Below are positions 1 to 34,598 of a stretch of 34,598 nucleotides of DNA, in pieces. Both the position numbers and the translations under genes were made by a program. The stretch is taken from assembly GCA_030038115.1 (NCBI GenBank), contig JASHPM010000369.1:1-34598 (forward strand), read 5' to 3'. Numbering within the stretch: the first letter of the stretch is position 1; every line of letters starts with the position of its first letter. Source of the stretch: Acidobacteriaceae bacterium. GTDB taxonomy: Bacteria; Acidobacteriota; Terriglobia; Terriglobales; Acidobacteriaceae. The notes beneath the pieces were generated by a model. That model saw only the letters and a list, made by a program, of their open reading frames with translations, was not told the DNA's origin and did not search any database.

Positions 1-315
1 TACACGTACCGCGAAAACACGCGGCAGATCATCGGCGATCGCTGGGGACGGAAATTTTCCGTCGGGGAGCGCGTGCGTGTGATCCTGGACCGGGTCGATG
101 CGGTCGAGAAGCGCCTGCAATTCTCGATTCTGGACGAGGAGGAGCCGTCTGCGGCGAAGACGCCCGGCTCTTCGGCAAAGAAAAAGAAGAAATCCCGCCG
201 CAATGATGCGCCGCCGCCAGCCCCATCCGCAGCACATTCTGCCAAATCCGGAAAAAGTAAGAGCAGCCGTTACAGACCGCCCCGCCATTTTGGCAAAAAG
301 AAGAAACGTCGCTGA
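1..315 (+). CDS. rnr: Ribonuclease R-type exoribonuclease, C-terminal end (partial)
   Basis: Frame 1 is open from the first base to the TGA at 313-315, so the gene starts outside the window. The visible 104 residues begin in what reads as an S1-like RNA-binding fold (TYRENTRQIIG, then KFSVGERVRVILDRVDA and KRLQFSIL), which matches the end of RNase II/RNase R family proteins, where S1 is the last folded domain. It is followed by a roughly 60-residue Lys/Arg/Ser-rich tail (KKKKKSRR, ending KKKKRR), as in RNase R, whose basic tail helps bind structured RNA. RNase R degrades RNA 3' to 5'. The catalytic RNB domain is not in view, so another S1-domain protein cannot be excluded. The gene is convergent with the next one, 21 bases away. 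Confidence 0.75.
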   Translation, partial: YTYRENTRQIIGDRWGRKFSVGERVRVILDRVDAVEKRLQFSILDEEEPSAAKTPGSSAKKKKKSRRNDAPPPAPSAAHSAKSGKSKSSRYRPPRHFGKKKKRR

Positions 316-336
316 CCCAGCGCGCCGGGGCCGCTT

Positions 337-750
337 TCACTCCCGATATAGCCACGCCCCCACGACGGCTGCGACGATCAGGGCAGGGAGCGACGTCACG
401 ACGGGCATCAGCAGAGCGTGAGGAGAGACGAAGCCAAGAGATCCCCAGATGGAATCGTCGATGGTTGCGATCAACCACCAGGCGAACCCCGCAATCACCG
501 CAGTCCTGATCCCTGGTCCGTAGCGCGGACGAATTGCCGCATAGAGCCATACCGCCCACATACCCATCACCAGATTCAGGCCGACCAGCAACGCGACCAT
601 GCCACCTGGCGGTTTCGTCAGTCTTCCGCCAGGAACGGCGGCGACAAATTCTCTGGAGAAAAAAGTGGTGATGAAGGAAGAAAGTACGGTCCAGACGAGC
701 CCAGCGACAAGACCGCCAATGATGACCCGGACCCAGTTGATCTTGCTCAT
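337..750 (-). CDS. Small four-helix membrane protein, function unknown
   Basis: Encodes 137 residues with four hydrophobic segments at about 8-28, 50-72, 82-103 and 112-134, and almost nothing outside the membrane. The ATG at 750 follows a good ribosome site (GGAGGTTGAG). I do not recognise a named family. It resembles the protein at 29105-29533: both place an IR(P/T)R(Y/F)G(P/A)G loop after the second helix, both have an aromatic third helix, and both end in a short A-L-Y-K/R-E-like tail, so the two look like paralogues. It lies upstream of nothing on its own strand except the converging RNase R end, and downstream of pyrC by 78 bases on the same strand, so it could be read through from the pyr operon. 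No catalytic motif is visible. Confidence 0.8.
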   Translation of the reverse strand: MSKINWVRVIIGGLVAGLVWTVLSSFITTFFSREFVAAVPGGRLTKPPGGMVALLVGLNLVMGMWAVWLYAAIRPRYGPGIRTAVIAGFAWWLIATIDDSIWGSLGFVSPHALLMPVVTSLPALIVAAVVGAWLYRE

Positions 751-828
751 CTCAACCTCCGGCGAGTGAAGAGTAGCACCTGGGGCGACCCAGGCAGAAA
801 ATATTGTGGAAGGCGCGGTCGGGAGTTT

Positions 829-2115
829 TCAGCGCCGGTATGCGATCCGGCCCTCGCTCACCGTCAGCCGCACGCGCCCCTGCAACTCCCAACCGTCAAA
901 AGGCGTGTTCTTCGACTTCGACCGCGACTCAGCAGCGCGAAACACCCACTTCTCCGCCGGATCGAAAACCACAACATTGGCAGCCGATCCGACAGCGAGA
1001 CCCCCCAGCCCCTTCAGCCCCAGTGCCTCGGCGGGACGACTGCTCAGCAATGCCAGTACCCTGGCCAGCGGCATTTTGTGACGCACATGCAGCACCTGCA
1101 TCGCCAGGCCCAGCGCGATCTCAAGACCGGTAATGCCATTGGGCGCGCGCTCGAATTCCTGCTCTTTCTCGTGCGTCGCATGCGGAGCATGGTCTGTCGC
1201 AATCGCATCCACCGTGCCGTCGAGAATGCCTTCGATCATCGCCGCGCGATCGCTCTCGGCACGCAGCGGCGGGTTCATCTTCGCGTTCGTGTCGTAAAGG
1301 CCAATGCGCTCTTCCGTCAGTGCAAAGTGGTGTGGCGTCACCTCGCAGGTGACGTGCAGGCCCTGCTTGCGCGCAGCGCGCACCGCGTCCAGCGCCTTTC
1401 TGGTGGAAAGATGCGCGACGTGCAAATGGGCGCCCCTGACCTGCCGCAGCAGGGCGATGTCGCGCTCCACAAGGCTCGACTCGGCCTCCACCGGCATCCC
1501 CCGCAAGCCCAGGCGAAAGGCCAGCGCTCCCGCGTTCATCGAGCCGCCGCCGGTCAGGCGCGTGTCTTCCGCATGCTGGATCACCGGCAAACCCAGCGGC
1601 GCCGCGGCACGCAGTGTCTCCAGCATGATCGCGTCGCCGAGAATGGGCTTGCCGTCGTCCGTGACAGCAATCGCGCCTGCTTCTTTCAGCGCCGCGTAAT
1701 CCGTCAGCGCTTCGCCCATCGAGCCGCGCGTGGCCGCGGCGATGGGCAGCACGCGAATCGACGCGCCGCGCTCCGGCGCCTGCATCCAGCGCGTGATCTC
1801 CGGCGCGTCGTTGACGGGCACGGTATTCGGCATCGCGCAGACGGTAGTGAATCCGCCGGCGGCTGCGGCTGCTGTGCCCGTCGCAATCGTCTCCTTGTAG
1901 CCCTGGCCCGGCTCGCGCAGATGAACGTGGATGTCGATCAGCCCCGGCGCAACCACAAGCCCCTTTGCGTTAAAGACCTCCGCGTCCGGCGCCTTGATCT
2001 TTCCCGGATTTTCAATCGCCGCGATCTTTCCATCACGCAGCAGCACGTCGCGCGGCTCATCCCGCCCGCCCGCGGGATCGATGACGCGTCCGCCGCGAAT
2101 CAGCAGAGCCTTCAT
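829..2115 (-). CDS. pyrC: Dihydroorotase, class I
   Basis: Converts carbamoyl aspartate to dihydroorotate, step three of UMP synthesis, in the cytoplasm. The 428-residue length fits class I enzymes rather than the shorter E. coli type. Visible motifs are the metal-binding DIHVHLREPG near residue 60, AMPNT, an Asp-Asp-Gly (VTDDGKPI) at the position class I enzymes use, HAED, HLSTRKA, the TPHHFAL histidines and the catalytic Asp in ATDHAPH. The ATG at 2115 overlaps the pyrB stop in an ATGA, so translation is probably coupled. Class I dihydroorotases are known to form complexes with aspartate carbamoyltransferase, which the gene order fits. No active-site residue appears lost, so this should be the active form and not the inactive PyrC' paralogue found in some genomes. 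Confidence 0.96.
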   Translation of the reverse strand: MKALLIRGGRVIDPAGGRDEPRDVLLRDGKIAAIENPGKIKAPDAEVFNAKGLVVAPGLIDIHVHLREPGQGYKETIATGTAAAAAGGFTTVCAMPNTVPVNDAPEITRWMQAPERGASIRVLPIAAATRGSMGEALTDYAALKEAGAIAVTDDGKPILGDAIMLETLRAAAPLGLPVIQHAEDTRLTGGGSMNAGALAFRLGLRGMPVEAESSLVERDIALLRQVRGAHLHVAHLSTRKALDAVRAARKQGLHVTCEVTPHHFALTEERIGLYDTNAKMNPPLRAESDRAAMIEGILDGTVDAIATDHAPHATHEKEQEFERAPNGITGLEIALGLAMQVLHVRHKMPLARVLALLSSRPAEALGLKGLGGLAVGSAANVVVFDPAEKWVFRAAESRSKSKNTPFDGWELQGRVRLTVSEGRIAYRR

Positions 2116-3173
2116 CGCCCCCCGCCCTTCCTGGCTTTGTCGCCGCGCAGCGCGCGCTCCAGCAGAGCCATGCGAATGGGAACGCCATTGTGTACCTGCT
2201 GCGCAATGCCCGACTGCAGACCGTCCGCCACTTCGGCCGTGATCTCGAGGCCACGAATGATCGGCCCGGGATGCATGATCAACGCCTTTGGAGCATGCTT
2301 CACGATGCGCTCGGCACTCGCCTGGTAGCGGCTGCGGTAGTCGTCGAGGTCCACCTGCAATCCGGCCAGCCTCTCCGCCTGGATCCGCAGCATCATCACG
2401 ATCTTCGACTGCCGCAACGCAGCTTCAAAGTCGCGCTCCACGACAATCCCCGGCCCCATGCCGGCCGCGTACTCCGGCAACAGCTCCCGCGGCCCGCACA
2501 GCATCACCTTTGCGCCCAGCTGCGGCAGCAGCAACGCGTTGGATCGCGCGACACGGCTGTGCAGAATGTCGCCGCAGATCGTCACCGTGACGCCACGCAG
2601 CGTCTTCTCTGTAACAGCCGACGAGCGAATCCCCAGGAATTGCAGGATCGTCCGCAGGTCGAGCAGAGCCTGCGAAGGATGCTCCGCCATCCCGTCGCCC
2701 GCGTTCAGCACCGGCAATCCCGTCGCGCGCGCCAGCAGATACGGCGCACCGGAGTACGGGCTGCGCAGAATGATGCACTCCGCGCCCAGCGCCTTGAGCG
2801 TGATGCCCGTGTCCTTGAGCGATTCGCCTTTTTCGATGCTCGACGAAAGCGAGCTGACCAGCGTCGTGTCCGCGCCCAGCGCTTTCGCGGCCAGCTCAAA
2901 CGACGTTCGCGTCCGTGTGCTCGACTCGTAAAACAGCAGCGCCACGCGCCGCTTCGCCAGCCGGTTGGCGCGCCGCATGGGATTCTCTTTCTCGAGCGCG
3001 TCGGCTGACTCGAGAATCCGCCGCACCTCGGCGGCAGAAAAGTCTTTGGCGGAAATCGCCGATCCCGGATGAATGGGCAGATTGAAAAAAGAGGGGCTGG
3101 AGAGTTTTTGTGGCGGCTTGCGGACTGTGGCCCTGGTCAGCGCCATCTCCTCGCGATCTTCTTGCTGCGTCAT
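2112..3173 (-). CDS. pyrB: Aspartate carbamoyltransferase catalytic subunit
   Basis: Transfers the carbamoyl group from carbamoyl phosphate to aspartate, the committed step of pyrimidine synthesis. The 353-residue product carries the carbamoyl-phosphate loop SSTRTRTSFE near residue 85, HPSQALLDL near 185, and MHPGPIIRG near the C-terminus. It is longer at the N-terminus (about 35 extra residues) than most ATCases (about 310). An internal ATG at 3143 (MALTRATV) would shorten this, but its upstream GAGGAG lies too close to serve well, so I kept 3173. The gene sits 46 bases after pyrR and overlaps pyrC by four bases. No pyrI regulatory subunit is present nearby, as expected for ATCases that associate with class I dihydroorotase. 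Confidence 0.96.
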   Translation of the reverse strand: MTQQEDREEMALTRATVRKPPQKLSSPSFFNLPIHPGSAISAKDFSAAEVRRILESADALEKENPMRRANRLAKRRVALLFYESSTRTRTSFELAAKALGADTTLVSSLSSSIEKGESLKDTGITLKALGAECIILRSPYSGAPYLLARATGLPVLNAGDGMAEHPSQALLDLRTILQFLGIRSSAVTEKTLRGVTVTICGDILHSRVARSNALLLPQLGAKVMLCGPRELLPEYAAGMGPGIVVERDFEAALRQSKIVMMLRIQAERLAGLQVDLDDYRSRYQASAERIVKHAPKALIMHPGPIIRGLEITAEVADGLQSGIAQQVHNGVPIRMALLERALRGDKARKGGGR

Positions 3174-3219
3174 TCCGACCCAAACTGCAGGCCGGCAAAA
3201 TCGTAAACCCGCCTCGCTG

Positions 3220-3738
3220 CTACACCCGCTCCACCAGCAGCACCTGCTCGTCGCTGTCCACTTCGCGCAGTTTCACTTCGATAATCTCCCGCTGCGACGT
3301 CGGAACCGTGCGTCCCACGAACGTCGCCTCAATCGGCAGCTCGCGATGTCCCCGGTCGATGAGCACCAGCAGCTGCACCCGCCGCGGCCGCCCATGATCG
3401 AAAAGCGCGTCGAGCGCGGCGCGAATGGTGCGCCCCGTGTACAGCACATCGTCGATCAGGATCACATCGCGTCCGTTGACGTCGAAGCCCAGCGAGCCCG
3501 GAACCACCACCGGCCGAACATCCCGCGTGGAAAGATCGTCGCGGTAGAAGCTGATGTCCAGCACGCCCGTGTCGACGGGGCGCTTCTCGATGCCGCCGAT
3601 CAGCGTGGCCAACCGCTCCGCAATAGGAACGCCGCGACGCCGGATGCCCACCAGCCCAAGGTTTTCCGCACCATTGTTCTTCTCGATGATCTGGTGCGCC
3701 AGGCGAACCAGGGTGCGCTCAATCTCCGAGGCGGACAT
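3220..3738 (-). CDS. pyrR: PyrR: pyrimidine operon regulator / uracil phosphoribosyltransferase
   Basis: PyrR proteins sense UMP and regulate the pyr operon at the RNA level, and most also make UMP from uracil and PRPP. The 172-residue product has the type I phosphoribosyltransferase fold signature, with the PRPP-binding loop VILIDDVLYTGRTIRAALD in the middle, and the PyrR-typical GIRRRGVPIAERLA and RPVVVPGSLGFDVNGRDV segments. The track ORF starts at a TTG (3834), but that codon lies in the predicted -35 element. The ATG at 3738 gives the family-typical MSASEIERTLVRLA start and has AAGGGG eight bases upstream, so I chose it. It is the first gene of the operon. I do not see the conserved PyrR-binding loop or an attenuator terminator in the roughly 60-base leader. 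Confidence 0.95.
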   Translation of the reverse strand: MSASEIERTLVRLAHQIIEKNNGAENLGLVGIRRRGVPIAERLATLIGGIEKRPVDTGVLDISFYRDDLSTRDVRPVVVPGSLGFDVNGRDVILIDDVLYTGRTIRAALDALFDHGRPRRVQLLVLIDRGHRELPIEATFVGRTVPTSQREIIEVKLREVDSDEQVLLVERV

Positions 3739-3805
3739 AATCCGCCCCTTCTCGCGCAATTGTGGCGTAGCCGCTGTCTGCAACTCTGGCATAGGTGTAA
3801 AGGCG

Positions 3806-3834
3806 ATGATACGAGCCTGGTTTTCGCGCCGCAA
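3806..3834 (-). promoter_or_regulatory. Predicted sigma-70 promoter of the pyrRBC operon
   Basis: Read on the minus strand, TTGCGG (3829-3834) and TATCAT (3806-3811) are separated by exactly 17 bases. This places the transcript start near 3799, about 60 bases before the pyrR ATG at 3738. The same TATCAT hexamer precedes rnpB. It is a sequence prediction only; it also argues against the TTG at 3834 as the pyrR start. Confidence 0.6.
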
Positions 3835-3898
3835 GACTTTCTGCGGGAGTTACGTCCACGTTTTCCTCATCTGGGAAAACCCTGAGCGCAGCGCCGAA

Positions 3899-4582
3899 TC
3901 AGAGTGTTCGCTGCGGCCTGGGCCGCGCCGACAGAATGCGTCCCGCGATGGCGCCCCCGGTCGCGGCAAAAAGAATAATCCCGGCGGACATCACGCCCAC
4001 CGTGATCAGCTCGATCGCCGCATGCCCATCCGGCGAGAGCCAGAAGCTGGCCCATGCATGCACCACCTGCGGCGCCTGCTGCATGGCTTCACTGTTGGTC
4101 TTCAGCATTTGTTCGGCCATCTGCTGCCCCACGGTCTGGAACTGCGCGTCGATGCTCGCCCCGCGATGCAGCAGATAACGCTGCACGATCAGCTGCACGG
4201 AGTTCGTGGCGCTGGCGATGGCTGCCGCCGCCACACCAAGAAGGGTGCCCACCAGCCATCCGATGCGGCCGTCGGTCATCCCTTCGCTGCGCTTCCGGTA
4301 CAGTGCGATGGTGGCGAAGCCGCCCGTTACCTCCAGCAGCAGCCAGACGAGGAAGTCTCCCGCCCACGCCGATAACAGGCCTACCGGCACCGCGATCAGC
4401 AGCGCCGAAGTGATGGCCTTCCGCCACTGCACGCGCGTGGGATCGACCCCCAGGCGCTGCGTCGGCGGTTGTGGCCCACTCGCTTCGGACGCGTCCACCA
4501 CCAGCTGCGGCGCTCCGCAGTGCGGGCAAAACCCCTCTCCCTCATGCAGGCTGTTTCCGCAGCGATGGCACAGCAGGTCCAT
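3899..4582 (-). CDS. Zinc-ribbon membrane protein, function unknown
   Basis: The 227-residue product starts with a zinc ribbon, C5-x2-C8 and C19-x2-C22 (LLCHRCGN, FCPHCGAP), followed by a short Pro-rich linker. Hydrophobic segments follow at about 57-75 (ALLIAVPVGLLSAWAG), 78-95, 108-126 and 192-215. The arrangement is common in bacterial proteins of unknown role in which a cytoplasmic ribbon is tethered to the membrane. A soluble, charged loop with QQMAEQMLKTN lies between the third and last segments. The ATG at 4582 has AGGGTC upstream. It is on the same strand as the lipoprotein gene 88 bases upstream, and is separated from the pyr promoter by about 60 bases. No enzymatic motif is visible. 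Confidence 0.85.
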   Translation of the reverse strand: MDLLCHRCGNSLHEGEGFCPHCGAPQLVVDASEASGPQPPTQRLGVDPTRVQWRKAITSALLIAVPVGLLSAWAGDFLVWLLLEVTGGFATIALYRKRSEGMTDGRIGWLVGTLLGVAAAAIASATNSVQLIVQRYLLHRGASIDAQFQTVGQQMAEQMLKTNSEAMQQAPQVVHAWASFWLSPDGHAAIELITVGVMSAGIILFAATGGAIAGRILSARPRPQRTL

Positions 4583-4670
4583 GTCTTGACCCTATCGCAC
4601 GCGGGCAGGGAGCGCAATGCAGATTTCGGCGCAGCTCCGAACGGAGATTGAATCAATCAAAAGAACGGTT

Positions 4671-5285
4671 CTAATCGCTGGCCTTCGAGGGACTCTCGTC
4701 CAGCCCGGTCGGCAGTTGCAGTTCCACCAGCGAGAACCTGGTTCCCACGGCGCCGTTCTTGATCGCTAAGATATGCTGATGATGTTTCGAGCCCGTGCGC
4801 AGCGTGAAGCTGTTGTCGTCGTCAAAACCGCCCCCGCGCACCTGCACCCGGGAGTCCTCACTGCACGTCAAACCTTCGCCGGTAATTGTCGGCGAGCCGA
4901 CAGCATGGTCGCCGTCGCAGGTAATCACATCGCCAAAGCGGCCCATCGCATTCTTGTAGAACGCGACAACCTTGTCCCGCGCGTCCGGCGTTTCGTACGT
5001 CACCACCTTCACCCGCAGCTGGAACTGCCCAAACCCCAGGTGCACATCCGCGGACTTATCGCCTTCGCGATCCGGGGCAATCTGCGCGCCCGGATACACG
5101 GGCAGCCCCAGATCCACGGCCGTAGTCTGGTCGGCGCGCACGTGCAGGCCGCCCAGCGGCGTGTCGATTTTGACGTTCTTGTCCTCGCCGTTCTTCCCTT
5201 TGTCCACCTCGACGTGGCAGCCGGACAGCACCACTCCCAGCACGGCTCCAAGGATCAGCGCCCCTGGCAACAAGCGCACTCGCAT
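4671..5285 (-). CDS. Predicted lipoprotein, function unknown
   Basis: The 204-residue product begins with a signal peptide ending in a lipobox: VVLSGC, with the lipidated Cys at 23. The mature part starts with a charged stretch (VDKGKNGEDKN) and continues into KIDTPLGGLHVRAD and a beta-rich region with a PVYPGAQI segment. The track start (5291) is a GTG embedded in the ribosome site. The ATG at 5285 has GGGAGG at a normal distance, so I used it. It is divergent from the lipoprotein at 5499, with 213 bases between them. I do not recognise the family. Location is expected to be the inner or outer membrane, facing the periplasm. Confidence 0.85.
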   Translation of the reverse strand: MRVRLLPGALILGAVLGVVLSGCHVEVDKGKNGEDKNVKIDTPLGGLHVRADQTTAVDLGLPVYPGAQIAPDREGDKSADVHLGFGQFQLRVKVVTYETPDARDKVVAFYKNAMGRFGDVITCDGDHAVGSPTITGEGLTCSEDSRVQVRGGGFDDDNSFTLRTGSKHHQHILAIKNGAVGTRFSLVELQLPTGLDESPSKASD

Positions 5286-5498
5286 AGGCACCTCCCTTTA
5301 TCAGAACCATACGCCTCCCGAGGGCCTTTGGTTCCGCCCTTTTGCGGGCGAATGTGTCCCTGGCCGGGGCGACCCGTGTTTTGGGCGGGGCCATCGGCCT
5401 GCGCAGAACCCCATCCTGAGTTCAGTCCGTTTTCGGATTTGCTGCCCACAGGCTGCCGTTTTCCACTACCATGCATCGCAGCAGCGGAGCGAATCGAT

Positions 5499-6050
5499 AT
5501 GCCAACGAAAACCACGGTCTGGATCGCAGCCTGCGCGCTGCTCGCACTGGTGGGCGGCTGTTCATCCGCCAACAAGCCCACCAGCGAAAACTTCACCAAC
5601 ACCCTTAACACTTACTACCAGGACCACAACGACTGCCTTTTCCCACACGGCCACACCTTCCCCTATGAGGTCGCTCCCGGTCCCACGGCAAAGGAAGAAA
5701 AGACGGAACTGGACGCACTGACCGACGCCGGCCTTCTGACGCGGCTCGAAGACCGCGACCTGCATGTGGATCGCTACACGCTGAACGTCGCCGGCAACCG
5801 GTTTGCGCCGCGGTTCTGCTACGGGCATCGCGAGGTCACCGGCATCGTGAGCTTCACGCCGCCCGGTCCGCACAACGGCTTTACCGAGACGACGGTGACC
5901 TATCAGTACGTCATGAGAGACGTGCCCGTCTGGGCCGGTACCGACCAGGTCAAAGCCGCCTACCCGCAGGTCGCGAAGTCTCTGGCCGCTTCGCCTACCG
6001 ATCAGGCCACGCTGGCCACGGTCGGGGCCGGCTGGCAGGTGCCCCAGTAG
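5499..6050 (+). CDS. Predicted lipoprotein, function unknown
   Basis: The track ORF (4773-6050) is far too long: its 5' part is antisense to the neighbouring gene. The ATG at 5499 gives 183 residues with a signal peptide (TTVWIAACALLALVGGC) and lipidated Cys at 21. The mature protein has few cysteines and a mixed polar composition, with TYYQDHNDCLFPHGHTFPY near residue 40 and a TETTVTYQYVMRDVPVW beta-like stretch near 130. Acidobacterial genomes carry many such lipoproteins, but I cannot name a family. No strong Shine-Dalgarno is visible. The next gene starts only 12 bases after its stop, yet differs clearly in base composition. Confidence 0.8.
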   Translation: MPTKTTVWIAACALLALVGGCSSANKPTSENFTNTLNTYYQDHNDCLFPHGHTFPYEVAPGPTAKEEKTELDALTDAGLLTRLEDRDLHVDRYTLNVAGNRFAPRFCYGHREVTGIVSFTPPGPHNGFTETTVTYQYVMRDVPVWAGTDQVKAAYPQVAKSLAASPTDQATLATVGAGWQVPQ

Positions 6051-6062
6051 CGCGGCCCTGCC

Positions 6063-6866
6063 ATGGACGATTTCGAGTACGAAGAACTGGAGCCTCGGCT
6101 GCGTGACGCCGCAGTTGACACGGCGATCGCCAGACTGCGAGAGTTCTTCGATCAGTCGCCCAAGCGGCTCTACTACTCAACTCAGATCGAAACGGCCCTT
6201 GAGCGGGAGTTTTTTCATTGGATTGTCGGTAAGGGTCTGCTTGAGCTGGCCGAGGCGGGACAGATTCAACGCGCACCGCTCGTCGTCCAGCAAAAGGAGA
6301 TTAATTTTTACGCCCAACTTCAACACCGGTATTGGAGACGCGAGCAGCGGGAAATTGCGCGGCTCCTAGAGAAGATATTCGATCCTGAATTCAGTCATGC
6401 GATCGGACGACACGCTGAGCTTATGTTTGACGCCGCGCTTGGCAGACACGGGTTCCGTATCGAGGCACGCAATACGCGCACCTGGAGGGGGAACGCATGG
6501 ATGGAAACTAATCATAATCTTGACCGGATCATCGCCAGAGACGGTATCGAATATGGAGTGGAGATAAAGAACACTCAGAACTACATCTCCCGCGAAGAGT
6601 TGCGTATCAAATTGCGCCTGTGTGAGCATCTCAACGTTGCTCCACTTTTCATCATGAGATTCGCCCCGAAATCGTACATTCACGAGGTCAACCAAAGCGG
6701 CGGATTTGTTCTGCTATTTGAAGAGCAAATCTATCCTTTCGGACACAACGCGCTCCTTGCCGAAGTTCGTGCCAAGCTGGGCTTGAAAGTCCACTCGCCC
6801 AACGACGTTCCCGATGGGCATATGCAGCGTTTCGAAAACTGGCATATCCGCCGTCCGAAACGTTAG
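6063..6866 (+). CDS. Orphan protein with PD-(D/E)XK nuclease motif
   Basis: The 267-residue product has a nuclease-like signature: D154 (NHNLDRI), then E167-I-K169 in YGVEIKN, which is the D-(x)n-E-x-K pattern of PD-(D/E)XK nucleases (restriction, repair and recombination enzymes). Residues about 30-75 (LYYSTQIETALEREFFHWIV and the following GLLELAEAGQI) look helical and could be a winged-helix DNA-binding part, which would give an Mrr-like architecture; that is inference. Codon use is visibly AT-richer at third positions (gat, aaa, att, aat, tat) than in flanking genes, suggesting acquisition by transfer. It has no partner methylase or helicase beside it. No clear ribosome site precedes the ATG, so the start is uncertain. 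A palindrome follows at 6930-6953. Confidence 0.75.
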   Translation: MDDFEYEELEPRLRDAAVDTAIARLREFFDQSPKRLYYSTQIETALEREFFHWIVGKGLLELAEAGQIQRAPLVVQQKEINFYAQLQHRYWRREQREIARLLEKIFDPEFSHAIGRHAELMFDAALGRHGFRIEARNTRTWRGNAWMETNHNLDRIIARDGIEYGVEIKNTQNYISREELRIKLRLCEHLNVAPLFIMRFAPKSYIHEVNQSGGFVLLFEEQIYPFGHNALLAEVRAKLGLKVHSPNDVPDGHMQRFENWHIRRPKR

Positions 6867-6929
6867 TACACTCGTATTCAGGGTGTAATCGCTATCCCCT
6901 GTCATTGCAGTTCTTTGGACAGTGCGCCC

Positions 6930-6953
6930 TGTGAATTATGTCCATAATTCACA
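6930..6953. repeat. Perfect 24-bp palindrome (11-bp arms, 2-bp centre)
   Basis: TGTGAATTATG and CATAATTCACA are exact reverse complements separated by TC. The site lies between the orphan nuclease gene and the DUF2254 gene, about 50 bases upstream of a TATACT hexamer (7002-7007). The AT-rich arms and tiny centre suit a dimeric repressor operator better than a terminator, although a T-rich stretch (CCTCTTTTTG) follows on the plus strand. Confidence 0.75.
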
Positions 6954-7001
6954 CGAACTTTCCTCTTTTTGTCTCGTTCTTCGGGGCGGCGGAACCCTCA
7001 C

Positions 7002-7007
7002 TATACT
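7002..7007 (+). promoter_or_regulatory. Possible -10 element (TATACT) for the DUF2254 gene
   Basis: TATACT matches the -10 consensus well, but no good -35 is visible 16-18 bases upstream. It would start transcription near 7014, only about nine bases before the GTG at 7023, or 45 before the ATG at 7059. The weak -35 and the palindrome 49 bases upstream suggest an activated or repressed promoter, if it is real. Confidence 0.35.
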
Positions 7008-7022
7008 TGCATCAACAGTTTC

Positions 7023-8336
7023 GTGAACAAAAGCCTTCCATTGCTCCTGCGCCGTGCCATGTACAACCTGCGCGGCGGCTTCCTCATCCGGCCACTCATC
7101 ATTGCGCTGGCGCTGGGCTGCGCCGGTGCGCTGCTGTCGTGGCTCGAGGAGATGTTCCCCGCCGTCAGCGCCTGGGTTCCGCGCGTGATCTTCCCCTCGC
7201 ATGCCGACCCCCAGGTGGCCCAGGTCATTCTCGCCGGCGTCGCGGCTTCCATGATGACGGTGGTCTCCATCGTCTTCGCCATTCTGCTCATGACGCTCAC
7301 CCTCGCGTCCATGCAGTTTTCCCCGCGCATCATCGTCAGCTTCTCCAAGGATCGCGTCACGCAGTGGACGCTGGGCATCTTTCTCGGGACATTTTCTTAT
7401 TGCATGGCCGCTCTGCCCGCGGCTCGTTCGCTGCCCCATCCGTTTGCGCCGGTGGCGACGGTGCTGGGCGCCATGCTCCTGGCGCTGACCTGCGTCGGCT
7501 GGCTCCTGTTCTTTATTCACCACATCTCCCAGGCCATCAGCGTCAACCACATCGTCGACCGCATCGCGAAGGAAACCGAAGGCGTGATCGACGACATCAT
7601 GCCGTGGCCGCACTTTCCTGGCCGCTTGCAGCAAACCCAGGGACCGCCGCCTTCGCCGGACGAAGTCGCCATCGCCAGCCACGAATCCGGCTATATCCGT
7701 TTTGTCGATACCAGGCGGCTGCTCGGCCTCGCCAAGCAATATCGTGTCCGCATCCGCGTCACCCGGCGCGTCGGCCATTTTGTTCCTGCGGGGATTCCCC
7801 TCGCCATGGTCGCCAAAGGCGACCGTCTCGGCGACGAAGGCACGGCGCGCCTGCTCTCCGCCTTCGACCTGGGCCCAACCAGAACGCTGCAGCAGGATCT
7901 CGAGTTCGGCGTGCTGCAGATCGTCGATATCGCGCTCAAGGCCATCTCGCCCGCGGTCAACGACCCCAGCACCGGCATCAATTGCGTCGATCAGCTCAGC
8001 CGCATCGTCATCCGCTACGTCTCGCGGCAGACGCCCGATGAGCTGCTCTTCGATCCCCCCGGCGTCATCCGCGTCAGCCTAGGATGGATCCAGTTTCCGC
8101 GCCTGCTCGATGCCGCATTTGAGCAGATCCGCATGTACGCCAAAGGCGACCTCGCGGTCAGCCTGCGTTTGCTGCGTGCGCTGAGCGACATCGCCGCCAC
8201 CACCACCGATCCCGAATATCGCCAGATCCTGATTGAGCGCGGATGGCGCACGGTGGCCGGCTGCGCCGAAAAAATGGGCGAAGACGAGATGCACGAACTG
8301 CGGGTTCGGCAGGAGGCCCTGGCCGCGCTGGCTTAA
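7023..8336 (+). CDS. DUF2254 family membrane protein
   Basis: The product (437 residues from GTG 7023) matches the DUF2254 family pattern: an N-terminal LRxxF/LIRP-like lead-in, four transmembrane helices (about 23-42, 69-95, 112-132, 140-165 in this numbering), then a large soluble domain with GYIRFVD, VGHFVPAGIPLAMV, and a QQDLEFGVLQIVDIALKAISPAVNDP block typical of the family. The biochemical role is unknown. The track start at 6969 is a TTG upstream of the probable promoter. The GTG at 7023 keeps the basic LLLRRAMYNLRGG lead-in usual for the family; the ATG at 7059 is the alternative. Neither has a good ribosome site. It is a single-gene unit, followed by tRNA-Pro on the other strand. Confidence 0.88.
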   Translation: MNKSLPLLLRRAMYNLRGGFLIRPLIIALALGCAGALLSWLEEMFPAVSAWVPRVIFPSHADPQVAQVILAGVAASMMTVVSIVFAILLMTLTLASMQFSPRIIVSFSKDRVTQWTLGIFLGTFSYCMAALPAARSLPHPFAPVATVLGAMLLALTCVGWLLFFIHHISQAISVNHIVDRIAKETEGVIDDIMPWPHFPGRLQQTQGPPPSPDEVAIASHESGYIRFVDTRRLLGLAKQYRVRIRVTRRVGHFVPAGIPLAMVAKGDRLGDEGTARLLSAFDLGPTRTLQQDLEFGVLQIVDIALKAISPAVNDPSTGINCVDQLSRIVIRYVSRQTPDELLFDPPGVIRVSLGWIQFPRLLDAAFEQIRMYAKGDLAVSLRLLRALSDIAATTTDPEYRQILIERGWRTVAGCAEKMGEDEMHELRVRQEALAALA

Positions 8337-8362
8337 CAGATTTTTCGGTGAGATTCCGGAAA

Positions 8363-8439
8363 TGGTCGGGACGGGCAGATTTGAACTGCCGACCCCTCGC
8401 ACCCCAAGCGAGTGCTCTACCAGGCTGAGCCACGTCCCG
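8363..8439 (-). tRNA. tRNA-Pro, anticodon GGG, with encoded CCA
   Basis: Read on the minus strand the 77-base element folds fully. The acceptor stem pairs CGGGACG with CGTCCCG, the D stem GCTC with GAGC, the anticodon stem CTCGC with GCGAG around the loop TTGGGGT, and the T stem GGCAG with CTGCC around TTCAAAT. Positions 34-36 read GGG, decoding CCC proline codons, which are frequent in this GC-rich genome. The discriminator A is followed directly by CCA in the DNA. The D loop AGCCTGGTA is typical of bacterial tRNA-Pro. Track ORFs over this span are artefacts. Confidence 0.97.
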
Positions 8440-8576
8440 ACAACAGCAGAGGTCTACCCGGCAAGTTTACCACTGGCCTCTTATCGTGCGAATCCGCCCG
8501 CTCGTCACTCCACCTCCCACCCAACACGTCATTCCGGCTGCCATCCATTACCATCGAACCTGGGCATCTCCTGCCC

Positions 8577-8583
8577 GGAGGAA
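8577..8583 (+). promoter_or_regulatory. Ribosome binding site that fixes the TTG start of the M16 gene
   Basis: GGAGGAA lies five to six bases before the TTG at 8588. No ATG or GTG with a comparable site is available upstream. Starting here yields a textbook signal peptide, whereas the track start (8486) adds a meaningless 34-residue lead and lies close to the tRNA gene. Confidence 0.75.
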
Positions 8584-8587
8584 TTGC

Positions 8588-11245
8588 TTGAAGCGTCCGC
8601 TCATCCTGCCTCTTCTGGTTTTGTCTCTTACCTCTGCGCCTCTTCTCCACGCCGCCGATGCGGCGCCCACCCGAGCGACCTTACCCAACGGCATGCGTGT
8701 GGTCATCATCCGCAACACCCTCGCGCCCGTGGCCACGGTGGAGGCCAACTTCATGGTCGGCGGCGACGAGACCCCCGACGGTTTCCCGGGCATGGCGCAC
8801 GCGCAGGAGCACATGGCCTTCCGCGGCTGCAAGGGCATGACCGCCGACCAGACCGCCGCCATCTTTGCGCTGATGGGCGGCGACAATGACGCCGACACGC
8901 AGCAGAACATCACGCAGTACTTCGAGACTGTGCCCTCCGCAGACCTCGACGTCGCACTTGAAGCCCAGGCGGCCTGCCTGCGCGGCATCGACGACTCGCA
9001 GGCGGAGTGGGATCAGGAACGCGGCGCCATCGAGCAGGAAGTCGCGCGCGATCTTTCCAATCCGACATACAAGTTCGTCAACCGCCTCAATGTCGATCTC
9101 TTCGCGGGCACGCCTTACGCGCACGATCCGCTGGGCACGCGGCCCTCGTTCGACAAGACCACCGGCGCCATGCTCCGGGACTTTGCTGACAAGTGGTACA
9201 CGCCCTCCAACATGATCCTGATCATCGTCGGCGACGTCGATCCCGCCGCCACCCTCGAGAAGATTCGTCACCTCTACGGTGACATTCCCAGCCATCCCCT
9301 GCCGCCGCACCCCGCCATCGATCTGCAGCCGGTCAAGCCGGAGACCTTCACCCTCGACAGCAATCTGCCCTACGTCCTCGGCTTCATCGCCTGGCGCATG
9401 CCCGGCACCGACTCGCCCGACTACGCCGCGCTCCAGATTCTCGCCGACGTCCTGGCCAGCCAGCGCGCGGACATCTACGGCATGGTGCCCGCGGGTAAGG
9501 CCCTCGCTGCGGAATTCGGGCTGGCGGAAACCTATCCCAAAGCCAGCGTCGGTTATGGCGTGGTGGCGCTTCCCGCCGGACAGGACGCCTCCGCCCCCCT
9601 TGAAGAGCTGCGCCAGATCGTCAACAAATACGCGGCCAACGGCGTGCCGCAAGACCTGGTGGATGCTGCCAAGCGTGCGGAGATCGCCCAGGCCGAATTC
9701 CAGCGCAATTCCATCCCCGACCTGGCGGAAGTCTGGTCGAGCGCCCTCGCCGCCGAAGGACGCAACTCCCCCGACGAGGACATCGACGCCATCCGCAAGG
9801 TCACGCTGGCCGACGTGAACCGCGTCGCAAAGCAGTATCTGCTGAACGCCAACACCATCACGGCAACCCTGAAGCCTGTGCCCAACGGTCAGCCGATTGC
9901 TGAAAAAGGATTCGGTGGCAGCGAGAAGGTCACCTCCGAGCCCACCAAACCGGTGCAGCTGCCCGAATGGGCTGCCAAGCCACTGTCTGGGCTGCAGGTG
10001 CCGACGACCTTTATTCCTGTTTCCGACACCACTCTGCCCAATGGCATCCGTCTTATCGTCCGCACGGATGCTACCAGCCCCACCGTCACAGTGATGGGCA
10101 CGGTGAAGCACGACGGCGATCTGCAGACGCCCCCCAGCCAGGAAGGAGTCGGCGACGTCCTCGACGGCCTCTACTCCTACGGCACAACATCGCTGGACCG
10201 CATCGCGTATCAGAAGGCGCTCGACGATATCGCCGCCAACGAGAGCGCCGGCTTCAGCTTCTCGGTCAAGGTGCTTAAGGAATATTTCTCGCGCGGCGTC
10301 CAGCTGCTCGCCGACAACGAGCTGCATCCCGCGCTCCCCGAGCAGGCATTCATGATCACGCGCCAGCAGATCGCGCAGTTTGCCGCTGGAAACCTGCAGA
10401 GCCCCGGCTACCGAACCGCGCGCGCTCTCGATCTGGCGCTGCTGCCGGCCGGCGACCCGGTGCTGCGTGAAGTCACGCCGGCCACCGTCACCAAACTGAC
10501 CCTCGACGACGTGAAGAAATACCACGACACCACCGTCCGCCCGGACCTCACCACCATCGTCGTCATCGGCGACGTCACGCCGGAAGAAGCGCGCACCGTC
10601 ATCGAAAAGTGGTTTGGCGACTGGAAGGCCGCCGGCGATAAGCCGAATACCACGCTGCCGCCGGTGCCGGTCAACAAGGCGTCGGCCGCGAATGTACCCG
10701 ACTCCGAAGCCGTGCAGGATTCGGTAACGCTCGCCGAGCAGATCGACATCAACCGCTTCGATCCCGACTATTACCCGCTGCAACTCGGCAATCACGTGCT
10801 GGGTGGCGGCTTTTATGCCACGCGGCTCTATCACGATCTGCGCCAGGTTGCGGGCTACGTCTACAACGTCGACGTGGGCATGAATGCCTCGGAGAAGCGC
10901 GCCAGCTATTCCGTTACCTACGGCTGCGATCCACCGAATGTCTCAAAGGCCAGGGCCCTGATCGTGCGCGATCTCGACCAGATGCGCACCCAGAATGTCT
11001 CCCCTGCCGAGCTGCAGCAGGCGAAGGCCTTGCTGCTGCGCTCGATTCCGCTGAGCGAATCGAGTGAAGAAGCGGTTGCCGGTGGGCTGCTGGGGCGCGC
11101 CGAAATTGGGCTGCCCCTCGACGAGCCCATTCTGGCCGCGAAGAAGTACTCCGCGCTCACCGCCGGCGATGTGAAGGCCGCGTTTGCGAAGCACATCCTG
11201 CCGGACAATTTCGTGCAGATCGTACGGGGGCTGGCTCCGCAGTAA
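8588..11245 (+). CDS. Secreted M16 family zinc metallopeptidase
   Basis: The 885-residue product starts with a signal peptide (KRPLILPLLVLSLTSAPLLHAADA), so it should act in the periplasm or outside the cell. The N-terminal half carries the inverted zinc motif H71-A-Q-E74-H75 and the distal glutamate in ERGAIEQEVARD (E149/E151) about 75 residues later, as in insulinase/pitrilysin peptidases. The second half (from about residue 475, LPNGIRLIVRTD) repeats the fold but replaces the motif with QEGVGDVLDGL, so it is the inactive partner domain. This two-half, single-chain layout closes around short peptides to cleave them. Start choice rests on GGAGGAA before a TTG at 8588. It stands alone between tRNA-Pro and a small ORF. 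The exact substrate cannot be told. Confidence 0.95.
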   Translation: MKRPLILPLLVLSLTSAPLLHAADAAPTRATLPNGMRVVIIRNTLAPVATVEANFMVGGDETPDGFPGMAHAQEHMAFRGCKGMTADQTAAIFALMGGDNDADTQQNITQYFETVPSADLDVALEAQAACLRGIDDSQAEWDQERGAIEQEVARDLSNPTYKFVNRLNVDLFAGTPYAHDPLGTRPSFDKTTGAMLRDFADKWYTPSNMILIIVGDVDPAATLEKIRHLYGDIPSHPLPPHPAIDLQPVKPETFTLDSNLPYVLGFIAWRMPGTDSPDYAALQILADVLASQRADIYGMVPAGKALAAEFGLAETYPKASVGYGVVALPAGQDASAPLEELRQIVNKYAANGVPQDLVDAAKRAEIAQAEFQRNSIPDLAEVWSSALAAEGRNSPDEDIDAIRKVTLADVNRVAKQYLLNANTITATLKPVPNGQPIAEKGFGGSEKVTSEPTKPVQLPEWAAKPLSGLQVPTTFIPVSDTTLPNGIRLIVRTDATSPTVTVMGTVKHDGDLQTPPSQEGVGDVLDGLYSYGTTSLDRIAYQKALDDIAANESAGFSFSVKVLKEYFSRGVQLLADNELHPALPEQAFMITRQQIAQFAAGNLQSPGYRTARALDLALLPAGDPVLREVTPATVTKLTLDDVKKYHDTTVRPDLTTIVVIGDVTPEEARTVIEKWFGDWKAAGDKPNTTLPPVPVNKASAANVPDSEAVQDSVTLAEQIDINRFDPDYYPLQLGNHVLGGGFYATRLYHDLRQVAGYVYNVDVGMNASEKRASYSVTYGCDPPNVSKARALIVRDLDQMRTQNVSPAELQQAKALLLRSIPLSESSEEAVAGGLLGRAEIGLPLDEPILAAKKYSALTAGDVKAAFAKHILPDNFVQIVRGLAPQ

Positions 11246-11308
11246 CCGGCTCCGCGCCCCTTCCAGCGGGGCATGGCGGGGGCTAAACTTGATTCATGGG
11301 AGGTTTTT

Positions 11309-11467
11309 ATGGACAAGCCTCGCCATCCTCAGGTGACTCAGCCCTGGAAAACGCGACTGCTCCAGTCCAATAAGGCAGGCGCGCCGCCGGTTGCGGCTCG
11401 CAGCGTCGCGCGCACTGCGGCCCACAACTTGCCTCGCACCATGCCGCGCAGCTCGAAGCGCGGTTAG
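11309..11467 (+). CDS. Small basic protein of 52 residues, function unknown
   Basis: The ATG at 11309 follows GGGAGG at a five-base spacing, and TAAACT (11284-11289) upstream could be a -10 box. The product (MDKPRHPQVTQPWKT and onward) is basic, Ala/Pro/Arg-rich and lacks hydrophobic segments, so it may be a small cytoplasmic nucleic-acid-associated protein or a chance ORF. The ribosome site is the main support. It is convergent with the small zinc-ribbon gene, 48 bases away. Confidence 0.45.
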   Translation: MDKPRHPQVTQPWKTRLLQSNKAGAPPVAARSVARTAAHNLPRTMPRSSKRG

Positions 11468-11515
11468 CAGAACCCGCTCCGCAATCCGGCCGGATTCCCT
11501 GGCGGGTGATTGCCC

Positions 11516-11710
11516 CTACGCCTTTTCTTTGCCTCCAAAGTGATGGCGACGCACCTGATACAAAACCAGAGCCAGCAACAGGCTTCCATAGGTGCGGTGG
11601 TGGCAGTAACGGCAGCGGACCGGGTACTGCAGCACCGCCAGGTGCTCCAGGTCGCGCAGGCGCAGGCTCGAAAGCCGGAATTCCGTCGCCTTGCAGTGCA
11701 TGCAGACCAT
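11516..11710 (-). CDS. Small zinc-ribbon-like protein (64 aa), function unknown
   Basis: Hidden inside the long track ORF 11516-12064 (minus), whose upstream part is antisense to the neighbouring gene. From the ATG at 11710 the product reads as a compact protein with two Cys pairs, VCMHCKATEF near the start and VRCRYCHHRTYGSL near residue 34, spaced by a basic amphipathic stretch (SLRLRDLEHLAVLQYP), and a short basic tail. This is a plausible treble-clef or zinc-ribbon fold, and similar small proteins occur in Acidobacteriota to my knowledge. There is no strong ribosome site (GGTGGTG only), and a GTG further upstream is possible. The other frames here have no such motif. Function is unknown. 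Confidence 0.6.
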   Translation of the reverse strand: MVCMHCKATEFRLSSLRLRDLEHLAVLQYPVRCRYCHHRTYGSLLLALVLYQVRRHHFGGKEKA

Positions 11711-11828
11711 GGCAGCACCACCATACGAGCCTCGCCGCCCCGATGTCCACAGTCCCACGGAAGAGTTACTGCCTGTGCATCCCTTCCGGTGTACCTTGTT
11801 GGTACCGGTATTTGACGAGGAGTAATCC

Positions 11829-12095
11829 ATGGTTTGGGACGTATCCTTCACCTGCGACATCTGCGGCAAGAAGAAAGGCGAATCCAACCACTGGTGGATG
11901 TTCGTGCTCGGCGACGTTCCCTGCTTCGACGAGGGACAGCCCAACCAGCGCTTCACTCTGCTGCCGTGGAATTTTGCCGAGAGCCGCAATCCCGATATGC
12001 ACCATCTCTGCGGCCAGGGCTGCGCCATGCAGGCCCTCGAGCGATTCATGACCAATCGCACCATCGAACGCGAGGATACCAGGGAAGTGGCGTAG
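11829..12095 (+). CDS. Small Cys-rich zinc-finger-like protein (88 aa)
   Basis: The 88-residue product carries CDICGKKK (residues about 9-16) and, near residue 60, MHHLCGQGCAMQALERF, giving two C-x2-C / C-x3-C pairs plus histidines that could hold one zinc. The middle is Trp/Phe-rich (NHWWMFVLGD, LLPWNFAESR). The ATG is preceded by GAGGAG at six bases. I cannot assign a family name or function. It shares the neighbourhood with another small Cys-pair protein on the opposite strand and looks monocistronic. The charged C-terminus (TNRTIEREDTREVA) suggests a soluble protein. Confidence 0.82.
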   Translation: MVWDVSFTCDICGKKKGESNHWWMFVLGDVPCFDEGQPNQRFTLLPWNFAESRNPDMHHLCGQGCAMQALERFMTNRTIEREDTREVA

Positions 12096-12172
12096 GCGCG
12101 ACCTGCCCTGCGAGCCAGCGCTCCCGCCCGCAGGATCCTGCCGGTTGCAGGGACGGAGTTGCGGAATCCTCG

Positions 12173-12230
12173 AAGTAACTCAGCATAAGTAACACTAATT
12201 CATAGTTACTAACGTGGATATATTAAGTAA
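12173..12230. promoter_or_regulatory. AT-rich region with repeated AGTAAC boxes
   Basis: In a GC-rich background this stretch holds AAGTAAC twice in direct orientation (12173-12179 and 12187-12193, 14 bases apart), an inverted AGTTACT (12204-12210), and a partial AAGTAA (12225-12230). The second and third copies make a dyad with an 11-base centre. It lies 60-120 bases upstream of the ATG at 12291, the right place for an operator and promoter, with TATATTAA inside. No binding protein can be named. Confidence 0.5.
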
Positions 12231-12290
12231 ATTATCCATGGAAAACTTCCTGCGCCGATTGCATCAAACCATCGTAAGATAGGTCGCGCA

Positions 12291-12839
12291 ATGATCCGCA
12301 GAATGATTCGGTTCCTGGGGAGCGTCGTCACCGGCTCACCCAGCGAAGAGGAACCGTGCCCATCCCTGGTGCTGCTGCTGGAATCCCCTGTGGAATTGAC
12401 CCGTGCGACGGCGCTCGAGCTGGCCGCGCAGGCCTGGGGCGAATCGGATCACCTGCCTTCCATCACCGGACGCAAAGGGCAGTGGGTCGTTCGCATTTCC
12501 GATGTCCTGTTTGGCCTGCGCAGCGCTGCCTCCCGTTATCACGGCCCCGGACCGGAAACCAATCAGGTCCGCCAGCGTGTCTGGGACCGGCACAGAGCCT
12601 GGCTCGAAGTCGATTATCCCCAGGGCCCGAAGATACCGCAATCGGAATGGCCCTCCTGCTACAAGCTGCTTTTCCTGATGGCCAACCAGCTCTGGAATGA
12701 AAACTGCCTTGGCCTCTATCTCCCCGTGCAGGACGTCACGGTTCCCAACATGGGCGACTTGATCTCCAGCATTCGCTGGGCCGCCAACAACGGCACCCCG
12801 CTGCCGTTTCTTCATGAGGCTCGGGCCGAGCAGGCTTAA
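12291..12839 (+). CDS. Hypothetical protein, faintly DUF4261-like
   Basis: The 182-residue soluble product begins MIRRMIRFLGSVV and contains SLVLLLESPVELTRATALELAAQAWG (strand-helix), then QWVVRISDVLFGLR, HRAWLEVDY, and a C-terminal helix-strand region LLFLMANQLWNENCLGLYLP. The order (hydrophobic strand ending in LLxxP, helix ending WG, a central H-A-W-L strand, and a final helix followed by xGLYxP) recalls DUF4261, but I hold that weakly. The ATG at 12291 or the in-frame ATG at 12303 could be used; neither has a clear ribosome site. The AT-rich repeat region lies upstream. Its stop is only nine bases from the convergent dapD stop. Confidence 0.7.
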   Translation: MIRRMIRFLGSVVTGSPSEEEPCPSLVLLLESPVELTRATALELAAQAWGESDHLPSITGRKGQWVVRISDVLFGLRSAASRYHGPGPETNQVRQRVWDRHRAWLEVDYPQGPKIPQSEWPSCYKLLFLMANQLWNENCLGLYLPVQDVTVPNMGDLISSIRWAANNGTPLPFLHEARAEQA

Positions 12840-12848
12840 CCTCGCCAG

Positions 12849-13700
12849 TTATCGCAGCACCTCTTCCAGTGCCAGGCTCAGTTCGGTTTTTTCGTCGCGA
12901 TATTTCACGATCACCGGCGTATAGACGCTCAGCCCCCACTCCTCACCTTTGCCCTTCGCCACGGCGCGCGCTCCCGGAACCACCACCGCTGCTTCAGGAA
13001 TGATCAGCGGCTTGTCTTCCGTCGCCCGCACCATCTCGCCCCGCACCACGTCGTACACCGGGGTCCCGCGTGTCAGCACTGTTCCCGCCGCCAGCACCGC
13101 GCGCCTGCGCACGATGGTCCCTTCATACACGCCGCAGCTCCCGCCCACCAGTACATCGTCTTCCAGAATCACCGGGCTCGCGTTCACCGGCTCCAGCACG
13201 CCGCCCACCTGCGCCGCCGCGCTCAGGTGGACGCGCTTGCCGATCTGCGCGCAACTGCCCACCAGCGCATGCGAGTCGATCAGCGTGCCCTCGTCCACGT
13301 ACGCTCCCGTATTTACGTACATGGGCGGCATCGCGACCACCCCCCGCGCGAGGTACGCTCCCGCGCGCACCGATGACCCGCCCACCACGATGCGAATCCC
13401 CTGCTCCGGCGCAAAGTGCCGCGCCGGAAACGTGTCTTTGTCGACAAAAGAAAGCTCTCCCCCGAACGATTGCAGGTGCCCAATGCGAAAACCCAGCAGG
13501 ATTCCCTGCTTCACCCATGCGTTCACGCGCCAGCCGGTTGCCGCGGCTGGGTCCGGCTCGGCCGCGCGCACCCTGCCCGCTTCCAGCTCCAGCCGCAGCT
13601 CGAGAAACGCTTCCATGGCCCCGCGATCGCCGATGGCATCGCCGCCCGCCGCAAAGAACTTCTCCAGTTTGTCTTTCAGGGCTTCGATCTGATCAGACAT
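12849..13700 (-). CDS. dapD: Tetrahydrodipicolinate N-succinyltransferase
   Basis: Succinylates tetrahydrodipicolinate using succinyl-CoA in the succinylase branch of lysine and diaminopimelate synthesis, feeding peptidoglycan. The 283-residue product has an N-terminal helical part and then a left-handed beta-helix of hexapeptide repeats (AGAYLARGVVAMPPMYVNTGAYVDEG is split here over residues 120-150; GSCAQIGKRVHLSAAAQVGG follows). DapD hallmarks MPPMYVNTGAYVDEGT and VIVKYRDEKT are present. The track start at 13775 is upstream; the ATG at 13700 (MSDQIEALKDKLEKFF) fits the family length (about 275) and removes a nonsensical Arg/Gln lead, though no strong ribosome site is visible. A small acidic-protein gene lies 78 bases upstream on the same strand. 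Confidence 0.95.
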   Translation of the reverse strand: MSDQIEALKDKLEKFFAAGGDAIGDRGAMEAFLELRLELEAGRVRAAEPDPAAATGWRVNAWVKQGILLGFRIGHLQSFGGELSFVDKDTFPARHFAPEQGIRIVVGGSSVRAGAYLARGVVAMPPMYVNTGAYVDEGTLIDSHALVGSCAQIGKRVHLSAAAQVGGVLEPVNASPVILEDDVLVGGSCGVYEGTIVRRRAVLAAGTVLTRGTPVYDVVRGEMVRATEDKPLIIPEAAVVVPGARAVAKGKGEEWGLSVYTPVIVKYRDEKTELSLALEEVLR

Positions 13701-13778
13701 GTTGGTCTGTTCAGAATAGACCCGATGGATAGGCTCGGTCTGTTGCCGGCGACTCCGGGGCGCCGGATCGCGCATGCG

Positions 13779-13979
13779 CTACTTGTGTCTGCTTCTGCGA
13801 CCCCAGAACAGGTCATCGAGGGCTCGATGGTCGTCATAGGCCGCCGTGTCCGACGGATGTTCTGCGATCTCCGTCCCCGCGTGGCCGGCCAGCGAGTCGA
13901 CCTCGTACACGAACGATGTCCTGCCGTCATCCGACGTCACGCGAACATCGTTGCTGTCAGTCGAGGCTTCCTTCGCCAT
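13779..13979 (-). CDS. Small acidic protein (66 aa), function unknown
   Basis: Starting at the ATG at 13979, which has GGAGGT five bases upstream, the product is 66 residues (MAKEASTDSNDVRVTSDDGR at the start, ending DDLFWGRRSRHK). It is rich in Asp, Glu, Ser and Thr, has no cysteine or hydrophobic segment, and a basic tail. The track ORF (to 14162) extends upstream through antisense sequence without support. The gene precedes dapD on the same strand by 78 bases and is divergent from thiL. I do not recognise it, and it may be a lineage-specific protein. Confidence 0.65.
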   Translation of the reverse strand: MAKEASTDSNDVRVTSDDGRTSFVYEVDSLAGHAGTEIAEHPSDTAAYDDHRALDDLFWGRRSRHK

Positions 13980-14164
13980 AAGGACCTCCACCCGCTCCTG
14001 CGGGCAGAAACCATTACAGTCGGTGCTTCTTGTGTAAATCAAGTGGATAACAGGGTATTCAATTGGTAAGACTGCACCGCCGAACCCGCCCGCCCGGGGC
14101 AAGTCGCGACATTGCAACGGCATTCTCCGGAAGAGCGGCGGGTATTCTGATCGCACGTACATTT

Positions 14165-15193
14165 ATGTCTCCACCTGTCCCATCCTGTGCGATTCCCGGC
14201 GAAATCGCTCTGATCGACGGGATCCGCCGCCAGGCCGGAACCATGCGCCCTGGCTCGCGCACGCTGCGCGTCCGCATCGGCGACGACTGCGCGGTCCTGC
14301 GTCCATCCCCTGGCTACGAAATCTGCGTGACAACCGACTTCACGCTGGAGGGGGTACATTTCCGGCGCGGCTGGCATCCGCCGGAATCCGTCGGCCATCG
14401 CTGCCTCGCCCGCGGCCTGAGCGATCTCGCCGCGATGGGCGCCGAACCGCTCGCAGTTTTCCTGTCGATTGCCCTGCCGTCGCGCCTGCCCGCCGCCTGG
14501 CTCCATCGATTCCTCTCGGGCTTCCTCGCGCTCGCCCGCCAACACCGCGTACCGCTCGCGGGCGGCGACACCGCCGAGTCGCCGGTCATTTCCAAAAGCC
14601 ACACCGGCCCCATCGCCGCCGACATCGTCGCCGTCGGCCAGGTCCCCCGCGGAAAAGCCCTGCTGCGCTCCGCCGGCCAACCCGGCGACCTCATCTACGT
14701 CACCGGCGCCCTCGGCGGAGCCGCTGCCGAGTTCCTCGCCCTCTCGAAGAATCCCAGGCAATTCGCCAAATTCACCCATGCAGCGCCTGGCCATCCGCAT
14801 CTTTATCCTGAACCGCGCCTCGCTGTCGGTCGCCGCCTGCGCTCGCTTGCCCACGCCGTAATCGACATCAGCGACGGCCTCTCCACCGACCTCACTCACC
14901 TCTGCCAGGAATCGCACACCGCAGCCGTCATCGACGAGGCCGCGCTGCCCATCCACCCGCTCGCTGCCCAATCGCCTCACCCCAGGGATCTGGCCCTGCA
15001 TGGCGGAGAGGATTACGAGCTGCTTTTCACCGCGCCCGCGTCGACCCGCATCCCGCGCCGCGTCCCCGGCGTTCCCATCCATCGCATCGGAATCATGCGC
15101 AAGCCCGCACCCGGTCAACCCCTGGTCACCCTGGCCACTCCCGCCGGCCGTCGCCTCCCCGTAAAGCCTGCGGGCTGGGAGCATTTCCGATAG
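14165..15193 (+). CDS. thiL: Thiamine-monophosphate kinase
   Basis: Phosphorylates thiamine monophosphate to thiamine diphosphate with ATP, the last step of cofactor synthesis. The 342-residue product shows the AIR-synthase-like ThiL motifs in order: IGDDCAVL near residue 40, TTDFTLEGVHFRR near 57, GLSDLAAMGAEP near 85, GGDTAES near 140, VIDISDGLSTDL near 232, and GGEDYELLFT near 277. All are at the expected positions of a full-length enzyme. I moved the start from the track 14063 to the ATG at 14165 (MSPPVPSCAIPGE), which removes a basic lead not found in the family. The gene is divergent from the small acidic gene and 136 bases upstream of a response regulator on the same strand. No TPP riboswitch is recognisable. 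Confidence 0.93.
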   Translation: MSPPVPSCAIPGEIALIDGIRRQAGTMRPGSRTLRVRIGDDCAVLRPSPGYEICVTTDFTLEGVHFRRGWHPPESVGHRCLARGLSDLAAMGAEPLAVFLSIALPSRLPAAWLHRFLSGFLALARQHRVPLAGGDTAESPVISKSHTGPIAADIVAVGQVPRGKALLRSAGQPGDLIYVTGALGGAAAEFLALSKNPRQFAKFTHAAPGHPHLYPEPRLAVGRRLRSLAHAVIDISDGLSTDLTHLCQESHTAAVIDEAALPIHPLAAQSPHPRDLALHGGEDYELLFTAPASTRIPRRVPGVPIHRIGIMRKPAPGQPLVTLATPAGRRLPVKPAGWEHFR

Positions 15194-15329
15194 TTCCCGG
15201 AGAAATCCCTCGGAAAACGTGATCGGCACAACATTTCCTTCCCGGGCCACATCAAAAGCCAGATGGGCCCCCAAGTCGTTGCGCCAGCACGACCACGTTC
15301 GACTCGTTCATTCCTGCTTCGGAGGTCCC

Positions 15330-15731
15330 GTGAAGGGGATCGGCACACCGCGCGGCATCCTCATCGTCGACGACGACCCGGCCATCACCGAGACGCTCTC
15401 CGCCATCTTCGAAAAGCACGGCTATGAGGCGCGTGTCGCCAATTCGGCGGAGACAGCTATCGAGATCATCGCTCACTGGGAGCCCGACGTCGCCATCCTC
15501 GACGTGATGCTGCCGTGCATGAATGGCATCGACCTGGCTCTCGTTCTCAGGGCCAATCACCCGGCCTGCCGCCCGGTGCTCTTTTCCGGGCACTACGGCA
15601 CGCAGGCTCTGATGGAAGAAGCGGCGAAGAACGGCAACCTGTTTGAGATTCTCACCAAGCCCGTCCATCCCCTCTTTCTGCTGGACTACGTTTCGAGCCT
15701 GTTTGCCGACACCCCGAAAATCGTGGCCTGA
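15330..15731 (+). CDS. Single-domain response regulator (CheY-like)
   Basis: A 133-residue receiver domain with no output domain. From the GTG at 15330 (GGAGGT a few bases upstream) the acidic pocket is D14-D15-D16 (ILIVDDDPA), the phosphoacceptor is D58 (VAILDVMLP), the switch Ser lies in VLFSGHYG, and the conserved Lys-Pro is in EILTKPVHP. All are intact, so it should be phosphorylated by some histidine kinase, but none is encoded here. The track start (15219) adds an unsupported 37-residue lead. It follows thiL with 136 bases between them and is convergent with rnpB. Its target could be a protein partner, since there is no DNA-binding domain. Confidence 0.9.
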   Translation: MKGIGTPRGILIVDDDPAITETLSAIFEKHGYEARVANSAETAIEIIAHWEPDVAILDVMLPCMNGIDLALVLRANHPACRPVLFSGHYGTQALMEEAAKNGNLFEILTKPVHPLFLLDYVSSLFADTPKIVA

Positions 15732-15744
15732 ATGCGGCGAAAAT

Positions 15745-15792
15745 TTGCCAAAATTTGAAGGCCCCGGCTCTCCTCATCGGAAAACCGGGGCC
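15745..15792 (-). terminator. Likely terminator of rnpB
   Basis: On the minus strand GGCCCCGG pairs perfectly with CCGGGGCC (15785-15792 with 15760-15767) around a 17-base loop, followed by TTCAAATTTT. It starts nine bases after the rnpB P1 stem. On the plus strand it would sit after the response regulator but has no U tract there. Confidence 0.55.
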
Positions 15793-15800
15793 ATGTGTGA

Positions 15801-16271
15801 CAGACAGACCTGTAAGCCGGATTCTGTCGAGGACGGCCATTCCTCTGGGCGCTGCATTGCTGCGAACGCTCCCGGGCATTCTCCGCAGAGAATGCCTTTA
15901 GCGACCTACCCGGAACTTCCACCTCGTCTCCGAGGTGCCTCACCGAGGCTGCCGCGCCGGGCCGGCGCGTGCCCGCATCGCTGCGGACTCGTTCCCTATT
16001 TGGTCTTGCTCCGTGTGGGGTTTACCCTGCCTCCGCCGTTACCGCCGGAGCGGTGCGCTCTTACCGCACCTTTTCACCCTTACCCAGGTTCCCTCCGGGA
16101 ACGGTCCTTGCGGGCCTCCTTCGGAAACCAGGGCGGTCTGTTTTCTGTGGCACTTGCCGTCCCTGAGCCTTCACGCTCAGGTCCCGGATGTTATCCGGCA
16201 CACTGCCCTGAGGAGTCCGGACTTTCCTCCACCGGAGTTGCCCCCGGCAGCGGCCGTCCAGTCTGCCTGCT
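15801..16271 (-). ncRNA. rnpB: RNase P RNA, bacterial type A
   Basis: The catalytic RNA that removes 5' leaders from tRNA precursors. On the minus strand it contains, in order, the universal GGAGGAAAGTCCGGACTCC-like block near the 5' end, GGTGAAAAGGTGCGGTAAGAG in the middle, GGAGCAAGACCAAATAGGG, and GACAGAATCCGGCTTACAGG near the 3' end. CAGGCAGAC at the 5' end pairs with GTCTGTCTG at the 3' end (one G-U) to close stem P1, which defines the ends at about 16269 and 15801. The 471-base length is larger than the E. coli 377 bases, so some peripheral stems are extended, for example the GGTGAGGCACCTCGGAGACGAGGTG hairpin region. All track ORFs across it (such as 15643-16281) are artefacts. Confidence 0.97.
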
Positions 16272-16277
16272 CCTTCG

Positions 16278-16283
16278 ATGATA
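16278..16283 (-). promoter_or_regulatory. Probable -10 element of rnpB (TATCAT)
   Basis: TATCAT on the minus strand is seven bases upstream of the expected first base of the P1 stem, an ideal -10 distance. No clear -35 is seen 16-18 bases further upstream, where the sequence reads GCGGTT. The same hexamer is used in the predicted pyrR promoter. Confidence 0.5.
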
Positions 16284-16333
16284 CCCCGACTTGTCTGCGG
16301 AACCGCACCATTCTCGCCGGCGAATCGCCCCAA

Positions 16334-18124
16334 TTACTGCCCTCCCGCCGACTCCACGGGCTGGAGCGCCACCTGGCACTCCAGCTCAGAGTATCCGTCG
16401 CGCATAAAAGCGTGCCCGCAGAAGCGGTGCGTCTCGCGATAGCCGTGGGCCTCGGCATAAGGGATGACCCCGAACACTTCATTCAGTGGCGCCTCGTGGA
16501 GTTCTCTCGGGTCCGGTCGAATCCAGTCGTCGGTGATGGTCCCGTTGCGCTCGCTCAGCTCATAGCCGCCCACATCGATAATGTCCGGATGCCGCGCTAT
16601 CGTTTGCTGCGCCTCCTGGTTGATGCGCACGTTTCTGCTCCAGATCCAGTACGACGTCGGCTGGTTGAAGTAGATCCGGTGATCGAAGAAGGCAGCGGTC
16701 CCGATGGAGTGATAGCTGAAACCGGCAATCCTCTTGTCCGGTCCCTGGGATCGCAGGAACTTCGCCATCTCCACATCGCCCGAATACGGCCCGTGCACGT
16801 CTCCCCACACCGCATGCGCTGTCCACCACGCCTGGTCCAGCGCCACCACCACCAGCGCGGCCAGCGTCGCGCGCTGCAACCACAGCCGCGCCCCCCGCGG
16901 GGCATCGAGCGGCCACGTCAGCCACAACCCCGCCAGCAGTGACTCCCACAGCATCCCCGCATGTCGCGGCCCATTATCGATCATTCGGAACAGCACCACC
17001 ATCAGCAGCCATGGCATCAGCCCCACCCACCCCAGTCCGCCGCGCCTCCGGCTAAACACGATCGCCATCGCCATTGCCAGCAACACGCAACCGAGCGCCA
17101 GATAACGGAAGTTCGATACCGGAAAAGTGAGCGTAGCCAGAAGACGCGCGGCCTTCCGCCAGTTTCGCTCCCGTGCTGTGTGATGAAGTTCGACAGGCGG
17201 GAGCGGCGTCAGTTCTCCGGGTCGAACGTCCGTCCCTTCCTTCGCCGCCAGCTGCTTCTTCGCATCCTGGTTCCCCAGCCTCGCCCATATCTTTTCCGCC
17301 GCGTGCTGCGGGTTTCGGTCCAGGATGTAATCGATGTCGCTGGGCGGAAACGCCGTCACCACCGCCAGCAGCCAGAAACAGCACAGCAACACCGCCGCCA
17401 TTGCTTTGCGCACCGGGAATCCAGCCCGCACCTTTCTGCGCAGCACCGCCCCAGCGACCACCGCGAAACCCACCGAGGCAACGAACCCATGGACCGACAA
17501 ATTCGCCATCAATCCCAGGAGAACTCCAAGACAGATCAGCCTTCCCCGATCCGCGGGCTCATACTCGGGAATCATTCCTCGCAAAATCGCCGCTGCGGTA
17601 AAAGCCAAAATCGCGTACAACACGTAACTGCGCGCCACCACTGCGTCCTGATACGCCAGCCAAAATCCAAAGGGAAGCAGGATATTCAGAATCAGCGGAA
17701 ACGGCGACCAGCGCAGGAAGACATAAATGCCGCCCACCGCAACGGCGCCCGAGACCCAGTGCATGTCCGCATAGCCAACGTGGCACCGCACCAGCACCCA
17801 CAGAAGCGCGTGCCATAATCCCGGAGAACCTTCGTAGCGCAGCGAGTGCAGCATCAGGTGCCAGAAGCCCTGATCGCGCGCCAGCAACCATGCCTGTCCT
17901 TCATCCGCCCACGGCTCATGCCAGGCAATCCCCAGCGCAACCACCGCAGCATAGCCGGCCAGCACCAGCAACTTGATCAGCTGCTCGGCGTGCGCGGCAC
18001 GATCCTGCCGGCGTTCCTGCTCTCGTTCCTTTTCTACGAGGACGAGTTCCGGCCCGAGTGCTGTCTCTTCGGCCCATTCGACCTGATCGGCCCGCAGGAC
18101 CGCATTGCCTGAGCGGCTGGTCAT
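16334..18124 (-). CDS. GT-C-like polytopic membrane protein
   Basis: The product (596 residues from ATG 18124) has a charged cytoplasmic lead of about 45 residues, then about ten hydrophobic segments and a C-terminal soluble domain of about 170 residues. After the first helix the motif HEPWADEGQAWLLARD places a D-E pair in the first outer loop, typical of GT-C glycosyltransferases, which take sugar from polyprenyl-phosphate donors. The last part (KRIAGFSYHSIGTAAFFD) probably faces the periplasm. The exact donor and acceptor cannot be told, and it may be an enzyme or a scaffold. The track start (18136) is a GTG; the ATG at 18124 is simpler, but neither has a good ribosome site. rnpB follows 60 bases after the stop, on the same strand. 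Confidence 0.78.
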   Translation of the reverse strand: MTSRSGNAVLRADQVEWAEETALGPELVLVEKEREQERRQDRAAHAEQLIKLLVLAGYAAVVALGIAWHEPWADEGQAWLLARDQGFWHLMLHSLRYEGSPGLWHALLWVLVRCHVGYADMHWVSGAVAVGGIYVFLRWSPFPLILNILLPFGFWLAYQDAVVARSYVLYAILAFTAAAILRGMIPEYEPADRGRLICLGVLLGLMANLSVHGFVASVGFAVVAGAVLRRKVRAGFPVRKAMAAVLLCCFWLLAVVTAFPPSDIDYILDRNPQHAAEKIWARLGNQDAKKQLAAKEGTDVRPGELTPLPPVELHHTARERNWRKAARLLATLTFPVSNFRYLALGCVLLAMAMAIVFSRRRGGLGWVGLMPWLLMVVLFRMIDNGPRHAGMLWESLLAGLWLTWPLDAPRGARLWLQRATLAALVVVALDQAWWTAHAVWGDVHGPYSGDVEMAKFLRSQGPDKRIAGFSYHSIGTAAFFDHRIYFNQPTSYWIWSRNVRINQEAQQTIARHPDIIDVGGYELSERNGTITDDWIRPDPRELHEAPLNEVFGVIPYAEAHGYRETHRFCGHAFMRDGYSELECQVALQPVESAGGQ

Positions 18125-18521
18125 CGCGCGGCCCACTGCCGCGGCCGCATCCCGCCCGGGATCGCCTTCGCACGCGCGCAGACGTCCCTTCGCCGGCCCG
18201 CCTCTTCGCGCCGCGCCTCATTGCCCTTCTGTATTTGTTGGCGCTTCGGGATCCCGTGGGTGAATCCCGCGCCCGGTCCATGGGGCATCAGTAAGGATCA
18301 TCCTCAACAGAATTGGACTTGCCTCTGATGTAGCCCCGCCGGTTTTATCCGCCCTCGGACCCGTTCCTGGCTTCTGGGACTGGTCGCAGACATCGCGGTA
18401 CAGGGAACACCTGTCTTCTTCAGATGAAGCTCAGTTAGAATCCGGATGCCTGTCTCAACGCACTCCGCCTGACCCCACAAGGCGCGGAATTTTCGAGCGC
18501 CTTCGCCCCAGAGGAGGCAAC
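18125..18521. other. Non-coding interval between moaC and the membrane-protein gene
   Basis: About 400 bases with no supportable gene; the ORFs drawn here are shadows. It must hold the promoter of the minus-strand membrane protein, but no clear hexamers are seen. Two inverted repeats are visible: AAGGCGC...GCGCCTT (18479-18503, 7-bp stem, 11-base loop), 19 bases past the moaC stop, and ACAGG-GAACA-CCTGT (18400-18414). Neither has a U tract. Confidence 0.6.
18479..18503 (-). terminator. Inverted repeat just after moaC, possible weak terminator
   Basis: AAGGCGC and GCGCCTT are exact complements around an 11-base AT-rich loop. The position 19 bases beyond the moaC stop fits a transcript end, but no T run follows on the minus strand, so it may only be an RNA-stabilising hairpin. 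Confidence 0.35.
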
Positions 18522-18992
18522 CTATTTTCGCGGTCGCGCGTAGTCGCCGCTCTTGCCGCCCGTCTTGCGCTCCAGCTTGAGCTCGCGGATCACCATGCCT
18601 TTGTCCAGCGCCTTGCACATGTCGTAGACCGTCAGCGCGGCAACCGCCGCCGCCGTCATCGCTTCCATCTCCACGCCCGTCGCCGCTGTGGTCGCCGCCG
18701 TCGCGCGAATTGCGATCCCGCCCGCCACCACCTCGGCGCGCACATCCACAAAGCTCAGGGGCAGCGGATGACACATCGGGATCAGCTCCGCTGTCCGCTT
18801 TGCCGCCTGAATTCCCGCAATCCGCGCCACCTCCAGCGGATTCCCCTTCGGATTCTGCGGCAGCGCCCCGAGCACCTCGTCGCTCATCGCGACCGTCACC
18901 GACGCCTCCGCCTCGCGCCGCGTCGCTGGCTTCCCGCTCACGTCCACCATGCGCGCCGCGCCCGCCTCGTCAAAATGCGACAGCTTGCTCAT
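18522..18992 (-). CDS. moaC: Cyclic pyranopterin monophosphate synthase
   Basis: Converts the MoaA product to cyclic pyranopterin monophosphate, an early step of molybdenum cofactor synthesis, in the cytoplasm. The 156-residue length is typical. Conserved family blocks are present: LSHFDEAGAARMVDVSGKP at the start, AKRTAELIPMCHPLPL near residue 65, GVEMEAMTAAAVAALTVYDMCKA near 105-128, and the terminal KTGGKSGDY. The ATG at 18992 is unambiguous. The other moa genes are not in the window, so it is a single unit, divergent from the GH13 gene. The gene order does not show a molybdenum-regulated RNA element in the 142-base gap. Confidence 0.96.
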   Translation of the reverse strand: MSKLSHFDEAGAARMVDVSGKPATRREAEASVTVAMSDEVLGALPQNPKGNPLEVARIAGIQAAKRTAELIPMCHPLPLSFVDVRAEVVAGGIAIRATAATTAATGVEMEAMTAAAVAALTVYDMCKALDKGMVIRELKLERKTGGKSGDYARPRK

Positions 18993-19076
18993 GCCCTACA
19001 GAGTACAGCGGTTCACTCCGCCACCCTCCGGCCCCCGCACCTACCCCTTCTTGTGATAGCTTCTTTGCTTGGTTAA

Positions 19077-19097
19077 GACCGCCACAAAAGAGCGGTC
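19077..19097. repeat. Inverted repeat upstream of the GH13 gene
   Basis: GACCGC (19077-19082) and GCGGTC (19092-19097) form a 6-bp dyad with a nine-base centre, followed by AATTTTCAGTTTC. It is 38 bases before the GH13 ATG and could be an operator or a leader hairpin. The short arms keep confidence low. Confidence 0.35.
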
Positions 19098-19134
19098 AAT
19101 TTTCAGTTTCATTTCTCTGGGAGTGAACAACAAA

Positions 19135-20904
19135 ATGAAAGCAGCGGCCCGCGGCCTTTCGTGTGTCGTCTTCGCGCTCGTCTTCGGGGCGAGTCAGTGC
19201 GCTGTTCTCAGCGCCCAGCAGAGTGCGCCCACCCACCAGAATCCCAACTGGTGGAAGAACGCCGTCATTTACGAAATCTATCCGCGCAGCTTTCAGGATT
19301 CCAACGGCGACGGCATCGGCGACCTCAACGGCATCACCTCGCGTCTGGACTATCTGCAGTCCCTCGGCATCGACGCCATCTGGCTCACCCCCATCTATCC
19401 CTCACCCCAGGTCGACTTCGGCTACGACATCTCCGACTACTGCAACATCGACCCGCAGTACGGCACCCTCGCCGATTTCGACCGCCTCGTCGCCGAAGCG
19501 CACAAACGCAACATCGGCATCATCATGGATCTCGTCCTTAACCACACCTCCGACCAGCATCCCTGGTTCAAAGAGTCGGCCAGCTCGCGCACCAATCCCA
19601 AAGCCGATTGGTATATGTGGCACGACCCGAAGATGGTCAACGGTCACCGCGAGCCGCCCAACAACTGGCTCTCCGTCTTCGGCCACTCCGCCTGGCAATG
19701 GGATCCGGCGCGCCGGCAGTACTACTACCACCGCTTTTACATCCAGCAGCCCGACCTCAACTGGAACAACCCCGCCGTCCGCAAGGCCATGTATGACGTC
19801 GAGCGCTTCTGGATCCGTCATGGCGTCGCCGGCTTCCGTCTCGATGCCATCACCTCCCTTTTCGAAGATCCCCAGGATCGCGACGAAGCGTATGTTCTCG
19901 GCCCTGACGGCAAACCCCTCATCAACGCCTACGGCGATAAGGCAGTCGAGACCAACCTCACCGACAATCTCCCCGAAGTCCACGATGTTCTCCGCGAGTT
20001 ACGCCAGGTGGCCGACCAGACCCATGGCCGCAAGGTCGTCCTCATTGGCGAAACCTATCTCGGCTCCGTCGCCGATCTGGCGAAGATGTACGGGCCGCAC
20101 AACGATGAGCTCGACCTGCCCATGGACATGCAGATCGGTTTCCCGCCCCGCCGCCCTCGTCTCGACGTGAACTGGCTTCGCCCCCGCATCGACGAGGCGG
20201 AGACCGAAATCAACGGCAACATGCCCCTCTTCGTCTTCGATAACCACGACAACGTCCGCTGGGATCGCTACGTCACCGCCGATCACAAGGACGATGTCGG
20301 CCGCGTCATCGCCACCGTCCTCTTCGCCTCGCGCGACACCGCCATGATGTATTACGGCGACGAAATCGGCATGGTCACCACCCCGCCCACGCGCAAGGAA
20401 GATGTGAAGGACCCCATCGGCATCACCGGCTGGCCAAAGGAGAAAGGCCGCGACGGCGAGCGCACGCCGATGCAGTGGAATGATGGGCCCGACGCGGGCT
20501 TCTCACCACCCGGCGTGAAAACCTGGCTGCCCATCCCGCCCAGCTACGCCACCATCAACGTCACCGCGGAAGAGCACGAGCCCGACTCGATGCTGCACTG
20601 GTACCAGCAGATCATCGCGCTCAAGAAGCACGATCCGGCTCTCCACGAGGGCGAAGAGACGATGCTCAACACCAGCAACCAGCATGTGCTCTCCTGGCTG
20701 CGCAAGGCGTCCGACGGAGAAGCCGTCGTCGTCGCCTGTAACTTCACCGATCAGCCGCAGACCGTTAGCTTTGATCTGACCGCCCAGGGTATCCACGGCA
20801 CGCGAGTCAGAACGCTGCTCAGGACTCCCGGTGCTCCCGATCCCGCGTCCCTCGGATCGATCCAGCTCGGACCTTATGGCGTCTACATCGGAAGGGTGGA
20901 GTAG
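19135..20904 (+). CDS. Secreted GH13 alpha-glucosidase
   Basis: Hydrolyses alpha-glucosidic bonds of short malto- or isomalto-oligosaccharides. The 589-residue product starts with a signal peptide (SCVVFALVFGASQCAVLSAQ), so it acts in the periplasm or outside. The (beta/alpha)8 barrel motifs are intact: the calcium-site DSNGDGIGDLNGI, LVLNHTSDQHPWF, the nucleophile D237 in GFRLDAI, the acid/base E306 in IGETYLG, and NHD with D372. The extended loops match oligo-1,6-glucosidase / alpha-glucosidase subfamilies rather than endo-amylases. I chose the ATG at 19135 because the signal peptide starts there; GGGAG lies eleven bases upstream, and a GTG at 19123 is the alternative. It stands alone, with no transporter or LacI regulator beside it. 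Confidence 0.93.
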   Translation: MKAAARGLSCVVFALVFGASQCAVLSAQQSAPTHQNPNWWKNAVIYEIYPRSFQDSNGDGIGDLNGITSRLDYLQSLGIDAIWLTPIYPSPQVDFGYDISDYCNIDPQYGTLADFDRLVAEAHKRNIGIIMDLVLNHTSDQHPWFKESASSRTNPKADWYMWHDPKMVNGHREPPNNWLSVFGHSAWQWDPARRQYYYHRFYIQQPDLNWNNPAVRKAMYDVERFWIRHGVAGFRLDAITSLFEDPQDRDEAYVLGPDGKPLINAYGDKAVETNLTDNLPEVHDVLRELRQVADQTHGRKVVLIGETYLGSVADLAKMYGPHNDELDLPMDMQIGFPPRRPRLDVNWLRPRIDEAETEINGNMPLFVFDNHDNVRWDRYVTADHKDDVGRVIATVLFASRDTAMMYYGDEIGMVTTPPTRKEDVKDPIGITGWPKEKGRDGERTPMQWNDGPDAGFSPPGVKTWLPIPPSYATINVTAEEHEPDSMLHWYQQIIALKKHDPALHEGEETMLNTSNQHVLSWLRKASDGEAVVVACNFTDQPQTVSFDLTAQGIHGTRVRTLLRTPGAPDPASLGSIQLGPYGVYIGRVE

Positions 20905-20922
20905 CATCATCGGCTGACCGCT

Positions 20923-21105
20923 TCACTGCTGACCGCTCTCCCGCTCGTCTTTCCACGGGCAATGCCGGCATCCCGACCCGCAGCAATATCCGCGCCGCCG
21001 GTGGTACGCCTCGGTGAACACCACATACGGTCCCTCGCGATAGAAATCCTCGCCCTCGACCAGCGGCCTCGGCTCGGCACTTTGCTCGGCGCCTGACTCA
21101 GGCAA
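20923..21105 (-). CDS. DUF5522 family small Cys-rich protein
   Basis: A 60-residue protein with the DUF5522 signature: EGEDFYREGPYVVFTEAYH, then RRGYCCGSGCRHCPW, three or four cysteines that may bind a metal. The role is unknown. The track starts at a TTG at 21138; no ATG exists. A TTG at 21105 is eight bases after GGAGG (in the last codons of lhr) and overlaps the lhr stop, so I prefer it. A GTG at 21114 is another option. The overlap means it is very probably translated by coupling with the helicase. In other bacteria such proteins sit beside unrelated genes, to my knowledge, so the link is not proof of joint function. Confidence 0.82.
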   Translation of the reverse strand: MPESGAEQSAEPRPLVEGEDFYREGPYVVFTEAYHRRRGYCCGSGCRHCPWKDERESGQQ

Positions 21106-24100
21106 TCGCGCCACCCTCCAGTTCGCCTTTCCACGCAAATGTCCCCGGCTCCTGCATCTCCGGCATCTCCACCACCAACGACTCCTGCGGCGTCGGGGGC
21201 AAAGGCAGCGTCACCGTATTCCCTGCGATCGACGCCGTCCGCTCACCCGGAATCACAATCCCCACCAGATTCATCGGATCGGCCGCCGCCATCGTCAGCG
21301 GCGGCATATCGGCCAGCGTGCGCGTCCGATTCGCCCGCAGCGCATCCGCGGCCTCCGGCAGCGCAAACTGCTCGCCGCCGAATCCCGACACAAACCGCCC
21401 GCCCCGCACCGCACCGCGCGCTTCCAGCCGCCGGAACATCCCCACCAGCTCCCGCCACGGAGGCACGGTCGTCTCCCGCGCCAAGACATCGCGGCACACC
21501 ACTCCATAGCGCCGCAGCAACATCCGGCACGCCGACTCCACCTGGGCATCGCGCTTCGCCGCGGCCTGTCCCGCCGTCTCGTCGTCGCCTCGCTTCGCTT
21601 TTCCGAACTGCACGGGCTCATCGATATCTGCCAGCAAGGCCCACCGCCCGGATGCATTTCTGCCCGCCGCCTTGGTCTTCCCCGGCGCGGCAAACGCCCG
21701 TTTTCGTCTCGGATCGATCAGCACGCGCAGGCTGTCGAACCCATCGGCATGTACCAGACCCGCTGCTACCAATTCCCACAGCGCGCGATGCACATCCTCG
21801 GCCGTCGGGGTCCCCGGCGAGTCTGCTGTTGGCTCGCTGGGGTGACCTGGCGTGGCCAGCATGCGGATCAAATCCGCCGCAAACATCGCGCCGCGTTCTG
21901 CCAGACACGACCGCACCCGATTCGCCAGCTCGCTCAGGCACGCCGTCAGATTCACCTCAGGAATTTGTCGCTGCGACAGGCACAAATCCATCCAAAGCGC
22001 CTCTTCCCGCACAAAAAACGTCACCGGAGCCATGCTCGTCGGCACCACGCGCCGCGGTCCGCCGCTACTGACGTCCGCAAATGCGGGGTGCGGCGAGATG
22101 CGCCCCCACCCCACCGCACCCGTCAAACACAGCGCATCGAGCCAGCGCGGATCGTACCCCGCGACTCGCTGCGGCAAAATCGACCGCTCCCACTCCGCCG
22201 CCGGCGCCTCAAATCCCTCCAGGCCCCGCAGCGCCTCCAGCAGTCCCTGCTCCCCGCTCAGCTGCCGTCGTTCCCCCAGGTGCTGCCAGTCCAGAAGGAA
22301 CCGCATGTACACCGCCGGCGTCACCGGCTCAATCTGTTTCCGCAGCGTGCTCAGCGTCCGGCGATGAATCCGCTGCAGAATGCGCCGCTCGCACCATTCA
22401 ATCTCAGCGTCCGGCACAGATTCCTGTCCCGGCCTGCCCTCAAACACTCCCCTCAGGATCGTCCCGGTCGATTCCAGCCGCACCATCTGCTGCCAAACCG
22501 CGTTCGCATCGAGCCCCAGTCTCTCCGCGATGCCCGCCGACGTCGTCGGTCCCAGTATTTGTAACCATCCCTGTAACGTTTTCTTCACAATGTCACTGTT
22601 TTCGGGGACTTCCCCGGGCGTTTTCAACATTTCCACAGAGAATTCCACATCGGCCCACAGCGTCCGCACCCATTCTGCTCGCTCCGCTGCGACAAAATAC
22701 GCCCGCTCCTGTGTTCTTGCGGTTGTGGCGCGTCCTGACCGCTCCAGTCGCGCCAGAAAAACATCCCAATCCCGGCATGCCTCATTCCACGACAGCACGT
22801 CCACCGGAACCACCACCAGCGCGCACAGCAGATCGTGCAGTTCATGCTCGTCGCGAATGTCCGGCCAAACCTCCTGCCGAACCTCCGCAATCGCCTCCGC
22901 AGACAAACGCCCGGCTTCACCCAGCGCCGCATCGGGAAGCACGCCGCGCATCTGCACGGCATGCGCCCGCCGCTCCTCCAGTCCCGCATCGTCGAGGAAC
23001 GCGAAAGGATTCGCGTTGATCAATTCGTGCGCAAACGCCGACGGCGTCGTCGTATCCACGGCCACGCAACGAATCCGCCCCTCGTGCATCGCCGCCAGCA
23101 CCGCCTTCAGCCCCTCCAGATCCATCGCCTCCTCGAGCACATCCCGCATCACTTCCTTCACCAGCGGATGGTCCGGAATCTGAATATCGCCCTCGATGTT
23201 CTCGAAACACGCCGCCGCCTGCGGAAAAACGCTGGCCAGCAGATCGTCGCTGCGAATCCTCTGCACCTGCGGCGTAACCTTTTTTCCTTTTTGGAACCGT
23301 AACAGTTGCAAACTCCGCGACGCGTCCCACCGCCAGCGCGTTTTGAAGATGGGCGACGCGATCGAAGCCTGCTCCAGCAGCTCCGTCACCGTCTCCGTTG
23401 TCAGAAAATGAAAAACGTCGCTCAGCGGAAAGCTGTGCTGCTCCGCCAGGCAGATATTCAGCCCGTTATCCGTGGCGGCCGCCTGCAGCTCGAAGTTGAA
23501 CCCCCGGCAAAACCGTTTCCGCAGCGAGAGCCCCCAGGCTTTGTTGATCCGGCCTCCAAACGGCGCGTGCAGGATCAGCTGCATGCCTCCGCCCTCATCG
23601 AAGAATCGTTCTGCAACAACCGTTGTTACAGAAGGCACCACTCCCAGCACCGCGCGCCCTGCCGCCACGTACGCAATCAGCTGCTCTGCGCCGGCGTCGT
23701 CCACGCCGCACTCCGTCTTCAGGAACGCCGCAGCCTCGGCGATCTCCGGGATCGCCTGGCTTACGTAACCGGGCAGCACATCCCGCGTCCGCCGGTCGAT
23801 CTCCTCCCGCAGCTCCGCCACAAACTCCGACAGCTCCCGCGTCCGTTGCGGCGCTTCGCCAAACCAGAACGGCAGCGTTGGCGGCGCTCCATGCGCGTCT
23901 TCCACCAGCACCCGCCCCGCTGTCTCGATGCGCTGTATGCGCCAGCTGGCGTTGCCCAGCTGCACTACGTCACCCGGCGAAGAATCTACCGCGAAGTGTT
24001 CGTCGAGGGTCGCAATTTGTACGCCCTCCGGTTGCAAAATCACCGGAAACAGCGCCGTATCCGGTATCGCGCCGCCATTCGTGATCGCCGTCGTCCGCGC

Positions 24101-25684
24101 CCCGCGCCGCGCCTGCACGCGCCCCTGCACGCGGTCCCGCAGCAAATACGCCCCGTACCGCCCGCGGCTCGATTCAATCCCCTCCGTCAGCAAACGCAGC
24201 GCCTCGTCAAACTCCTCCCACTGCAAATCCCTGTATGGATGCGCCCGCCGGAACACCTCGAACAGCGTCCGCTCCTCCCACGGCTCGGCCGCGCACGCCG
24301 CCACCATCTGCTGCATCAGCACATCGAACGGCTTCGCCGGAATCTCCAGCCGATCCAGCACACCCGCGCGCATCGCCCGGATCAGTGCGGCCTGCTCCAT
24401 CAGATCGTCGCGCGTCAGCGCAAAGAATCGCCCCTTCGGAATCGCTCCCCGCCAATGCCCCGCGCGCCCCACGCGCTGCATGCCCACCGAGATCGCCCGC
24501 GGCGACTGGATCTGGCACACCAGATCCACCGTCCCAATATCGATGCCCAGTTCCAGCGAGGCGGTTGCGATCAGCACACGAATCTCGCCATTCTTCAGCC
24601 GCCGTTCCGCATTCAGCCGCAGCTTGCGCGACAAGCTCCCGTGGTGGCATGCCACGTTCTCCGCGCCCAGTCGCTCCCCCATCTGGAACGCCAGCCGCTC
24701 CGCCATCGAGCGCGTGTTCACGAACACCAGCGTCGAGCGGTGTTCCAGCGTCAGTTCCGCCAGCCGCGCGTACACGCTCTCCCAGATGGCCATCGTGGCC
24801 ACGGAGCCCAGCTCATCCGTCGGCACTTCGATCGCCAGGTCCAGTTCGCGCCGCTGCCCTGCCTGCACAATCTCGATCTCGTCCCCGCGCGTGCCTCCCA
24901 GAAACTGCGCCACCAGCTCAATGGGGTTTTGTGTCGCCGACAATCCAATACGTAACGGTGGTGGATACTTGAGCAGGCTCGCGCCCACCATCAGCGCATT
25001 CTCGCTGGTCACCAGCGCGTCCAGCCGCTCCAGGCTCAGCGCCAGATGCGATCCGCGCTTGTCATCGGCGATCGCGTGAATCTCATCCACAATCACCGTG
25101 TGCACGCGCCGCAGATGCTCGCGGCTCTTCTGTGCGGTCAGCAGGATGTACAGCGACTCCGGCGTGGTCACCAGAATGTGTGGCGGGGTTTTCAGCATCG
25201 CGCGCCGCTCGGCCGCCGGCGTGTCGCCCGTCCGCACCGCCGCCCGCACCGCCGGGCACAGATACCCGCGCTCCAGGGCCAGCTGCTGAATTTCCCTCAG
25301 CGGCGTTTCCAGATTCTTCTGCACATCGTTCGACAGCGCTTTCAGCGGCGAAACGTACACCACTTCCGTCTCGCAACCCAGCCGCCCCTCCAGCGCCTTC
25401 CGGATCAGTCCATCGATGCAAATCAAAAAAGCCGCCAGCGTCTTGCCCGATCCCGTCGGCGCCGAAATCAGCACTGGCTTCTGGGCGAGAATCATCGGCC
25501 AGCCCTGCTCCTGCGGCTCGGTCGGCGTCCCAAAACGGCGCACGAACCACTCCTGCACCAGGGGGTGCGCCCACTTGAGGCTCTCGGGAACACAAAAATC
25601 CGGAATGGGGTCGGGGTGCGGGGCCGCCGGCACGCCCGCCGCTGGCGCGTTGGGGTCGGAGACTGGGGTCACCGGCGACAACAT
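21098..25684 (-). CDS. lhr: Lhr-type large ATP-dependent helicase
   Basis: A 3'-5' DNA helicase implicated in DNA repair. The 1528 residues match full-length bacterial Lhr (about 1500 in E. coli). Helicase motifs in order are SAPTGSGKTLAAF (Walker A, near residue 75), VYVSPLKAL (Ia), TTPESLY (Ib), VDEIHAIADDKRG (motif II, DEIH), GLSATQNP (III), VFVNTRSMAERLAF (IV), and QRVGRAGHWRG (VI). A long C-terminal half follows; in E. coli Lhr that part includes winged-helix and nucleotide-glycosylase-like regions, here unverified. The ATG at 25684 is clean. Its stop overlaps the DUF5522 gene. It is divergent from the ACP gene with 154 bases between them. Almost every track ORF on the plus strand through here is its shadow. 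Confidence 0.95.
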   Translation of the reverse strand: MLSPVTPVSDPNAPAAGVPAAPHPDPIPDFCVPESLKWAHPLVQEWFVRRFGTPTEPQEQGWPMILAQKPVLISAPTGSGKTLAAFLICIDGLIRKALEGRLGCETEVVYVSPLKALSNDVQKNLETPLREIQQLALERGYLCPAVRAAVRTGDTPAAERRAMLKTPPHILVTTPESLYILLTAQKSREHLRRVHTVIVDEIHAIADDKRGSHLALSLERLDALVTSENALMVGASLLKYPPPLRIGLSATQNPIELVAQFLGGTRGDEIEIVQAGQRRELDLAIEVPTDELGSVATMAIWESVYARLAELTLEHRSTLVFVNTRSMAERLAFQMGERLGAENVACHHGSLSRKLRLNAERRLKNGEIRVLIATASLELGIDIGTVDLVCQIQSPRAISVGMQRVGRAGHWRGAIPKGRFFALTRDDLMEQAALIRAMRAGVLDRLEIPAKPFDVLMQQMVAACAAEPWEERTLFEVFRRAHPYRDLQWEEFDEALRLLTEGIESSRGRYGAYLLRDRVQGRVQARRGARTTAITNGGAIPDTALFPVILQPEGVQIATLDEHFAVDSSPGDVVQLGNASWRIQRIETAGRVLVEDAHGAPPTLPFWFGEAPQRTRELSEFVAELREEIDRRTRDVLPGYVSQAIPEIAEAAAFLKTECGVDDAGAEQLIAYVAAGRAVLGVVPSVTTVVAERFFDEGGGMQLILHAPFGGRINKAWGLSLRKRFCRGFNFELQAAATDNGLNICLAEQHSFPLSDVFHFLTTETVTELLEQASIASPIFKTRWRWDASRSLQLLRFQKGKKVTPQVQRIRSDDLLASVFPQAAACFENIEGDIQIPDHPLVKEVMRDVLEEAMDLEGLKAVLAAMHEGRIRCVAVDTTTPSAFAHELINANPFAFLDDAGLEERRAHAVQMRGVLPDAALGEAGRLSAEAIAEVRQEVWPDIRDEHELHDLLCALVVVPVDVLSWNEACRDWDVFLARLERSGRATTARTQERAYFVAAERAEWVRTLWADVEFSVEMLKTPGEVPENSDIVKKTLQGWLQILGPTTSAGIAERLGLDANAVWQQMVRLESTGTILRGVFEGRPGQESVPDAEIEWCERRILQRIHRRTLSTLRKQIEPVTPAVYMRFLLDWQHLGERRQLSGEQGLLEALRGLEGFEAPAAEWERSILPQRVAGYDPRWLDALCLTGAVGWGRISPHPAFADVSSGGPRRVVPTSMAPVTFFVREEALWMDLCLSQRQIPEVNLTACLSELANRVRSCLAERGAMFAADLIRMLATPGHPSEPTADSPGTPTAEDVHRALWELVAAGLVHADGFDSLRVLIDPRRKRAFAAPGKTKAAGRNASGRWALLADIDEPVQFGKAKRGDDETAGQAAAKRDAQVESACRMLLRRYGVVCRDVLARETTVPPWRELVGMFRRLEARGAVRGGRFVSGFGGEQFALPEAADALRANRTRTLADMPPLTMAAADPMNLVGIVIPGERTASIAGNTVTLPLPPTPQESLVVEMPEMQEPGTFAWKGELEGGAIA

Positions 25685-25838
25685 CCGCCTATTCTACCGC
25701 GAATCTTCGTCTCTTCTTCGCCCCCGCTTCGGAATCCTTCCCAGGGCTCACCGTGGGCGCTCCTCCCGGCTTGATCGGGCCCGCCCAGGCAGGGCATCCT
25801 GAACATGTATCCTCCACATGCAGGCACGGAGTGGGCCC

Positions 25839-26102
25839 ATGAACCCGATAGCCGACGAGTGCATCGCACTCATCGCGAAACAGAAAAGCATTCCTCCGGA
25901 GCGGATCACCCTCGACACCCCTCTCGAGGAGCTGGCTCTCGACTCGCTCGACCGCGTCAGTGTCGCCTTCGACCTCGAAGAGAAATACGACATCGAAATC
26001 CCCGAGGGCAAGCTCGACCAGATCAAAACCGTTCGCGACATGGTCACCGGTATCGAAGAAGCTCTGCGCCAAAAGAGCGCTGCTCCCTTCAAAAGCGCAT
26101 GA
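25839..26102 (+). CDS. Acyl carrier protein
   Basis: The 87-residue acidic protein carries a phosphopantetheine attachment serine, S36, in ELALDSLDRVSVAFDLEEKY, and a helix pattern typical of ACPs that carry acyl chains. The ATG at 25839 has GGAG seven bases upstream; the track ATG at 25818 lacks one. Its stop overlaps the start of the next gene by four bases (ATGA), so the two are translationally coupled. The second-helix sequence and short acidic loop resemble fatty-acid ACP, but it is distinct from the housekeeping acpP, which normally sits with fabF/fabD. It may serve a dedicated lipid or polyketide-like product together with its partner ketosynthase. Confidence 0.93.
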   Translation: MNPIADECIALIAKQKSIPPERITLDTPLEELALDSLDRVSVAFDLEEKYDIEIPEGKLDQIKTVRDMVTGIEEALRQKSAAPFKSA

Positions 26103-27310
26103 CGCGCGTGGCCATCACCGGCGTGGGTTGCATCACGCCCATCGGACAGGATTCCGCCAGCTTCGCCGAGAATCTTTTCGCCGGCCGCAACGGGATTCGC
26201 GAGATGCCCGATCCCCCGCCCGGCCTGCACTTCACGCGCACCGCTGCGGTCCAGGATTTCCGCCAGGACGAATGGCTCACCGCCAGCCAGCGCCAGATCG
26301 CCGAGCGCTCGTCCGCATTTGCAATTGCCGCTGCTCGCCAGGCGGTGCGGCAGTCCGGTCTGGTTGCGGCCCATCCCGGCCACTCCGTCGCCGTCATTTT
26401 CGGCTGCTCTACCGGCGGCCGCACCACAGAGGAACACGAGTCGCGGAAGCTCTATACCACCGGCGGCCGCATCCATCCCCTCACTGTGCCGCGCGTCATG
26501 GCCAGCGCCGGCGCCAGCCTCGTCAGCATGGAACACGGCATCACCGGTCCCGCGTTCACCATCACCACCGCATGCGCTTCGGGCACCCACGCCATCGGCA
26601 TCGCATTTCACATGGTGCGCTCCGGAGCGGTACGTGCCGCACTCACCGGCGCTCACGAGGCGCCGCTCACCTACGCCTTTCTCAAGGGATGGGACAGCCT
26701 CCACGTCGTCTCGCCCACCGCGTGCCGCCCCTTTGCCGCCGATCGCGACGGCATGACCCTCGCCGAAGGCTCTGCCGTCTTCGCCATCGAATCGCTCGAT
26801 TCCGCCCTCGCCCGCGGCGCCGAAATTCTAGCCGAAATCGTCGGCTTCGGCATGTCTTCCGATGCCCACCACATCACCCAGCCCACCACCGCCGGACCCG
26901 CCGCAGCCATGCTCCACGCCATCGAGGACGCGCACGCCGCGCCCGCCAATGTTGGCTACGTAAACGCGCACGGCACCGGCACGGACGTGAACGACCGCGT
27001 CGAAGCCGAGGCTCTGGTTCGCATCTTCGGCGATCGCGCACGCACCCTCCCCGTCAGTTCCACCAAAGGACTCCACGGCCACGCCATCGGTGCTTCGGGC
27101 GCCATGGAACTGCTGGCCACGGTGCTCGCCCTCCGAAGCAATCTGCTGCCGGCGAACGCGGGCCTGTCAGAAACGGGCGTCGATCCCGCACTCGGCCTCG
27201 ATCGCGTCCTGCTCGCCAACGAACCCGCCACTCCATCCCTCGCCCTTTCCAGCTCCTTCGCCTTCGGCGGACTCAATGCGGTGCTCGCCCTCCGCCGTTA
27301 CGAAGGCTGA
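26099..27310 (+). CDS. Beta-ketoacyl-ACP synthase (FabF/KAS II type)
   Basis: Condenses acyl chains with malonyl-ACP. The ORF track extends it to 25805, but the ATG at 26099, inside the ACP stop, gives MTRVAITGVGCITPIGQ, the standard family start, and a 403-residue protein of normal length. The catalytic triad is intact: C159 (TTACASGTHAIG), H291 (NAHGTGTDVND) and H328 (GLHGHAIGASG), with K323 just before it. The C-terminus ALSSSFAFGGLNAVLAL is also typical. It pairs with an ACP and no ketoreductase, dehydratase or acyltransferase lies nearby, so it either borrows the general fatty acid enzymes or works in a small dedicated pathway. The chain product cannot be told. Confidence 0.95.
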   Translation: MTRVAITGVGCITPIGQDSASFAENLFAGRNGIREMPDPPPGLHFTRTAAVQDFRQDEWLTASQRQIAERSSAFAIAAARQAVRQSGLVAAHPGHSVAVIFGCSTGGRTTEEHESRKLYTTGGRIHPLTVPRVMASAGASLVSMEHGITGPAFTITTACASGTHAIGIAFHMVRSGAVRAALTGAHEAPLTYAFLKGWDSLHVVSPTACRPFAADRDGMTLAEGSAVFAIESLDSALARGAEILAEIVGFGMSSDAHHITQPTTAGPAAAMLHAIEDAHAAPANVGYVNAHGTGTDVNDRVEAEALVRIFGDRARTLPVSSTKGLHGHAIGASGAMELLATVLALRSNLLPANAGLSETGVDPALGLDRVLLANEPATPSLALSSSFAFGGLNAVLALRRYEG

Positions 27311-27338
27311 CCCCGCCTCTTGCCTGGATCGCCTCGCG

Positions 27339-27344
27339 TATACT
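27339..27344 (+). promoter_or_regulatory. Probable -10 element of the M20 peptidase gene (TATACT)
   Basis: TATACT lies 31 bases before the ATG at 27375. No convincing -35 at 16-18 bases is visible (CTCTTG with 17 is the nearest). The gap to the upstream ketosynthase gene is 64 bases, so both read-through and an own promoter are possible. Confidence 0.4.
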
Positions 27345-27374
27345 GTCCCCCACTTTGTTTCCCCGGGAGAACCT

Positions 27375-28724
27375 ATGATCCGCCTCGTTGCTTCAGGCAC
27401 CGTGTGCTTCGTGCTGGCAGCCGCCTCCGCCGTGGCGCAAAACACCGCCTCCAGCGGCCTTCCCTCTTTCGTGAGTTCCGAAACACCCTCCCTCGTCGAC
27501 ACCTACAAAGATATCCACGAGCATCCGGAGCTCTCGCACTTCGAAGCTCGCACTTCGCATATCCTGGCCGAGGCGCTGCGCCAGGCCGGCTATACCGTCA
27601 CCGAGCGCGTCGGCCGCTATCCCGACGGCTCGCAGGCGTATGGCGTAGTCGGCATTCTGAAAAACGGCTCCGGTCCCACCCTTATGGTTCGCGCCGACAT
27701 GGACGCGCTGCCCATCGTCGAAGAAACCGGCGTCCCCTACGCCAGCCACGTGATCGCGAAGACCAAAGACGGCGTGACCACCGGCGTCATGCACGCCTGC
27801 GGCCACGATGTGCACACCACCGTCATGATCGGCACCGCGCGCGCCATGGTCGCCATGAAGTCGCAGTGGCACGGCACGCTGATGCTCGTCGGCCAGCCCT
27901 CCGAGGAGACCATCGACGGCGCCAAAGCCATGCTCGCCGACCATCTCTACGAGCGCTTCGGCGGCCCCGACCGCATCATCGGCTTGCACGACACCAACGG
28001 CCTCGCTGCCGGCACGGTCGGTGTGCGCAGCGGTCCGTCGGCAGCCAGCTCCACCTCCATCGATGTGGTCATCCGCGGCATCGGCGGCCACGGCGCGTAT
28101 CCCAACGCGGGCCGCGACCCCATCACCCTCGCCGCCCTTTACATCACGCAGATTCAAACCATCGTCAGCCGCGAAGAAGACCCGCAGGATCCCACCGTCG
28201 TCACCGTCGGCCACATCGAAGGCGGCACCAAGCGCAACATCATCCCCGACCAGGTCAGGCTCGAGCTCACCACGCGCTCCTTCTCTGACGAAAGCCGCGA
28301 CACCGTCATCCGTGGCCTGCAGCAAATGGCCGCAGGCATCACTGCCTCCGCCGGTCTGCCACCCGATAAAGCCGCCACCGTCACCGTCCTTGACGACGAG
28401 TCCACACCCGTGCTGTATAACGATCCCGCGCAGACCGTGCTGGTCCGCGCCGAGCTCGTCAAAGCCCTCGGCGCCGACAACGTTTTCGACATTCCCCGCG
28501 CCATGGCCAGCGAGGACGTCGGCGTCTTCGCGCTGCCCAACCACGAAATTCCGTTGACCTACTTCATCCTCGGCGCCATGGACCCCGTAAAGTTCGCCGC
28601 CGCGAAAGCTGCCGGTAAAGAGCTGCCCGGCCCGCACACCAGCAGGTTTCAGCCGCTTCCTGAGCCCACCATCCGCACCGGCGTCACTGCCATGACCAGC
28701 GTCGCGATTTCCCTGCTGCAGTAG
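27375..28724 (+). CDS. Secreted M20 family amidohydrolase / peptidase
   Basis: Removes an acyl or aminoacyl group from an amino acid or small peptide. The 449-residue product starts with a signal peptide ([19 protein letters not shown]) and so is exported. Conserved M20D features are visible: EHPELSHFE, a [10 protein letters not shown] block, [12 protein letters not shown] with zinc ligands, [13 protein letters not shown] with the catalytic glutamates, [13 protein letters not shown] in the dimerisation/lid domain, and a late MASEDVGVF glutamate. These match aminoacylase / hippurate hydrolase-type enzymes. The ATG at 27375 follows GGGAGAA. It sits after the ketosynthase gene and 20 bases before the DUF1905 gene, but functional links are not evident. 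Confidence 0.93.
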
Positions 28725-28744
28725 CCGCTTTTCCCAGCGCTCCC

Positions 28745-29023
28745 ATGAAACTCGACCAATCGTTTACGGCGCGGTTGCAAAAGAGCCCCGCCCGGGGCGG
28801 CTGGACCTTCGTGGTCTGGCCCGGCTCCGCGAAATTCTTTGCAACCCGTGGCCTGGTCAGGGTTCGCGGCAGAATCGACGGCGTCCCATTCCGCAGTTCC
28901 TTCATGGCCCTGGGCGACGGCAGGCACAAACTCCCGGTCAAAGCCGACATCCTCAGAGCCATTGGAAAAGGAGCCGGCGACCGCATCACTGTGGTCCTTG
29001 AGGAACGCATTACCAAAAGCTGA
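28745..29023 (+). CDS. DUF1905 family protein
   Basis: The 92-residue product has the DUF1905 pattern: [19 protein letters not shown] near residue 18, [42 protein letters not shown], ending VVLEERI. It is predicted to be a small beta-barrel. The function is unknown; in some bacteria the domain is joined to a YdeI/OmpD-associated domain. Here it is free-standing, with no C-terminal partner. The ATG at 28745 is 20 bases after the M20 stop, so it is probably cotranscribed; no strong ribosome site precedes it. Confidence 0.85.
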
Positions 29024-29044
29024 AGCCCGCCCGCAAATTTCTCG

Positions 29045-29073
29045 TTGCACAACCCCTGGTGCATGCGTATACT
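29045..29073 (+). promoter_or_regulatory. Predicted sigma-70 promoter
   Basis: TTGCAC (29045-29050) and TATACT (29068-29073) are separated by exactly 17 bases. The start would be near 29080, giving a short leader with AAGGAGGTGCT just before the ATG at 29105. It is the clearest promoter in the window and shows that the track start at 29045 is wrong. Confidence 0.75.
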
Positions 29074-29104
29074 CCCCGCGTTCCCCCAAAATCAAGGAGG
29101 TGCT

Positions 29105-29533
29105 ATGGGAAAGTTCAATACTGGCCGCTGGATTCTGTGCGGCATCATTGCCGGAATTGTTGGGGATATCGTCGGCTCGCTCGTGGATGGCATGATGTTG
29201 GCGCCCCGCTGGACGACGGAGATGAAGCTGCTGGGGCACTCTGCTTTTGCCTCGACTCAGATCGTCGAGTTCAACGTGGTGGGACTCGCGATCGGCCTGG
29301 TCGCCGTTTGGATTTATGCCGGCATTCGTACTCGCTTCGGCGCCGGACCCAAAACCGCCATCTACGCGGGACTGGTGGTCTGGATTCTCGCGTTTTTGCT
29401 GCCCGACATTTCGTTCATGTACATTCCCCACCTCTTCTCGCATCACCTCACCCTCTACACAACCCTCGGCAACCTGGTTGGCTGTCTGCTCGGTACGCTT
29501 GCGGGCGCTGCGCTCTACAAGGAGGCTGCCTAA
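29105..29533 (+). CDS. Small four-helix membrane protein, function unknown
   Basis: 142 residues with four hydrophobic segments at about 7-28, 50-72, 83-103 and 116-138. The ATG at 29105 has the strongest ribosome site in the window (AAGGAGG, six bases) and a well-formed promoter, which indicates high expression. It resembles the protein at 337-750 in length, helix spacing, the IRTRFGAG loop after the second helix and the terminal ALYKE, so they are probably paralogues. No catalytic motif is present. It is followed, 167 bases on, by another small membrane protein of a stress-associated family. Confidence 0.9.
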   Translation: MGKFNTGRWILCGIIAGIVGDIVGSLVDGMMLAPRWTTEMKLLGHSAFASTQIVEFNVVGLAIGLVAVWIYAGIRTRFGAGPKTAIYAGLVVWILAFLLPDISFMYIPHLFSHHLTLYTTLGNLVGCLLGTLAGAALYKEAA

Positions 29534-29700
29534 GAAAGTCTGGAACCACGGTTGGACGCCGGCCGGAACAGGCTACTGAACGCGGAGAATTCCCCGCGCC
29601 GCGCTCCAGTCAGCTCCAGCGCCCGACCCTCCTTTTCATGACGTGATCCCCCTGCGGTCCCCCGAAACAAATCCAACCAATCAACTCTGTGGAGGAAATC

Positions 29701-29964
29701 ATGGGACATGGCATCATCGCCTGGATCGTCATCGGACTGATCGCCGGCTGGCTCACCGGAAAAATCATGAAGGGTTCGGGCTTCGGTTTCATCATGGATA
29801 TGATCGTCGGCCTGGTCGGCGCGCTCATCGGCGGCTTCATCTCCAGCCACCTCGGCCTCGGCGGAATCGGCTCGCACGGCCTCATCATGAGCATCGTCAT
29901 CGCTGTCATCGGAGCCGTCATTCTCACCTGGGCGGTTCGCCTGGTCACCGGTAGGAAAGGCTAA
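29701..29964 (+). CDS. GlsB/YeaQ/YmgE-type stress membrane protein
   Basis: 87 residues, almost all hydrophobic and Gly-rich: AWIVIGLIAGWLTGKIMKG, then DMIVGLVGALIGGFIS, then IVIAVIGAVILTWAV. This is the pattern of the transglycosylase-associated (GlsB/YeaQ/YmgE) family: short three-helix inner membrane proteins seen in stress regulons, with no proven enzyme activity. The ATG at 29701 has GGAGG with a seven-base spacing; the track start at 29689 is twelve bases upstream at the ribosome site. It follows the four-helix membrane gene and could be cotranscribed with it. No regulator binding site is evident. Confidence 0.92.
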   Translation: MGHGIIAWIVIGLIAGWLTGKIMKGSGFGFIMDMIVGLVGALIGGFISSHLGLGGIGSHGLIMSIVIAVIGAVILTWAVRLVTGRKG

Positions 29965-30208
29965 TTTGTAACCGCCGCCGATTTGTTTTGCAGCTCGCTC
30001 GCGAAACGGAGCTTCGCAGCACCAGCCCCGTCCGGGAGCGTCTCCGCTCTCGCGACGGGTTCCCTTTCCCCGAAACTTCCGGCTCGCCGTCGGCTCAACA
30101 CGCGCGGGCCGCGACTCGGTAAGCGGAAGCTCTCCGGAATTTTCCGGTGTCTCTGGCATAGCTTTCTGTTGGGGGACCCTTTCGCTGCATACTCTTCGCA
30201 ATCCCCCC

Positions 30209-31657
30209 CTACCGCAGCCCCATCAGCCCTCGCACCGATCCAATCAGCTTTTGCGGATCGTACCCCACTCCATCCTTGAACACCGTCTCCACCTTCTCTA
30301 CATCCGCAATGTCCTTCGCGGGATTCCCATCCACCACCACCAGGTCCGCGGCCTTCCCCACCGCAATCGTCCCAAAATGCGCGCCCTCGCCCAAAAACTC
30401 CGCGCCATTCTCCGTCGCAATGTGGATCGCCTCCTCCGGTGTGAAGCCCGCCTCCACCAGCAGCTCCAGGCTCCGCTGATCGCCAAACCCCGGCAGCACC
30501 CCGCCGTAGCCCGTCGGATCGCAGCCCGACATCAGCACCCCGCCCTGCTTCACAAAGTCGCGCTCGAACTGCATTTCCATTTTCAGCAGCCGCGGCCAGA
30601 TCGCGTCCGCCTCGTGCTCCGCGATGCCCGCGCGCGTTGCCGCGTAACTGCCCCACGCATCCGGCAGCAGCGAGGTGCGCACCCGCATCTCCTCGCTCAT
30701 CGGCGGCCGATTCGGCACGAAGCTCTCAAAAATCGCCAGCGTCGACGTCACCGCCACGTGATGCGCGATCAGATCGCGAATCGTCCCCTGAATCTCCGGC
30801 CCCTCCACATCCATCTTCGCCAGCTCCACCTGCGGCGGATGCTGCCCCGGGCACACGCCCGTCTTCTTTTGCGAATAGAACTCCGTGTCCACCGCCAGCC
30901 CGTGCTCCAGGTTGTCGATGCCCAGCGCCGCCGCCTCCTTAAACCCCACCGCGCACAAGTGCCCGGTGATTTTCAGCCCATGCTCATGCGCGTGGTCGAT
31001 CGCTGCTTTCAGCTCCTCCGGCGTGATGTGCATGTACGCCTTGAACGACGTCATCCCCTCCGCCGCCCAGTAGTCCACCAGCCGCGCCGCATCGTCCGGA
31101 CCGGTCAGCGTGTGCAGCTGCGGCCCAATCGCCGGCGAGCCCTCCAGATAGGGACTGGTCAGAAACAGCTTCGGCCCCGGAATCTTTCCCGCATCGATGG
31201 CCTCCTTCACCGAAATATCCGTATACGGTTCCACACTTCCCGCTGTCCGCGCCGCCGTCACCCCACCCGCCAGATAGAGCCGCGGCGCACTGTCCGCCAT
31301 CTCGCCGTACAGCGGCAGCAATCCCGGCCCGCCGTCCGGCAGCGGATAAAACAAATGCTCGTGCATCCCCACCAGGCCCGGGAAAACCGTCTTCCCCGCG
31401 AGGTCGATCACCTTCGCGCCGGTGGGCAGCAGTTGATCCGCAGTCTGCGGCCCAACCGCGGTGATCTTGCCGTGATCGAGGGTCACCATCTGGTTCTCCC
31501 TCGCCGGCGCGCCCGTCCCATCGATCACGCGCACGTTCGTCAGCACCACCACCGGCGCGTCAATCTTCACAAATGGCTGCAGCGTCGCCGGCGCCTGCGC
31601 CCACCCCATCCCCGCCATCCACAACGTCACCGCCGTCGCTGCTGCGTGTCGCATCAT
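30209..31657 (-). CDS. Secreted amidohydrolase-family enzyme
   Basis: A metal-dependent hydrolase of the amidohydrolase superfamily. From the ATG at 31657 (GAGG eight bases upstream; the track start is a TTG two codons before) the 482-residue product has a signal peptide (AAATAVTLWMAGMGWAQA) and the composite-domain start VVLTNVRVIDGTGAP. Metal ligands are visible: HEH in VGMHEHLFYP, a Lys in MTSFKAYMHI, His in KITGHLCAVG and NLEHGLAV, and the Asp in MSGCDPTGYGG. The ending LVVVDGNPAKDIADVEKV is typical of imidazolonepropionase-like and prolidase-like subgroups. The substrate is not predictable. It is divergent from mutM by 97 bases. Confidence 0.92.
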   Translation of the reverse strand: MMRHAAATAVTLWMAGMGWAQAPATLQPFVKIDAPVVVLTNVRVIDGTGAPARENQMVTLDHGKITAVGPQTADQLLPTGAKVIDLAGKTVFPGLVGMHEHLFYPLPDGGPGLLPLYGEMADSAPRLYLAGGVTAARTAGSVEPYTDISVKEAIDAGKIPGPKLFLTSPYLEGSPAIGPQLHTLTGPDDAARLVDYWAAEGMTSFKAYMHITPEELKAAIDHAHEHGLKITGHLCAVGFKEAAALGIDNLEHGLAVDTEFYSQKKTGVCPGQHPPQVELAKMDVEGPEIQGTIRDLIAHHVAVTSTLAIFESFVPNRPPMSEEMRVRTSLLPDAWGSYAATRAGIAEHEADAIWPRLLKMEMQFERDFVKQGGVLMSGCDPTGYGGVLPGFGDQRSLELLVEAGFTPEEAIHIATENGAEFLGEGAHFGTIAVGKAADLVVVDGNPAKDIADVEKVETVFKDGVGYDPQKLIGSVRGLMGLR

Positions 31658-31754
31658 TGTCAATCCTCACGTTTCAAATCGGGGGAAACGAAGCTTCCAA
31701 TATCGGGGCAGATTGCTTCCGCGTCAAGAGCCCACGATCCTCTACACTCAGGCA

Positions 31755-32618
31755 GTGCCCGAACTCCCCGAAGTGGAAACCATCGCCAACGGCGTGGACC
31801 GCCGCCTCCGCGGCGACACTATCGTCTCCGCCTGGTTCAGTACTTATAAGGAGCCCTTCAGGACCCCGCCTGCAGAAATGGCGGAGTCGCTCGCCGGCCT
31901 GCGCATTGCTCGCGTCTACCGCGTCGGCAAGCACATCGTCGTCGACCTCGAGAGAGCTCGCTCTGGCCACCGCCCTTCCTCGCCGAATCGCGAAGCCACT
32001 CCGCCGGACGCGCAGTCCCAGTTGCTGGTCCATCTCGGGATGACCGGCCGCCTGCTCGTCTCCGCCGCCCGGCTCCCCCTCCCGCCGCACACCCATGCTG
32101 TGCTGCATCTCGCTTCCGGCCGCGAGCTGCGCTTCGTCGACCCGCGCCGTTTCGGCCGTCTCGCCCTTCACTCCGTCGACGCCGGCCTCTTCACCGGACC
32201 CGGCCGCGAACCCCTCACCATTTCCACCGATGACTTCGTCGCGCTCTTCCGCGGCCGCAAGCTCTCCATCAAGGCCGCGCTGCTCAACCAGTCGCTGCTC
32301 CACGGCGTGGGCAACATCTACGCCGACGAAAGCCTCTTCCGCGCAAAAATCCGCCCCACCCGTAGGGCCGGCCGTCTCCCCCGCCCCCGGCTGCTGCGCC
32401 TCCGCCAGGCGCTCCAGACCGTTCTGAAATCGGCCATCCGCGCCGGCGGTTCCTCGGTTTCCGACTACGTCGACGCCGACGGTCAAGCCGGCTTCTTCCA
32501 GATCCAGCACCGCGTGTACGCCCGGGAGGGCCAGCCCTGCCTCGTCTGCGGGACGCCCATTCGCCGCATCGTTCTCGCCGGACGCGGAACCCACTTCTGC
32601 CCCCAATGCCAGACCTGA
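31755..32618 (+). CDS. mutM: Formamidopyrimidine-DNA glycosylase
   Basis: Excises 8-oxoguanine and formamidopyrimidines from DNA and nicks the strand. The track ORF begins 14 codons early; the GTG at 31755 yields the required N-terminus (M)PELPEVET, in which the Pro is the catalytic nucleophile and Glu3 the general acid. The 287-residue protein also shows the YRVGKHIVVDL lysine, LVHLGMTGRL, DPRRFGRL, the helix-two-turn-helix region NQSLLHGVGNIYADE, and a terminal zinc finger CLVCG...FCPQCQ. All key residues are present. The GTG start and the lack of a strong ribosome site suggest modest expression. The gene is a single unit followed by a long non-coding interval. Confidence 0.95.
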   Translation: MPELPEVETIANGVDRRLRGDTIVSAWFSTYKEPFRTPPAEMAESLAGLRIARVYRVGKHIVVDLERARSGHRPSSPNREATPPDAQSQLLVHLGMTGRLLVSAARLPLPPHTHAVLHLASGRELRFVDPRRFGRLALHSVDAGLFTGPGREPLTISTDDFVALFRGRKLSIKAALLNQSLLHGVGNIYADESLFRAKIRPTRRAGRLPRPRLLRLRQALQTVLKSAIRAGGSSVSDYVDADGQAGFFQIQHRVYAREGQPCLVCGTPIRRIVLAGRGTHFCPQCQT

Positions 32619-32780
32619 ACTCCAGATCAGGACCAAAACCGTCCCACTTCGGTGTTATGGATTTTCGGACCTGGCGGTCTGGGGTTCTACGGGAATCTGA
32701 AGGAACTCATCCTATCCACTATGTCTAACCTTTTGATTCAATTCGATCAATCAAACGGCCCACAAATTGCTGATCATTTT

Positions 32781-32984
32781 AGCGCCAGCGACGCATAGGC
32801 CCTCGCAAGGGGGCTGGTGCGAAAAGAGATTCCGGCCGGAGAGAGCATCATCCTTCGAGATCCTGCCCCGGCCGGGATGCAAATGTCCTGATCCACATTG
32901 TTATTAGAGGATATAGGGCGACTTCAGGGAGGCCAGTGACTGGCCGTCACGCGGAAAAAGCCATCCAGCCTGGATGGCTTTTCT
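32781..32984 (+). ncRNA. Candidate structured small RNA ending in a terminator
   Basis: Four consecutive foldable elements are seen. GCGCCA (32782-32787) pairs with TGGTGC (32815-32820) around a GCGACGCATAG bulge and the hairpin GCCCTC-GCAA-GGGGGC, which has a GNRA tetraloop. ATTCCGGCCGG (32829-32839) pairs with CCGGCCGGGAT (32868-32878; 11 bp, one G-U). GGCCAG-TGA-CTGGCC lies at 32931-32945. A terminator hairpin with U run follows. No promoter is certain upstream, and the known family cannot be named. Strand is inferred from the terminator. Confidence 0.45.
32955..32984 (+). terminator. Strong intrinsic terminator
   Basis: AAAAA-GCCATCCA-GCC-TGGATGGC-TTTT: an eight-pair perfect stem with a three-base loop, flanked by A5 and TTTTCTG. 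Since mutM ends 340 bases upstream, the transcript it ends is probably a separate small RNA or a long mutM 3' region. Confidence 0.85.
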
Positions 32985-33033
32985 GTTCCTGCCCAGGTTC
33001 CCGTTACTACAGGGTGCCGTCTCCCTGGGGGCT

Positions 33034-33103
33034 GGCATCAAAGCACTTGTCAGGCTCGATCTGCGGGAGTATTATTATTTTTGCCTATCGAGCGGCTGAT
33101 GCC
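33034..33103. repeat. Nested inverted repeats (two 7-bp stems)
   Basis: GGCATCA (33034-33040) pairs with TGATGCC (33097-33103), and inside it GCTCGAT (33054-33060) pairs with ATCGAGC (33087-33093). The centre is AT-rich (AGTATTATTATTTTTGCCT). Both stems are perfect, which is unlikely by chance at this nesting. It could be a leader RNA element or a binding site. Confidence 0.55.
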
Positions 33104-33542
33104 ACGCCCGTTTTGTGCGAGGCTCGCCGCGATTCTCGAGAGTCACGAATCACCCCCGGGAGATTATCTCCGTCGTCGCGTGCGCCGTCCAGGGAGTAAC
33201 CACCCGGTTGCGAAGGTTGAATCAGAATCAGACGGCAACTCCAGTACGTTCCGTTGATCGGCGCGGCATTCGGTTGCGTTCCCCCGTCTCACGCTTCACG
33301 AAGCGGGAACTGTTCGGGCCCAGGAACCCAAGCCATTTGTATCGCACCGTATTTTGAACTTTCCGGCCATCTCCGTTGCATAGCAAACAAAGGTCTGGAC
33401 CGGAGCTAAACAATTTCCACTGTTCCTGACTCCCGCGAGTCGGGTTCCGTGCTGCGCGTCTCCCAGGAATCGCAGCTCCTCCGAGCGCTTCGAAGCGTAG
33501 CGGGAATCGGGAACACAGTCCATCGCACCAGGAAGTGCAGGC

Positions 33543-34436
33543 ATGACAACAGAGCAGAACCAGCCTCAGCCCCCCGCGGACAATCCGGTCCCGGCGCAGG
33601 CGCAGGCGCCCAATCAGGGGCAAAATCAGGGCGGAGGCGGCCATCGCCGCCGTCGCCGTCGCAAGCGGAATAAGGGTGGCGCCCAGGCCGGCGGCCAGGG
33701 CCAGGCCCAGGGCCAGCATCAGGCCAACCAGCCGCAGGCTTTCAGCCAGAAGCCGCCCAAGCCGCAGCCCTCCAGCCAAACCCGTTTCTTCAGAAACAAC
33801 GGCAATGGCCAGCACCAGGGCGGCGGCGGACGGCGCCGCAACAAGCAGCGCCGCGAGCGCGTTTTCGTCGGTCCCATGGACCACAGCTATCGCGCCGTCA
33901 ATGGCAATGTCGCCGACTCTCCGCCCTCCACCATCGAGTTCCGGAATGGCAACGTCAACGGCAACGGCCACTACATGGAGAACGTTGCGCCCTGGGAGGC
34001 CCCTCCGCCTCCCGTCCGCGAAGATGCGCCCACCCGCATCTACCTCTTCATCGAGGACCTTTTCTTCTTCGCGAAGATCAACGAGACCGCGCGCAAGCTC
34101 GGCATCAAAGTTGCCTTTGTCAAGAACGATTCCGAGACCCTCGCGAAAATCATGGACGCGCCCGACGAAGAGCGCCCCTCGCTGATCGTCTTCGACCTCA
34201 ACAACGCCGCTGCCAAACCCATGACCCTCATCCCGAAGATCAAGTCGAAGCTGAAGAAGGGCACCTCGGTCATCGGCTTCCTCTCCCATCTCCAGGGTGA
34301 CCTCAAGGCCAAGGCGGTCGAAGCCGGCTGCGATATCGTCATGCCGCGCTCGGCCTTCTCGCAGAACCTCCCCACCCTCCTGCGCCGCCACGGCCTCGAT
34401 GAGGAGCAGGAAGCGGAACACACTCAGCCGTTCTGA
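33543..34436 (+). CDS. Arg/Gly/Gln-rich disordered region fused to a degenerate receiver domain
   Basis: The 297-residue product has two parts. Residues 1-160 are low-complexity: Gln/Ala/Pro/Gly repeats with Arg-rich clusters (GGGGHRRRRRRKRNKGG near 30-46 and GGGGRRRNKQRRERVFVG near 93-110), suggesting an RNA-binding, disordered tail. Residues about 165-285 have a CheY-like alternation of strands and helices: E171-D172 (FIEDLFF) at the acidic pocket, D218 (IVFDLNN) at the phosphoacceptor place, a Ser in GFLSH, but Met-Pro (VMPRSAF) where Lys-Pro is normal. It is thus a pseudo-receiver, probably unable to switch normally. The ATG has no strong ribosome site. It is preceded by the 0.9-kb structured interval and ends at a strong terminator. 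I do not know a named family. Confidence 0.85.
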   Translation: MTTEQNQPQPPADNPVPAQAQAPNQGQNQGGGGHRRRRRRKRNKGGAQAGGQGQAQGQHQANQPQAFSQKPPKPQPSSQTRFFRNNGNGQHQGGGGRRRNKQRRERVFVGPMDHSYRAVNGNVADSPPSTIEFRNGNVNGNGHYMENVAPWEAPPPPVREDAPTRIYLFIEDLFFFAKINETARKLGIKVAFVKNDSETLAKIMDAPDEERPSLIVFDLNNAAAKPMTLIPKIKSKLKKGTSVIGFLSHLQGDLKAKAVEAGCDIVMPRSAFSQNLPTLLRRHGLDEEQEAEHTQPF

Positions 34437-34453
34437 GCGTCGATCAGAAAACC

Positions 34454-34483
34454 AAAGCCCCGGCGAGAAACCGGGGCTTTTTT
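34454..34483. terminator. Strong intrinsic terminator, possibly bidirectional
   Basis: AAAGCCCCGG-CGAGAAA-CCGGGGCTTT followed by TTT: a ten-pair perfect stem with a seven-base loop, 17 bases after the stop of the receiver-like gene. On the minus strand it also ends in a T-containing run, so it could serve both convergent genes. Confidence 0.88.
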
Positions 34484-34515
34484 CTTTCCTCCCTGCAGAT
34501 GAGACTGGTTCCAGC

Positions 34516-34598
34516 TCACCGGCGAATCAGTCGATGAATCCGCGTTGAACCCGCTGCGGCCGCCATCTTCTCCGCCACCGCGGTCATCGGTGCCCCCA
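34516..34598 (-). CDS. C-terminal end of a minus-strand gene (partial)
   Basis: The last 83 bases, read on the minus strand in one frame, give ...GAPMTAVAEKMAAAAGSTRIHRLIRR and a TGA at 34516. The composition (Ala-rich helix, basic end) reads like a real C-terminus, and the terminator beside it fits a convergent arrangement. There is too little sequence to identify the gene. Confidence 0.4.
   Translation of the reverse strand, partial: GAPMTAVAEKMAAAAGSTRIHRLIRR

Follow-up and report, generated by a model that had tools for sequence, protein, structure and literature searches.

A candidate sigma-54-dependent small RNA of Acidobacteriaceae that is complementary to the seed of another putative small RNA at an unlinked locus

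In Enterobacteriaceae, the promoters of GlmY and GlmZ depend on sigma-54 and carry IHF and enhancer sites; one of the two RNAs antagonises the fate of the other. GlmY and GlmZ are homologous, and towards the protein RapZ GlmY acts as a mimic of GlmZ. The CrcZ and CrcY RNAs of Pseudomonas and Azotobacter have promoters that depend on sigma-54 and CbrB. CrcZ acts as a decoy for Hfq (PMC4063720). Known sponges of small RNAs include the ChiX trap, 3'ETS-leuZ, AgvB, OppX and others (review PMC12721325). For Acidobacteria, known noncoding RNAs include Acido-1, Acido-Lenti-1 and 6S RNA (PMC2864571), and a survey names only four annotated sRNA families (PMC9029176). In the papers that we searched on acidobacterial sRNAs and sigma-54 we found nothing on the pair of RNAs described here, nor any sRNA circuit in the phylum, which is abundant in soil.

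In this paper we describe a candidate small RNA of an Acidobacteriaceae bacterium, RNA-A, and a putative second one, RNA-B, to which it is complementary. RNA-A is like CrcZ and CrcY in that it would be a discrete decoy RNA with a sigma-54 promoter. CrcZ titrates the protein Hfq, whereas RNA-A is complementary to another sRNA, and there is no sequence relation between them. The predicted RNA-A promoter also resembles that of GlmY. The GlmY/GlmZ pair is homologous, whereas RNA-A and RNA-B are complementary, and RNA-A has no Rfam match to GlmY or GlmZ. RNA-A shares with the known sponges a site complementary to an sRNA seed. However, these sponges are mostly derived from mRNAs, tRNAs or prophages and come from Enterobacteriaceae, while RNA-A appears to be a core gene of Acidobacteriaceae that stands alone and is driven by sigma-54. 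Neither RNA matches Acido-1, Acido-Lenti-1 or 6S RNA.

The window, a stretch of 34,598 nucleotides, is contig C402 of the assembly. Between mutM (31752-32618) and an open reading frame (33543-34436) it contains the stretch 32781-32984, which we predict to be a previously undescribed small RNA gene of about 200 nt. As in other bacterial small RNA genes, the stretch is intergenic, has its own predicted promoter and intrinsic terminator, and combines a conserved structure with the absence of an ORF. The start was placed at about 32782 on account of the invariant -24/-12 promoter upstream. The U-rich terminator tail is compatible with an Hfq-dependent sRNA. The features of the locus and of RNA-B are collected in Table 1.

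Table 1. Predicted features of the RNA-A locus and of RNA-B; positions refer to the window unless a contig is named.
Feature	Position	Strand	Basis or remark
Enhancer-like palindrome 1, TTATGGATTTTCGGA	32655..32669	+	About 100 bp before GG of the -24 element; de novo motif, about 60 loci
Enhancer-like palindrome 2, CTACGGGAATCTGAAG	32687..32702	+	70 bp before GG of the -24 element; de novo motif
IHF-like site YAANNNNTTGATW (TAACCTTTTGATT)	32726..32738	+	Between enhancers and promoter
Sigma-54 -24/-12 promoter GGCCCACAAATTGC (GG-N10-GC)	32757..32770	+	Homologous loci versus controls; base counts
RNA-A small RNA (candidate)	32782..32984	+	Start predicted from promoter, end from terminator; fold, covariation, homologues
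5' site GCCAGCGACGCA	32784..32795	+	Pairs at 11/12 positions with RNA-B seed UGCGUCACUGGC
Hairpin 1, GCAA loop	32792..32821	+	Fold; covariation helices 1-2
Hairpin 2, long stem rich in GC, one U-G pair (UUCCGGCCGG/CCGGCCGGGA)	32829..32878	+	Fold; covariation helices 3-5
Hairpin 3, weaker stem of variable length	32885..32919	+	Fold; covariation helices 6-7
3' site GGGAGGCCAGUGAC	32927..32940	+	14-bp perfect complement of RNA-B seed; overlaps hairpin 32931-32945
Short invariant hairpin GGCCAGUGACUGGCC	32931-32945	+	Overlapped by 3' site
RNA-A intrinsic terminator, 11-12 bp and U-tract	32955..32982	+	Fold; helix 10, double changes at 12/12 pairs
Constant neighbour gene	33543..34436	+	Arg/Gly-rich N-terminus and degenerate receiver-like domain; same strand in most loci
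RNA-B (putative)	G000:C393:2477-2537 (also L391)	minus	Seed AAGUUGCGUCACUGGCCUCCC immediately precedes the RNA-B terminator; unlinked contig

A sequence-only reading of this interval had described four successive hairpins, one of them with a GCAA tetraloop, closed by a U-tract terminator and lacking any coding signal. The hairpins, the tetraloop and the terminator all lie where it put them and no ORF was found for RNA-A, but the hairpins number five if the short 3' hairpin is counted. The 'bulge' GCGACGCATAG that it had pointed out is conserved and belongs to the 5' motif GCCAGYGACGYA, although it is partly paired in the lower stem of hairpin 1. Its suggestion of an undescribed structured RNA, to be followed by an Rfam search and covariance modelling in relatives, is borne out by both analyses as well as by conservation and by the RNA's own promoter and terminator. 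No Rfam family matched RNA-A in a search of 32781-32984, even at a permissive threshold (E = 5), with the sole exception of a chance match of RNAI to the terminator. The minimum free energy of RNA-A is -91.5 kcal/mol (z = -3.6); 200 dinucleotide shuffles give -72.5 +/- 5.3, and not one of them folds as low. An alignment of 30 homologues, made to fit the structure, has double changes at 46 of 61 pairs, and 84.2% of its cells are paired; none of 500 shuffles reaches either value and all slid controls are far lower. On a free MAFFT alignment, RNAalifold again finds that hairpin 2 and the terminator carry compensatory changes. A missed 6S RNA was ruled out, 6S being located elsewhere in 11 of 11 congeners. 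We also rejected a small ORF starting from a GUG in the core, where several clades have GCG; by eye, the short frames are unconserved.

The placement downstream of mutM, also part of the earlier reading, holds for all 11 sampled congeners (BLASTN), but across the family mutM is only an occasional neighbour. A covariance model built from 13 sequences finds RNA-A across the family, in about 70 sampled Acidobacteriaceae genomes, with or without mutM adjoining. These carriers comprise 64 genomes with strong matches and 9 in which the core was seen in the sequence; weaker matches (E > ~1e-5) are often terminators only and were counted only when the sequence showed the core. The E-values of our models are rough and many of the genomes are incomplete MAGs. 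A separate model of the 3' module has 31 of its 32 matches in Acidobacteriaceae in a scan of 396 genomes of the phylum, and exact core matches occur in named genera of the family, among them Granulicella, Edaphobacter, Silvibacterium, Acidipila and Terriglobus.

The hairpins are kept within the genus, whereas across the family the middle of RNA-A is mostly replaced and varies between clades. The most deeply conserved part is a primary motif, (G)GGAGGCCAGUGAY(U)GGCC, that precedes the terminator. In the divergent genera g3, g9 and g17 the hairpin arm is gone but the linear (GG)GAGGCCAGUGAC is kept, which argues that the primary sequence is what is selected; g3 and g9 also show the sigma-54 promoter at their divergent RNA-A. 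The functional conserved part of RNA-A is probably a primary-sequence antisense motif. A second copy of the motif opens RNA-A in this genus and several others, overlapping the 'bulge', and GCCAG-GACG of this 5' site is invariant in 13 sequences. In one clade, g80 (L123, L128, L131-L139, L144), the RNA-A terminator itself is conserved as GGCCATCTTCCGGGGAGGGGAGATGGCC.

The predicted RNA-A promoter has the arrangement expected for sigma-54, with a -24/-12 element about 12 nt before the start and enhancer-like sites upstream. Its GG and GC are invariant in 63 aligned promoters (consensus TTGGCAYNNRATTGCT), and the GC ends up 12 nt before the predicted start. Of the 63 homologous loci, 56 contain GGY-N7-TTGC in a fixed window before the RNA-A core; the two flanking controls give 2/63 and 1/63, and from shuffles one would expect 1.9. 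Among named genomes, the promoter is found at 41 of 48 acidobacterial loci with the exact 19-nt core and at 3 of 32 other loci. Most R2 matches in genomes outside all models also carry it, and rpoN is encoded in this genome (G000:C430). Core-like exact matches in Pseudomonas and other bacteria were rejected as RNA-A: 29 of these 32 have no promoter, and the Pseudomonas copies have flanks in common that resemble coding sequence. Two of the three promoter-bearing exceptions, L150 and L175 on contigs labelled Verrucomicrobia and Rhodanobacteraceae, have an RNA-A-like core with a sigma-54-like promoter and are probably mis-binned acidobacterial contigs, or cases of transfer.

A de novo motif search upstream of the promoter gave the palindrome CTWC-N8-GWAG, which occupies two constant positions at about -70 and -100 relative to the GG. 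Half-site scores of 6-8 out of 8 are reached by palindrome 1 in 53 of 60 loci at -100, versus 7 of 60 in a control window, and by palindrome 2 in 56 of 60 loci. Of 60 loci, 23 have the IHF-like pattern YAANNNNTTGA, invariably at -31/-32 relative to the GG, and it is absent from two controls. We looked through 15 genomes for a wider regulon of the enhancer motif, but the exact pattern CTACNRRAWWCYGAAG was present in just 4 of them, each time at the RNA-A promoter and nowhere else, which suggests a dedicated activator for this promoter.

RNA-B came from a search with the antisense of the RNA-A core in 12 congeners, after which fetched loci (30 of the 54 antisense matches in the genus) were grouped by homology. 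They fell into RNA-A, orthologous groups that look protein-coding, singletons, and one orthologous intergenic locus present in 8 genomes. This locus we predict to be a second undescribed small RNA. The sequence around its seed reads ...AAGUUGCGUCACUGGCCUCCCGGCACGAAC...GUUCGUGCCGUUUUUU, and in this genus it has a sigma-70-like promoter, CTTGTG-N17-TACACTAT, well upstream; in our genome (G000) the distance to the seed is about 140-150 nt. The seed is almost invariant across genera, without change in 34 diverse sequences, and is kept even where the terminator stem of RNA-B differs. Together with a T-run it occurs in 113 of 250 family genomes, with spurious matches only in at least 6 genomes, compared with 6 genomes for a reversed-pattern control. 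RNA-B is confined to Acidobacteriaceae, which hold 79 of 81 matches among 399 genomes of the class. An Rfam search of its loci matched only neighbouring tmRNA genes and no family for RNA-B itself. In L367 and L382 RNA-B is placed upstream of the tmRNA gene, at a distance of about 0.6-1.2 kb. The genome G257 has two copies (L427, L428), one with the variant seed GUUGUGUCACUGGCCUCCUG.

Two unlinked predicted RNAs are thus complementary at their respective most conserved segments, and the stretch over which RNA-A matches the seed of the separately encoded RNA-B is a long one. The duplex of the 3' site with the RNA-B seed has 14 contiguous base pairs and a predicted energy of -30.1 kcal/mol, and most homologues form 13-17 contiguous pairs. 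Without its terminator, RNA-A together with the 22-nt seed reaches -33.5 compared with -22.9 +/- 2.7 for shuffles, none of 500 being as low. Cofolding both RNAs at full length gains 13.7 kcal/mol. Some points weigh against the pairing: in the predicted folds, part of each pairing segment is already taken up by structure, and the 5' site, which mismatches the seed at one position, is absent from loci of the Edaphobacter/Granulicella type. RNA-B is found in 63 of the 64 genomes with strong RNA-A matches, the exception being 77% complete (counts uncorrected for shared ancestry). When verified weaker RNA-A are included, a table compiled by hand and uncorrected for phylogeny has 72 genomes with both RNAs, 1 with RNA-A only, 35 with RNA-B only and 142 with neither; part of the RNA-B-only genomes have a divergent RNA-A. 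We found no compensatory change between core and seed in the variant-seed genomes (G163, G257, G837), which can be explained by a seed that hardly varies or by a partner that was not located.

The constant neighbour of RNA-A has no Pfam match above cut-off, and Foldseek assigns its protein a receiver fold. The protein has a conserved PMDHSYR motif and is present in 56 of 61 relatives. Its Arg-rich tail is longer in RNA-A carriers, but we rejected the tail as an RNA-A-specific partner, as genera without RNA-A also have a (shorter) Arg-rich tail. This Arg/Gly-rich, receiver-fold protein could take part in the RNA-A circuit, but it is found without RNA-A as well. The region 33047-33540 in front of the gene looks like a second structured RNA element. 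It has a sigma-70-like promoter, TTGTCA-N17-TATTAT, which is conserved, and a long leader in which GCCTATCGAGCGGCTGATGCC...GCTCGCCGC...CTCGAGAGTCA is conserved too. The contig end G000:C97:1-219 has 99% protein-level identity to the end of this gene; the contig is probably redundant in the assembly or stems from a strain variant.

We consider it probable that RNA-A is a sigma-54-dependent, enhancer-activated anti-sRNA, or sponge, of RNA-B. The proposal draws on what the genomes show: the promoter with its enhancers, the fold, the terminators of both RNAs, their conservation and co-occurrence, and the complementarity between them. RNA-B, transcribed from its sigma-70-type promoter, would act on mRNAs through a C-rich CCUCC seed that resembles an anti-Shine-Dalgarno sequence. 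A dedicated enhancer-binding protein, bound at the two palindromes, would once activated cause the sigma-54 polymerase to transcribe RNA-A. The Shine-Dalgarno-like 3' site would then pair with the RNA-B seed by mimicking its targets, and in this genus the 5' site may serve as a second pairing site. RNA-A would sequester RNA-B or trigger its decay, and mRNAs regulated by RNA-B would be relieved. Expression, duplex formation in the cell, the control of RNA-B by RNA-A rather than the reverse, and target relief are the parts of this model that we infer.

The direction of regulation between RNA-A and RNA-B is unreadable from the sequences, and RNA-B is as well conserved as RNA-A and somewhat more widely distributed. 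This leaves some room for RNA-A as an ordinary trans-acting sRNA that uses GGGAGG/GCCAGUGA on mRNAs, with RNA-B regulating it or sharing its targets and sponging as a side effect. We regard such an arrangement as unlikely: the conditional promoter belongs to RNA-A, a target mimic would be expected to have just such a G-rich, Shine-Dalgarno-like site, and the antisense matches fetched in the genus (30 of 54) contain, besides RNA-A and RNA-B, only orthologous groups that look protein-coding or singletons. Less likely again is a core that binds a protein, either an RNA-binding one such as CsrA or the Arg-rich neighbour, which RNA-A would titrate as CrcZ does. Most clades have the core hairpin without any change, CAGGGAGG is similar to a CsrA site and the constant neighbour encodes an Arg/Gly-rich protein. 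But g3, g9 and g17 dispense with the hairpin arm while keeping the linear motif, the variants CAGGAGG, UUAUGGAGG and UCGGGAGG break the CsrA consensus, the neighbour protein is found also without RNA-A, and protein binding would not explain why 14 nt of the core match the RNA-B seed exactly. A CsrA sponge of the CsrB/RsmZ type, which has multiple GGA motifs in loops and conserved CANGGANG, was rejected, since RNA-A offers one candidate site and this is broken in many clades (CAGGAGG, UUAUGGAGG).

The constant same-strand position of RNA-A, 0.4-0.7 kb upstream of gene 33543-34436, would also suit a leader or attenuator of that gene with terminator read-through as the regulated step. This we hold to be very improbable, because a strong covarying terminator closes RNA-A, the gene appears by eye to have its own conserved sigma-70-like promoter and leader, and cis pairing of RNA-A with the downstream leader does not exceed shuffles (the mean z is about 0 when the core is used and -0.5 with all of RNA-A). 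Returning to RNA-A as a sponge of RNA-B, we can sketch a wider two-RNA circuit, which is doubtful in its entirety. A near-invariant RNA-B might control many mRNAs, and a dedicated activator with sigma-54 might fire one target, the two-site Shine-Dalgarno mimic RNA-A, as an off-switch; such a system would be unrelated in sequence to known families, and the receiver-like neighbour may be an RNA chaperone or signal input.

RNA-A and RNA-B provide two new candidate Rfam families, for which models are available, and these undescribed families are linked by the exact complementarity of their most conserved segments. One of the two, RNA-A, has a sigma-54 enhancer promoter that is recognisable in full. 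The proposed sponge circuit is directly testable in the culturable genera Granulicella, Edaphobacter, Acidipila and Silvibacterium. Our results suggest that sigma-54-controlled dedicated RNA decoys, known from gamma-proteobacteria, arose elsewhere too.
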